From contig CP043991.1 of the NCBI GenBank assembly GCA_015139955.1, positions 240,738-304,737 on the forward strand: a stretch of 64,000 nt of DNA, given 5' to 3'. A program made the translations under genes and the position numbers. This document shows, piece after piece, positions 1-64,000 of this stretch (the first letter of the stretch is position 1; every line of letters starts with the position of its first letter). The notes beneath the pieces are model-generated. The model made no database searches. It was not told where the DNA came from and saw only the letters and a list, made by a program, of their open reading frames with translations. Origin of the DNA: Candidatus Stammera capleta (GTDB taxonomy: Bacteria > Pseudomonadota > Gammaproteobacteria > Enterobacterales > Enterobacteriaceae).

Positions 1-205
1 TTTCTATTTTATCAATATATTTACATCCTCCGTAGTATCTATTTTTAGAATATCCTTCAGCATATTTATTAGTTAGTATTGAACCTTGAGCTTTTATTAC
101 GTTAATACTAGCATAACTTTCTGAAGCTATTAAATTTAAACTTGATTCTTGTCTTTTTTTTTCTAGTTTTATTAATTTAAAAATTTTATCTATTTTGTTT
201 TCCAT
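1..205 (-). CDS. glyA: Serine hydroxymethyltransferase, N-terminal part cut by window edge
   Basis: Interconverts serine plus tetrahydrofolate with glycine plus 5,10-methylene-THF (PLP enzyme, cytosol). Only the first 68 codons are present; the gene runs off the left end. The visible part carries the family N-terminal signature: LIASESYAS near residue 24, then [13 protein letters not shown] and [12 protein letters not shown], which match GlyA closely. The ATG lies inside the end of speB, so the two reading frames overlap by 20 bases, suggesting translational coupling in a speA-speB-glyA operon. Together with folD elsewhere in the window it supplies one-carbon units. Confidence 0.93.
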
Positions 206-1127
206 TTTTTTTGTTTTTATAAGCTTGTAAATATATTAAATCTAATATTATATTAGATGCTGTTAATGAAGTGATTCCTGATTTATCGTATATAGGACTA
301 ACTTCTACTATATCAAATCCTATAATGTTAATTTTAGTAAGTTTTCTAATAATGTTTAATATTTTATGTATTGTTATACCCCCTATTACTGGAGTACCTG
401 TACCTGGAGTATAGGAAGGATCTATACAATCTATATCAAAAGTTATGTATGTAGGTAAATTTTTAGTAACGTTTATTATTTTATTTATAATTTTTATAGT
501 TGAATTATTATTTACTGTTTCTGCATTGATGATGTTAATTTTATTTTTTTTTTCTATATATGTTCTTATTCCAATTTGTATAATATTTTTAGCTAAAACT
601 AATTTTTCTTTTATTATTTGATATATTATAGAACCATGATCGTATGGATTATTTTCATAATATATATCTGTATGTGCATCAAAATGTATTAGAGATATAT
701 TTTTATAAAATTTTTTATATGTTCTTAATATTGGTAAAGTTATATAATGATCTCCTCCAATAAAAATTATATTTTTTTTTATTTCTAATAAATTTGTAAC
801 TATTTTAGTAATTTTTTTATTTAAATTTTTTATATTACCCGGTTTATATATTAAATCTCCTCCATCAATTATTTTAATATATTTTTTTAATAATATATTT
901 CATGGTCATTTTTTTTTTTCTCAACATAAATTTATTGATTCTTTTCTTATATCATTAGGAGCTAATTTACTACCTGGTTTTCCTGTACTACTAATTTCAC
1001 ATGGTATACCAATAATAATTGTATCAAATACATCTTGAGAAGAATATTTTTTCTTTATTATTAAAGGAAATCTCATAAATCCAAATAAATTAGATATTAA
1101 TGAAATGTCTTTTTGAATTATTTTCAT
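186..1127 (-). CDS. speB: Agmatinase (putrescine from agmatine)
   Basis: Hydrolyses agmatine to putrescine and urea, the step after SpeA. 313 codons, close to the 306 of E. coli SpeB. All three ureohydrolase metal-binding motifs are visible in order: [18 protein letters not shown] and [16 protein letters not shown], so the binuclear Mn site looks intact. The C-terminal part [14 protein letters not shown] also matches. At least one Trp is encoded by TGA (918-920), so under the standard code the gene would look truncated. It starts one base after the speA stop, and its own end overlaps the glyA start. Confidence 0.95.
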
Positions 1128-1128
1128 A

Positions 1129-2928
1129 TTATTCTAAATAAGTTTTATATTTTAAAAATTTATTTAATTTATTGTATATTTTTTTATTTATATTTTTTTT
1201 TAAAAAAATGTTAATTTTATTTTTATTTATTTGTGTATGTTTTAACATTTTTAAAATATTGTCATATTTATTAATAAAAAAACTTTTGCTTTTTTTTTTT
1301 TTTTTTATATATACTAATAATGTTTCTATTTTACCAAATAAATTATGTATATTACTAAGTATATTTTGATAAGCTCCTACCATAAAAAATATTATTTCAG
1401 GTAAATGTTTATTTTTATATTTTGGAATTGTTAATGTATTATTAATTATGTTTTTATTTATATATTTATTTATTTTACCATCTGAATCACATGTAATATC
1501 TAATATATGTATTTGTTGTGTTTTTTTATTATTTAATCCCTTTATAGGAGATATAGGAAAAATTTGTTTTATACCTCAACTATCCGGTAAAGATTGAAAT
1601 ATAGAAAAATTTATATGTATTTTATTAGATATATATAAATTTATATTTTTATTTTTTTTTTTATTTTTTATTATTTTATTTTTTTTTATATATATTAATA
1701 TATTACTATATATTTTTTCGATTAAAGATTTTTCAATTATATTTAATTTTATTGATTGATGATATTTTTTAATTTTTTTTAATTTTTTAAATATTTTTTT
1801 TTCATTTATATATATATTAGTTTTAATTTTATTTCATAAATTTAAATATTTTATTATTTTTTGTTTTGAAATATAATTATTATTAATTAATTTATTAGAT
1901 ATATTTTGAATTTTATTATTTTCTACATTAGCTATATTAGTTACTAGTATAGTATGATGTGCTGTAATAAATCTCCCAGATTCAGTAAATATTTTAGGGG
2001 TAGGAACCTTATATTTTTTACATAATGAAAAAATTATTTTTGATATTTTAAATGTATATAAATCTAGATCATAGTTAATATAAGATTTTTTATTATAATA
2101 ATTTACAGCTAAACCACCTCCAAAGTCTAAATATTTAATTCTGATTTTAAATATTTTATATAAATCTATATATATTTTGATAAATTCTATAAAATTATTT
2201 TCTAAATATTTTATATTATTTATTTGTGATCCTATATGACAATGTAATAAATTTAATTTATTAATTAACTTATTTCTTTTAAATATTTTTATACAACTTA
2301 TTATTTGTGATGTATTTAAACCAAATTTAAATTGAGATTTATTTTTTTTATTATCAAACTCCAAAGAATTTAGTTTTATTCTTATTCCAATATTTAAATT
2401 ACTTTTTTTTATATATTTTATTATTAAAAATATTTCTTGAATTTTTTCTATTACTAAAAATACTTTATGACCTATTTTAGCAGCTATTTTAGCTAAAAAA
2501 ATATATTTTTTATCTTTATATCCATTACATAATATTTTAATGTTTTTATGTGCATGTACTAAAATAGTCATTAATTCTGCTTTAGATCCTGATTCTAAAC
2601 CTATTTTATATTTAGTATTTTTTAATATATATTTAATTATATATGCTTCTTGATTAACTTTGATAGGATAAATTAAATAGTATTTAGTATTTAAATTATT
2701 TAATTTTATATTTTTTTTGAATGAATTGTTAATTAATTTTATTCTATCTTTAATAATTTGAGGAAAAGATATTTTTAGAGGTAGTTTTTTTTTATTAATT
2801 ATTTTTTTAAGTTCTAAATATTTTTTTTTTTTGTAATTTATACATATATTTATATTACCTTTTTTATTTATATAGAAATATTTTTCTTTATATTTTTTTT
2901 CTTTTTGTTTTTTTTTATTAATTTTCAT
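1129..2928 (-). CDS. speA: Biosynthetic arginine decarboxylase
   Basis: PLP enzyme converting arginine to agmatine, first step of putrescine synthesis. 599 residues against 658 in E. coli; the difference is mainly at the N terminus, where a lysine-rich start replaces the precursor region. PLP lysine is K90 in YPIKVNQ; LHCHIGSQ, YLDFGGGLAVNY and FTESGRFITAHH follow. The active-site stretch LDITCDSDGKI is present and the protein ends in TYLE like its homologues. A Trp in SLPDSWGI is TGA. A 17-base T run (poly(A) in the mRNA) near the 3' end stays in frame. The gene sits directly upstream of speB as in E. coli. Confidence 0.95.
1290..1306. repeat. Homopolymer of 17 T inside speA
   Basis: Seventeen consecutive T on the plus strand, read as a lysine run in SpeA (minus strand). 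The SpeA frame continues correctly on both sides (VGAYQNILSNIHNLFG before it, TYLE after it), so tract length currently preserves the frame. Tracts of this length are expected to slip during transcription. Confidence 0.9.
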
Positions 2929-3066
2929 TATTTATTTTTAAATTTATGAAATTATTTTTCACAATTATTAATTGTTAATGTATACTTATTTAATCAATTG
3001 TATTGTTTATTTTAGATTATTTTATAATAAAATTATTTGTTTAATCTATTGGAGATTTAAAATATA
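2929..3066. other. Divergent intergenic region speA / metK
   Basis: 138 bases separating the divergent speA-speB-glyA operon and metK, so promoters for both should lie here. A Shine-Dalgarno-like TGGAGAT is present about 10 bases before the metK ATG. I see no conserved SAM-riboswitch or other aptamer pattern. Confidence 0.4.
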
Positions 3067-4224
3067 ATGAATTTATATTATTTTACTTCTGAATCAGTTT
3101 CGGAAGGTCATCCAGATAAAATTGCTGATCAAATATCTGATGCTATTTTAGATTTTATTATTTCTAAAGATAAATTTGCTAAAGTTGCTTGTGAAACTTA
3201 TATTAAAAATAATATTGTTATTGTTGGAGGAGAAATAAATACATCTATATCTTTAAGTATAGAAAGTATTGTAAGAAATACAATAAAAGATATAGGTTAT
3301 ATAAATCTAAATGATTTTTTTAATTTTAATACTTGTGTAATAATTAATATTATAAGTCAACAATCTTTAGATATATATAGAGGTATTAAAAAAGATAAAT
3401 TTTCTAATCAGGGAGCTGGAGATCAAGGTATAATGTTTGGTTATGCTACTAATGAGACTGATGTTTATATGCCAGCTCCTATTTTATATGCTCATGGTTT
3501 AGTAAAAAGACAATCTGAATTAAGAAAAAATAGAGTTTTATCTTGGTTATGCCCTGATGCTAAAAGTCAAGTAACATTTATATATGATAATAATGTAATT
3601 ATAGGTATAGATACAGTAGTTTTTTCTACACAGCATTTAGATTATATTTCCTATAATGAATTACAAGAAGCAATAATGGAAGAAATTATATTTTATGTAT
3701 TACCTAAAAAATGATTGAGTAAAAAAACTAAATATTTTATTAATCCTACAGGTAGATTTGTAGTAGGTGGACCTATTGGAGATTGTGGTTTAACAGGAAG
3801 AAAAATAATTGTTGATACTTATGGAGGTATTTCTAGACATGGTGGTGGAGCTTTTTCTGGTAAAGATCCATCTAAAGTTGATAGATCTGGTGCATATATG
3901 GCTAGATATGTAGCTAAGAATATTGTTGCAGCTGGTTTAGCAGATAAATGTGAAATACAAATTTCTTATGCTATTGGTGTAGCATTACCTGTATCTATTA
4001 TGATAAATACTTTTGGTACAGAAAAAGTTTTATTAAAAGATTTATTAAAGGCAGTAAATATTTTTTTTGATTTAAGACCTGGAAAAATTATAAAAAATTT
4101 AAATTTATTAAATCCTATATATTATAAAACAGCATCTTATGGACATTTTGGACGAGAAGAATTTCCATGAGAAAAAATTGATAAAGTTAATTTTTTATTA
4201 GATTTTTTTAAAATTAAAAATTAA
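3067..4224 (+). CDS. metK: S-adenosylmethionine synthetase
   Basis: Makes SAM from methionine and ATP. 385 codons, the same as E. coli (384). Signatures in order: [18 protein letters not shown] (N-terminal metal/ATP residues), [12 protein letters not shown] (methionine/ATP loop), and [19 protein letters not shown] (phosphate loop). Two Trp codons are TGA (3712-3714 and 4168-4170); reading them as stops would cut the gene into three pieces. Located beside speA-speB as in enterobacteria. Its 3' end overlaps the convergent tsaB by four bases. SAM supports RsmH, RsmD, RlmN and HemW encoded in the same window. Confidence 0.97.
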
Positions 4225-4817
4225 TTTTTTATAAAATGTATCATATATTTTGCTTCAGGATATATAACTTTGATATTTATTTTTTTTATTAAAAGATTTA
4301 GTATATTTTTTTTTGATTGTAATTTATTGGTGATTATTATTTTTTTAGTTTTATATATTTTTTTTATTACTTTATTTACAGGGATATTTATTTTGTATAT
4401 TAAATTGTTATTTTTGATATAACATATATGAATATTTTTTATAGAGTTATATATTATGATATAATATTTTTTTATTTTTATATATTTTTTTGTTTCATAA
4501 ATTTTTTGTTTTATAATATTAAAGATATTTATTTTAATTAATTTTAAATTTTTATATCTTAAAGAAAATGTTTGTGCTATATTTAAAGATATATTTTTAC
4601 TTATTATACTTCCTGGTCCGTTATTAATTAAAAAGTAGTTAATTTTATTTAAATTAATATTATTTTTTTTAATAGTTTTTTTTATTAGTAATAATATATC
4701 TTGATTATTATTTTTAATATTTATTTTTTTTTTAGTAAATATTTTTTTTTTATACTGTATAGCTACTGAACATAATTCAGTAGAAATATCTATAGATAAA
4801 ATATTTTTATTTTTCAT
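4221..4817 (-). CDS. tsaB: tRNA N6-threonylcarbamoyladenosine synthesis protein TsaB
   Basis: Scaffold partner of TsaD in making t6A37 of ANN-reading tRNAs. 198 residues versus about 231 in E. coli. The N terminus ILSIDISTELCSVAIQ and the stretch INNGPGSIISKNISLNIAQ match the ASKHA fold of the YeaZ family (E. coli ILAIDTATEACSVAL and GRGPGSFTGVRIG). The C-terminal half is lysine- and isoleucine-rich and weakly conserved. Convergent with metK with a four-base overlap, divergent from rlmN with a 47-base gap. Confidence 0.85.
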   Translation of the reverse strand: MKNKNILSIDISTELCSVAIQYKKKIFTKKKINIKNNNQDILLLIKKTIKKNNINLNKINYFLINNGPGSIISKNISLNIAQTFSLRYKNLKLIKINIFNIIKQKIYETKKYIKIKKYYIIIYNSIKNIHICYIKNNNLIYKINIPVNKVIKKIYKTKKIIITNKLQSKKNILNLLIKKINIKVIYPEAKYMIHFIKN

Positions 4818-4864
4818 AGTTATTTTATTAATTTATAATAAAAATTTGTATTTTGTCAAATAAT

Positions 4865-5911
4865 ATGAAAAAAATTAATTTATTAGATTTAAATAGAAAT
4901 ATGATGGAAAATTTTTTTTTAAATTTAGGAGAGAAAAAATTTGTTGTTGATCAAATTATATGTTGAATTTATAAAAAATTTTGTTTTAATTTTTCTTTAA
5001 TGCATAATATTAGTAAAAAATTAAGGAATAAGTTATTAATTTTATGTGAAATTAAATTACCTAAAATTTTTGATATTAAATATTCTATTGATGGAGTAAT
5101 TAAATTAGTTTTAAATGTTAATAATGATTTTATTGAAACTGTATATATACCTGAGAAACGTAGAAAAACTTTATGTATTTCTAGTCAAATAGGTTGCCCC
5201 ATAAAATGTAGTTTTTGCGCAACAGGAAAAATGAAATTTAAAAGAAATTTATTAGTTTCAGAAATTATAGGTCAAATTTTATTAGTAATAAATTTTCTTA
5301 AAAAAAAAAAATATTTTATTAAAAATAATCAGTATATTACTAATATTGTTTTTATGGGTATGGGAGAACCTTTATTAAATTTTGATAATGTTATAAATTC
5401 TATAAAAATTATGACAGATAATCATGGTTTTTCTTTTTCAAAAAGAAAAATTGTACTATCTACTTCTGGAATTGTACCTTATATTTATAAATTAATAGGA
5501 ATAGTTGATATTATTATAACTTTATCTCTTCATGCTCCTAATAATACATTAAGAAGCAAAATTATGTCTATTAATAATATATATAATTTATATGATATAC
5601 TTAAAGCAATGAGTGTTTATATTAAAAATTCTAAATCCAATAAAGGTAAATTAAATATTGAATATATTATGTTACATAATATTAACGATAGTTATAAATA
5701 TGCTGTACAATTGGTAAATTTACTTAAAAATTTTTCTGTGAAAATTAATCTTATACCGTATAATAATGTATACGATGTTATTTATACTAAAAGTAGTAAT
5801 GAAAGAATATTATTATTTCATAATTATCTCAAAAAAAAAAAAATTTTTTCTTTTATTAGAAAAACTAGAGGTTTAGATATCAATGCTTCATGTGGTCAAT
5901 TATGTAAATAG
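4865..5911 (+). CDS. rlmN: Dual-specificity rRNA/tRNA methyltransferase RlmN
   Basis: Radical-SAM enzyme that methylates C2 of A2503 in 23S rRNA and A37 of some tRNAs. 348 codons (E. coli 384). The ATG at 4865 gives an N terminus [20 protein letters not shown] that matches RlmN; the frame continues through a TGA Trp at 4964-4966 (CWIYKKF). The Fe-S motif is CPIKCSFC (Cx3Cx2C); GMGEPLLN and STSGIVP follow. The second catalytic Cys is in DINASCGQL at the C terminus. First gene of rlmN-rodZ-hisS-der, an E. coli order with ispG, yfgM and bamB removed. Confidence 0.95.
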
Positions 5912-5934
5912 TATTAATTAATAATTCAATTTTT

Positions 5935-6327
5935 ATGAATAGTGAAAAATTAAATTCTTTAGGTCAAGTTTTAATAAAATATAGAAAAAAATTAAATTTT
6001 ACTCAACAGGATATTGCGAAAAAATTATGTTTAAAATTAGATTTAATTTGTAATATTGAAAAAAATATATTACCTAATAATATTCCGTGAGTATTTTATC
6101 GTGGTTATATATATTCTTATGCACGTTTAGTAAAATTACCTAAAAAGAGAATAGTTATTTTTTTAGAAAAAAATAAAGAACAAAATTATTGTATTTCTAG
6201 ACATTTAATTAAAAAAAATATAAATAAAAATATATTTTTAAATAGTATTTTTTTTTTATTAATAAAATTTATAGTATTATTATTTTCTTTTTATTTTTTT
6301 TTTAGATATTTTAGGAATTTAATTTAA
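5935..6327 (+). CDS. rodZ: Truncated RodZ-like protein: helix-turn-helix plus membrane anchor
   Basis: RodZ links MreB to the inner membrane. This copy has 130 residues against 337 in E. coli. The N-terminal HTH is recognisable: LGQVLIKYRKKLNFTQQDIA, then FYRGYIYSYARLVKLP, which corresponds to TFVRGYIRSYARLVHIP. A single hydrophobic helix (FFLLIKFIVLLFSFYFFF, residues about 104-122) follows and the protein ends there, so the whole periplasmic domain is gone. One Trp is TGA (IPWVFYRG). Position between rlmN and hisS is that of rodZ in E. coli. It has little sequence support beyond the HTH, but the context makes the call firm. Confidence 0.85.
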
Positions 6328-6363
6328 TAAATTTTTGCTAATTATTTAAAAAATTATTATTTT

Positions 6364-7662
6364 ATGAGTAAATTACAAATTAAATCTTTGAAAGGTATGC
6401 ATGATTGTATTCCTAATGATATTTCTATATATAGAAATATCGAAAATATTTTTGAAAAATTAATGAAAAATTATTCTTTTCAAGAAATTAGATTACCTAT
6501 TTTAGAAAAAACTTCTTTATTTAGTAGAAGTTTAGGATTACATAATTATGTTTATAATAAAGAAATGTATTCTTTTATGGATCGTAATGGTTTGAATTTA
6601 AGTTTAAGACCAGAAGGTACAGCAGGATGTGTACGTGCTTATATACAAAATAATTTATTTTTAAATAAAATTTTAAATAAATTATGGTATTTTGGTCCTA
6701 TGTTTCGGTATGAAAATACTCAAAAAGGTAGATTTAGGCAATTTTATCAAATAGGTGTAGAAGTTTTTGGTTATACAAATATTAGTATTGATATAGAATT
6801 AATTTTAATAATTAAAAGATTATGAGAAAAATTAGGTATAGTAAATTTATTACGTTTAGAAATTAATTCTATTGGTTCTTTAGAAGATAGAAATAAATAT
6901 TTAATATATATTAAAAAAAAAATAGGTAATACAAAAAAAAATTTTTTTAAAAATTTTGATTTAAATAAAATAAATTTTTTTAGATTATTAGATAATAAAA
7001 ATAAAAAAATAAAAGATAAATATTATTCTTTTCCTAAAATAATAGATTTTATTAATGAAAATTCTTTATATAATTTTAAAAAATTATGTAATAATTTAAC
7101 TGCTTTAGGTATTAGTTATAAAATAAATTATAATTTAGTTCGTGGTTTAGATTATTATAATGATTTTGTTTTTGAATGAACTAGTGATTATTTAGGAATT
7201 AAAAAATCTATTTGTTCTGGAGGTAGATATGATAATTTAGCTAGATGTTTATCAAAATTTTCTATTCCTGCGGTAGGTTTTGCTTTAGGTTTAGATAGAT
7301 TAGTTTTGTTATTGAAGAATAATAAAAAAAAAGATGTTTTTATTTATAAAAATATGATTGATATATATATAATATCTTCTTTTAATAATAAAACTAGATT
7401 ATTAGGTATTAAAATTATGGAAAAAATTATAAATTATTTTCCTAATTCTATTAAAATATATAATGATTATAATAAATATAAAAATTTAGGTAAAAAGATT
7501 TTTAAAATATTAAAATTAAAACCTCGTATTATTATTATAATAGGTCAAAATGAATTAAATAATAATTTTATAACTATTAAGGATGTTGTATTAAATCAAC
7601 AAAAAAAGGTTTCTTATAAAAATGTACTTGATATAGTAATTAATTTTTTAAAAAAAAATTAA
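6364..7662 (+). CDS. hisS: Histidyl-tRNA synthetase
   Basis: Class II aminoacyl-tRNA synthetase charging tRNA-His. 432 residues (E. coli 424). N-terminal KGMHDCIPND, motif 2 region WYFGPMFRYENTQKGRFRQF, histidine-specific LVRGLDYYNDFVFEW, motif 3 VGFALGLDRLVLLL. Two visible TGA codons (after IIKRL, and in FEWTSDY) are Trp. The C-terminal anticodon-binding domain is lysine-rich but present. Follows rodZ and precedes der as in the ancestral order. Confidence 0.96.
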
Positions 7663-7701
7663 TTATTTAAAATAATAAAATTTTTTTAAAAATTTATTCA
7701 A

Positions 7702-9105
7702 ATGTTTACTTTTTTATTAATAGGTAATAGTAATGTAGGTAAAACAAGTTTTTTTAATAGATTAACAAAAACTAATTTAGCTATAGATAATAAAATAAAT
7801 AATTTTACTTATGATTTTAATTATGGTATTTTTGCGTATAAAAATAAATATTCTATTTGTATAGATACTTTAAATATTTATAACATGAATATTTTAAAGA
7901 AAAATAAATGTCAATGTATAAAAAAAAATTGTATATGTAAAAATTTTATTTATATTATTAAAAATATTAATATAGTTTGTTTGTTAATTGATTATAATGT
8001 AGGAATAAATAAAAATGATGTTTTTTTATCAAAATTTTTTTTAAAAGTTTTAAAAAAAAAAATAGTTTTATTAATTAATAAAATAGATTTATGTCATGAT
8101 AATGATTTTAATTCATATAATTATCGTTATTTAGGAATAGATTTAATTTATCCTATATCTGTTTTAAATGGTAAAGGTATTTCTTATTTTTTAGATGATG
8201 TTTTTTTTCAAAAAAAAATATTATTTGAAAATCAAAATTCTTTTTATAAAAAAATAATTTGTTTTTGTATAAATTTAGATAAATATAATTTTATTTTAAA
8301 AAAAATATTTAATAAATTATATTGTATTAATTATATTAAAATAGTGATTTTAGGTAAACCTAATGTAGGTAAATCTACTTTTATAAATTTTATAGTAGGA
8401 AATTATAGATCTATAGTATCTTCTAAATCTGGTACTACTAAAGATTTTATAACATGTTTTACTAATATTAATAATATTAATTATATTATTAGTGATTCTC
8501 CTGGTTTAAATAAATTTACTGAAAAATTTTATTTTAAGGATAAATATTTTATTTTAAAAAAAATTTTTGAATTTAAAATTATTTTTTATTTAGTAGATAT
8601 AAATATAGGTTTAACTAAATATGATTTAATTATATTAAATTTTTTTTTGAAATATGGTAAAATAATTGTATTAATTTTTAATAAATGTGAATTATATAGT
8701 AAATTAGATTTAATTAAATATAAAAGATATATTATATCAAAATATAATTTTATTAGTTATTTAGATGTTTATTTTATATCTTTATTTAATTTAAAAAATA
8801 AAGAATTATTAGTTTTATTTAAGAAATTAATTTATAATTATAAAAATATTTTTTCAAATAAATTTACTAGTTGTAGATTAACTAAATTTTTAAAAAAATC
8901 TATAAATAAATTTTATGGTGTTAATAAAAAAATAGTTAAATTAAAATATGCTCATATAGGAGGATATTATCCTTTTACAATTGTTATACATGGTAAAAAA
9001 AATTATTTATTAAATTCTTCTTATAAAAAATATTTAATGAATTTTTATATAAAAAAATTAAATTTTAAAGGATGTAAAATCTTTTTAAAATTTAAAGAAA
9101 TTTAA
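7702..9105 (+). CDS. der: Ribosome-biogenesis GTPase Der (double Era-like GTPase)
   Basis: Essential GTPase for 50S assembly. 467 residues (E. coli 490). First G domain: P-loop GNSNVGKTSFFN, G4 NKID; its G3 reads DTLNIYN instead of DTGG, and a cysteine cluster C-x-C-x4-C-x-C occupies residues 70-79. Second G domain: GKPNVGKSTFINF, SGTTKD, DSPG and NKCE in place of NKWD. The C-terminal KH-like domain (VNKKIVKLKYAHIGGYYPFT) is present. The first domain looks relaxed while the second is well kept. No TGA Trp is needed. Last gene of rlmN-rodZ-hisS-der. Confidence 0.94.
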   Translation: MFTFLLIGNSNVGKTSFFNRLTKTNLAIDNKINNFTYDFNYGIFAYKNKYSICIDTLNIYNMNILKKNKCQCIKKNCICKNFIYIIKNINIVCLLIDYNVGINKNDVFLSKFFLKVLKKKIVLLINKIDLCHDNDFNSYNYRYLGIDLIYPISVLNGKGISYFLDDVFFQKKILFENQNSFYKKIICFCINLDKYNFILKKIFNKLYCINYIKIVILGKPNVGKSTFINFIVGNYRSIVSSKSGTTKDFITCFTNINNINYIISDSPGLNKFTEKFYFKDKYFILKKIFEFKIIFYLVDINIGLTKYDLIILNFFLKYGKIIVLIFNKCELYSKLDLIKYKRYIISKYNFISYLDVYFISLFNLKNKELLVLFKKLIYNYKNIFSNKFTSCRLTKFLKKSINKFYGVNKKIVKLKYAHIGGYYPFTIVIHGKKNYLLNSSYKKYLMNFYIKKLNFKGCKIFLKFKEI

Positions 9106-9125
9106 TTTTATAAAAAAATAAAATT

Positions 9126-9493
9126 ATTAATTTAAATTTTCAATCGCTATTTTAAAAATAGAGGAAAGTCTGGACTCCTAGGATAGAATGCCAGATAATA
9201 ACTGGAAAAATTTTATTTTATGAAAAGTGCAACAGAAAATAACCGCTTTTAATATAAATATATTTTAAAGTAAGGGTGAAAAAGTATGGTAAGAGCATAC
9301 TATATTTTATAGTAATATAAAATATGTGTAAACTCCATTCGGAGAAAGGTTAAATTAGATATTTAAATATGTTATTAAAAATGTATTATCCATACGGGTA
9401 TTTAATATCATGGTAGACCGATTGAGTTATTAAGTAATTAATAACCTAGATAAATGATTGTTTATACAGAATCCAGCTTATAAATAAATTAAT
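9126..9493 (+). ncRNA. rnpB: RNase P RNA (type A)
   Basis: Catalytic RNA of RNase P. Bacterial landmarks in order: GAGGAAAGTCTGGACTCC (about 9160), GTGCAACAGAAAATAACCGC (about 9227), GTAAGGGTGAAAAAGTATGG with GGTAAGAGCA (about 9270-9298), GTGTAAACTCCATTCGGAG (about 9326), TGGTAGACCGATTGAG (about 9411), CCTAGATAAATGATTG (about 9444) and ACAGAATCCAGCTTA (about 9466). The ends were set by the P1 pairing of ATTAATTTA (9126-9134) with TAAATTAAT (9485-9493). Peripheral helices are AT-rich but the core is conserved. Confidence 0.95.
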
Positions 9494-9947
9494 AGTATTT
9501 TTTTATTTTTTTAATTAATTTAATAATTTTTTTATAACTTATTATTAATAATAAAATAAATATAAAAAAATTGTATATATAATTATTATTATTTTTTTTA
9601 AATTTAATATTTAAATATTTTTTTTTAAAAGTAAATAAATATTTTATAATTAATATTAAAAATATACTGTATAATAATATACATATATAAATATATGTTA
9701 TATTATTATATAAATTTACTTTAATTAAAAATATTTGGATTATATTTTCAATAATTTTAATTAATAATCATATACTTAATTGAATATTAATAAAAAGAAA
9801 TATTGTTTTATTTAAAATATTTTTTATTTTTTTATTTATTTTTTTTTTTTTTTTAATTATAAAATTTATTATTTTATAAAAAAAAAAGTTATATATATTA
9901 ATAATTATTTTTTTAAGTATATTTTTATAAAAAGATTTTATTTTCAT
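9489..9947 (-). CDS. Unidentified small membrane protein
   Basis: An open frame of 152 codons that I checked codon by codon; it contains one TGA (9768-9770) read as Trp and no TAA/TAG. In DNA this rich in A and T such a long open frame is unlikely by chance. The product is basic with about three hydrophobic segments (roughly residues 50-70, 83-105 and 128-142) and a lysine run from a 16-base T tract (9839-9854). I recognise no motif. Its stop overlaps the last bases of rnpB and it diverges from cysS. Candidates such as YbcI or YqjE could not be supported. Confidence 0.55.
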
Positions 9948-10005
9948 ATTTGTATGTTTTTAAAAATATTTAAAAGATTTTAAATATTATATAATATAAT
10001 TTTTT

Positions 10006-11373
10006 ATGTTAAAAATATTCAATACTTTAAGTAAAAAAAAGGAATTATTTAAATCCATTACGGATAAATTAATTAATATATATGTGTGTGGAGTAACAGT
10101 TTCTAATTATTGTCATATAGGTCATGGACGTACATTTTATTTTTTTGATATTTTAATAAATTATTTTAAACATATTGGTTATAAATGTAATTATGTACGT
10201 AATATTACAGATATAGATAATAAATTAATTAAAAAAATATTAATACAAAATATTTCTTTAAAAGAAATAACAAGTAAAATGATTTTAAATATGTTTAATG
10301 ATTTTAATAATTTAAATTTAAAAATTCCTGATTTTGAACCTAAAGTTACAGATAATATAAAATTAATAATTAATGAAATTAAAAGATTATTGAAATATAA
10401 TTTTGCTTATATTTCTATTAATGGTGATGTACGTTTTTCAATTAAAAAATATTTAAATTATAGTAATTTATTTTTTAATCAAAAAATTGATGTATTAAAA
10501 AGTGATTTTGTTTTGTGAAAAATTAATAAAAATTGTGATAATTATGGTTGAGAATCCCCATGGGGTAAGGGTATACCAGGTTGACATATTGGGTGTTCAG
10601 TAATAAGTAATAAATATTTTGATAATTGTATTGATATACATGGAGGAGGATGTGATTTAATTTTTCCTCATCATGAAAATGATTTAATTCAATCTAAATG
10701 TTTATATGGTAAAAAATATTTATCTAATTATTGAATGCATACTGGAATGGTATTGAATTTTGAGGGCAATAAATTATCTAAATCTAAAAATAATGTTTAT
10801 TGATTACGAGATTTGTTAAAAATATATCATAGTGATGTAATTAAATTTTTTTTTATGTCTACTCATTATAGAAAAAATTTATATTTTAATATTTTAGAAT
10901 TAGAAAAATATAAAATATGTATTAATAAATTATATTTATGTTTAGATAATTTAAATTTAAATATTTCTTTGAATAAAAAAGATTTTTCTAGTTTTAAAGA
11001 GTTTGATGATTTATTTTATAATTTTATGAATGATGATTTAAATATACCTAAAGTATATACATTAATTTTTAATATGATGCATGAAATTAATAAATTTAAA
11101 TATAATAATCGTTATTTATTAGCTAGTAAATTAGCATGTAAAATGAAATATTTTTCTAATTTAATAGGTATATTAAATAGTAATGTGTCTTTTTATTTAA
11201 GAAATAATAATAATAAATTTATTAAAAAAATTAACAGATTAATTAAAATTAGGAATTTAGCTCGTAAAAAAAAAAAATGAAATATAGCTGATTTATTACG
11301 TAATAGATTATATAAACTTAATGTTTTAGTAAAAGATAAAAAAAATTTTATGTCAGATTGATATTTAAAATAA
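10006..11373 (+). CDS. cysS: Cysteinyl-tRNA synthetase
   Basis: Class I aminoacyl-tRNA synthetase. 455 residues (E. coli 461). N-terminal [19 protein letters not shown] holds the zinc Cys and the HIGH motif; GIPGWHIGCS, with Trp as TGA, gives another zinc Cys, and FPHHEND the histidine ligand; KLSKSKNN is the KMSKS loop. At least seven Trp codons are TGA, so under the standard code the gene would appear broken from codon 172 on. Its stop overlaps the convergent folD by nine bases. In E. coli cysS and folD are also near neighbours. Confidence 0.96.
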
Positions 11374-12225
11374 TTTTTTATTATTTTTTTTATATATTTT
11401 GATTATGTTTTTAAGTAATATTGATATTGTCATTAAACCTATTCCTCCAGGAGTTGGAGTAATATATTTAGCTATTTTTTTTGCTTCTTTAAAGTTTATA
11501 TCTCCTACTATTTTATTATTTACTTTATTAATTCCTATATCTATAATTATAGATTTTTTTTTTATTCAATAAGTTGGAAAAATATTATATTTTCCAATAG
11601 CACTTATTAATAAATCAGTATTTTTAATATGTTTTTTAATATTTTTAGTTTTAGTATTTATTAATGTTACTGTGCAACCTGCATTAATTAATTCCATACT
11701 CATAGGTTTACCTACTAAATTAGATGATCCTATTATTAACGCATTTAATCCTATTAAATTTATTTTATATAATTTTAATAATTTTATTACTCCTCATGGA
11801 GTACATGGATGTATTATAGGTTTACCTTGAGATAGTTTACCTATATTAATAGCATTTAATCCATCTACATCTTTTGTAGGATTGATTTTATTTATTATTT
11901 TATTTGTATTTAAATGTTTTGGAATAGGTAATTGTATCAGTAAACAATCAATATTTTTATTTTTATTTGTTTTTTTTATTATTTTAATTACTTTTTTTTC
12001 TGTTATATTTGTTTTTAATTTTTTAATTTTATATTTTATTCCTACATAATCAAAATTTATACATTTTTTTTTTATATATATATTGGATGGAATATTATTT
12101 CCAATATTTATAATTAATATTTTAGGTTTTCTTTTAATTGTTTTTTTTAATAAAGAAATTTTTTTTTTAATTTTAATTATTGTTTTTTTTAAATATGTAT
12201 TACCATATAATATTTTATAATTCAT
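11365..12225 (-). CDS. folD: Methylenetetrahydrofolate dehydrogenase / cyclohydrolase
   Basis: Bifunctional enzyme turning 5,10-methylene-THF into 10-formyl-THF. 286 residues (E. coli 288). Visible family features: YIKKKCINFDYVGI with the substrate lysine region, LIQLPIPKHLNT, PTKDVDGLNAINIGKL, IHPCTPWG (Trp as TGA) and the C-terminal TPGGIGLMTISILL. Complements glyA in one-carbon metabolism and provides formyl donor for initiator tRNA. Convergent with cysS; the tRNA-Arg gene lies just upstream on the other strand, as argU does near E. coli folD. Confidence 0.95.
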
Positions 12226-12271
12226 TATTTAATTGACTTTAGAAATGTATTAATGTTACTATTATTTTATT

Positions 12272-12345
12272 ACGCTCTTAGCTCAGTTGGATAGAGCAAC
12301 AGCCTTCTAAGCTGTAGGTCACAGGTTCAAATCCTGTAGAGCGTA
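12272..12345 (+). tRNA. argU: tRNA-Arg (anticodon UCU)
   Basis: Cloverleaf with acceptor ACGCTCT/AGAGCGT (7 bp), D arm GCTC...GAGC, anticodon loop CTTCTAA giving anticodon TCT, and T arm ACAGG-TTCAAAT-CCTGT. No encoded CCA. It reads AGA, the dominant Arg codon in this AT-rich coding. The sequence is clearly the enterobacterial argU type and the neighbouring folD matches the E. coli location. Confidence 0.96.
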
Positions 12346-12361
12346 TTGAATTATTAAAAAT

Positions 12362-14704
12362 TTATTTTTTTATTATTATATTTTTTTTAAAAGATAATTT
12401 TAAGACTTCTTTAATATTTTTAAAAGTATATATTTTAAGATTTTTAATTATATTTTTAGGTATTTCTGATAAATCTTTTTTATTTTCTTTAGGAATAATA
12501 ACTTTTCTAATTCCTCCCCTTAATGCAGCTAAAAGTTTTTCTTTTAATCCTCCTATAGGAAGAATTTTACCATATAAAGTTATTTCTCCAGTCATTGCTA
12601 TATTGGATTTTATTTTATTTTTAGTTAAACTTGATATAATTGATGTACAAATTGTAATACCAGCACTTGGGCCATCTTTTGGTGTTGCTCCTTCTGGGAT
12701 ATGTATATGTATATCATTTTTATTATGAAATTGATTATCTATATTAATTTTTTTTGCTAATGTTCTTACTACAGTAAGAGCAATTTTAATAGATTCTTGC
12801 ATTACTTCACCTAAAGAACCGGTATATGTTAATTTACCTTTACCAGGTATACAAATAGATTCTATATTTATTATTTCTCCTCCTGTTTCAGTTCAAGCTA
12901 ATCCTGTAACCTGTCCTATAGGGTTTTCTTTTTTAATTTTTTCGTAGTCATATTTTTTGACACCTAAATATTTTTCTAAATTTTTTAAATTTATTTTATT
13001 TTTTTTACATTTTTTATTTATTGTAATTTTTTTAACTGATTTTCTACATATTTTAGAAATTTCTCTTTCTAAGGATCTTACTCCAGATTCTCTAGTATAA
13101 TATCTAATTATATTAATAATTACTTTATTATTTATAGATATTTCTTGTGTTTTTAAAAAATTATTTTTAATTTGTTTAGGAATTAAATATTTTTTAGCTA
13201 TATTTAGTTTTTCATCTTCTGTATATCCTACTAATTTTATTATTTCCATACGATCTAATAATGGAGGAGAAATATTATGTGTTGAATTAGCTGTAGCTAT
13301 AAACATTATATTAGAAAGGTCATATTCTACTTCTATATAATGATCATTAAAAATATTATTTTGTTCTGTATCTAATACTTCTAATAATGCTGATGAAGGA
13401 TCTCCTCTCATATCAGAAGATATTTTATCAATTTCATCTAATAAAAATAATGGATTAATAACTTTTGCTTTAGATATTTTTTGTATAATTTTTCCTGGCA
13501 TTGAACCTATATAAGTTTTTCTATGTCCTCTAATTTCTGCTTCATCTCTAATACCACCTAAGGATATTTTTATATATTTTCTTCCTGTAGCTTTAGATAT
13601 TGATTTTCCTAATGATGTTTTACCTACTCCTGGTGGACCTATAAAACATAATATTGGTCCTTTAACTTTATTCGATCTATTTTGTACAGCTAAATATTCT
13701 AAAATTCTTTCTTTTATGTGTTCTAATCCATAATGATCTTCATCTAAGATTTTTTTAGCTTCAATTAAGTTTTTTTTTATTTTACTTTTTTTATATCATG
13801 GAATTTGTATTATTCAATCTATATAATTTCTTATTACTGTTGCTTCAGCTGATAAAGGAGACATTAATTTTAATTTTTGTAATTCTATTTTAGTTTTTTT
13901 TTTTATTTCTTTAGGTATTTTAGTATTTTTAAATTTTTTATATAATAATTCATATTCATTAGATGAATTAATTTCTCCTAATTCTTTTTGTATTGCTTTA
14001 ATTTGTTCGTTTAAATAATATTCTTTTTGACTTTTCTCCATTTGTTTTTTAATTCTATTTCTAATTTTTTTTTCTATTTTTAGAATATTTATTTCTGATT
14101 CTATCATTGCTATCAAATATTCTAATCTCTTATTTATATTAGTAATTTCTAGAATATGTTGTTTAGAATTTAATTTTAATGGAATATGTGTTGCTATAGT
14201 ATCTGCTAATTTAACAGGATTATTAATATGATTTAAAGAATTTAAAACTTCTATAGGTATTTTTTTACTTATTTTAATATAATATTCAAATTGATTAATT
14301 AAAGTTTTTGTTATAATTTCTTTTTCTTTTTTATTTATTTTTGATTCATGAATTTTTTTTACTAATGCAATAAAGTATTTACCTTTATCTTGTATTTCTA
14401 TAATTTTAGCTCTTTCTAATCCTTCAACTAAAATTTTAATTGTTCCATCTGGTAATTTAAGTACTTGTAATATAGAAGATACTGTTCCTATTTTAAATAG
14501 ATCATTTATATTTGGTTCATTAGTAGATGCTTTTTTTTGTGCTACTAAAAGAATTTTTTTGTTTTGTTGCATTGATAGTTCTAAACAAAATATAGATTTT
14601 TTACGTCCTATAAATAAAGGAACGATCATATTAGGATATACTACTACATCACGTAGTGGTAAAATTAGGATCTCAGTATTTTTGTGAGATCTTTTTAGAT
14701 GCAT
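12362..14704 (-). CDS. lon: ATP-dependent protease Lon
   Basis: Cytosolic AAA+ serine protease degrading misfolded and regulatory proteins. 780 residues (E. coli 784), all domains kept: N-terminal LON domain ([20 protein letters not shown]), AAA+ module with [28 protein letters not shown] and the DRMEIIKL sensor, and protease domain with catalytic Ser in KDGPSAGI and Lys in [13 protein letters not shown]. Several Trp codons are TGA. Last gene of the minus-strand run trxB-infA-nusB-clpP-clpX-lon, four bases after clpX. It is a sigma-32 target in E. coli. Confidence 0.97.
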
Positions 14705-14708
14705 ATTT

Positions 14709-15932
14709 TTACCTCTTATTTAATGTTTTTTTATATATTATATTAGGTTGAATTTTTTTATTCACAACATTTTTATTTATTATTATTTTCTTAATATCTT
14801 GTATTGAAGGTATATTATACATTAAATCAATTAATATATCTTCTACTATATTTTTTAGTCCTCTAGCTCCAGTTTTTTTTTTAATTGTTTTTTTAGCTAT
14901 TTGTTTTAAAGAGTTCTTTGTAAATATTAAATTTATTTTATATAATTTAAATATTTTTTTATAATATTTAATAATTGAATTTTTAGGTTTTATTAATATT
15001 TTTTGTATTTTTTTTTGATTTAATTTATTTAATTGTGTAATAATTGAAAATCTTCCTATAAATTCTGGTATTAATCCAAAATTTATTAAATCTTGTGTTT
15101 CTATTATATATTTTTTTTTTTTTTTAAAATTACTATTAAAACCTATATTACAATTATTTAATCTTTTATCAATAATTTTATTAATTCCAGTAAATGTACC
15201 ACTACATATAAATAATATATTTGTAGTATCTATTTGTATATTTTTTTGTTGAGGATGTTTCCTTCCTCCATATTCAGGTATTGATGATATTGTGCCTTCA
15301 ATTATTTTTAGTAAAGATTGTTGTACTCCTTCTCCAGAAACATCTCTAGTTATAGATAAATTAGTAGATTTTTTAGCTATTTTATCTATTTCATCGATAA
15401 ATATTATACCATGTTGTGCTTTATCAATATTAAAATTACATTTTTGTAATAATCTATATAATATATTTTCTACATCTTCGCCTACATATCCAGCTTCTGT
15501 TAGTGTAGTAGCATCAGTAATAACAATTGGTACGTTCATTATACGTGATATAGTTTTAGCTAATAATGTTTTTCCAGTACCTGTAGGACCAATAATTAAT
15601 ATGTTAGATTTATAAGAAAAATATTTTTTTGAATAATTTTTAATTTTACTAATTATTTTATAGTGATTATATATAGAGGTTGATAATATTTTTTTAGTTT
15701 TATTTTGACCTATAATATATTTATCTATTTTTTTTTTTATTTTTTGAGGTGTATATTTTTCAATATTTAAAATATATTTTTCTGTATTTGTATTATTTGA
15801 TGAATTAATTTTATGAAATATAGTAATACATTCATTACATATATAAGATTTTTCACCAATAATCATATTTTTTACTTGATATTTAGATTTTTTACAAAAA
15901 GAACATATTATGTTGAAATTATCATTTTTCAT
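14709..15932 (-). CDS. clpX: ClpXP unfoldase subunit ClpX
   Basis: Hexameric AAA+ unfoldase that feeds ClpP. 407 residues (E. coli 424). N-terminal zinc domain with CSFC and CNEC pairs (residues 10-13 and 34-37), Walker [12 protein letters not shown], Walker [11 protein letters not shown], the pore loop region [26 protein letters not shown] and the sensor 2 GARGLKNI. The ClpP-contacting IGF loop appears as NIGFNS. Lies between clpP and lon in the usual order. Confidence 0.97.
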
Positions 15933-15944
15933 ATTTTTAATATA

Positions 15945-16505
15945 TTAGTTTCTTTTATTTATGATCTTATCTATTATTCCATAATTTAAAGCTTTTTGTG
16001 GTGATAAAAATTTATCTCTTTCTGTATCTTTTTGAATTTTTTTTAAATCTTGTCCGGTATGATTATGTAATAAAAAAATGATTTTTTTTTTTATTTTTAA
16101 TATTTCTTTAGTATGTATTTCTATATCTGTTACTTGTCCTTTAAAAGCACCTAATGGTTGATGAATCATTATTCTAGAATTTGGTAAACTGAATCTTTTA
16201 TTTTTTGTTCCTGATGATAATATTATAGCTGCCATTGAGCATGCTTGTCCTATACAAATAGTATTTATATCTGGTTTGATAAAGTTCATTGTGTCATATA
16301 TTGACATTCCTGAAGTTATAACCCCTCCAGGAGAATTAATATATAAATAGATATCTTTTTTATAATTTTGAGATTCTAAATAAAGTAATTGAGTAATTAT
16401 ATTATTTGATAATATATCATCTATGTATCCAGTCAAAAATATTATTCTATTTTGTAAAAGTTTATTATATATATTAGTGTATTTGTAATTATAATTTTCT
16501 TCCAT
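15945..16505 (-). CDS. clpP: ATP-dependent Clp protease proteolytic subunit
   Basis: Serine peptidase forming the 14-mer chamber with ClpX. 186 residues versus 207 in E. coli, the difference being the missing N-terminal propeptide. Catalytic Ser is in [14 protein letters not shown], His in [10 protein letters not shown], Asp in [14 protein letters not shown]; the substrate-binding strand [14 protein letters not shown] is present. Upstream of clpX by 12 bases. Confidence 0.97.
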
Positions 16506-16539
16506 ATTTTAAAATATTTTTATTTTATATGATTATGTT

Positions 16540-16950
16540 TTAATTATTATAAATTTTATCTAAAATATTATTTATTAATTTATAACTATTATTAAATCCA
16601 AATTTTTTAGCTAATTTAATACTTTCGTTAATAATAATTTTATAAGGTATTTTTCTATTTATTTTTAATTCATATATAGCAATATTTAATATAAAAAATT
16701 CTATTTTTCCTATATATGTTTCTTTAAAAGTTAAAGAAGAATAAATTTTTTGTCGAATATATTTTTTATTTTTTTTAATTCCGTTAAGAATTTTATATAA
16801 ATAATATAAATTGATGTTTTTTAATATTTTAGGATTGATTAATTGAAATTCTTTTATTTTTAATTTTATATTTGTAATTTTAGATATTTTACAAGAATAC
16901 ATTATTTGTAAAGCTAATTCTCTAGTTTTTTGATTTTTTAGAAAATACAA
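16540..16950 (-). CDS. nusB: Transcription antitermination factor NusB
   Basis: Partner of NusE (S10) in rRNA antitermination. 136 residues (E. coli 139). Start KTRELALQIMYSCKIS corresponds to RRRARECAVQALYSWQLS; the C-terminal helices KIPYKIIINESIKLAKKFG match VPYKVAINEAIELAKSFG-type sequence. Within the trxB-infA-nusB-clpP-clpX-lon run. Confidence 0.93.
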   Translation of the reverse strand: MYFLKNQKTRELALQIMYSCKISKITNIKLKIKEFQLINPKILKNINLYYLYKILNGIKKNKKYIRQKIYSSLTFKETYIGKIEFFILNIAIYELKINRKIPYKIIINESIKLAKKFGFNNSYKLINNILDKIYNN

Positions 16951-16972
16951 TTTTATATCCTTAATTTAATTA

Positions 16973-17194
16973 TTATTTGTTATTACGAAAAATAATTCTT
17001 CCTTTTTTAATATCATAAAGACTTAATTCTACTGTTACTCTATCTCCTGTTAAAATTCTAATATAATTTTTTCTCATTTTACCAGATATATGTCCGATTA
17101 TTAAATGTCCATTATCTAATTTAATTTTAAACATAGTATTAGGTAATGTTTCAATTATTGTACCCTGAACTTCGATATTTTTTTCTTTAATCAT
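16973..17194 (-). CDS. infA: Translation initiation factor IF-1
   Basis: OB-fold factor binding the ribosomal A site. 73 residues (E. coli 72). Reads [20 protein letters not shown], then [19 protein letters not shown] and [15 protein letters not shown], the near-invariant IF-1 pattern. Directly downstream of trxB; infA and trxB are also near neighbours in E. coli. Confidence 0.97.
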
Positions 17195-17201
17195 TTTGTT
17201 T

Positions 17202-18152
17202 TTATTTAAGTTTTTTTTCTAAATATTTTTGTACTTCGATAGCTGCTATACATCCTGAAGCTGATGATGTAATTGCTTGTTTAAATTTATTGTTTATTAC
17301 ATCTCCAGCTGCAAATATACCATTTATATTTGTCATAGATGTATATTTTGCGTTTTTATAATTTGTTATTATATAACCTTGTTTATCTAAATTAATTTTT
17401 TTTTTAAATGCTTTAGTATTAGGTTTATAACCTATTGCTATAAATAATCCATCTATTTTAATTTTAATTTTTTTTTTACTAATAATATTTTTAATTTTAA
17501 TGCTATCTAAATATTCTTTTTTTTTGTATATTTTAATAATTCTATAATTTTTATAAAAAATAATTTTTTTTTTTGATATATTTTTTTTTATTTTATTGAT
17601 TAAAAATATTTCAGATGTTAAATTTCTTCTATGAATTAAATATATTTTGTTAACTATCTTAGATAAATATAATGATTCTTCTGCAGCAGTATTACCACCT
17701 CCTACTATAGCAATATTTTTATTTTTATATAATGGTCCATCACATATCGCACATGTAGAAATACCTTTACCATATAATTTTTTTTCTTTAGGTAAATTAA
17801 GTTTTTTAGGTATACATCCGGTAGCAATAATTAATGCTATACAATAATATTTATTATTTTTACCTATTAATGTAATAAATTTATTATTATATTCTATATC
17901 TAGAATAACATCATTGATTATTTTAGTATTAAATTTTATGGATTGTTTTTTCATGTTTTTTATTAACTTTATTCCTTTAATACTTTTATATTCTCCTGGT
18001 CAATTTTCTATTTTATTTGATTTTATAATTTGACTTCCTTCTTCATATTCTGTAATTAATATAGGTTTCAGATTGTATCTACTTGCATATATTGAAGATG
18101 TATATCCTGCAGGTCCTGATCCTATAATTATAAGTTTTTTAATTTTTTTCAT
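17202..18152 (-). CDS. trxB: Thioredoxin reductase
   Basis: FAD enzyme reducing thioredoxin with NADPH. 316 residues (E. coli 321). The start at 18152 gives [18 protein letters not shown], the FAD-binding GxGxxG. The redox pair is CAIC in [13 protein letters not shown]; the NADPH site is [20 protein letters not shown] near the C terminus completes the FAD site. One Trp in ENWPGE is TGA. First gene of the trxB-infA-nusB-clpP-clpX-lon run. Confidence 0.96.
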
Positions 18153-18278
18153 AATTATTTTAAATACTAACAAGAGTATAGATAACTAAATTATAGTATA
18201 ATTATTATACTAGTTTTTAAAATTTGATTATATATCATTTATAATTAATATGTTTAAATTTTGATAAGTAATAATTTT

Positions 18279-19568
18279 ATGTTAAATATAAAATTTTTGT
18301 TAGATAATTTTGATATATTATCTAAACAATTAAATAATCGTATTTTATCTTTTAATATTAAAGAAATATTTTATTTATTTAATATAAAAAAAAAAATTAA
18401 ATTTGAAATTGAATTATTACAGTCTAAACGTAATTTTTTTACTAAAAAATTCTTTCATATTATGAAAGAAGATTTTTTTTTTTTAAAAAATATTATTAAA
18501 TTTTTTAAAATTAATATAAATTTTAAAAAAAAAATTTTAAATAAAATATCATTTATTTTACAAGAAAAATTATTACAAATACCTAATATTCCTCATAAAA
18601 GCGTTCCATTAGGTAAATGTGATGTAGATAATAAAATAATCTTAAATTGAGGTATTATAAAAAAAAAATCTTTTAAAATTATGGATCATATAAAATTTGG
18701 TAAATTAACAGGTAATTTAAATTTTTATGATGTTTCTAATATTAGTGGTTCTGGTTTTGTAGTTATGAAAAATAGTATTGCTTTTTTATATAGAGCTTTA
18801 TCTCAATTTATGTTAGATGTACATACTAAGAAAAATTTTTATTCTGAAATTTATGTACCTTATATTGTAAATATTTCTTCTTTATATGGTACTGGACAAT
18901 TACCTAAATTTTATAAAGATATATTTTATGTAAATTCTAAAAGAGAAAAAAATATTAATTATGCTTTAATACCAACATCTGAAGTTTCATTAATAAATTT
19001 ATTTAAAAATAAAATTTTAAAAGAAACGGATTTACCTATTAAATTAGTTTCTAATACTCCATGTTTTAGATCTGAATCTAAATCTTACGGTAAAAATAAT
19101 AGAGGTTTGATTAGATTAAAACAATTTGATAAAGTAGAATTAATACAAGTAGTAAAACCTAAATATTCTATGCTAGCTTTAGAAAAATTAACTTGTGATG
19201 CAGAAATGATTTTAAAAATGTTAAATTTACCTTATCGTAAGGTTTTATTATGTGATAAATTAATGAGTTTTAGTTCTTGTAAAACATATGATTTAGAAGT
19301 TTGATCTCCTTTAGATAAATCTTATATTGAAGTTTCTTCATGTTCTAATACATGAGATTTTCAATCTAGAAGAATAAATATTCGTTATAAAGATAAAAAA
19401 TTAAATAGTAATATATTTGTACATGTAATTAATGGATCTGGTTTAGCTGTTGGTAGAATATTAATGCTTATATTAGAAAATTTTCAAGTAGATACTGGAG
19501 TAATTAAAATACCAGATATTTTATTAAATTATATGGATGGTTTAAAGTTTATTAATTTAAATAATTAA
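18279..19568 (+). CDS. serS: Seryl-tRNA synthetase
   Basis: Class II synthetase for tRNA-Ser and tRNA-Sec. 429 residues (E. coli 430). The ATG at 18279 is preferred over an upstream TTG because it gives MLNIKFLLDNFD, which aligns with the usual start. An N-terminal coiled-coil arm is followed by NIPHKSVPLG, YALIPTSEVSLINL, motif 2 TPCFRSESKSYGKNNRGLIR, and motif 3 HVINGSGLAVGRI. At least three Trp are TGA (in LNWGI, EVWSPL and TWDFQS). tRNA-Ser(GCU) is encoded elsewhere in this window. Confidence 0.96.
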
Positions 19569-19573
19569 TTATT

Positions 19574-20593
19574 ATGTTTAATAAATTTTCGGTAGCTCCG
19601 TTGTATAAATATACAGATAGACATTGTAGATATTTTTATAGTCTTTTTACTAATTATATAAAATTATATACAGGAATGGTATGTACATCTTCTTTTTTAC
19701 GTAAATATAAAGAAAAAAAATTATTATTTAATAATATTAAAAATGTTCCTGTAGCGATACAATTTATAGGTAATAATTGTAAGGATTTATATAAATCTGC
19801 AAAAATAGCAAGAAAATTAAATTTTTCTGAAATTAATTTTAATTTAGGTTGTCCTTCAAAAAGTTCTTATTTTGGTAAAATAGGTTTTTATTTAATGTCA
19901 GATATTAAACATGTTATTAATTGTATTAATTCTTTAATTTTAGGTGCTAAAAATATTAATGTATCTATAAAACATAGAATAAATTATAATTATTGTTATA
20001 ATAATTTATTAAATTTTATTGGTAATATTTCATTATTTACTAAATGTAAATATTTTATTATTCATGCTAGAAGTATATTAAAAGATAATTTTTCTACTAA
20101 ATTAAATTTAAAAGTACCTGTTTTAAATTATGATTATATTTATAAATTAAAAAAAGATTTACCTCATTTAAATATAATATTAAATGGTAATTTAAGTGGT
20201 ATTAAAGATATAGATTATCATTTAAATTATGTTGATGGTGTAATGATGGGTAGAAAATTATATTCTTATCCTAGTATTTTATTTGATATAGATAATTATT
20301 TTAGTAAACAAAATAAAAATACTAATTTATGTAGTAAAAATAATATATTTTTAAAAAATAAAATTAACCCTAAATTAAGATTTATTTTTTTTAAATTATA
20401 TTTGTATATTATTGAAGAAATAAATTTGCATAATACTCATCCTTTTAATATTTTAAAACATGTAATTAATATTTTTAAAAACATTAAAAATTCTTTTTAT
20501 TATAGAAATAAGATAATTCAATCTTCTTATAATTTTAAATATTTTTCATGTTTTAATGATTTTGAAAATTTTTTATATAAAGATTTAATTTAA
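19574..20593 (+). CDS. dusA: tRNA-dihydrouridine synthase A
   Basis: FMN enzyme reducing U20/U20a in tRNA D loops. 339 residues, full length. Start FSVAPLYKYTDRHCRYF matches FSIAPMLDWTDRHCRYF; the catalytic Cys lies in INFNLGCPS; VSIKHRI (E. coli VTVKTRI) and the flavin/phosphate stretch GNLSGIKD and DGVMMGRKLYSYP are present. The usual second cysteine of the GACLM motif reads GFYLM here. In E. coli dusA lies near dnaB, as here. Ends overlapping the convergent ihfB by four bases. Confidence 0.92.
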   Translation: MFNKFSVAPLYKYTDRHCRYFYSLFTNYIKLYTGMVCTSSFLRKYKEKKLLFNNIKNVPVAIQFIGNNCKDLYKSAKIARKLNFSEINFNLGCPSKSSYFGKIGFYLMSDIKHVINCINSLILGAKNINVSIKHRINYNYCYNNLLNFIGNISLFTKCKYFIIHARSILKDNFSTKLNLKVPVLNYDYIYKLKKDLPHLNIILNGNLSGIKDIDYHLNYVDGVMMGRKLYSYPSILFDIDNYFSKQNKNTNLCSKNNIFLKNKINPKLRFIFFKLYLYIIEEINLHNTHPFNILKHVINIFKNIKNSFYYRNKIIQSSYNFKYFSCFNDFENFLYKDLI

Positions 20594-20876
20594 TTTTTAT
20601 TATTTAAAAAATAAAGTACTTTTTTACTACATTTAAAATATGGTATAATAATTTTTTGATTTTTTTTTTTATTTTTTTTAAAATTATTATTTTTAATATT
20701 TTTTTTATATGTATTTAGATAACCAAAATTTTTAATTTTTATTTTTTTTTTATTAATTTTTTTTTTAAAAAAATTAATCATTTTTTTTAAAATTATAAAA
20801 ATTTTTTTTTAGATATTATTTTGTGGATATCATAATTAATTTGTTTAATTAAAATATTTAAGTTTATTATTTTCAT
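20590..20876 (-). CDS. ihfB: Integration host factor beta-like protein, frameshifted at an A9 tract
   Basis: IHF-beta is a DNA-bending nucleoid protein. From the ATG at 20876 the frame gives NILIKQINYDIHKIISKKK and then stops soon after a run of nine A (minus strand, 20802-20810). One extra A would restore a 95-residue protein (E. coli 94) continuing into IILKKMINFFKKK and IKIKNFGYLNTY (E. coli IEIRGFGSFSLHY), ending PYFKCSKKVLYF (E. coli PHFKPGKELRD). It starts one base after rpsA, exactly the rpsA-ihfB order of E. coli. Either decaying or rescued by slippage; the arm proline of IHF/HU (RNP) is lost. Confidence 0.7.
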
Positions 20877-20877
20877 A

Positions 20878-22509
20878 TTATTTAATTTTTGCTATTTTAA
20901 ATGCTTCTAACATTGTATTAAAACAATTATTATTATTTATTTTTTTTTTGTTTTGAGTATATCTATCTTGGTTATAGATATGTAAATATAATAATCTATT
21001 TTTAAAATCTATATTAATTATCTTAGTAGTAATTAAATCATTTATTTTAAATTTATTTTTTATTTTATCATTATATTTAACATATCCTTCTATGCCTTCA
21101 TCTGTTAATATTTTAATATTATTTTTTTTAAATTTAATTATTCTAACTTTTAATAAAAGATTTTTTTTTTGAAATTCTGAATATTTATTAATTGGATCTT
21201 CACTAAGTTGTTTAATACCTAATGAAATTCTTTCTTTTTCTGTGTCTATTTGTAAAATACATGTTTTAATTTTATCGCCTTTTTGATATATATTTTTATT
21301 ATTATTTAATGTATTTCAAGATATATCTGAAGTATGTACTAATCCATTAATATTTTTATCTAAATTTATAAATATTCCAAAGTCAGTTATTGATTTGATA
21401 GTTCCTGTTATAGTATCACCTTTGTTATAATTTTTAATAAATTTTTTTCATGGATTAGGTTTACATTGTTTAATTCCTAGAGATATTCTACGTTTTTCTT
21501 GATCTATATTTAATATTATTGCTTCTATATAAGATCCTATATTAAATATTTTAAATGGATTAATATTTTTATTTTTTCAATCTATTTCTGATATATGTGC
21601 TAAACCTTCTATACCTTCTTCAATTTCTATAAAACATCCATAATCAGTTAAATTAGTGATTATTCCTTTTATTTTACTTTTTAAAGGATATTTATCATTT
21701 ATATTTTTTCATGGATCTTCACTAAGTTGTTTTAATCCTAAAGAAACTCTTGTGTTTTTTTTATCAAATTTAATAATTTTTACATTTATTTTTTCGCCTA
21801 TTTTAAGTATTTCATTAGGATGTTTAACTCTTTTTCATGCAATATCTGTTATATGTAATAATCCATCTAAACCTCCTAAATCTATAAATGCACCATAATC
21901 TGTAATATTTTTTACTGTTCCTTCTAAAATTAAACCTTCATAAATATTTTTAATTAATTTTTCTCTTTCAAAATTATTTTCGCTAAGTATTACAGCTTTT
22001 CTTGAAATAACTATATTATTATTATTTTTATCTAATTTTATTATTTTAAATTCTAATTCTTTTTCTTCTAAATTTGTAAGATCTTTAATTGGTTTAATAT
22101 CTATTAAAGAACCAGGCAAAAATGCTTTTATTCCATTAATATCTACTGTTAAACCTCCTTTTACTTTACCATTTATTATACCTTTTATTATTGTAGATTT
22201 TTTATATGATTTTTCTATATTAAGTCATGATTTATATTTTTGTGCTTTTTCTCTAGATAAAATAGTTTCTCCACCTCCTCCTGAGATATAATCTACTAAA
22301 ACTTCTACATTATCATTAATTTTAATGTTAATATTACCTTTAGAATCTTTAAATTGATCTATAGGTATATATGATTCTGATTTTAATCCAGAATCTATAA
22401 TTACATTTTTATGATCTATATCTATAATTTTTCCTTTTATTATAGAACCTTGTTTAATATTTTTTTTTTTGATTATTTTTTTAAATAGTTTTCCAAATAT
22501 TTCAGTCAT
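20878..22509 (-). CDS. rpsA: 30S ribosomal protein S1
   Basis: mRNA-binding protein of the small subunit. 543 residues (E. coli 557), with all six S1 repeats traceable, for example [39 protein letters not shown] and later [12 protein letters not shown]-type segments. The C terminus AFKIAKIK matches AFKAAKGE. Several TGA codons fall at the conserved Trp before each repeat. Lies in the minus-strand run dnaB-ssb-rpsA-ihfB. Keeping a full-length S1 fits the weak leader sequences of most genes here. Confidence 0.95.
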
Positions 22510-22545
22510 TTGTTTTGTTAAAATAATAATATTGAATTAATTTTT

Positions 22546-23025
22546 TTAGAAAGGGATATCATCAAAATCTATTGATAAATCTTCTGATTTATTTTGAAAA
22601 TTTTCTTTTTTTTTTAGATTTGTTTTTTTTTGTTTTACATTATTTTTTAAATTATTTGCTGTTTTTTTATTATTTTTTTTTGTTCCTAACATTTGCATTG
22701 TACCATTCATATTTACAATTATTTCGGTGGTATATCTATCATTACCATTTTTATCTTGTCATTTTTTTGTTTTTAATGTTCCTTCTACATAAATTTGTGA
22801 TCCTTTATGTAAATATTCTGCAGCTATTTCCGCTAGTTTACCAAATAAAACTACTTTATGTCATTCTGTTTTTTCTTTGTTTTCTCCTGTATTTTTATCT
22901 TTTCATATTTCTGAAGTAGCTAAATTTATATTAGTTACTGTATTTCCTTTAGATGTATATCTTATTTCCGGATCTTGACCTAAATTACCTATTAAGATTA
23001 CTTTATTAATTCCTTTACTAGCCAT
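22546..23025 (-). CDS. ssb: Single-stranded DNA-binding protein
   Basis: Tetrameric OB-fold protein at replication forks. 159 residues (E. coli 178). Start [20 protein letters not shown], then [37 protein letters not shown] and [12 protein letters not shown]; three Trp, at least two as TGA. The linker is shortened and lysine-rich, but the acidic C-terminal tip DFDDIPF, which recruits DNA-processing partners including PriA, is intact. Confidence 0.96.
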
Positions 23026-23142
23026 ATTATAATGTTAATTATTTTATTATTTAGATAGTTTATTTGATTAAATAAATTTTATTATAAAATAAATATGTTG
23101 AAAAATATATATACTTTTAATATTTAATTTTTGATTTTAAAA

Positions 23143-24516
23143 TTAATATTTATATGATGCATAATTATCAAATCTAGATATTTTACCATTAAAAACTAAA
23201 TGTATAGTACCTGTAGGTCCATTACGTTGTTTTCCAATAATAATTTCTGCTATTCCTTTCATATCTGAATTATCGTTATATACTTCATCTCTATATATAA
23301 ACATAATTAGATCAGCATCTTGTTCTATGGATCCTGATTCTCTTAAATCTGAATTTACTGGTCTTTTATCTATTCTTTGTTCAGAGAGTCTATTTAATTG
23401 AGATAAAGCTATTATTGGAATTTTTAATTCTTTAGCTAAAAATTTTAATGATCTAGATATATCAGCTATTTCTAATGCTCTATTATCTAAATATGAAGAT
23501 GATTTCATTAATTGAAGATAATCTATCATAACTAAACTTAATCCTTTATTTTCTTTATATATTTTTCTAGTTCTAGATCTAACATCTGTAGGTGTTAAAG
23601 AACATGAATCATCTATAAAAATATTTTTTTTTTTTTTTAATATATTTATTGTACTTGATATTCTAGTTCAATCTTCATGATTTAATTTTCCAGTTTTAAT
23701 TTTATTTTGATTTACTCTAGATAATGAAGATATTATTCTTATTATTATCTGTTCTGATGGCATTTCTAAACTAAATATTAATACTGGTTTTTTTTGAGAC
23801 ATTGCTATATTTTCACATATATTCATAGCAAAAGTTGTTTTACCCATTGATGGTCTTGCGGCAATTATAATTAAATCTGATTTTTGTAAACCAAATGTTT
23901 TTTTGTTTAAATCTATATATCCAGTATCTATACCAGTTATTTCTTCACTTGGATTAGTATATAATTGTTTAATTTTTTTTTTAGTTTTTTTAATTATGTT
24001 AGATATATTTTTAGGTCCTGTTGTTTTATTTAATTCTTTTTCTGATATTTCAAATATTTTTGATTCAGCTATATCTATTAAATCTTTACTATTTTTACCT
24101 TCTAAATTAAAACTTGTAGTTATTATTTCATTAGCTGTTTTAATTATTTTTCTAATAACTGATTTTTCTTTTATTATTTTAGCATGATATATAATATTAG
24201 TAATATTTAATATATTTTGAGAAATTTGTGCTAAATAATTAAATCCTCCTATTATTTTTAAATATTTATTTTTTTTTAATGATTCAGAAAGTGTAATTAA
24301 ATCTATGGGTTTATAGGATTTAGATAAATTTTGCATTTCTAAAAATATTATTTGATGTGATTTTTGAAAAAAATCTTTATAATTTATTATTTCATGAATA
24401 TTTTCTCATTTATCATTATCTAACATTAATCCTCCGATTACAGATTGTTCTGCTTCTATAGAATATGGAGGTATTTTATAAGGAGAAAATTCTATATTAT
24501 TATTTATATTTTTCAT
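23143..24516 (-). CDS. dnaB: Replicative DNA helicase DnaB
   Basis: Hexameric fork helicase. 457 residues (E. coli 471). N-terminal domain starts PPYSIEAEQSVIGGLMLDND; the RecA-like motor has Walker A ARPSMGKTTFAMN, Walker B region LVMIDYLQLM, ALSQLNRLSEQR and DLRESGSIEQDADLIMFI. TGA Trp appears in the N-terminal domain (DKWENI) and near RISSLSRV. First gene of dnaB-ssb-rpsA-ihfB; the loader may be the DciA-like protein encoded near 47.0 kb. Confidence 0.96.
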
Positions 24517-24602
24517 ATTTTAAAAATATATCTAGTTGTTTTATAATAATTTTATTATAAATAATATTATTATATTTTAATATAATATATTTGGATAAAA
24601 TC

Positions 24603-25731
24603 ATGATACCTATAAGTTTATATATACATATACCTTTTTGTTTTAATAAATGTCCTTATTGTGCTTTTTTAAGTTTTACAGATTATAAAAATATAAATAT
24701 TAAAAAATATATTTTAAATATGATAAAAGATTTAAAAGAAGATTTTTTTTTTAAAAATGATAAAAGATATATTTATAGTATTTATATAGGTGGTGGAACA
24801 CCTAATATTTTAAGTTTAAATAATATTTATTTTTTATTAGAAAATATTTTTTTAAATTTTTTATGTAAAAAAAATATAGAAATTACTTTAGAAGTAAATA
24901 TTTTAAATTTAAATATAAATAATATATTTTGGTATTCTAAAATAGGTATTAATAGATTATCTATAGGTGTACAAAGTTTTGATAATCATGTTTTAAAAAA
25001 TATTGAAAGAAATTATACATATAGTGATATACTTAATATTATATATAATGTAAAATGTTATTTTAATAATTTTAATATAGATTTAATATATGGTTTACCC
25101 AATCAAAGTGTTAATAGTGCTATTAAAGATATAAAAAATGTTATAGAATTAAATATTCCTCATTTATCTTGATATGAATTAATAATTCAAAAAAATACTA
25201 AATATTATAATTTTTTAAATAAAATTAATTATTCTAAAATAGAAGAAATCTTTTTTTTAGGTAAAAAAATTCTTAAAAAACATGGTTATTTTCAATATGA
25301 AATATCTTCTTATGTAAAAAAAAAAAAAAAGGGTTTGTTTTCATAATATTAATTATTGACGTTTTGGTGATTATTTAGGTATTGGTTGTGGAGCACATAG
25401 TAAAATAACTACATCAAATTATTCTATATATAGAACTATAAAAAATAAAAATTTTAAAAATTATATAACAGGTTCATATATATCGAAAAGATATATATTA
25501 TCTATTAAAGATATTATTATTGAATATTTTATATGTAGATTGAGATTGTTAACATCATTTTGTATTAAAAAGTTTATTTTTTATACTGGATTAAAATTTA
25601 GTTTTATAAAATTTAAAGTTGATTTAGCTATAAAAAAAAAATATTTAATTTATATTGATAGAAAGAAACATTTTTCTTTAACTAAAAAAGGTTTTTTATT
25701 TTTAAATGATTGTTTAGAAATATTTATTTAA
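24603..25731 (+). CDS. hemW: Heme chaperone HemW (radical SAM), frameshifted at an A15 tract
   Basis: HemW delivers heme and has a radical-SAM fold. The ATG at 24603 gives MIPISLYIHIPFCFNKCPYC, with the Cx3Cx2C motif; IGGGTPNILS, RLSIGVQSF and YGLPNQS follow. At 25316-25330 fifteen A precede GGG; the frame then ends within a few codons, whereas removing one A leads into VCFHNINYWRFGDYLGIG, matching E. coli QHNLNYWRFGDYIGIG, and on to a normal end at 25731. Total length would be about 376 residues (E. coli 378). All other parts look conserved, so expression through polymerase slippage is plausible, or the gene is newly inactivated. Confidence 0.85.
25316..25330. repeat. Homopolymer of 15 A at the hemW frameshift
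   Basis: Fifteen A followed by GGG. The reading frames on the two sides of hemW differ by one base here; a transcript with 14 A (or 17) would be in frame. This is the textbook position for transcriptional slippage in AT-rich symbionts. Confidence 0.9.
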
Positions 25732-25739
25732 ATATTTTA

Positions 25740-26300
25740 TTATTTTTTAGTAAATAATTTATACTCAATATTTTGAGTATATTTTTTTTTATATAATATT
25801 CATTTTTTTGGAATATTGAGTAATTTATTTTTTTTATATGTTTCTATATATATAAAAGATTTTTTTTTTAAAAAATTATTTTTTTCTATTCATTTAATGA
25901 TTAAATTAATATTTTTATTTTTATATGGAGGATCTATAAATATTAAATCAAATTTTTTTTTTTTTTTTTTTTTTAATCATATTAATATATCTATATTTAT
26001 AATAGAATATTTTTTTTTATTAATTTGTTGAAAATTTTTTTTTATATTTTTAAAAATTTTGTATTTTTTTTCTATTAAAGTTACATGTTTAGCTTTTCTA
26101 GATATACATTCTAGACTTAGAATACCACTACCCGCAAAGCAATCTAAACATATAAAATTTTTTATATATGGATTTAATCAATCAAATAAAGTTTTTCTTA
26201 TACCTACTAAAGTAGGTTTAGTAAATTTATCTTTTATTATTTTTATTTTTTTACCTTTAAATTTTCCACCTATTATTTTTAAATAATTTTTATATACCAT
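25740..26300 (-). CDS. rsmD: 16S rRNA m2G966 methyltransferase RsmD
   Basis: SAM-dependent methyltransferase acting on G966 of 16S rRNA. 186 residues (E. coli 198). KIIGGKFKGKKI, KPTLVGIRKTLFDWL and the SAM site CLDCFAGSGILSLECISR match well; the catalytic DPPY is in IFIDPPYK. Two or more Trp are TGA. A 22-base T tract lies between the SAM motif and DPPY and is read as lysines; I verified that the frame is maintained across it. rsmD precedes rpoH as in the E. coli rsmD-ftsYEX-rpoH region with ftsYEX removed. Confidence 0.9.
25761..25790 (+). terminator. Probable rho-independent terminator of hemW
   Basis: ATACTCAA and TTGAGTAT form an 8-bp perfect stem with a 4-base loop at 25761-25780, followed by a run of T (25782-25790). 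It lies 30 bases after the hemW stop, inside the 3' end of the convergent rsmD coding sequence. Confidence 0.5.
25953..25974. repeat. Homopolymer of 22 T inside rsmD
   Basis: Twenty-two consecutive T, the longest single-base run I saw. It is read as lysine codons in RsmD on the minus strand and the frame is the same on both sides. A tract of this length must vary readily in DNA or RNA. Confidence 0.9.
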
Positions 26301-26412
26301 ATTTTATATTTAATATTTAAAATTTAATGTAAATTAATTTTTATTTATTATATTATAGTTTATAATATATATAAATTATGTTATATAATTTATTTTTTAT
26401 TAATGTATTTAT

Positions 26413-27258
26413 ATGGAAGTTAATATTACTAATTTTAAAATATTTAATTTAGGTAGATTAAGTTCTTATATATATAAAGTAAATTCTTGACCGATTTTAT
26501 CTTTAGAAAAAGAATATCAATTAACTAATCGTTTTTATTATTATGGTGATTTAGATTCTGCTAAAGAATTAATTCTTTATCATTTACGTTTTGTAATATA
26601 TATTGCTAAAAATTATTCTGGATATGGTTTACCTCAAGCAGATTTGATTCAGGAGGGGAATATTGGTTTAATGAAAGCAGTAAAAAAATTTAATCCTTTT
26701 TATGGAGTTAGAATTATATCTTTTGCTATTTATTGAATAAAAGCTAAAATACATGAATATATTTTAAAAAATTGAAAAATTGTTAAAATTGCTACTACTA
26801 AATCACAGCGTAAATTATTTTTTAATTTAAGAAAAATAAAAAAAAAAAATGGTTGGTTTAATAACGAGGAAATTAATGTTGTAGCACGTAAATTTAGTGT
26901 ATCTCAAAAAGATGTTAGAGAAATGGAATCACGTATGTTTTCTAAAGATTTAGTTATAGATAAAAAAATTGATTATGATAATCCTACTTTTTTTTATTCT
27001 ATATGGGATAAGTGTTCTGATTTTGCATATAATTTTGAAAAAATAAATTGATTAAAATATAATGTTAAAAAATTAAAACAAGCTTTAAATTATTTAGATA
27101 GTAGAAGTAAACATATTATAGAATCTAGATGATTATATAATAAAAAAAAAACTACTTTAAAAAAATTAGCATTATATTACAATATTTCCGCGGAAAGAAT
27201 TCGTCAATTAGAAAAAAATGCTATGAAAAAATTGAGGTTAGTTTTAGAAAGTAATTAA
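26413..27258 (+). CDS. rpoH: RNA polymerase heat-shock sigma factor (sigma-32)
   Basis: 281 residues (E. coli 284). Region 2 is clear: [20 protein letters not shown], then [21 protein letters not shown] and [19 protein letters not shown]; the RpoH box region reads [19 protein letters not shown] (E. coli [18 protein letters not shown]). Region 4 ends with [20 protein letters not shown]. It is free of long standard-code frames because many of its Trp are TGA. Immediately upstream of hslV-hslU, themselves sigma-32 targets. Confidence 0.95.
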
Positions 27259-27296
27259 TTTTATTTAATTAATAATATTTTATTTATAGGTTTATT

Positions 27297-27821
27297 GTGA
27301 CTACTATATTGAGTGTTAGAAAAAAAAATTTGGTTGTTATGGGTGGTGATGGACAAGCTACTTTTGGTAATGTAATAATGAAAAGTAATGTATGTAAAGT
27401 ACGTAAACTTTACTATAATAAAATACTTGCTGGTTTTGCGGGTGGTACTGCTGATGCTTTTACTTTATTTGAATATTTTGAAAAAAAATTAGAAATGCAT
27501 CAAGGTCATGTAATAAAATCTGCGGTAGAATTAGCTAAAGATTGAAGAACAGATCATAGTTTAAGAAAATTAGAAGCTTTATTAGCAATTACTGATATTA
27601 AATATTCTTTAATTATTTCTGGTAGTGGAGATATTATTCAACCTGAAAATAATTTAATTGCTATAGGTAGTGGAGGATCTTATGCTCTAGCTTCAGCTAG
27701 AGCCTTATTAGAAAATACTGATTTAGATGCTCGTAGTGTAGTGAAAAAATCTTTATCTATATCTGCGGATATATGTTTATACACAAATCATATTTTTACT
27801 ATTAAAGAGTTAAATTATTAA
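27297..27821 (+). CDS. hslV: HslVU protease peptidase subunit
   Basis: Threonine peptidase of the proteasome-like HslVU complex. 174 residues (E. coli 176). Starts with GTG followed by TTILSVRKK, so after methionine removal the catalytic Thr is N-terminal. [43 protein letters not shown] (Trp as TGA) and [19 protein letters not shown] are near-identical to E. coli. Follows rpoH by 38 bases. Confidence 0.97.
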
Positions 27822-27854
27822 TTATTTAAATTTATTTAAACAAGGACATTTTTT

Positions 27855-29186
27855 ATGTATACTGAATTAACTCCTCAAGAAATTGTATATGAATTAAATA
27901 AATTCATTATAGGTCAAGATGATGCTAAAAAAGCAGTAGCTATTGCATTAAGAAATAGATGGCGTAGAATGCAGTTAAGTGATGAATTTCGTAATGAAAT
28001 AACTCCTAAAAATATTTTAATGATAGGTCCTACAGGAGTTGGAAAAACAGAAATTGCTCGTAGATTAGCTAAATTAAGTAATTCTCCTTTTATTAAAGTA
28101 GAAGCTACTAAATTTACTGAAGTAGGTTATGTAGGTAAAGAAGTTGATTCTATAATAAGAGATTTAGTTGATTATGCTATTAAAATGATTAAAATGCAGT
28201 CTATAAAAATTAATATGTGTAAAGCAAGAAAAATTGCAGAAGAACGTATAGTAAATATAATATTATCTAATAATAAAAATATTGATAAAAATAATTATCC
28301 ACAATATAAAATTGATAAAAATATATTATTGGATAAATTACGTAATGGAATTTTAGATAATGATATTATAGAAATTAATATTACTACTCCTTCATTTGGA
28401 ATTGAAATTATGTCACCTCCAGGTATGGAAGAAATGACTAATCAACTACAATCTATATTTCAAAATATCAGTAGTCAAAAAAAAAAGGTTCGCAAGTTAA
28501 GAATTAAAGATGCCATAAAATTATTAATTGATGAAGAATCAACAAAATTATTAAATTTTGATAGTTTAAAACGTAAAGCTATAGATTTAGTAGAACAACA
28601 AGGAATAGTATTTATAGATGAAATTGATAAAGTTTGTAAAAGAGGTGGTTCTTCTTCAGATTCTGGTATTTCTAGAGAAGGAGTGCAAAGAGATTTATTA
28701 CCTCTAGTAGAAGGATGTACTGTATCAACTAAATATGGTGTAGTAAAAACTGATTATATTTTATTTATTGCATCCGGTGCATTTCAATTTTGTAGTCCTA
28801 GTGATTTAATACCAGAATTACAAGGTAGATTACCTATTAAAGTTGAATTAAAAGCTTTAACTGCTCATGATTTTGAGAGAATATTAATTGAACCTAATAT
28901 TTCTATTACATCTCAGTATAAAGCTTTATTAAATGTTGAGGGAGTAGAAATTATATTTACTGATGATGGTATTAAATATTTAGCTGATATTTCTTGAAAA
29001 ATTAATGAAAATACCGAAAATATAGGAGCTAGAAGATTACATACAGTTTTAGAAAAATTAATGGAAGATATATCGTATAGAGCAAATGATTATAAAAGTA
29101 AATCTATTTTAATAGATTCTAATTATGTTAAAAATAAATTAGATAATTTATTTGTAAACGAAGATTTAAGTAAATTTATATTATAA
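27855..29186 (+). CDS. hslU: HslVU protease ATPase subunit
   Basis: AAA+ unfoldase partner of HslV. 443 residues, the same as E. coli. Walker [16 protein letters not shown], pore loop region [11 protein letters not shown], the intermediate domain, Walker [27 protein letters not shown] and [12 protein letters not shown], sensor 2 [10 protein letters not shown]. One Trp (28995-28997) is TGA, one (RNRWRRM) is TGG. A Shine-Dalgarno-like AAGGA lies 8-12 bases before the ATG. Confidence 0.98.
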
Positions 29187-29189
29187 TTT

Positions 29190-30002
29190 TTATTTTTGAC
29201 ATTTTTTACAAAAATATAAATTTCTTCCATATTTTTTAATTTTTTGAATTGTTTTTTTACAAAACAAACATTGTTGACCAAATTTTTGATAAACTAACAA
29301 TTTATTTTGAAAAAATCCATAATTGTTATTTATATTTTTGTAATTTCTAATTGTAGTACCTTTATAAAATAAGGCTTGTTTTAATATTAATTTAATATTT
29401 GTTACTAGTGTTTTAGTTTCTTGATAACTTAAAGAATTAGATTTTCTATATGGTTTTATTTTAGATAAATATAAACTTTCATTTGCGTATATATTTCCAA
29501 TACCTGAAATAATTTTATTATCCATAATTAAATTGTGGATACATCTTTTTTTTTTTTTAGTTATTTTATAAAGATATTTAGAATTAAATGTTTTTTTTAA
29601 AGGTTCTGGACCTAACTTAGAAATAATTTTTTTAATTTTTTTTTTTGAATTAAATATTAATAGATAACCAAATTTTCTTATATCATTATATCTAATAACT
29701 TTTTTATTATTTAATATTAAATCTCAGTGATCATGTTTAGTATTTTTTTTTATTTTATTAATTAATAATATATTACCAGACATACCTAAATGAATTAATA
29801 AATAATATTTATTAGTTTTAATAATTAAAAATTTAGAAAATCTTTTTATTTTTAAAATAATTTGTTTTTTTATTTTTTTTATTTTTTTAGGAATAATATA
29901 TTTTAACTTATTATTATAAATAATAATTTTATTAATTTGTTTTTTTAAACAATTTTTTTTTAATTCTTTTTTAATTGTTTCTACTTCTGGTAATTCTGGC
30001 AT
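29190..30002 (-). CDS. mutM: Formamidopyrimidine-DNA glycosylase
   Basis: Base-excision repair of 8-oxoguanine and FapyG. 270 residues (E. coli 269). Starts MPELPEVETIKKEL, with the catalytic Pro2 and Glu3; LLIHLGMSGNIL, then [19 protein letters not shown] and the C-terminal zinc finger CLFC...CKKC followed by QK. Some Trp are TGA. Divergent from tusE with a 63-base gap and convergent with hslU. Keeping mutM agrees with a need to limit G-to-T damage in a genome with little repair. Confidence 0.95.
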
Positions 30003-30065
30003 TTTAAATTATTTAAAGTTTTTATAAATTTATATATAATAACATATTTGTTTTATAATAATAAA

Positions 30066-30341
30066 ATGAAAGTAAAATTTTGAAGTAAAAATATTGCTAT
30101 TCAATTAGCTTTAAAGGAAGGAATACATTTAAAATATATTCATTGAGTAATAATTTATTATTTTAGATTATTTTATTTTAAATATAATTCTTTACCTAAT
30201 ATAAGAAATTTATTAAATTTTTTAAATATTAAATATAATAAACAATATAATAGTATTTTTTTATATAAACTTTTTCCTAAAGGAGTTATTAAACAAGTTT
30301 CTAAAATTTCTAATTTACCTAAAAATGTTCAATGTTTTTAA
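30066..30341 (+). CDS. tusE: Sulfurtransferase TusE (DsrC family)
   Basis: Final sulfur carrier from TusBCD to MnmA for 2-thiouridine at tRNA position 34. 91 residues (E. coli 109). Two TGA Trp near the N terminus (KFWSKN, IHWVII). The C-terminal signature LFPKGVIKQVSKISNLPKNV aligns with [20 protein letters not shown], and the active Cys is the penultimate residue (CF), exactly as in DsrC/TusE. The N-terminal part is shortened. It lies between mutM and priA, on the opposite strand to both. Confidence 0.88.
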
Positions 30342-30353
30342 TATTAAAAAAAA

Positions 30354-32189
30354 TTATTCGTTATTATCAATATCTATTTTAAATTTTATTTTGTTTTTAA
30401 TTCTTTTCTTAATATCTTCAATATAAAAAAATAGATGTTTATATAATTTACTAAATATAATAATTTTTCAAAAATATTTTTTTTTTTTAATTAATTTAGG
30501 TTTTAAAATATTAATTTTTTTATATTTATATAATAATAAATTCATTATTTTATATAATTTATATATATTATTATTATTATTATATTCAATAGATATTGAA
30601 GATTCATGAACATAAGGTGGGTAATTAATTAATTTTCTTTCTTTTAAAATATCTTTTATATGATTTTCATAATTATTGAATTTTAAAAAATTTTTATATA
30701 TATAATGATAAGGGTATTTTGTAAGAAAAATTATTTTTTGTTTTTTATTAATATAATTTTTTTCTATAAATATATTATATTCTCTTATAATTTTTTCTAT
30801 AGATTCATAATTATTAGAAAATAAAATATTATCTATATTAAATACAATTAAATTAGGTTTAAAAATATTTTTATTTATAATTAATTTATGAGATATAAAT
30901 ATTTGTTGATTTTTTTTTTTTTTAAATTTTGAATTAATGATTTTTATTTTTGTTGAAGGAAATAATTTTATTAAATGTTTTTTTATTTTTTTTGTACCTC
31001 AACCAAAATTATAAAATTTATTTTTTTTACATTTAATACATTTTTTTAAAACTATTTTTTTTTTACATTTGTAACAAATAATTTGTTTTTTTTTATAAAA
31101 TACATATTTTATTTTACATAAATAACATTTTTGAATTGATTTACAATATTTACATATTAATCAAGAATATCCATTAATATTTGTTAGTATATAAATTTTT
31201 TCTTTTTTTTTAATATATTTTTTAAAAATTTGTTGAATTTTTTTTTTTATTATATTATTATTAATATTTAAAATTTTTTTTTTGATTGTATATAATGGAT
31301 TTTTAATTTTAATAATATTATATTTTTTTATTTTACTTTTATAATAACTTTTTATAGATGGTGTTAAAGAACCTAATATTATAGGGATATTTTCTATTTT
31401 TGATCTTAATAAGGCTATATTTTTAGCGTTATACGGAAAATTTCTATTTTCTTTATAATATTTACTATGTTCTTCTTCTATAATAATTAAATTTAAATTT
31501 ACAAACGGTGTAAATATAGCTGATCTAGTCCCTAATATTATAGATATTTTTTTCTCTAATATTTTTTTTCATATTTTGATTTTTTTTTTTTTACATATTT
31601 TAGAATTAATAATTTCTATATTTATATGTATTTTATTATATATATATTTTTTGATTTTTTTAATTAAATAATTTTCAGGTACCAAAATTAAAATTTGGTA
31701 ATTATTTTTAATATTTTGTTTAATGATATTTATATAAAAATTTATTCTTTTTTTAAAATTAGTAATAAGTAATCACACTTTTTTTTTTATATATATATTA
31801 TTAATTATTTTAAAATATTTTTTACTTATTTTTATTGGTTTTGATATTTTTTGTATATATTTAATTTTTTTTTTATATTTTCGTTTTGTATATTTAGGTA
31901 TTAAATTAAATAGAAATATATTAAATGGTATTCTATAATATATGGAACATATTTTAATTAATTTTAATCATTTTTTATTAACTATTTTTTTTTTGTCTAT
32001 TATTTTAATAATTTTTTTAATTTTAATATTTTTTTTTTTTTTACAAATATTAGAAATTATTCCTATAAGATTTTTATTTTTTAATGATACTATTACTCTT
32101 TTACCTATATTAATATTTTTATTTGTTTTTTTATAATAAATTAATTTTTTTATATTTTTAATAGGTAGTATTATTTTAACTGTAAACAT
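30354..32189 (-). CDS. priA: PriA-like primosome protein lacking helicase motifs
   Basis: PriA restarts collapsed forks. I read the whole frame: 611 residues (E. coli 732), several Trp as TGA, no other stop. Start MFTVKIILPIKNIKKLIYY and end KFKIDIDNNE match PriA; IILGTRSAIFTPF, LIIIEEEHSKYYKENRKF and IPIILGS are conserved, as are the zinc Cys pairs (CKYC, CYLC, CYKC, CIKC). But where E. coli has GVTGSGKTEVY this protein has TNFKKRINFY after WLL, and the GRAGR motif VI region reads FIEKNYINKKQ. So the ATPase motor appears dead while the scaffold survives. Divergent from rpmE, as in E. coli. Confidence 0.88.
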
Positions 32190-32238
32190 GATAGTATATA
32201 TTTATTTCTAATTTTATGTAAATAAAGGTTTTCATTTT

Positions 32239-32457
32239 ATGAAAAAAAATATACATCTTAGTAATAATTTATTAAAAGTTTCTTGTTCTTGTGGTAATAT
32301 TATAAAAATATATTCTACTTTAAAAAAAAATTTTAATATAGATGTTTGTTATAAATGTCATTCTTTTTATACTGGTAAACAAAAAATATCTAATTCTAAA
32401 GGTAGATTAGATAATCTTAAAAAACGTTTTGGAAAAATTAATTTTATTTTTTCTTAA
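32239..32457 (+). CDS. rpmE: 50S ribosomal protein L31
   Basis: 72 residues (E. coli 70). Zinc-type L31 with CSCGN near residue 16 and CYKCH near residue 37, then FYTGKQK and the basic RLDNLKKRFGK tail. Divergent from priA with about 50 bases between; the priA-rpmE pairing is enterobacterial. The 191 bases after it, to murA, hold nothing recognisable. Confidence 0.96.
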   Translation: MKKNIHLSNNLLKVSCSCGNIIKIYSTLKKNFNIDVCYKCHSFYTGKQKISNSKGRLDNLKKRFGKINFIFS

Positions 32458-32648
32458 TTTATTTTTTTAAAAAAAATAATTTTTTATCTCAGTATTATTT
32501 TTTTTAGTAATATATATATTTTTATTATAAAATATTCATTGTTATTTTTTTAAAGAAATTTTTTTTTAAAATAAAATATATTTATTAAATATTTTAATAA
32601 TTTACATTTTATTAATTTTTAAAAATATATTTTATTATATTATTTAAT

Positions 32649-33893
32649 TTATATTTTATTTATCTTAATTCCAAGAATACATAATTTTTTTTCTATATCT
32701 TCATATCCTCGATATATATGATTTATATTTTTTATAGTTGTGATTCCTTGTGCTACACATCCAGCAATAATTAAACTTGCTGCTGATCTTAAATCTTTAG
32801 CATTTACTTCAGTACCAAATATTTTATTAATTCCTTTACATATAATTTTATTATTTTGTATTTTTATTTTTGCTCCCATCTTAATTAATTCTTTAACATG
32901 ATTAAATCTATTTTGAAATATATTTTCTGTAATGATGCTTTTACCTTTAGCTAATATATTTAAGATTGTAAATTGGGGTTGTAAATCTGTTGGAAAATAA
33001 GGATAAGGTAATGTTTCAATATTTACTGCTTTAGGTCTTTTAGACATTTTTAATTTTATAAAATCATTACCAGTTTTAATTATTGCTCCAGATAATTTTA
33101 ATTTGTTTAAAACATTTTTTAATAGATTAGCATCAGTGTTATAACATATTATTTTACCTTTTGATACAACAGAAGCAATTAAATATGTACCAGTTTCAAT
33201 TCTATCTGGAATAATTTTATATGTTCCTCCATGTAGTTTTTTTACTCCCAATATTTTAATTTTGTCTTTTTTATATAATATTTTTGCTCCTAAAGTATTT
33301 AAAAAATTTATTGTATCTATAATTTCAGGTTCTTTAGCAAAATTTTTAATGATTGTTAATCCAGGTATTAATATTGATGCTAAAATTAATGTTAATGTTG
33401 CTCCTACACTTATTTGTGGAAAAGTAATAGTATTAGAGATTAATTTTTTTTTGATTTTTACTATAATATAATTATCTTTTAACTTTATTTTTGCACCTAA
33501 TTTTTCTAATCCATATAAATGTAAATTAATAGGTCTTTCTCCTATTTTACATCCTCCTGGAATATGGATTTTAACTTTTTTAAATTTTATTAATATTGGA
33601 CTTATTAATCATATTGATGCTCTGATTTTCTTAATTAATTTGTTAGGAAAATAATTTTTTTTAATATTTTTACTATTGATTATTAAATTTTTATTTTTTT
33701 TTATTTTTACTCCTATTTTACTAAATAATTTTAAAGTTATATATATATCTTTAATATTAGGAATATTTTTAATTTTTATATCTTCATTTACTAAAAGAGA
33801 AGCAAATAATATTGGTAATGCAGAATTTTTAGATCCAGATATTTTTATTTCACCTATTGTTTTGGAAGGTCCTAAAATTTGAATTTTATTCAT
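32649..33893 (-). CDS. murA: UDP-N-acetylglucosamine 1-carboxyvinyltransferase
   Basis: First committed step of peptidoglycan synthesis. 414 residues (E. coli 419). KISGSKNSALPILFASLL, then the catalytic Cys loop PGGCKIGERPINLH, ISVGATLTLILAS, PDRIETGTYLIASVVSKG and the C-terminal GYEDIEKKL. Trp codons in the middle are TGA. Followed by a 13-base gap from tpiA, which is upstream on the same strand. Feeds the murC-G cluster that starts at 34.7 kb. Confidence 0.96.
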
Positions 33894-33906
33894 TTTTTTA
33901 AAAATT

Positions 33907-34665
33907 TTATTTTAAGTTATTAATAATATTTAATAATTTAGTAAAGTTTTTAATTTTTCAAGATGATTTACCAATTAATAATCCATCAACATATTTATTT
34001 GTAATAATATTACAAATATTTTTATCATTTATTGATCCTCCATAGATAATTTTAATTTTTTTAATAATATTTTTATTTATAGAAGAAATATATTTAATGA
34101 TATATTTATGTATTTTATTGATATGATTAATATCAGCATTTTTACCTGTTCCTATAGCTCATATAGGTTCATAAGCAATAATAGTATTTTTTAATATTTT
34201 AATATTATTATTTTTAATAATATATTGTATTTGTTTTTTACATATATTTTTGCTTTTTTTTTTATTATATTCTTCAATATTTTCTCCTATACATATTATA
34301 GGTATTAGATTAGATTTTTTAGTGGCTATAATTTTTTTTAGTATAGTTTTATTATTTTCTTTGTGATATTTTTTTCTTTCAGAATGTCCTATAATTACAT
34401 ATTTTGTATTTATATCTTTTAACATTTTACCTGAGATTTCTCCTGTATATGATCCTGAAAAATTTTTATCTATATTTTGAGAGACTAATTTAATATTTTT
34501 GTTGTTAATTATTAAATTACTAAAATATAAATATAATATAGGTGGTGCTATAAATATTTTATAAATTTTACTATTTATATATTTATTTAATTTTTTAATA
34601 TATTTTTTAATATATTTTAAATTTCCATTTAGTTTTAAGTTTGCTATTATAATTTTTTTATTCAT
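33907..34665 (-). CDS. tpiA: Triosephosphate isomerase
   Basis: Interconverts DHAP and glyceraldehyde 3-phosphate. 252 residues (E. coli 255). Substrate Lys in ANLKLNGN, catalytic His in YVIIGHSERK, catalytic Glu in IAYEPIWAIGTG with Trp as TGA, phosphate loop IYGGSIND and the end DGLLIGKSSW. With gapA it marks retained lower glycolysis. Divergent from the rsmH-mur cluster. Confidence 0.96.
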
Positions 34666-34742
34666 TTTATTTATTATGTTTTTTAAAAAAAAAATTAAAT
34701 TATGTTATTATTATATAAAATATAATTATATTTAATACATAT

Positions 34743-35669
34743 ATGTTAAAAAAATATTATCCAGCTTTTTTAAAAGAGATAAAAAAATTTTTAAATATAA
34801 AAAAAGATGGTATTTATATAGATTGCACTTTTGGTTGTGGAGAACACTCTTTAGAAATACTGAAAAATTTATGTGTTTCAGGTAAATTGTTTTCTTTTGA
34901 TATAGATAATGAATCTTTATTAATTAATTCTAGAAAAATACAAGATCCTCGTTTAAATATAATTAATAGTAATTTTTCTTATATAGAGAATTATATTAAA
35001 CGTTTAGGATTTCAAAAAAAAATAAATGGTATTATATTTGATTTAGGATTATCTATTTGACAATTAGATCAATCTAATAGAGGTTTTTCATTTTTAAAAA
35101 ATGATTTATTAGATATGCGTTTAAATAAAAATATTGGTATTTCTGCAATGTATTGATTAAATAATGCTAATGAAAAGGATATTTTTAATGTTATTAAAAA
35201 TTATGGAGAGGATTATAATGCTAAAAATATTGCTAAAAAGATTATTTTTTTTAGAAAAAGAACAGTATTAAAATATACACAAGATTTAGTAAAAATTATA
35301 AAATATGTAGTTGGTGCTAGAAAATATATTAAATCTTTAGCTAGAGTATTTCAATCTATTAGAATTTATATTAATGATGAATTAAATTCTTTAATAAATG
35401 GATTGAAAGCTGCTTATAATATTTTATCTAGTAAAGGTAGATTAGTAGTTATTAGTTTTCATTCTTTAGAAGATAGAATAGTAAAAAAATTTATTTATAA
35501 TAAAACTAATATGAATTTTATACCCAACATACCTTTAACAGATAAACAAATAAATAAATTTTATTCTACTAAAATGATTAATTTAGGTAAATATAAACCA
35601 TCACCAAAAGAAATTATTAATAATAATAGAATTAGAAGCGCTATACTTAGAGTTGCAGAAAAAAAATAA
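34743..35669 (+). CDS. rsmH: 16S rRNA m4C1402 methyltransferase RsmH
   Basis: Also known as MraW; N4-methylates C1402 of 16S rRNA. 308 residues (E. coli 313). IYIDCTFGCGEHSLEIL is the SAM site, then FDLGLSIWQLDQ (Trp TGA), RGFSFLKNDLLDMRL, and the C-terminal GRLVVISFHSLEDRIVKKF and RIRSAILRVAEK. First surviving gene of the mra/dcw cluster; mraZ before it and ftsL-ftsI after it are absent. Confidence 0.96.
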
Positions 35670-35697
35670 ATTAATTTTATTAAATAATGGAGATTTT

Positions 35698-37194
35698 TTG
35701 AAAATTATTAGTTTGAATAAATTATTATTTAAATATTTTTGTTTTATAAATTTTCCTGATATATATATATCAGGTATTTCTTGTGATAGTCGTTTAATAA
35801 AAAAAAATAATTTATTTATTGCACTTAAAGGTTACCATACTAATGGTAGATATTTTATATCTGATGCTGTATGTAATGGTGCTATAGCGGTTTTAACTTA
35901 TTCTAGTATAAGAAAATCATATTATTTATTTAATTATCAGTATAAAATTTATATTTTTTATTTAAAAAAAATAGATATTTTTTTATCTAATATAATATCT
36001 AAATTTTATAATTATCCAGGTAAAAAATTAGTTTCCGCAGGAGTAACTGGTACTAATGGTAAAACTACTGTAGTTAATTTATGTTCTCAATGAGCTTATA
36101 TATTAGGTTATAAAAGTGCTATGTTAAGTACTATAGGTAATGGTTTTTATGGTAATTTATCTCCTTCTTTAAATACAACTGTTTCTTCTTTAGAATTACA
36201 ATCTGAATTAAATTTTTTTTATCAACAATCAACTGATTTTGTTTTTATTGAAGTTTCTTCACATTCTTTGATACAACGTAGAGTAGAAAATGTTTATTTT
36301 TCTTCTGCTGTATTTACAAATTTATCTTTAGATCATTTAGATTATCATATTAATATCAAAAATTATGAATTAGCAAAATTAAAATTATTTTCTGAATATA
36401 AAATTAAAAATTTAATTATTAATATAGATGACCCTATAGGGTATTATTGATTTAAAAATTTATTACCTATAGAAAATATTATACCTGTAACTTTTAATTT
36501 TAAATATATCAAATTATTTAAATATAGATGAATTTATATTAAAAAAATAGAATATTATGGTTTTTTAAAAAAAATTTTTTTTTTATCTTCTTGAGGTAAT
36601 GGAATAATAAAATTATTTTTAATTGGTGATTTTAATATTAAAAATTTTTTTCTTAGTTTTATTACTTTATTATCTTTAAATTTTAATTTAAAAGATTTAC
36701 TAGATAGTAGTAAATATTTAATTTTACCTAAAGGTAGATTAGAATTTATAAAACAAAAAAATCATTCTTTAATAATTATTGATTATGCTCATACACCTAT
36801 AGCATTAAAAAATATTTTATTAGAATCTAGAAAATATTGTCAAGGTAAATTATGATGTATTTTTGGATGTACTGGTAATAGAGATAAAAATAAAAGACCT
36901 ATTATGGGTAGTATAGCTAAAAAGTATTCTGATATAATTATTATTACTAATGATGATGTATATTATGAAGATGAAATTAGTATTATCAATGATATAAAAT
37001 TAGGTATAAATAATTTTAATAATGTTTTTATTATTTTAAATCGTATTTTAGCAATTAAATTTGCTATTAAAAATTCATCTAAATATGATGTTATTTTAAT
37101 AGCTGGTAAAGGTCATGAGAATTTTCATTTTATTTTTGGTAAAAAAATAAAATATTCTGATAAATATTGGGTTTCTAAATTATTAGGAATATAA
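35698..37194 (+). CDS. murE: UDP-MurNAc-tripeptide synthetase (meso-DAP adding)
   Basis: Adds meso-diaminopimelate to UDP-MurNAc-L-Ala-D-Glu. I chose the TTG at 35698 because GGAG (35689-35692) sits six bases upstream and the product is then 498 residues (E. coli 495); an upstream in-frame TTG at 35653 would overlap rsmH. Signatures: SGISCDSRLIKKNNLF, AGVTGTNGKTTVVNL, EVSSHSLIQRRVE, FTNLSLDHLDYH, IIDYAHTP and AGKGHE. Several Trp are TGA. The DAP-specific NDD-type loop reads TNDDVYYEDE, somewhat altered from DNPR, so substrate specificity is inferred from context. Confidence 0.93.
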
Positions 37195-37197
37195 ATT

Positions 37198-38550
37198 ATG
37201 TTTTTATTTAGTTTATTTAAAATAGCTAGTATTACTAATGCTATTTTAGTAGGAAAAAATATATATGTGAATCATATTTCTATCGATACTCGTTTAGACA
37301 ATATAAAAAATTCTTTATTTATTATTATTAAAGGTAATTATAGTATTGATTATTTATATCATGATGCTATTAATAAAGGTGCATTAGCAGTTCTTTCAGA
37401 AAATTTTTTATCAATAAATATACCACAATTAATAGTTAAAGATTCTAATTTTGCTTTATCTAATATAGTTAGTTGATTAAGAAATAAAGTTTCTACTAAA
37501 TTTTTATCTTTAACTGGATCAACAGGAAAAACTTCTGTTAAAGAAATTACTGCTAATATATTAAAAAGATCAGGTAAAACTTTATATAATTATTATAATA
37601 GAAATACTGAATTAGGAGTTTTTAGTACTTTATTAAAATTACAGAAGGATATTTATAAATATTCTATTTTAGAATTAGGTGCTGATAATATAAAAGATAT
37701 AGACTATCTTTCTAGTATAATAAAACCAGATATAGCTTGTATTACTAATATTTCTGTTTCACATTTAAATGGTTTTAAAAATTTTTGAAATATTGTAAAA
37801 AGTAAGGGTAAAATATTTAAAAATTTATCTTCTTCTGGTTTAATTATATTAAATAATAATTATTATTTAAATAATTTCTGAAAAAAATATTTTTTTAATA
37901 AAGAAAAATTTTTTATTTCTTTTATTCCTATAAAAAAAAAAAATTGTATTTCTATATGTAATTTAAAAATTAATTTATATGGTAGTAAATTTACTTTATT
38001 AACTGATTCTGGAAGTATAAATATATTTATAAAATTATTAGGTATACATAATATTTGAAATTGTTTATTTGCTTCTGCTTTATCTTTTTCATCTTCTGTG
38101 TCTTTACAAGATATTAAAATAGGTTTAGAGAGTTTTAATCCTATTAAAGGAAGATTATATCCAATTTTTTTGAGTAAAAATAAATTAATTTTAGATGATA
38201 CTTATAATTCTAATCCGAGATCTTTATATTATAGTATATTATTTCTAAAAAAATGTTTGGGTTATAAGGTATTAGTAGTAGGTGATATGGCTGAATTAAG
38301 TTATATGTCAATATATTGACATTCTAAAATAGGAAAATTTATAAAAAATTTACTTTATATTAATAAAGTATTTAGTATAGGTCAAGATAGTTTTTATATT
38401 AGTAAATATAGTTTGAAAGGGCAACATTTTTTAGATATTAAAAGTTTAGTTTTATATTTAAAATTTATATTTAAATATTATGATCAAGTTACTATTTTAA
38501 TTAAAGGTTCAAGATTTTTAAATATGGAAAAAATAATAAATTTTTTTTAA
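37198..38550 (+). CDS. murF: UDP-MurNAc-tripeptide D-alanyl-D-alanine ligase
   Basis: Adds D-Ala-D-Ala to the stem peptide. 450 residues (E. coli 452). ISIDTRLDNIKNSLF, the ATP loop LTGSTGKTSVKEI, YNRNTELGVFSTLL, LELGADNIKDI, ITNISVSHLNGF, and DDTYNSNPRSLYYSI with VVGDMAEL. Several Trp are TGA. Begins three bases after murE, consistent with one transcript. Confidence 0.95.
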
Positions 38551-38560
38551 AAAATATAAT

Positions 38561-39595
38561 ATGATTAATTTTTTATTTACTTTAACAATACTATTTTTTA
38601 ATAATTTTTTTTTATCTTTGTTTTTTTCTTTTTTTTTATCATTTTTAACGATTAAGTGTTTATTATTTTTGTTTAAAAAATATCAAATATTTCAAATTAT
38701 TCGAAAAAATAATTTAAATAAATTTTTTAAAAAAAAAACTATTCCTACTATGGGAGGAATATCTATTTTCATAAGTTTTTTTGTTTCTTTATTAATTTTT
38801 GTAAATTTTTTTGATATTCATATATTAATATTAATTTTATTTTATATTTTAAATCTTTTAATTGGTTTTTTAGATGATTTTTTAAAGGTTTATTTTAAAA
38901 ATTGTCATGGTTTATCTATATTACAAAAATTTTTTTTACAAAATTTATCTGTATTAATATTTATATATCTTATTATTTCAAATAATTTATATTTTGATAT
39001 ATACAATAATTATTGTTATTTATATTATATATTATGATATTTTTTATTAATATGTGGTATTAACGCAATAAATTTTACTGATGGATTAGATGGTTTAGTA
39101 ATATTACCTATGATATTAGTATGTTTATTTTTATTTATAGTTTCTTTATTAAGTTCTAATATATATATATCATATATGTTAGGTATTAAATATATATATT
39201 ATGCTAAAGATTTAGCTATTATAAGTACTTTAATGTTTGGATCATGTTTACCATTTTTTTATTTTAATTTTTATCCTGCAAAAATTTTTTTAGGAGATAC
39301 AGGTTCTTTATCTATTGGAGCTTTATTAAGTTCTATGTTTATATTACTTCATAAAGAATTTTATTTTATAATAGTAGGTTTTCTATTTGTTATAGAATTT
39401 ATTTCAGTTGTTTTACAGATTTTATATTTTAAATTATTTAATAAACGTATTTTTTTAATGACTCCTATACATCATCATTATGAATTAAGTAATTTTTCTG
39501 AAATTAAAATAGTTGTTATTTTTTGAATTGTTTCTTTAATTTCTTTTTTTTTATCTATTATATTATTTTTTTTTGAGTGTATAAATAATGTTTAA
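38561..39595 (+). CDS. mraY: Phospho-MurNAc-pentapeptide translocase
   Basis: Inner-membrane enzyme making lipid I from UDP-MurNAc-pentapeptide and undecaprenyl phosphate. 344 residues (E. coli 360), about ten hydrophobic segments. TIPTMGGISIF, GFLDDFLKV (catalytic Asp pair), INFTDGLDGLVI, FLGDTGSLSIGALL and the cytoplasmic HHH loop FLMTPIHHHYEL are all present. Trp codons are TGA. Its end overlaps murD by eight bases. Confidence 0.96.
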
Positions 39596-40913
39596 TTATT
39601 ATAATAAAAATATTGTTATTTTAGGAGCTGGTATTACTGGTATATCATGTATAAAATTTTTTATTGCTTTAGGTATTTATCCTAAATTAATGGATATAAA
39701 TTTTATAGATATTAATTTAATTCCTAAAGGAATAGATTATTGTTTTGGTTATTGAAATAAATTTTGAATATTAAATGCTGATGTAATAGTTATTAGTCCT
39801 GGTATTTCTATTTCAAATAATTCTTTGATAATAAAAGTTAAAAATAAAGGAGTAGAAATTATTAATGATATTGAAATATTTTTTAGAGAAATTAAAAAAC
39901 CTGTTATAGCAGTTACCGGAACTAATGGAAAAAGTACTGTAGTATCTTTATTATTTAAAATTTGTCAGTCAAATAATATGAAAGTGTCTTTAGGAGGAAA
40001 TATAGGTATACCAGTTTTAGATTTATTACATAAAAATAGTGATATATATATATTAGAACTTTCTAGTTTTCAGTTAGAATATGTTCAATCTTTAAATACT
40101 TTATGTTCTGTAATATTAAATATTTCAGCAGATCATTTAGATAGATATCCTAATGGTATGCAAGATTATATATTTAGTAAATGAAATGTATTTAGTAAAT
40201 GTAAATATTGTATTATAAATATAGATGATAATTATACTATTCCTGGTAATTATTATGAAAAAAATATTATTACTTTTGGTATAAATAAAGGTAAATACCA
40301 TATAGGTTTTTATAAAAATAATATTTTTTTAAGTAAAAATTGTAATAGAATTATTAATGTAAAAAATATTTTTTTACAAGGTTGGTTTAATTATTTAAAT
40401 TTATTAGTAGTTATTATAATTTCAGATATTTTAAAAATTAAAAGGAATATAATGTTAGATACTATTCAAAAATTTCGTGGTTTACCTTATAGGTTTTATA
40501 TATTAGGTAATAAAAATGGTATTTTATGAATTAATGATTCTAAATCTACAAATATACATAGTACTATATCAGCTTTAAAATCTTTACCATATATATATGG
40601 TAGAATTTGACTTTTATTAGGTGGTGATAGTAAATCTGTGAATTTAAATATTTTTTTAAAACCTTATTTATTATTATATAGGAATCTATTTATATGTTGT
40701 TTTGGCAAAAGTAAAGATATTTTATATAATTTATTACCTCATATTTCTAAAAAATTTAATTATTTGCAAGAAATTATAATATATATTATTAATAAAGTTA
40801 AATTTGGTGATGTAGTTTTATTTTCTCCAGGTTGTTCTAGTTTAGATCAATTTTCAAATTATAAGGAAAGAGGAAAAAAATTTGAATATTTAGTAAAAAA
40901 ATATATTAATTAA
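39588..40913 (+). CDS. murD: UDP-MurNAc-L-alanine:D-glutamate ligase
   Basis: Adds D-Glu. 441 residues (E. coli 438). N-terminal IVILGAGITGISC dinucleotide-like loop, then AVTGTNGKSTVVSLL, ELSSFQLEYVQSL, LNISADHLDRYP, and C-terminal INDSKSTNIHST and SPGCSSLDQFSNYKERGKKF, all diagnostic. Several Trp are TGA. ftsW, which follows murD in E. coli, is absent; murG starts 12 bases on. Confidence 0.95.
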
Positions 40914-40924
40914 AGGAAATTTTT

Positions 40925-41980
40925 ATGGAAATACATCGTTTAATGATTGTTACTGGAGGAACTGGTGGACATATTTTTCCAGGTTTAGTAATTTCTAAAT
41001 ATTTTAAAAAAAAAGGTTGTTTAGTTAAATGAATAGGTAGTGTAAATAGATTGGAATATATTTTAGTTCCTAAATATGGTTTTGATATTAATTTTATTGA
41101 TATACCTAAAATATCTAAATTAAATTTTATTTTTAATATTTTTAAGTTTATTAAAAGTATTTATTTAATTATTAAGATTATGAAAAATTGAAAACCAGAT
41201 TTAGTTTTGGGTTTTGGTGGTTATATATCTTTTTATGGAATTTTATCTGCATGATTGTGTGGAATAAAAACAATGATACATGAACAGAATGCTGTTGTAG
41301 GTTTATCTAATAGATATTTATATTATTTAGCTAACATAGTTGTACAGGCTTTTCCTAATACTTTTAATTCTAATATTCCTACTGTAGGTAATCCTATAAG
41401 AGAAGAAATATTATCTATTCCTAAACCTAAATTAAGATTATTAAAACGTAAAGGTAATATTAATATATTAGTTTTAGGTGGTAGTCAAGGTTCATGTATT
41501 ATTAATAATATAATGTTTGATTTATTAAAATTTTTTATAAATAAAAAATTTTTTTTCTTACATCAAGTAGGTTATATAAATTATAATAATTATATTCATG
41601 ATAAAAGATATAAAAAATATAATAATTATCGTGTAGTTAATTTTATTGATAAAATAGAAAAATTTTATTATTGATGTGATTTAATAATTTCTAGATCTGG
41701 AGCATTAACAGTCAGTGAAATAAGTTCAGTAGGTATTCCCGCTATATTTATACCCTATGTTCATAAAGATAATCAACAATATTTAAATGCTAAATTTTTA
41801 GAAGAAAAAGGAGCTTCTTTAATTATAGAAGAACATAATTTAAATGCACTTTATTTAAGTAAAGTTATTTTAAATTTAAATAGAAATAAATTATTTAATA
41901 TGGCTAATATAGCTTATACTAATAGGATAAAATATCCTAATAAGAAATTTATTAATGAGATTTATAATTTTAAATTTTAG
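40925..41980 (+). CDS. murG: Lipid II synthase (GlcNAc transferase) MurG
   Basis: Peripheral membrane glycosyltransferase turning lipid I into lipid II. 351 residues (E. coli 355). Start IVTGGTGGHIFPGLVI, then GFGGYISFYGIL, HEQNAVVGLSNRYL, PTVGNPIREEI, LVLGGSQGSCIIN, ISRSGALTVSEISSVGIPAI. An AAAGGAAA Shine-Dalgarno-like element lies just before the ATG. Trp codons are TGA. Confidence 0.96.
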
Positions 41981-41988
41981 TTATATAT

Positions 41989-43443
41989 ATGAATAATAAT
42001 TTTGATTTTAATAATATATTTTTAAATATTGATAAAAATAATTTTACAATACATTTTATAGGTATAGGTGGATGTGGTATGTCGGGTATTGCGGAATTTT
42101 TATTTTTATCTGGTTATAAAATTACTGGATCAGATATTAAATTAAATTATAAAACTAAATATTTATCTTCTTTAGGTATCAAAATTTATAATTATCATTC
42201 TAAAAAAAATATTTTAAATGTTAATTTAGTAGTTTATTCATCCGCAATTAATTTAGATAATCCCGAAATTTTAAGTGCATATTTTTATAATATTCCTGTA
42301 GTGAAGAGAATAGAAATATTAAATGAATTAGCAAAATTTTTTTTTTCTATTACAGTAGTAGGTAGTCATGGAAAAAGTACTACTTTATCTTTAATTTTTG
42401 ATACTTTATTTTCTCATAATTTAAAAATCAATTGTATTAATGGTGCTATTATAAAATCTATAAATTCTAGTATTTATATGAGTAATAGTAAATATTTGTT
42501 ATTAGAAATTGATGAAAGTGATGGTTTTTTTTTAAATTTTTCTCCTTCTATAGTTATATTAACTAATATTGATAGAGATCATATTAATAATTATAATAAT
42601 AGTTTTGATAATTTAATTAATTCTTTTGTAGCTTATTTAAATCGCGTTCCTTTTTATGGTTATATTATTGCTTGTATAGATAATTTAATAGTAAGGAAAA
42701 TATTAGAAAATAATTTATTTCAATGTAAAATTATCAGTTATGGTTTTAGTGATGATGCTAATTATAAAATTATAAATTTTACACAAGATAAATATAAAAG
42801 TTTTTTTAGTTTATTATTAAATAATAAACATAAATTAAATTTAGTTTTGAATATGTTAGGTAAACATAATGTTTTAAATTCTGTAGCTGCAATTAGTTTA
42901 TTAAATAATCTTAAGAAAATAAATTTTCCTATTTTAAAAGAAAATTTTTTAAATTTTAAAGGTATAAATAGAAGATCAGAATATATTGGAAATTTTAATA
43001 TTAATATAAAAAATTATTATTTTCATGATATATTAATTTTTAATGATTATGGTCATCATCCTACTGAAATAAAATGTAATTTAAATTCTATTAGAAATAG
43101 TTATGCTAATAGAAGAATAATAATGATTTTTCAACCTCATAGATATACTAGAACATTTAATTTGTTAAATGAATTTATTACTACTTTATCTAAAGTAAAT
43201 ATTTTGTTATTACTAAATATTTATTCTGCTAATGAAAAGAAGATGCTTAATTTTAGTAGTTGTAATATTATTTCTGGAATATATGATATTTTTGGTTTAG
43301 TAAATTTTTTATATATTAAAAATAAAAAAAATATTTTTTTTTATTTAATTAATATTTTAAAAGATAATGATATTATTATATTTCAAGGTGCTGGTGATAC
43401 TGATATTATATTGTCAAATTTTTATTTAAAATATTTAAAATAA
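41989..43443 (+). CDS. murC: UDP-N-acetylmuramate:L-alanine ligase
   Basis: Adds L-Ala, first stem-peptide step. 484 residues (E. coli 491). HFIGIGGCGMSGIAEFLF, VVGSHGKSTTLSLIF, LLEIDESDGFFL, LTNIDRDHINNY, NDYGHHPTEIKCNLNSIR and IFQPHRYTRTFNL, then FQGAGDTDII. Contains no TGA, so it reads as one long frame under either code. Between murG and ddlB as in E. coli. Confidence 0.97.
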   Translation: MNNNFDFNNIFLNIDKNNFTIHFIGIGGCGMSGIAEFLFLSGYKITGSDIKLNYKTKYLSSLGIKIYNYHSKKNILNVNLVVYSSAINLDNPEILSAYFYNIPVVKRIEILNELAKFFFSITVVGSHGKSTTLSLIFDTLFSHNLKINCINGAIIKSINSSIYMSNSKYLLLEIDESDGFFLNFSPSIVILTNIDRDHINNYNNSFDNLINSFVAYLNRVPFYGYIIACIDNLIVRKILENNLFQCKIISYGFSDDANYKIINFTQDKYKSFFSLLLNNKHKLNLVLNMLGKHNVLNSVAAISLLNNLKKINFPILKENFLNFKGINRRSEYIGNFNINIKNYYFHDILIFNDYGHHPTEIKCNLNSIRNSYANRRIIMIFQPHRYTRTFNLLNEFITTLSKVNILLLLNIYSANEKKMLNFSSCNIISGIYDIFGLVNFLYIKNKKNIFFYLINILKDNDIIIFQGAGDTDIILSNFYLKYLK

Positions 43444-43450
43444 AATTTTT

Positions 43451-44383
43451 ATGAAAATTAAAAATATAGCGGTTTTTTTAGGTGGTAATTCTAGTGAAAG
43501 AGATATTTCTATAAAATCTGGATATAGTATTGTAAAATCTTTATTAGATATGAATTTTGTTGTTTATCCTATTGATATGAAATATTTTTCATTAAAATTT
43601 TTTCTAAAAAAATCTTTTGATAAAGTATTTATTGCTTTACATGGTAAAAGTGGGGAAGATGGTACTATACAAGGGTTATTAGATTATTTAAATTTATCTT
43701 ATACTGGTAGTGGTGTATTAACTTCTTCTATAGCAATAAATAAATTTTTAACTAAATTATTAGTTAGTAATTTAGATATTAATATAATACCTAATATATT
43801 GATTAATGAATTTGTATATAAAAAATATTGTTTATTTAAAAAATTTAATAATATTTTTTGTGAAAAAATATTTAATGATCTTGGAAGTCCTGTAATAGTT
43901 AAACCTAATACACAAGGATCTAGTATTGGAATTAAAATTATAAATAATATTAAGGATTTGGGGTTATATTTATATGATAGTTATAAAAAATTTGGTGATA
44001 TTTTAATAGAAAAATATATATATGGTAAAGAATATACTGTAGGTATATTAAATAAAAAAATTTTACCTATTATAAGAATTAAACCTAAGAATGTTTTTTA
44101 TGATTATGAATCTAAGTATATATTTAAAAATAATTATTTTTATCCTCATAATTTAGATATTAAAATAAAAAATATTTTAAATGAAAAATCATTAAATATA
44201 TGAAATTTATTAAATTGTAGAGGTTGTGTTAGAATAGATTTTTTAATAGATAATAATAACAAAATTTGATTTTTAGAAATTAATACTATTCCTGGAATGA
44301 CTAATACGAGTTTAATACCTTATGCTGCCAATATTATTGGAATAAGTTTTAATAAATTAGTAAAAGAAATTTTGTATTCTTAA
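43451..44383 (+). CDS. ddlB: D-alanine:D-alanine ligase
   Basis: ATP-grasp enzyme making D-Ala-D-Ala for MurF. 310 residues (E. coli DdlB 306). [52 protein letters not shown], and after two TGA Trp codons [12 protein letters not shown] and [12 protein letters not shown]. Seven bases after murC. ftsQ, which should follow, is missing; ftsA starts 26 bases later. Confidence 0.96.
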
Positions 44384-44409
44384 ATAATGTTTTTATTAAG
44401 TAAATTTAT

Positions 44410-45675
44410 ATGTTTCAATATATTAATAAAAAAATATTAGTAAGTTTAGAAATAGGTACATATAATTTAAGAGCTTTAGTTGGTGAAATTTTACCGAATA
44501 ATAAATTATCTATTTTAGGTATAGGAATTACAAAAACTAAAGGTATTGAAAATGGAATAATTTCTAATGTTGAATTATTTACACAATGTATTAAAAATGT
44601 AATTAATAAAGCAGAATGTACATCTAAATTTAAAATTACTTCTTTATTTTTATTAATTTCTGGTACTTATTTTCATTGTGTTTATGAAAATGGTATGATA
44701 TTATTAGAAGGTAAAGAAGTTACACAAAATGATATTTCAAAAGTTATTAAAGTAGCTAAATCTGTTATATTACCTAATAATTATTTTATTTTGCATACGG
44801 TTCCTGTAGAATATATTTTAGATTCTAATAAAGGTATTAAAAATCCTTTAGGTTTATCAGGTATACGAATGAAAGTAAAAGTTTTATTAATTATTTGTAA
44901 TTTAATTATTATAAATAATATTAAAAAAATTTTTTGAAATTTAAATATTAAAATAAAAAAAATTATATTTTCTGGTTTAGTATCTAATTATAGTCTATTT
45001 ACTAATCACGAAAAAGAATCTAATGTTTATTTAGTGGATATAGGTAGTAATGCTACTATTATTAGTTTTTATCATTTAAATACTTTATTTTATTTTAAAA
45101 TTTTTCCTTATGCTGGTAATTTAGTTACTAATGATATTTCTTATGCTTTAAATTTATCCAAATCAGAATCTGAATTAATTAAAATTAATTATGGTTGTCT
45201 GGATATTTCTTTACTAAAAAAAAATAAAAATATTGAAATATTTGATTTAATGTTAAAAAATAATTTTTCTAAAAATATTTTAGATAAAACTTTATTTAAT
45301 ATTATTAAAGATAGATATACTGAATTATTAAATTTAATTCATCAAGAAATATTAAAATTACAAAATAATTTTTTCTACGAAGATAAATTCAGTAATTTAT
45401 ATAATATAATTTTAATTGGAGGTGCTTGTGAAATACCTGGTTTATTAGATTATTCTAAAAAAATTTTTAATTATGATGTACGTATTGGTATTCCCCAAGG
45501 ATATATAAAAAATTTTTCTTATTTTAAAGATAAAAATATATTTGTTTCTTCTTTTGCTAATATAGTTAGTTCTTTATTATATATTAAAGATATATATTTG
45601 AATAAAAATTTATCTAATTTTGTATTAAAAAAAAATTTTTTTTTAAAAAAAATATGAAATTTTTTTTTTAATTAA
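44410..45675 (+). CDS. ftsA: Cell-division protein FtsA
   Basis: Actin-like protein that tethers FtsZ to the membrane. 421 residues (E. coli 420), apparently complete: LVSLEIGTYNLRALVGEI, GIGITKTKGIENGIISNVE, VPVEYILDSNKGIKNPLG, VDIGSNATIISFYHLNTL, IILIGGACEIPGLLDYSKK, and a C-terminal amphipathic helix around KKIWNFFFN, like the membrane-targeting sequence of E. coli FtsA. Two Trp are TGA (44935-44937, 45655-45657). Odd because the ftsZ directly downstream is a pseudogene, so its usual partner is missing. Confidence 0.95.
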
Positions 45676-45755
45676 TAATTAAATTATGTTGTTATTTTTT
45701 GAATATATATAATATTTTTAAATAGTTTAAAAATTTAAAAAAATAATTTTATTAA

Positions 45756-46640
45756 TATAAAAATTATAGTATAAGTGATAAAAAAAGTAACATTATATAT
45801 TATATATATAGTAAACTTATTAATAATATAAATTTTTATGTTATTAATGTTGATATCTAAAAGTTATTAAAATTAACTGTTAAAAAAATAAATAAGTAAA
45901 AATATTATTAAAAATTTAAGAGTAGATATAAATTCTAAAAAATATACATTTTACTAAAGAACATAAAAATATTTTAAAATTTATTTTAAATGGTATAAAT
46001 ATATTATTTATAGTTTTTAGTATAGGAAGAGAAAAAAATATATAATAATTTTCTATCATTGTTTGTATTGTTAAAAAATTTTAAATATTAACTATTATTA
46101 TAATAATATAATTTTTTTTTAAGATTTTTTAAAAATATATAAATTTTACTAATAATAGTATTTATAAATTATATAAGTTAGTTAATTTTTAAATTGTAAT
46201 ATTTAATAATAAATTATTAAAAATTTTTGTAAAAATATATTTTTATTAAATATATTTAATTTTTTAAAAAATATCTTAAAATATTCTATTTAGGGTATTT
46301 AAAATTTTTTTATAAAATTAAATTTCATGAAGATAAATTTTATTAATATATATGTTGTGTAATATAAAAAATAGGATGTATTATGTAAGGTAGAGAAGTT
46401 GTATTTATAAAAAATAAAGATTTTAAAATAATTAAATTGGTTATTTTAAATTATTTAGTAGATATTTTTATTTTACAAATATATTTGTAAATATAAGTTT
46501 TTTTTGAGATTTTAAAATTATTAGTAATTTTTATGTTTTTTATTTTAAAAGAGATACAATAATAGTTATTGGTATATCTTAAAACAGTAATATAAATAAT
46601 ACATTACATATTATTTTTATTACAACAGGTATTTTTTAAA
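45756..46640 (+). pseudogene. ftsZ: Decayed ftsZ
   Basis: No long open frame, but collinear remnants of FtsZ run through three frames. In order: SDKKSNIIYYIYSKLINNI then NFYVINVDI (E. coli GGGGGNAVEHMVRERIEGV then EFFAVNTDA); IKNLRVDINSKK (TKGLGAGANPEV); TKEHKNILKFILNGINILFI (ADEDRDALRAALEGADMVFI); KNILKYSI-stop-GI (NDVLKGAVQGI); MKINFINIYVV (MNVDFADVRTV); DTIIVIGIS-stop-NSNINNTLHIIFITTG (DNATVVIGTSLDPDMNDELRVTVVATG). The distance between first and last block, about 880 bases, matches the intact gene. Changes are mostly G-to-A and C-to-T, including CAA-to-TAA stops, and the GTPase loop GGGTGTG is destroyed. Position after ftsA is that of ftsZ. Confidence 0.92.
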
Positions 46641-46790
46641 ATAAATATATTAAATAATTTTATTTGAAGATATTTTTTTTAAAAAAAAGATTAAAATTAA
46701 TAAAATAATTTTTTAAAAAAATAAATTTATTTTTTAAATTAATAGAAAAAATATTAATTTAAATATTTTATTTTTTTTACGTAAAATAAA
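46641..46790. other. AT-rich spacer after the ftsZ relic
   Basis: About 150 bases, nearly all A and T, where lpxC would stand in the ancestral order. I could not find any recognisable remnant of lpxC or other gene. Confidence 0.4.
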
Positions 46791-47098
46791 TTAATTAAAT
46801 TTTAAATTAGGATTTATTTTTATATATATATATTTAATTTTATTATACTTCAAAGTTTTTATAATTTTAAATTTATTTTTTTCTATATATATTTTCCAAT
46901 TTATATTAGAAACTTCTATAATAATAGAATTATTAATTAAATTTGTTATTTTAAATTGTTTTTTGATTTTTTTAGGTAATTTTTTTTTTATTTTTTTTTT
47001 TATTAAATTAATTAATTCAATTTTTTTTAAAATTTTATTTAGAAAAGTATTTTTTTTAATTATTTCTGTTATCGATAAAATTTTTTTTTTATTTTCAT
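46791..47098 (-). CDS. dciA: DciA-like (DUF721) protein, start separated by an A10 frameshift
   Basis: DciA loads DnaB in bacteria that lack DnaC. The frame ending at 46791 was read codon by codon and is open back to about 47132. It gives LSITEIIKKN, LPKKIKKQFKITNLINNSI, IIEVSNINWKIYIEKNKF and KIKYIYIKINPN, which has the DUF721 pattern (LPxxLxxxxxVxNLxxGxLxxxxxSxAWxxxLR, then VRxIRIRV). No ATG, GTG or TTG is in this frame; the ATG at 47098 joins it only if a run of ten A (47081-47090) gains one base. Position upstream of secA, on the opposite strand, is where many gammaproteobacteria carry this gene. About 103 residues. Confidence 0.6.
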
Positions 47099-47180
47099 TA
47101 GTGTTTTTTAATATAAAATATATTATAATTATTTAATTATATAATATTTTATTTTAATTATAAATTATTTTTAATATAAT

Positions 47181-49625
47181 ATGTTTATTAAGTTATTTTC
47201 ATATTTATTTGGTGATAAAAACCAAAAAAAAATTTTTGATTTTCAAAAAATTGTTTCAAAAATTAATTGTTTAGAAATTGAATTTTCACAATATTCTAAT
47301 ATTGAATTAAAATCTAATACTTTTAAATTTAAAGATTTACTTATGTCTGGTAAAAATTTAGATTTAATTATTTGTATGGTATATGCAAATATTAGAGAAG
47401 CTATTAAAAGAGTTTTTGGAATAAGGTTATTTGATGTTCAGTTATTAGGTGCATTAATTTTAAATAGTGGTTGTATAGCAGAAATGAAAACAGGTGAAGG
47501 TAAAACTTTAACTGCTACTTTACCAGCTTATTTAAATGCTTTATTAGGTAGAGGTGTACATATTGTAACTGTAAATGATTATTTAGCCAAGAGAGATGCT
47601 GATTATAATTCTAAATTATTTGATTTTTTAGGTTTAAAAGTTGGTTTAAATTTATCTAATATGTCTATATCAGAAAAAAAAGAAGCATATCTAGCTGATA
47701 TTACTTATGGTACAAATAATGAGTATGGTTTTGATTATTTACGGGATAATATGGTTTTTAATAAGGATGATAAAGTTCAAAGAGAAGATTTATATTATGC
47801 TATTTTAGATGAAATAGATTCTATATTAATAGATGAAGCTAGAACACCATTAATCATTTCAGGATCTACACAAGAAAATTGTGATTTGTATTTTAAAATA
47901 AATAAAATTATTCCTTTTTTAGTAAAAAATTTAAAGAATGATTTAAAACAAAATACTGGTGATTTTATAGTAGATGAAAAATCTAAACATGTTTTTCTTA
48001 CTGAAAATGGTATTATAAAAGTTGAAAATTTATTGTTTTATAATAATATTTTAAATAAAAATGATAAACTTTATACGTCTAATAATATTAAAATAATACA
48101 TTGTATAATTAATTCTTTAAAAGCTCATTATTTATATAATAAAAATGTAGATTATTTAGTTGAAAATAATAATATTCTTATTATTGATGAACATACTGGT
48201 AGAATAATGAAAAATAGAAGATGAGCAGATGGTTTACATCAAGCTATAGAAGCTAAAGAAAATGTTGATATTCAAAATGAAACTAATATTTTATCATCTA
48301 TTACTTTTCAAAATTATTTTCGTCTTTACAAAAAATTATCTGGTATGACTGGTACTGCTATTACGGAAGCAGATGAATTTAGTTATATGTATAATTTAGA
48401 TACTATTTCTATTCCAACAAATAAACCAATGATTCGTCATGATTATTCTGATTTAGTATTTATTACAGAAAAAGAAAAAATAAATGCTATTATAAAAGAT
48501 ATAATATTTAGAAAAAATAAAGGTCAACCTGTTTTAGTAGGTACTATTTCTATAGAAAAATCTGAATTAATTGCTTCAATTTTATATAGTAAAGGTATTC
48601 AATTTAATGTTTTAAATGCTAAATTTCATAGTTTAGAGGCTAATATTATTTCACAGGCTGGTAAATTAGGTTCAGTAACTATTGCTACTAATATGGCTGG
48701 TAGAGGTACTGATATTATATTGGGAGGAAATTTATGTGAAAATATTTTAAATTTAAAAAATAAAGAAAAAAAGATGAAAATAAAATCTGAATGAAAAAAA
48801 AATCATGATATGGTAGTTAGTTTAGGTGGATTATATGTTATTGGTACTGAAAGACACGAATCTCGTAGAATTGATAATCAATTAAGAGGTAGATCTGGTA
48901 GGCAAGGTGATCCTGGATCATCAAGATTTTATGTTTCTATGGAAGATAATTTAATGCGTATATTTTCTTCAGAAAAAGTAATATTTTTTATGCGTAAATT
49001 AGGTATTAAATATGGAGATTCTATTGAACATTATTGAATTAATAAATCTATTGAAAGAGCTCAAAAAAGAATAGAAAATAGAAATTTTGATATTAGAAAG
49101 CAGTTATTAGAATATGATAATATATATAATGATCAAAGAAAAATTATTTTTTGTAAAAGAAATAGTTTTTTATATTCTGAAAATATTAGTTTAATATTTA
49201 AAGATATTGTTAAAAAAGTAGTACTAAATTTAGTTGATATTTATTTTAAAAATAAAGATTTATTTTTAAAATATTGTAGTGATTTAAATATTTTTATTGT
49301 ATTAGATAATAATATATATGATTTTATATCTTTAAAAAAAATTATTTTTAAAAAAATTATTTATTTGTATAGAAAAAGAAAAATATATTTTGGTTTAGAT
49401 CATTTAAATAATAAAATTAAAGAAATTTTATTAATTACTTTAGATTTATTTTGAAGAGAATATATCTATGCTATAGATAACTTAAAAGAAGGTATATTTT
49501 TATGTAGTTATGCTCAAAAAAATCCTAAACAAGAATATAAAATAGAATCATTTAAAATGTTTTCTATAATGCTTAACGATTTTAATCGTGAAATTGTGAA
49601 AATTATTATTAATTTATCTATTTAA
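47181..49625 (+). CDS. secA: Preprotein translocase ATPase SecA
   Basis: Motor of the Sec export pathway. 814 residues (E. coli 901). [20 protein letters not shown], Walker [21 protein letters not shown], Walker [73 protein letters not shown]. Trp codons before ADGLHQ and elsewhere are TGA. The C-terminal linker and the SecB/zinc-binding CxCxnCH tail are absent. It is the only export motor seen here and would serve the porin and the inner-membrane proteins. Confidence 0.97.
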
Positions 49626-49646
49626 ATTTTATTTTTCTTATATTAT

Positions 49647-50306
49647 TCAATGTAATATTTTGTTAATTTTAATAGATGTTTTATAAATATTTTTATAGAA
49701 ATCTTTTTTAGATGTTTTATTAGATTTGTCTGATATTATTTTAATACATGTTAACGGTGTATTAAATATAAAACATGTTTGTGCTATTGCTGCAGATTCC
49801 ATATCTACTGATATAGCTTTAGGAAAATTTTTTTTTATTTTTTGATGTTTATTTATAAATTTATCTCCAGATATTAATTCCCCTATGTATGTATTATATT
49901 TATAATATTTGTTTATTTTTTTTATTTTATTAATTGTTGGTATTTTTGTTTTATAATATTTAGGTGTTTTAGGTATTTGTCCTAATTTATATCCAAATGT
50001 TGTTATGTTTACATCATGATATCTAATTTTATTAGCAATAATTATATCTTGATAAGATATTTTTTTTTTTAATGAACCACTAGTTCCAATATTTATAATA
50101 TAGTTTATTTTAAAATTTTGTATTAATAATATTGTAGCTATAGATGAAAATACTTTTCCTATACCAGATTTTATAAGTACTATTTTTTTTTTATTTATAT
50201 ATCCGAAAATTATTTTTTTTTTTTTAATTAATTTATATTGTTTATTTTTTATTTTTTTAATAAATATTTCGGCTTCTTCATGCATTGCTATAATGATTCC
50301 AATCAT
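49647..50306 (-). CDS. mtnN: 5'-methylthioadenosine/S-adenosylhomocysteine nucleosidase
   Basis: Cleaves MTA and SAH, the by-products of SAM use. 219 residues (E. coli 232). Start MIGIIIAMHEEAEIFIKKI, then IVLIKSGIGKVFSSIATILL, YIINIGTSGSLKKKI, RYHDVNITTFGYKLGQ, AISVDMESAAIAQTCF with catalytic Glu, and KIISDKSN with the catalytic Asp. With metK it forms a SAM make-and-clear pair, useful for the many methyltransferases kept. Confidence 0.95.
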   Translation of the reverse strand: MIGIIIAMHEEAEIFIKKIKNKQYKLIKKKKIIFGYINKKKIVLIKSGIGKVFSSIATILLIQNFKINYIINIGTSGSLKKKISYQDIIIANKIRYHDVNITTFGYKLGQIPKTPKYYKTKIPTINKIKKINKYYKYNTYIGELISGDKFINKHQKIKKNFPKAISVDMESAAIAQTCFIFNTPLTCIKIISDKSNKTSKKDFYKNIYKTSIKINKILH

Positions 50307-50604
50307 ATATATTATGTATTTTTATTTAAATTATTATAAAATATTTCAATATTTTTTTATATTTTAAGCTATAAAATTATATAGTATCAAGTAAATATTT
50401 TTTATATATATAATATAGTATAATTTATTTAAAATATTTTTATTTATATTTTATATATATATTTTAAATTATTTAATATACTTTTTTATATATAAAATAT
50501 ATTAATTTATAAAGAATATTTATATTTTATTTAGTTTTAATATTAAAATATATTTTAAAAAGTTGAATAATATTTTAGAATTATTTTATTTTTAAATTTT
50601 ATTT
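50307..50604. other. Divergent intergenic region mtnN / dnaX
   Basis: 298 bases of almost pure A and T between divergent genes. Promoters for both must lie here, but so many TATAAT-like strings occur that I cannot choose one. No tRNA, hairpin with T run or gene remnant was seen. Confidence 0.5.
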
Positions 50605-51720
50605 ATGAAAGAATATAATGTTTTATCATTAAAATGAAGACCTAAATTATTTAGTGATTTTGTAGGACACTGTAGTATAGTTAAAATATTAGTAAATAGT
50701 TTAAAATTTAAAAAAATATATAATGCATATTTATTTTATGGTTCTAGAGGAGTAGGTAAAACTAGTTTAGCACGTTTATTTGCAAAAAGTTTAAATTGTA
50801 TTATTGGTATTACTGATACACCTTGTAATAAATGTATTAATTGTGTTTCTATTAATTCTGGTAAATCTGTAGATGTAATAGAGGTTGATGCTGCTTCACG
50901 TACTAAAATAGAAGAAACTCGTGATCTTTTAGATAAAATTTTTTATTTACCTTTATCTATGAGATATAAAATATATATTATTGATGAAGTTCATATGTTG
51001 TCTCGTTATAGTTTTAATGCTTTATTAAAAACTTTAGAAGAACCTCCTAAATATGTTAAATTTATTTTAGCTACTACTGAATTAAATAAAATTCCTGATA
51101 CGATATTATCTAGATGTATGTGTTTTTTTTTAAAACCTTTAGAAAATAAAGATATAATAAAACGTTTAAAATTTATTTTAAATAGAGAAAATATTATTTA
51201 TCAATCAAATACATTAAGTTTAATATCTACTTATAGTAAAGGTAGTATGCGTGATTGTTTAGTATTAATAGATCAATTATTAATGTTAAATGGTAATAAT
51301 AGTATTTTATTAAAAGATGTAAATTTTCTTTTAGATCGAATAAATGATAAAGTAGTTTTATTATTATTAAAATATTTATTTTTAAACAATAAAATAAAAT
51401 TATTAAAGATTTTAAATTTTTTTTTTATCAAGAGTTATAATTATATTAATTTATTTAATAGTATAATAGATGTATTATATAGTTTATTTTTATTAAATTT
51501 TTTAAATAAAAACATTGATAATAAAATTTTAAATATTAATCAATCTTTATTTAAAAGTTTATTAAATATTTGTAATTTAGTAACTATGCAAGATATAGTT
51601 TATTATTTAAATTCTTTTTTAAAAAATAGAAATAATATTTTAATTTCTTTTAATAAAAAAGTATTTTTTGAATTTTTTATTTTATATACTTTTTATATGA
51701 AAATATATAAAAAAAAATAA
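50605..51720 (+). CDS. dnaX: DNA polymerase III clamp-loader subunit DnaX (gamma-length only)
   Basis: ATPase of the clamp loader. 371 residues, against 643 (tau) or 431 (gamma) in E. coli. Starts KEYNVLSLKWRPKLF (Trp TGA), then YLFYGSRGVGKTSLARLFA (Walker A), zinc Cys in CIIGITDTPCNKCINC, EVDAASRTKIEETRDLL, YIIDEVHMLSRYSFNALLKT and TILSRCMCFFL. The frame stops right after the domain III collar region, so the DnaB- and polymerase-binding tau domains IV-V are gone. No downstream extension or AAAAAAG slippery signal leading to a longer product is visible. Followed by htpG; ybaB and recR are lost. Confidence 0.94.
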
Positions 51721-51752
51721 TCTATATTTTATTAATTAATAAGGTGATATAA

Positions 51753-53645
51753 ATGATAAAAAAGGAAAGTCATGTTTTTCAATCAGAAGTAAAACAATTA
51801 TTAAATTTAATGATACATTCTCTTTATTCTAATAAAGAAATATTTTTAAGAGAATTAATATCTAATTCTTCTGATGCTATAGATAAATTAAAATTTTATT
51901 ATCTTACTAATAATAGTAATAATATTATTGATCATCATTATATTAGAATTTCTATTAAAGATAATATTTTAAAGATTAGTGATACCGGTATTGGTATGAC
52001 AAAAAAAGAGATTATAGATAATTTAGGTACAATAGCTAAATCAGGTACTAAAGAATTTTTAAAAAGAATATCTGATAAAAATAAAAATTTAATTCAAAAT
52101 GATTTTATTGGTCAATTTGGAGTAGGTTTTTATTCATCTTTTATGGTTAGTGATAAAGTTATTGTACATACTAGATCAGTAAAAGAATTGGATGGAGAAA
52201 AATCATTATTATGAACTTCTAAAGGAAAAGGAAAATATACTATAGAAAATAAGTTTAAAAATAATATTGGTACAGATATTTATTTGTATATTAAAGATTC
52301 TAGTAAAGAATTTTTAAATAATGATAGAATTAAAAATATAGTTAAAAAATATTCTAATCATATAAATGTATCTATAGAAAATAAATTTTTTGATGAAAAA
52401 AAAAAAAAATTTATTTGAATAAAAATTAATCAGTCTGAAGCATTATGGTTAAAAAATAAATCTGATATTACTAAAAAAGAATATATAAATTTTTATCTTT
52501 CATTAACAAATAATTTAGGTAATCCATTAATATGAAGTCATAATAAAGTAGAAGGTAAAAATGAATATATTAGTATATTATATATACCAGATGTTTCTCC
52601 TTGAAATATATGAAATAGAGATGAGTATAAAAATGGTATTAAATTATATGTTAATAGAATTTTTATCATGGATGGTATTAAGAAGATTATTCCTTTTTAT
52701 TTAAGATTTATACAAGGTATTGTAGATACAAATTGTTTATCTCTAAATATTTCAAGAGAAATGTTACAAGATAATGATTTAATAAATAAATTATATATAT
52801 CATTAAGTAATAGAATATTAAAATTATTAGAACAATTATCTTTAGATAAAAATAAATATAATATTTTTTGAAAAATTTTTGGTAATATTTTAAAAGAAGG
52901 TTTAGCAGAAGATGAAAAAAATATTTATAAAATATCTTTATTATTAAGATTTAATAGTACTTATTTAAATAATCATGAAAGTTATGTTTCTTTAGAGGAT
53001 TATGTAAATAGAATGCAGGTAGGACAAGATAAAATATTTTATATTATTACAGATAATTATTTATCTTCGTTAAATAGCCCCCATTTAGAATTTTATCGTA
53101 ATAAAAATATAGAAGTATTATTAATGTTTGATAAAATTGATGAATGAATGATGACATATTTAGTAGATTTTAAAGGTATTAAATTTCAATCTATTAGTAA
53201 AAAATATGATGGTGATAATAATATTATTACTTTAAATAAAGATAATAATATTTCAATTTTAAATCAAGAAAAATATTTAAATTTAATTAATCGTATTAAA
53301 AATGTTTTAAAAGATAAAGTTAAGGATGTAAAAATTACAGATAAATTAGATAATTTTCCTGTTGTGTTATCTACTGATGCTAATGAAATGAGTACACAAA
53401 TGTTAAAATTATTAAGTGTTTCTGGGAAAGAATTTCCTAAAATTAAATATTTATTTGAAATTAATGTTCATCATTTATTAATTAAATATATAGATAATAT
53501 TAAAGATGAAGATGTATTTAGTAAATGAATAAATTTTCTTTATTATCAAGCTTTATTAATTGAAAGTAATTCTTTAGAAAATTCTGTAGAATTTATAAAT
53601 TTAACAAATAATTTATTATTAAATATGATGATTAAAAAAATATAA
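51753..53645 (+). CDS. htpG: Hsp90 chaperone HtpG
   Basis: 630 residues (E. coli 624), full-length. N-terminal ATPase: [68 protein letters not shown]; middle domain with RVFIMD-like VNRIFIMDG and [11 protein letters not shown]-terminal dimerisation region with [12 protein letters not shown]. Many Trp are TGA. A good Shine-Dalgarno AAGGTGAT lies 6-13 bases before the ATG. Sigma-32 target in E. coli; dnaX-htpG-adk keeps the ancestral order. Confidence 0.96.
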
Positions 53646-53670
53646 TATTAGAATATTTTTGGAATAATTA

Positions 53671-54303
53671 ATGAATATTATTTTATTTGGACCTCCTGGA
53701 TCAGGCAAAGGAACTCAATCTAAATTTATTGCAGATTTTTATCATTTAAAATTAATTTCTTTAGGTTATATTTTAAGGAAATATTATTTTAAAAATCATA
53801 AAATAAGAAAAAAACTTTCTTTTGGTAATTTAATTTCTAATACTATTATTACTAATATAGTTAAAGATTATATTATTAATAATAATACTAAAAATGGTTA
53901 TTTATTTGATGGTTTCCCCAGAAATATAATACAAGCTAAATCTTTAAATTTTATTAATATAAATTATGTTATTGAATTATATATGTGTAATAATATGATT
54001 TTAAGTCGTTTATTAGGTAGAAGAATTCATTTAAATTCTGGTAGAATATATCATGTTTTATATAAACCACCCCATTTATATGGGGTAGATGATATTACAG
54101 GAGAAAAATTAGTTTCTAGAGATGATGATACTAATATAAGTGTAATAAAAAAAAGATTATCTATATATTATTATGAACTAATTGGTTTAAGATTTTATTA
54201 TAAACAATTTTTTAATAAGAAAAAAACTAATGGTTATTATAGAATTAATGCCGAAAATAATATAGATTATGTTAAAAATAATATTTTTAAAATTTTAGGT
54301 TAA
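53671..54303 (+). CDS. adk: Adenylate kinase
   Basis: AMP + ATP to 2 ADP. 210 residues (E. coli 214). P-loop ILFGPPGSGKGTQSKFI, DGFPRNIIQAKSL, and the long LID: GRRIHLNSGRIYHV, VDDITGEKLVSRDDD. The LID lacks zinc cysteines, as in E. coli. Its TAA overlaps the stop of the convergent recA by four bases. Confidence 0.97.
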   Translation: MNIILFGPPGSGKGTQSKFIADFYHLKLISLGYILRKYYFKNHKIRKKLSFGNLISNTIITNIVKDYIINNNTKNGYLFDGFPRNIIQAKSLNFININYVIELYMCNNMILSRLLGRRIHLNSGRIYHVLYKPPHLYGVDDITGEKLVSRDDDTNISVIKKRLSIYYYELIGLRFYYKQFFNKKKTNGYYRINAENNIDYVKNNIFKILG

Positions 54304-55307
54304 TTATTTTTTTTAAATGGGAAATATATTTTTTTAATTTTATTTTTTATTTTTTTAAATATTTCTGGATTTTTTTTTAAAAAAAAAATTGAGGTTTTTT
54401 TACCTTGTCCTAATTTAATATTATTAAAATTATATCAACATCCATTTTTTTCTATAATATTATTTTTTACTCCTATATTAATAAATTCTTCATATTTATT
54501 TATTCCTTCACTATATAGTATTTGAAATTCTGCTTTTTTAAATGGAGCGGATAATTTATTTTTTACTACTTTTACTCTGGTTTCATTACCAATAATTTCT
54601 TCTTTTTCTTTTACAGAACCTATTTTTCTTATATCTAATCTAATAGAGGAATAAAATTTTAATGCATTTCCTCCTGTAGTTGTTTCAGGATTTCCAAATA
54701 AAATTCCTATTTTCATTCGTATTTGATTAATAAATATTAATAGTATTTTAGATTTATTTATATTTCTAGCTAATTTTCTCATTGCTTGACTCATCATTCT
54801 AGCTGCTAATCCTAAATGTGAATCTCCTATTTCTCCTTCTATTTCTGTTTTTGGTGTTAATGCTGCAACAGAATCTACGATAATAACATCTATATTTTTT
54901 GATTTAGCTAATGAATTACATATTTCTAGAGCTTGTTCTCCATTATCTGGTTGTGAACATAGTAATTCTTTTAAATTTACTCCTATTTTTTTTGCATATT
55001 TTGGATCTAAAGCATGTTCAGCGTCTATAAAAATACATATTTTATTTTTTTTTTGTGCTGATGCAATTATTTCTAGAGCTAAAGTAGTTTTACCAGAAGA
55101 TTCTGGGCCATATATTTCCACTATTCTACCCATAGGTAATCCTCCTATGCCTAAAGCTATATTTAATGATATTGATCCAGTTGATATTGTTTCTATATCA
55201 GAATATTTATTATTATCTAATTTTATTATTGATCCTTTACCAAATTGTTTTTCTATTTGATCTATAGCTGTTTGAATAGATTTAATTTTATTTTTTTTTA
55301 AAGACAT
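54300..55307 (-). CDS. recA: Recombinase RecA
   Basis: Strand-exchange ATPase. 335 residues (E. coli 353). [19 protein letters not shown], Walker [91 protein letters not shown]. One Trp near 54435 is TGA, so the standard code would remove the C-terminal 45 residues. The acidic tail is shortened. recX is missing and alaS diverges upstream, otherwise the E. coli order. Confidence 0.97.
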
Positions 55308-55411
55308 TTTATAATTTAATATAATTTATTTATTATTTATTAATAATAACATATAGTATGAAATATAATTTATTTATTGATATTTTTTTATAAAATTTAG
55401 AGATATGATTT

Positions 55412-58072
55412 ATGTTCAAAAGTTTTGTTGAAGTTCGTAAAATGTTTTTAGATTTTTTTAAATTTAAAGATCATGTTTTTGTAAAGGGTAGTTCATTAAT
55501 TCCTAATAATGATAATTCATTATTATTTACTAATGCTGGTATGAATCAATTTAAAAATATTTTTTTAGGTGTTGAAAATGCTAAATATAAAAATGTTGTT
55601 ACAACTCAATATTGTTTAAGAGTTGGTGGAAAACATAATGATTTAAAAAATATAGGTTATACTTCTAGACATAATACTTTTTTTGAAATGATGGGTAATT
55701 TTAGTTTTAATTCTTATTTTAAAGAATTAGCTATTATTTATGCTTGGGAATTGTTAACAGGTAAAGATTGGTATTCTATATCTAAGGATAATTTGTTTGT
55801 TACTGTACATAAATCTGATAAAGAAACTTATTATATATGATCTAAAATTATAGGTTTATCTAAAAATAATATATTTATTTTAGGTAATAATAAAGTTAAT
55901 ATTGATTTACATGCTAGTAATTTTTGAAGAATGTCTGAGTTTGGTCCATGTGGTTATAGCACAGAAATTTTTTTTACTAAAAATTTATCTTCTATAAAAA
56001 TTAATTCTAATTTTGAAATAGATTGTAATAATTGTTTAGAATTATGAAATTTAGTATTTATTGAATTTAATCTTAATAATAATTATCAAATTACAAATTT
56101 ATCTTATAAATCAGTTGATACTGGTATGGGTTTAGAAAGAATTTGTTCTGTGTTACAAAATACTTTATGTAATTTTGAAATAGATATTTTTAAAGATATT
56201 AAAAATATTATTAATAAATTTATTAATATTAATAATTATAATAAATATATATTAAATATTATTTCTGATCATATTAGATCAATTATTTTTTTATTACTAG
56301 AGGATCTTTTACCTTCTAATGAATATAGAGGTTATATTTTAAGAAAAATTATTAGAAGAACTATTTGACATTTTAAATTATTAAAAGTAAAAGATTATAT
56401 TTTATGTAAATTATTTGATGATTTGTATTTTGTTTTTAATAAAAATTATATTTTAGATAAAAATAAATTTTTTAATATTAAAGATATTATATATAATGAA
56501 GAAAAAAAATTTTTAAAAAGTTTAAATTTTGGTTTAAAAATTTTAAATTCTTTTATATCTAAAGTAGATAAATATAAGAAAAAAATAAAATCTAAAGTAA
56601 TGTTTTTATTATATGATACATATGGTGTACCATTAGATTTAATTATTGATGTTTGTAAATATAATAATATTAAAATTAACTTAAAAAAATTTAATTATTT
56701 GTTAGATATTCAAAAAAATAGATCTAAAAAGTTTAGTTGTTTTATTACTAAAAATTTAATAATTAAAGATAAAACTAAATTTATAGGTTATAATTTAAAT
56801 ACATGTGTTAGTAAAATATTATATATTATAAAAAATAATTTATTTATTGATAAAATAGATAATAATGATACTATTTTTATAGTATTAGATAAAACTGTTT
56901 TTTATCCTCAATCCGGTGGTCAAAATGGTGATATAGGAATATTATTTAATTCAAATGTTAAGTTTATAGTACAAAATACTAAATTATATAATAATAGTAT
57001 TATCCATATTGGGTATATAGATTATGGATTTTTAAATATAGGAGATATTATTAATGTAAATTATAATATTAATTATCGTAAAAAAATATCTTGTAATCAT
57101 ACATCAACTCATTTATTAAAATATGTATTAAAAAAAGTTTTAAATATTGATATAATTCAAAAAGGATCTAAAATTAAAAGTGATTTTTTTAGTTTTGATT
57201 TTTTATGTGATAAAAATTTGAGTGAAAAAAATATATTTCAGATTAATAAATTAATGAATTTTTATATATGAAGTAATTTATTAATTAAAATAAGTTATGT
57301 TAAAAATTTAGTTAAAAAAAAAAAAAATTTTTTACATAATGATATTCATCGTATTGTAAAATTTGAGCGTATTTCATTTGAATATTGTTGTGGTACTCAT
57401 GTTAAAAATACTAAAGATATAGGTATGTTTTTTTTAACAAATATTTATAGTATTTCATCAGGTATTAAACGTTTAGAGGCTACAACTTATGTAAGTGCAT
57501 TAAATTATATTAATAAACAGTTTTTTATTTTGCAAAATATATCAAAGTTATTATCTGTTAATAATAATTGTGTTATTGAAAGAATTAATTATATTTTAAA
57601 AAAAAATAAAAAAAAACAAAATGATTTAAATAAAATTAAATCATTATATATTAATGATATTTTAAAAATTTTAAATATTAAAACTGATAATATTTTTTTA
57701 ATGAATAAGATTAATTTTTTAGTAAAGAAAATTAAAATTTTAAGTTTTTTAGAAGATAAAAATATTTTATTTTCTATTTTAAATAAACTAAAAATACAAT
57801 TTAAATTAAGAATTATACTATTAGTAATGTTTATTAATAATTATAAAATTAATTATATTTTTTGTATTGATAAATATATTTTAAATAAAGTAGATTTTTT
57901 AAATTTTAATGAAAAGTTATTTTTTTTTTATGATAAAAAAAAAATAATTTTAGAAAATAAAATGTTTTCTGTTTATTTATTAAGTAATAAAAATATTAAA
58001 TCAATTAAGACATTTAATATTAATGATTTAATTATTTTTATTAAAGAAAAAATATTGATTTTAAAAAAATAA
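55412..58072 (+). CDS. alaS: Alanyl-tRNA synthetase
   Basis: 886 residues (E. coli 876), with catalytic, editing and C-Ala regions kept. N terminus [63 protein letters not shown] and [10 protein letters not shown]; editing domain [15 protein letters not shown] and the later zinc motif in [13 protein letters not shown], which completes HxxxH/CxxxH. Both TGG (AWELL, KDWYS) and TGA Trp codons occur. Long C-terminal coiled segment is lysine-rich. Followed, after loss of csrA, by the serV-argV type tRNA pair. Confidence 0.96.
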
Positions 58073-58221
58073 AAATTGTAAATTATTAGTGAATAAAATT
58101 TATTATAATTAAAATTAGGTATTTATTAAAATTTTAATAATAAAAGTAATATGTTAATTTTTTTAAAAATAATAAATATTAGTTAAAAAAAATTAATTTC
58201 TGATGATATAATAAATATATT

Positions 58222-58308
58222 GATGAGATGGTCGAGTGGTTTAAGGCGCTCTCCTGCTAAGGGAGTATGTATTTACATGCATCGAGGGTTCGAATCCCTC
58301 TCTCATCG
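58222..58308 (+). tRNA. serV: tRNA-Ser (anticodon GCU)
   Basis: Acceptor GATGAGA/TCTCATC, D arm with GGTCGAGTGGTTTAAGGC, anticodon loop CTGCTAA giving GCT, a long variable arm typical of tRNA-Ser, and T arm GAGGG-TTCGAAT-CCCTC. Matches enterobacterial serV and stands after alaS as in E. coli. No encoded CCA. Confidence 0.96.
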
Positions 58309-58311
58309 TAT

Positions 58312-58384
58312 GCATCCGTAGCTCAGTGGATAGAGTACTCGGCTACGAACCGAGTGGTCAGAGGTTCGAATCCTCTCGGATGTT
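58312..58384 (+). tRNA. argV: tRNA-Arg (anticodon ACG)
   Basis: GCATCCG acceptor, anticodon stem CTCGG/CCGAG with loop CTACGAA (anticodon ACG, needs A34-to-inosine editing by TadA), T arm GAGG-TTCGAAT-CCTC. Three bases after tRNA-Ser, as serV-argV in E. coli. The 3' strand CGGATGT leaves a G1-U72 wobble and a U discriminator instead of the usual C72 and A73; the end is followed directly by a T run. Confidence 0.92.
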
Positions 58385-58395
58385 TTTTTTAAAAG

Positions 58396-58418
58396 CTACC
58401 TAATAAAAAATTAGGTAG
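58396..58418 (-). terminator. Terminator of the porin gene (minus strand)
   Basis: CTACCTAAT and ATTAGGTAG form a perfect 9-bp stem around AAAAA. Read on the minus strand it lies five bases past the porin stop and is followed by CTTTT. It also separates the porin from the tRNA pair, which may use the T run at 58383-58390. Confidence 0.65.
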
Positions 58419-58422
58419 ATAA

Positions 58423-59547
58423 TTAAAATTTATAAATAAATCCTAGTGTAAAATTATTATTTTTACAATTATTATTAAATTGATTTATTTTATAGTCTAT
58501 ATATCCGAAAAATGATTTATTAAATTTATATGTTGCTCCTATGTTAAAATATTTTTCTATATCTTGATTGTATGGAGTATAATATCCATGATATTTAGTT
58601 TTATCTAAATTTTTAAATGTAGTTTGTGTGTATCCTATTATTGGTGTAAAACCTGAATTAAAATTATATTTAGCAATTAGATTAATATTTTGTGTTTTAT
58701 TAATAAATTTATATTTATTATAATTATTACTATTTGTAATAACTTTTATTAAATTTAAATTATTTCCTTCTATATAAGAATAGGCTATATAGAATTTATT
58801 TAGGTTATATTTAATACTTGTAGATCAAGCTGATGAAATATTGCTTTTAAAGTTATTTAAAATATTTTCATTATAATTAATTTTATTTTCTTTATTTATA
58901 TTCTGATTAGCATAAGCTGAAGATATTTCTATGCCATTATTTGTTTTAATGTTATAACCTATTCCTCAACCATTTTTAATTGAATATAATTGTTTATTTA
59001 ATGTATTGTTTTTACCTTGATATTCTCCTGTTAAAGTAATATTTTTGATAAAAAAATTTTTATTATTTAATTTGAAAGTTTTTTTGTAAGTAATAAGATT
59101 ATCATTAATTCCTGTTAAACTATTATCTTTAAATATTTTACTTTTAAAATATGGAGATATATTTGTGTATGATAATGAATTATATACCATAGAATGGTAT
59201 TTACCTACTTTAATTTTACCTATTTTATTATGTTTTACACCAATATAAATTAATTTATTAGAAATATGACTATTTTTATTATTAGCATCAATATATTCTA
59301 TTAATTTTCCAAAAGTAGAAATATTTTTTTGTTTTTTAGTTTTAGCATCTATTTCTAAAAGTATAGAATTATTTTCTAATGTATTATTTTTTTTGTTAAA
59401 AATTTTTTTAGTTTCTATTGTTCCATTTATATTTATTAAAATATCTTTATTATTTATTATATTTGTTGCTTTTAAATTTCACTGTATACCAAACAATAGT
59501 AGTAATATACTAAGTATATTAAATATATTTTTTGTATTTTTACTCAT
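58423..59547 (-). CDS. Outer-membrane porin, OmpF/OmpC type
   Basis: Trimeric beta-barrel channel. 374 residues (E. coli OmpF 362). Signal-peptide-like start (SKNTKNIFNILSILLLLFGI), a barrel of alternating strands such as NGWGIGYNIKTNNGIEISSAY, KYNLNKFYIAYSY, ARYNFNSG-like YNFNSGFTPIIGY, and the obligatory C-terminal Phe in FTLGFIYKF. FGKLIEYID and KYHSMVYNSLSY resemble the loop regions of OmpF/OmpC. Two TGA Trp codons. A Shine-Dalgarno AAGGATA precedes the ATG. It stands beside asnS, the place of ompF in E. coli. The only obvious outer-membrane protein in the window. Confidence 0.9.
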
Positions 59548-59635
59548 ATATTTATCCTTAATTTGATTGTTTTAATATGCAAATATATTTTATTATATTA
59601 ATTTAATTAAGTATTAACAATAGTAATATTATGTA

Positions 59636-61000
59636 TTAAAAATTTAAATAATTTGGATATCTAGGAAATGGTATTATATCTCTAATATTATTAATATTTG
59701 TTATGTACATTAATAATCTTTCTATACCTAAACCAAAACCTGAATGAGGTATTGTACCGTATTTTCTTAAATCTAAATACCATCAATATTTTTTTTTGTT
59801 TATTTTTTTTTTTAATATATTTTGATTTAATTTATTTAAATTATATTCTCGTTCTGAACCACCTATTATTTCACCTATATTTTTCAGTATTACATCTAAT
59901 GAGGATACTGTTTTTGTATCTTTATTAATTTTCATATAAAAAGGTTTTATTTTTTCAGGATGGTTAATTATTATTATAGAAGATTTAAAGTATTTTTTTG
60001 TTAAATATTTTTCTAATTCTGTAGATATATCTATACCTCATACAATTTTTTCTTTAAATTTTTTTTCTTTTTTTTTTAATATTTTAATTACTTCAGTATA
60101 ATCTATTGTAATAATTTTTTTATTAATTATTTCATTTAATGATGAAATATGATCTTTTTTATTATATTTAATTAAGAATAGTAAATCATTAATATTATTT
60201 TTTAATATTTTTTTACAGCAAAAAGATAACATTTTTTTTATTAATTTAATAATTTTTTTTATATTTGTTAATACTATTTCTGTTTCTAACATTCAAAATT
60301 CAGCTAAATGTTTTTTAGTGTTTGAATTTTCTGCTCTAAATACTGGACCTAAATTATATACTTTAGATAATGAACATGCATAAGTTTCTAAATTTAATTG
60401 TCCCGAAACTGTAAGATATGCTGTGTTATTAAAAAATTTTTTTTTGTTTTGTTTTATTTGAAACATTTGACTGTTACCTTCAGTATCTAAAGGAGTTATA
60501 ATAGGTGTAGGTATTCAATAAAAATTTTTTTTTTGAAAAAAATTATGTAGATAATATATTAATGTATTTCTTATTCTACTTATTGAAGAAATTAATTTAG
60601 TTCTAGCTCTTAAATGAGATATATTTCTTAAATATTCTGTCCTATGATATTTAGGACTTATAGGATATTTATTAGCATTTTTAATTTTTCCTATGATTTT
60701 AATTTTTTTAGCATGTATTTCATTAATATTTTTAGTAAGATTAGTTTTTATTAAACCAGTAATTATTATAGAACATCCATTATTTATTTTTTTTTTTTTG
60801 ATTTTATTTTTTTTAAGTATTTTTTTTTTAACAATTATTTGTGTTGGTTCAATACTTGAACCATCATTTATATCTATAAATAATATTCCTGTTTTAGAAT
60901 ATCTTGTAGATTTGATTCATCCATAAGTATTTATATATTTTTTTTTATATTGTTTTTTTTTTTTAATTTTTTGTATTTTTTTTGATGAATAGTAATACAT
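59636..61000 (-). CDS. asnS: Asparaginyl-tRNA synthetase
   Basis: Class IIb synthetase. 454 residues (E. coli 466). OB-fold start [20 protein letters not shown] (Trp TGA), [26 protein letters not shown]-like region, [19 protein letters not shown]-like stretch, [20 protein letters not shown]-like motif 2, and the end [15 protein letters not shown] with IPFPRYPN. Adjacent to the porin as asnS-ompF in E. coli. Having AsnRS means Asn-tRNA is charged directly rather than by amidation. Confidence 0.94.
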
Positions 61001-61045
61001 ATGTTTTATATATTGTAAGTATATTAATATTATTAGTTTATAAAT

Positions 61046-61750
61046 TTATTTTTTTCATAAACATTTTTTAAATTTTTTTTGTATATATTTTAAATATTTT
61101 ATATGTTTTTGATTTTCTTCTTGATTAATTATATATTTAATATATTTATTTTGTTTTTTATATTTAAAATTTATTTTTTTTGTATTTGATGTATTTTTTT
61201 TAAAATTTATTTGAATTTGTTTTTTTTTCATATTCAAATATATTTTTGCAAGTAATTTAGCATCTATTAAAGCTCCATGTTTTTTTCTATTAGAATTATT
61301 AATTTTATATCTTTGACAAAGACTATTTAAATCATTTTTTTTTCTAGGAAATATTTTTCTTGCTATAGATAAAGTGTCAATAATTTGACAAATTTTATTA
61401 ATTTTTTTTATTTTATAATTTATAGTTCTTAATTCATTTTCTATAAAACTTATATCAAAATTAGCGTTATGAATAATTAAATCAGATTTTTTAATAAATT
61501 TTATTAATTTTTTTGCTATTTCTGAAAATTTAGGTTTATTTATTAAAAATTTATTAGATATACCATGTATTTTATAAGCTTGATTTTCTATTTTTCTTTC
61601 TGGATTAATATATAAATGTAAAAAATTATTAGTTATTTTTTTATTTATTATTTCTATTGCACCTATTTCTATTATTTTATGTCCTATATAAGGTTTGTCA
61701 ATTAAATTCATACCTGTTGTTTCTATATCTAATACTATTTGTCTATGCAT
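61046..61750 (-). CDS. dnaQ: DNA polymerase III proofreading subunit epsilon
   Basis: 3'-5' exonuclease of the replicase. 234 residues (E. coli 243), counting a TGA Trp near the C terminus (61055-61057) followed by two lysines and TAA. Exo motifs: RQIVLDIETTGMN (Exo I), IHNANFDISFIENEL (Exo II), KKHGALIDAKLLAKIYL (Exo III epsilon). The C-terminal alpha-binding part is lysine/asparagine-rich. Divergent from rnhA with a 58-base gap, the E. coli arrangement. Confidence 0.95.
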
Positions 61751-61808
61751 TTTTTTTTTTTGGTTTTATAATATTTAAATAATTTAAAAAATATTGTTTA
61801 TTAAGTAT

Positions 61809-62285
61809 ATGTTAAAAATAGATATTTATACAGATGGTTCATGTATTAATAATCCTGGTCCAGGTGGTTGTGCAGCTATAGCTATAATAATTAATAAAAA
61901 ATTAGTTTTTCATTCTGGGTATTATTATACTACTAATAATAGAATGGAATTAATGGCTGTTATTTTACCATTAAATTTTTTTTTAAATTATAGAAATAAT
62001 ATTTTATTATTAAATATATTTACAGATAGTAATTATTTATATAGTGGTATAAATAATTGAATATATTTTTGAAAAAATAATCATTGAAGAAACACTAATA
62101 ATAAATCAATTAAAAATATAGATTTGTGAATTAAAATATATAATCTAATTTTTTTTTTTAAAAAAAAAATTAAATGACATTTAATTAAAGGTCATGTAGG
62201 TAATTTTTATAATGAAAAATGTGATAAAATAGCTTTTTTTTCAGCTAAAAATCCTAGTTTAAGAGATTTACCCTTACCTTATTAA
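61809..62285 (+). CDS. rnhA: Ribonuclease HI
   Basis: Degrades RNA in RNA-DNA hybrids. 158 residues (E. coli 155). The ATG at 61809 (MLKIDIYTDGSC) matches the usual start; an upstream in-frame TTG is not needed. Catalytic residues: Asp in YTDGSC, Glu in TNNRMELMAV, Asp in FTDSNYLY, Asp in NEKCDKIA; His in WHLIKGHVGN. Five or more Trp, all TGA. Followed by a clear terminator. Confidence 0.96.
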
Positions 62286-62309
62286 TTAAAGTAAGGGTAT
62301 TTTTTTTTT
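62269..62309 (+). terminator. Rho-independent terminator of rnhA
   Basis: TACCCTTAC (62269-62277) pairs perfectly with GTAAGGGTA (62291-62299), followed by about ten T. The 5' arm is the last coding part of rnhA (LPLPY). This is one of the few GC-containing hairpins in the window. On the other strand the T run belongs to the end of ibpA. Confidence 0.75.
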
Positions 62310-62751
62310 ATTTTTTTGAATTTATATGAATTTCTTTTGGTTCTTCTTTTACAGGTGGTTTATTTTTAATTTTGATAGTTAATAATCCTTTACTAAATTT
62401 AGCATCTTTTATTATAGAATTTTTAAGAATATTAAAATTAATACTAAAATTATTTTTTAGTATATTTTTTTGTATTCATTTTGAATTTTTTTTTTTTTTG
62501 ATTTTTTTTTTTATACCAGAAATATTTAATTTATTATCTATTATATTTATTTTTAATTCTTCTTTTTTTCATCTTGGTAAACTAATTGTTAATTTAAAAT
62601 CATTATTTATTTTTTTAATATTATATTTTGGAATGGTATTTACTGGTATATTACCAGTTAGATGACTAAATAATTTATCGATTTTATTAAATCTATCTGA
62701 AAAAATTGAATTTGTTAAATCTGGTATTATAGATAATGTTTTAAATGACAT
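62308..62751 (-). CDS. ibpA: Small heat-shock protein IbpA/IbpB type
   Basis: Hsp20/alpha-crystallin chaperone that holds unfolded proteins. 147 residues (E. coli IbpA 137). SDRFNKIDKLFSHLTGN resembles GFDRLFNHLEN; IPKYNIKKINNDFKLTISL is the start of the alpha-crystallin domain; KGLLTIKIKNKPPVKEEPKE followed by IHIN aligns with [23 protein letters not shown]. Two Trp are TGA. It has the strongest Shine-Dalgarno seen here (AAGGAG six bases before ATG), which fits high expression. Confidence 0.93.
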
Positions 62752-62792
62752 GATAATCTCCTTAAGTTAATAAAATTTATTTATTAAAATAA

Positions 62793-62821
62793 TAAATAAG
62801 TTTATTATCTTAGAAATCAAG
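62793..62821 (-). promoter_or_regulatory. Possible sigma-32 promoter for ibpA
   Basis: On the minus strand CTTGATT (62821-62815), 14 bases, then CTTATTTA (62800-62793), about 40 bases before the ibpA ATG. The -35 part resembles the sigma-32 CTTGAAA element; the -10 part is a poor match to CCCCATNT. Proposed because rpoH is present and ibpA is its classic target. Confidence 0.3.
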
Positions 62822-62877
62822 TTGATTGAAGATATTTATTTTCTAGTAAAATATTTTATATTTATAGATTTTAATTA

Positions 62878-62906
62878 TTGATTATAATATATATTATAAA
62901 TATACT
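62878..62906 (+). promoter_or_regulatory. Possible sigma-70 promoter for gapA
   Basis: TTGATT (62878-62883), a 17-base spacer, then TATACT (62901-62906), 64 bases before the gapA ATG. Good match and ideal spacing, but similar strings are common in such AT-rich DNA. Confidence 0.35.
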
Positions 62907-62970
62907 TTTTATTGTATATATAATTTTTATTTTGAAAATAGGTTAGAATGTATTTTTTAAGGTGATAATT

Positions 62971-63972
62971 ATGACAATTAGAATTGGTATAAATGGTTTT
63001 GGTAGAATAGGAAGATTAGTTTTTAGAAATACTCAGCATAGAAAAAATATTAATGTAGTAGCTATTAATGATTTAATAGATGCTGATTATATGGCTTATA
63101 TGTTGAAATTTGATTCAACACATGGTAGGTTTCCTGGGACTGTTAAAGTAATAGATAATAATTTATTAGTTAATAATAATAAGATTTATATTACGTCTTA
63201 TAAAAATCCTACTGATATTCCTTGGAGTAAATTTAATGTTGATATAGTAATAGAATCTACTGGTATATTTTTAACTAAGGAATTATCGTATGGACATATT
63301 TTAAGTGGTGCTAAATATGTAGTTATTACGGCTCCTTCTAAAGATGATATTCCAATGTTTGTAATGGGAGTTAATCATTATAATTATAATGGTCAAAATA
63401 TAGTATCTAATTCATCTTGTACTACAAATTGTTTAGCACCTATAGTTAAAGTTATACATGATAATTTTGGTATTTTAGAAGCTTTTATGACTACTATACA
63501 TGCTTCTACGGCTACACAAAAAGTTGTTGATTCTCCTTCGTTAAAAGATTGAAGAGGAGGTAGAAGTGTTTTCCAAAATATTATTCCTTCTTCTACAGGA
63601 GCAGCTGTAGCTATTGGTAATATTATTCCTGATTTAAAAGGAAAGATTACTGGTATGTCGTTTAGAGTTCCTACTTCTAATGTTTCAGTAGTAGATATGA
63701 CTGCTAAGTTATGTAGTGGTATTACTTATGATAAATTATGTGATGTAATGAAAGAAGCTTCGAAAAGTTATTTACGTGGTATTTTAGGTTATACTAATGA
63801 TGATGTTGTATCAAGTGATTTTAATGGTGAAAAATTAGTTTCAGTATTTGATTCTAAAGCATCTATGTTATTAAATGATAAATTTATTAAAGTTATTTCT
63901 TGGTATGATAATGAAACTGGTTATTCAGATAAAGTTTTAGATTTAGCTTCTTATATGTATTATTATAATTAA
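62971..63972 (+). CDS. gapA: Glyceraldehyde-3-phosphate dehydrogenase
   Basis: Oxidises GAP to 1,3-bisphosphoglycerate with NAD. 333 residues (E. coli 331). The ATG at 62971 follows AAGGTGAT and gives [18 protein letters not shown], the NAD site; a nearby in-frame GTG is less likely. Catalytic Cys in [13 protein letters not shown], His in [55 protein letters not shown]. Two Trp are TGG and one is TGA (DWRGG). Less divergent from E. coli than most genes here, consistent with high expression. Confidence 0.98.
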
Positions 63973-64000
63973 TGTTATATTTTTTTTTAAAAAGAGGTAA

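Follow-up and report, generated by a model that had tools for sequence, protein, structure and literature searches.

FtsA is normally described as the tether of FtsZ. For obligate intracellular bacteria the reported percentages of genomes with ftsA and with ftsZ are identical in 12 of 12 groups, being either both 100 or both 0 (PMC10591338). Loss of FtsZ while MreB or wall genes are kept is already known from Chlamydia, SUP05 and Endolissoclinum, and FtsZ loss is also listed for insect symbionts (PMC4164004). As to how such cells may divide, chlamydial MreB together with RodZ is reported to replace FtsZ activity in E. coli, and it has been proposed that the pair may act in this way in further FtsZ-less bacteria (PMC7029139); for Thioglobus, expression of MreB is described (PMC6509183).

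Candidatus Stammera is a symbiont of tortoise beetles with a genome of approximately 0.2-0.3 Mb and a polygalacturonase (PMC12905250), and it lives extracellularly, in organs of the foregut and in egg spheres (PMC12905250, PMC10910848). That Stammera has lost peptidoglycan genes in a patchy manner has already been published (PMC8032781, PMC12905250); from the symbiont of one host murD, murE and ddl are missing (PMC12905250). Here we analyze a stretch of 64,000 bases, referred to as the window (G000:C1:240738-304737), which forms the end of the 304,737-base main contig of a Candidatus Stammera capleta genome (G000; two contigs, 310,648 bases). The genus is represented by 12 genomes of approximately 0.2-0.3 Mb, in a family that also includes genomes of about 5 Mb and 0.5 Mb. 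A GH28 polygalacturonase (PF00295) is found in all 12, weakly in G002 (34.4 bits) and with an E of 1.0e-60 on contig C2 of G000; matches occur in 4 of 14 control genomes. An outer-membrane porin is also kept in G000 (window 58423-59562, minus strand, PF00267, 107.6 bits).

The GC content of the window is approximately 11-21% per 2 kb, and many of its genes are open only when UGA is read as Trp (table 4). In ten genes (rsmH, murE, murF, mraY, murD, murG, murC, ddl, ftsA and secA) we compared the TGA codons with the aligned residues of two outgroups. G018 has W there in 13 of 31 cases and G022 in 15 of 29, and this frequency supports the reassignment, with which Stammera capleta is also listed (UGA Stop->W, PMC8629427). 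Table 1 shows the gene order around ftsA. The secA gene served as the anchor for locating the corresponding region in each of the 11 remaining genomes of the genus. The likenesses given for the small open reading frame before secA are both sub-threshold (PF25093, 16.5 bits against a cut-off of 27; PF05258, 13.9 against 24), and in G009 a similar reading is seen as judged by eye.

Table 1. Gene order in the dcw region, with rodZ (positions count from the first base of the window)
Feature	Position	Strand	Remarks
rodZ, short form	5938..6327	+	HTH and hydrophobic segment; adjoins hisS; NF008109, HTH_25
rsmH (mraW)	34722..35669	+	start of dcw cluster; TIGR00006, 288 bits
murE	35593..37194	+	TIGR01085, 432.6 bits; true start downstream of ORF start
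murF	37195..38550	+	TIGR01143, 298.2 bits
mraY	38540..39595	+	TIGR00445, 243.4 bits
murD	39585..40913	+	TIGR01087, 333.3 bits
murG	40919..41980	+	TIGR01133, 281.4 bits
murC	41989..43443	+	TIGR01082, 429.8 bits
ddl	43451..44383	+	NF002378, 322.1 bits
ftsA	44410..45675	+	intact; 421 codons from ATG; two in-frame TGA (UGA = Trp)
ftsZ pseudogene	45712..46791	+	full length; 9.2% GC; pieces in three frames
small ORF between ftsZ relic and secA	46791..47132	-	weak likeness to DUF7807, DciA
secA	47181..49625	+	named by reading

The interval between ftsA and secA measures 1505 bases in G000 and about 1510 in the sister genome G009, where it holds an intact FtsZ of 365 aa (PF00091, E 8.6e-49). The relic in G000 aligns to this gene with 768 of 1058 bases identical (72.6%), at a score of 2159 versus 1117 +/- 39 for 200 dinucleotide shuffles (z = 26). 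A chance resemblance between AT-rich sequences is rejected on this comparison, the shuffles peaking at 1216. Relative to the G009 gene the relic carries 32 indels, 22 of which are not multiples of 3, and 19 TAA or TAG codons among 331 gap-free codons. Frames broken merely by use of the wrong code are likewise rejected, since no reassignment of TGA touches these 19 stops. Both GTP loops are destroyed: GVGGGGGNA has become a gap followed by ISDKKSNI, and GMGGGTGTG has become SIGREKNI followed by a stop. A profile search using five FtsZ proteins and 24 translated frames (best frame E 3.9e-21) recovers collinear pieces at profile positions 18-55 (frame +2), 80-172 (+1), 166-215 (+0) and 272-324 (+1). 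The preliminary description had recognized this pseudogene and placed it correctly at 45756-46640, the relic being slightly longer (Table 1). Its reading of the decay as GC-to-AT is also borne out, with 64 G>A and 33 C>T among 190 polarised changes. A second ftsZ was sought with PF00091 across the G000 assembly, giving 0 matches at E <= 10; the same search finds the family in 28 of 40 genomes, a set including G000 itself, and in 13 of 14 controls. Because ftsZ is dead and a second copy was not found, G000 must divide without a Z ring, as had been proposed.

To date the loss, changes in the relic were polarised by means of the outgroup G001, using those sites at which G009 and G001 share the same ftsZ base. 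The relic differs at 81 of 247, 66 of 286 and 43 of 219 sites for codon positions 1, 2 and 3, respectively. Shared G/C sites are now A/T in 62 of 86 cases at position 1 and in 51 of 79 at position 2 (together 113 of 165), whereas the same fractions in eight intact neighbours (murF, mraY, murD, murG, murC, ddl, secA and rsmH) amount to 3-11%. Decay of this extent equals that predicted for synonymous sites along roughly the entire branch. Expressed as a rough two-state clock, for which 198 synonymous third positions with G/C served as calibration and sites are taken to be independent, the fraction of the G000 branch during which ftsZ was neutral is 0.96 (bootstrap 0.67-1.31). For ftsZ to have died very recently, positions 1 and 2 would have had to decay much faster than synonymous sites. 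The loss therefore looks old, falling early on the lineage, and the relic appears to have gone far towards base-composition equilibrium.

The ftsA gene next to the relic presents a very different picture. Its reading frame (44404-45675) is open under table 4 and would look broken under the standard code; in 423 codons it contains two TGA and zero TAA or TAG, while the TAA/TAG rate of the relic would give about 24. The protein matches TIGR01174 over positions 2-349 of 371 with 311.6 bits (cut-off 175.85), and the best hit among solved FtsA structures is 7q6d (E 7.2e-84), which agrees with the earlier statement that ftsA is intact. It is 72% identical to the FtsA of G009. A C-terminal stretch aligns with the amphipathic helix of FtsA and is itself weakly amphipathic (moment 0.63, equalled by 13% of shuffles). 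From G009 to G000, G/C has turned into A/T at 12 of 78 and 11 of 85 sites for positions 1 and 2 of ftsA, against 91 of 124 and 68 of 104 in the relic, and the losses in ftsA are among the lowest of nine genes. In the reverse direction the G009 ftsA lost 0.37 and 0.20 of its G/C sites at these positions; as these fractions exceed those of G000, it is the sister gene that drifted more.

Counts of unique changes follow the same pattern. Based on G018 and G022 as outgroups, both distant, FtsA of G000 carries 14 such changes versus 20 in the FtsZ-bearing G009, and with G018 alone the counts are 18 versus 26. For subdomain 2B, the FtsZ-binding part, the counts are 1 and 4; the subdomain counts sum to 13 and 20, gapped sites being left out. 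Pairwise dN/dS of ftsA against the sister, a comparison proposed earlier, is 0.51, the third highest of nine genes and within their range of 0.31-0.62. A relaxed FtsA is rejected on the unique changes, the G/C losses and the counts in subdomain 2B. Given that the frame was kept and that no excess of changes accumulated over the neutral period of ftsZ, FtsA has very probably been maintained by selection after ftsZ was lost.

The remaining wall machinery of G000 is summarized as follows. The earlier claim of a complete lipid II pathway holds for the genes examined (murC, murD, murE, murF, mraY, murG and ddl), all of which are intact. MreB, RodA and MrdA, whose search had been suggested, are all present according to family models. 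MrdA (PBP2) is the sole PF00905 transpeptidase (543.8 bits, cut-off 455) and RodA the sole SEDS protein (PF01098; 382 bits, cut-off 336.7); to the FtsW model the latter scores 275.5 bits, below the cut-off of 337.5. A second PF00905 or PF01098 protein, i.e. a possible FtsI or FtsW, was not found in G000. MreB reaches 551.7 bits (cut-off 365.75) and MreC 106.2 bits (cut-off 92.75), whereas the match to MreD is weak (21.1 bits, cut-off 34.85). Of RodZ only the cytoplasmic half is left, with 70.4 bits to NF008109 (E 2.1e-19, under the cut-off of 208 set for the full-length protein) and 30.6 bits to HTH_25 (cut-off 24.6). A DacA-like protein scores 339.4 bits, under the equivalog cut-off of 694.

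Within the genus, FtsZ (PF00091) is found in two of the 12 genomes (G009 and G001) and FtsA also in two (G000 and G009), so that both partners occur together only in G009. The mur cluster adjoins secA in G000, G009, G001, G003, G004 and G008; at that locus it is not seen in G002, G005, G006, G007, G010 and G011. MreB, PF00905, PF01098 and RodZ are present in all six genomes with the cluster and in none of the six others, the specific identification as PBP2, RodA and MreB by family model applying to G000. FtsZ and FtsA each occur in 2/6 mur-cluster genomes. RodZ adjoins hisS in all six of these, and in the six without the cluster the 2.1-3.4 kb upstream of hisS contain no RodZ match. MreC is present in five of the six mur-cluster genomes and was not found in G004. 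In G003 the match to a SEDS (RodA-like) protein (G003:C1:203396-204430) crosses one in-frame TAA, and this is perhaps the next wall gene to be lost. Together these two cases indicate that the Rod complex itself is eroding. In G001, which is without FtsA, FtsZ (L057) is intact in its GTPase domain, but missing from it is the C-terminal IPxFLR-like peptide, which is retained in G009 and the three outgroups. This peptide docks FtsA and ZipA.

Two sets of weaker matches needed attention. TIGR01174 also matches in G001, G003, G004 and G008 (E 6.5e-12 to 9.9e-14), and these hits are rejected as FtsA because their coordinates fall inside MreB matches. In the six genomes that lack the mur cluster, MreB matches of at most 62.3 bits are rejected as MreB; the main ones are frames of 528-635 aa, presumably DnaK/HscA, in addition to two short neighbouring pieces. 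Matches to FtsZ, FtsA, MreB, PF00905, PF01098 and RodZ are then absent from G002, G005, G006, G007, G010 and G011 (loci L058-L061, L063, L064 and L110-L115). These six apparently have neither a wall nor a known division scaffold, although Stammera is reported to live extracellularly. In terms of gene content, the genus consists of one Z-ring genome, one with FtsA only, one with FtsZ only, three with the Rod complex only and the six apparently wall-less ones.

A tree of RsmH and SecA yields (G000,G009), then (G001,(G004,(G003,(G008,G002)))) and separately (G006,(G005,(G007,(G010,G011)))), with supports of 64-100. The value is 64 where the two clades retaining the mur cluster join, 96 for G001 with the group of G004, 74 for G004 with the group of G003 (100 in a tree leaving out the six others) and 100 for G002 as sister to G008. 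This tree requires a minimum of three losses of FtsZ, two of FtsA and two of the wall genes. The reciprocal loss does not depend on the topology: in G000 FtsA is present and FtsZ is not, and in G001 it is the other way round.

In the family as a whole FtsZ is present in 107 of 119 genomes; those lacking it are G000, G007 and 10 other genera (0.2-1.0 Mb). When TIGR01174 is applied to these 10, a whole-model match is obtained in G104 only (93.1 bits, below the cut-off), while G016, G017 and G115 score 45-53 bits to a part of the model that MreB also matches. The FtsA-like reading frame of G104 (a genome of 200 kb; L097:9193-10335) is located 30 bases before a secA-like one, and ftsZ does not lie between them. 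By eye, its nucleotide (phosphate) motifs and C-terminal helix appear to be lost. G104 has two PF00905 proteins. It may be a second lineage with FtsA but without FtsZ, although the function of so divergent a protein may differ.

The possibility that the organism has an intact ftsZ which was mis-assembled or is missing here is hardly credible. The G000 assembly is rated 94% complete, which would leave room for such an artefact; the relic, however, lies at the exact syntenic place, its indels and stops are scattered throughout, its neighbour genes are intact and FtsZ is missing from 10 of the 12 genomes of the genus. We regard the ftsZ pseudogene as real, with next to no doubt. A different concern is that ftsZ died recently and ftsA is merely awaiting decay, a loss in progress as the preliminary description had it. 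FtsA and FtsZ normally act together, and in the genus each is lost in 10 of 12 genomes and both are lost in 9 of 12, so that losing one is often accompanied by losing the other. Nonetheless, the neutral time of ftsZ is estimated from the G/C decay to span nearly the whole branch, and over an equal time ftsA acquired no TAA or TAG, no frameshift and no excess of changes. Consequently the notion of a recent, ongoing loss is not supported, and a gene that simply lags behind is very unlikely.

Our best explanation, which we consider just on the probable side, is that ftsZ died early, that the Rod complex serves both wall growth and cell separation, and that FtsA has a job independent of FtsZ. Lipid II ligases, the PBP2-RodA pair, MreB, MreC and RodZ are still encoded. 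All wall synthesis would fall to the Rod complex, together with a constriction or budding that separates the cells (compare Chlamydia). FtsA, as a membrane-bound actin-like protein, may position or stimulate the RodA-PBP2 synthase or MreB. An effect on RodA is plausible because a direct effect is reported on its SEDS relative FtsW, which E. coli FtsA is described to activate (Park et al. 2021, cited in PMC10591338). Judged from gene content, a division driven by the Rod complex with FtsA as a helper is about evenly balanced between true and false. It is opposed by the finding that G001, G003, G004 and G008 keep the mur cluster without FtsA, from which it follows that FtsA is dispensable for the Rod complex in general. 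Further points against it are the identification of PBP2 and RodA by family model in G000 only, the signs of erosion in G003 and G004, the shortened RodZ, the sub-threshold scores of MreD and DacA, the weak amphipathicity of the C-terminal FtsA helix and the comparatively high dN/dS of ftsA. Alternatively, no internal scaffold would be at work: the host or passive physics (organ secretions, shear, blebbing) would divide the cells, and the Rod complex would do no more than maintain the wall. As six sisters persist without any of the proteins searched for, scaffold-less division seems possible in the genus; this account of G000 is unlikely, however, as it leaves the constraint on FtsA unexplained and as the extracellular life of Stammera (PMC12905250, PMC10910848) makes direct scission by host membranes harder. 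Quite unlikely in our opinion is an actin-like division ring made by FtsA itself without FtsZ. FtsA is a membrane-binding actin homologue, of which G000 retains the core and the C-terminal region, but G003, G004 and G008 exist without FtsA and FtsZ; moreover, constriction of cells by FtsA alone is not known, and this counts against such a ring.

Returning to the Rod complex with an FtsA freed from FtsZ, the full reading could go either way: a selected, FtsZ-independent function of FtsA as a Rod-complex accessory, in a genus where the Z-ring partners were separated in both directions. If true, FtsA without FtsZ in one genome and FtsZ without FtsA in a sister would mean that their functions are separable, and would provide a natural test of the action of FtsA on wall synthases. 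The genus would then represent a naturally occurring gradation of division machines that runs from a Z ring to none, and with this range side by side the order in which the machine is dismantled would become directly testable. In the published Stammera comparisons that were searched (e.g. PMC12905250), discussion of ftsZ or ftsA in Stammera was not found; one paper naming both covers peptidoglycan genes for Stammera and ftsZ for other symbionts. Our literature search likewise yielded neither an ftsZ relic that can still be read next to an ftsA under constraint nor a reciprocal loss of FtsZ and FtsA within one genus; the main Stammera genome papers, outside this search, could contain either.

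Among the described systems, Chlamydia resembles G000 in that it too is without FtsZ and keeps MreB, RodZ, PBP2 and lipid II genes. Chlamydia uses PBP3, whereas a second PF00905 protein (FtsI/PBP3) was not found in the G000 genome. Also, ftsA is reported in 0% of 194 chlamydial genomes and ftsQ, ftsL and ftsB in 99-100% (PMC10591338), whereas G000 keeps FtsA. The SUP05 bacteria (Thioglobus, Ruthia, Vesicomyosocius) are likewise Gammaproteobacteria without FtsZ (PMC6509183, PMC4164004), but a description of an ftsZ relic was not found in these sources, and the main text of PMC6509183 does not mention ftsA. Candidatus Endolissoclinum faulkneri, a tunicate symbiont, is reported to have lost ftsZ as well while retaining most peptidoglycan and rod-shape genes (PMC3851785); according to that report an ftsZ pseudogene could not be found there, whereas the relic in G000 is full length, readable and accompanied by an intact sister. 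Buchnera of Lachninae aphids resembles G000 in being a reduced symbiont of enterobacterial origin that has lost most divisome and wall genes (PMC10591338). By that account, however, ftsZ and ftsA are both retained there and the wall synthases have been dropped, which is the reverse of the state of G000.
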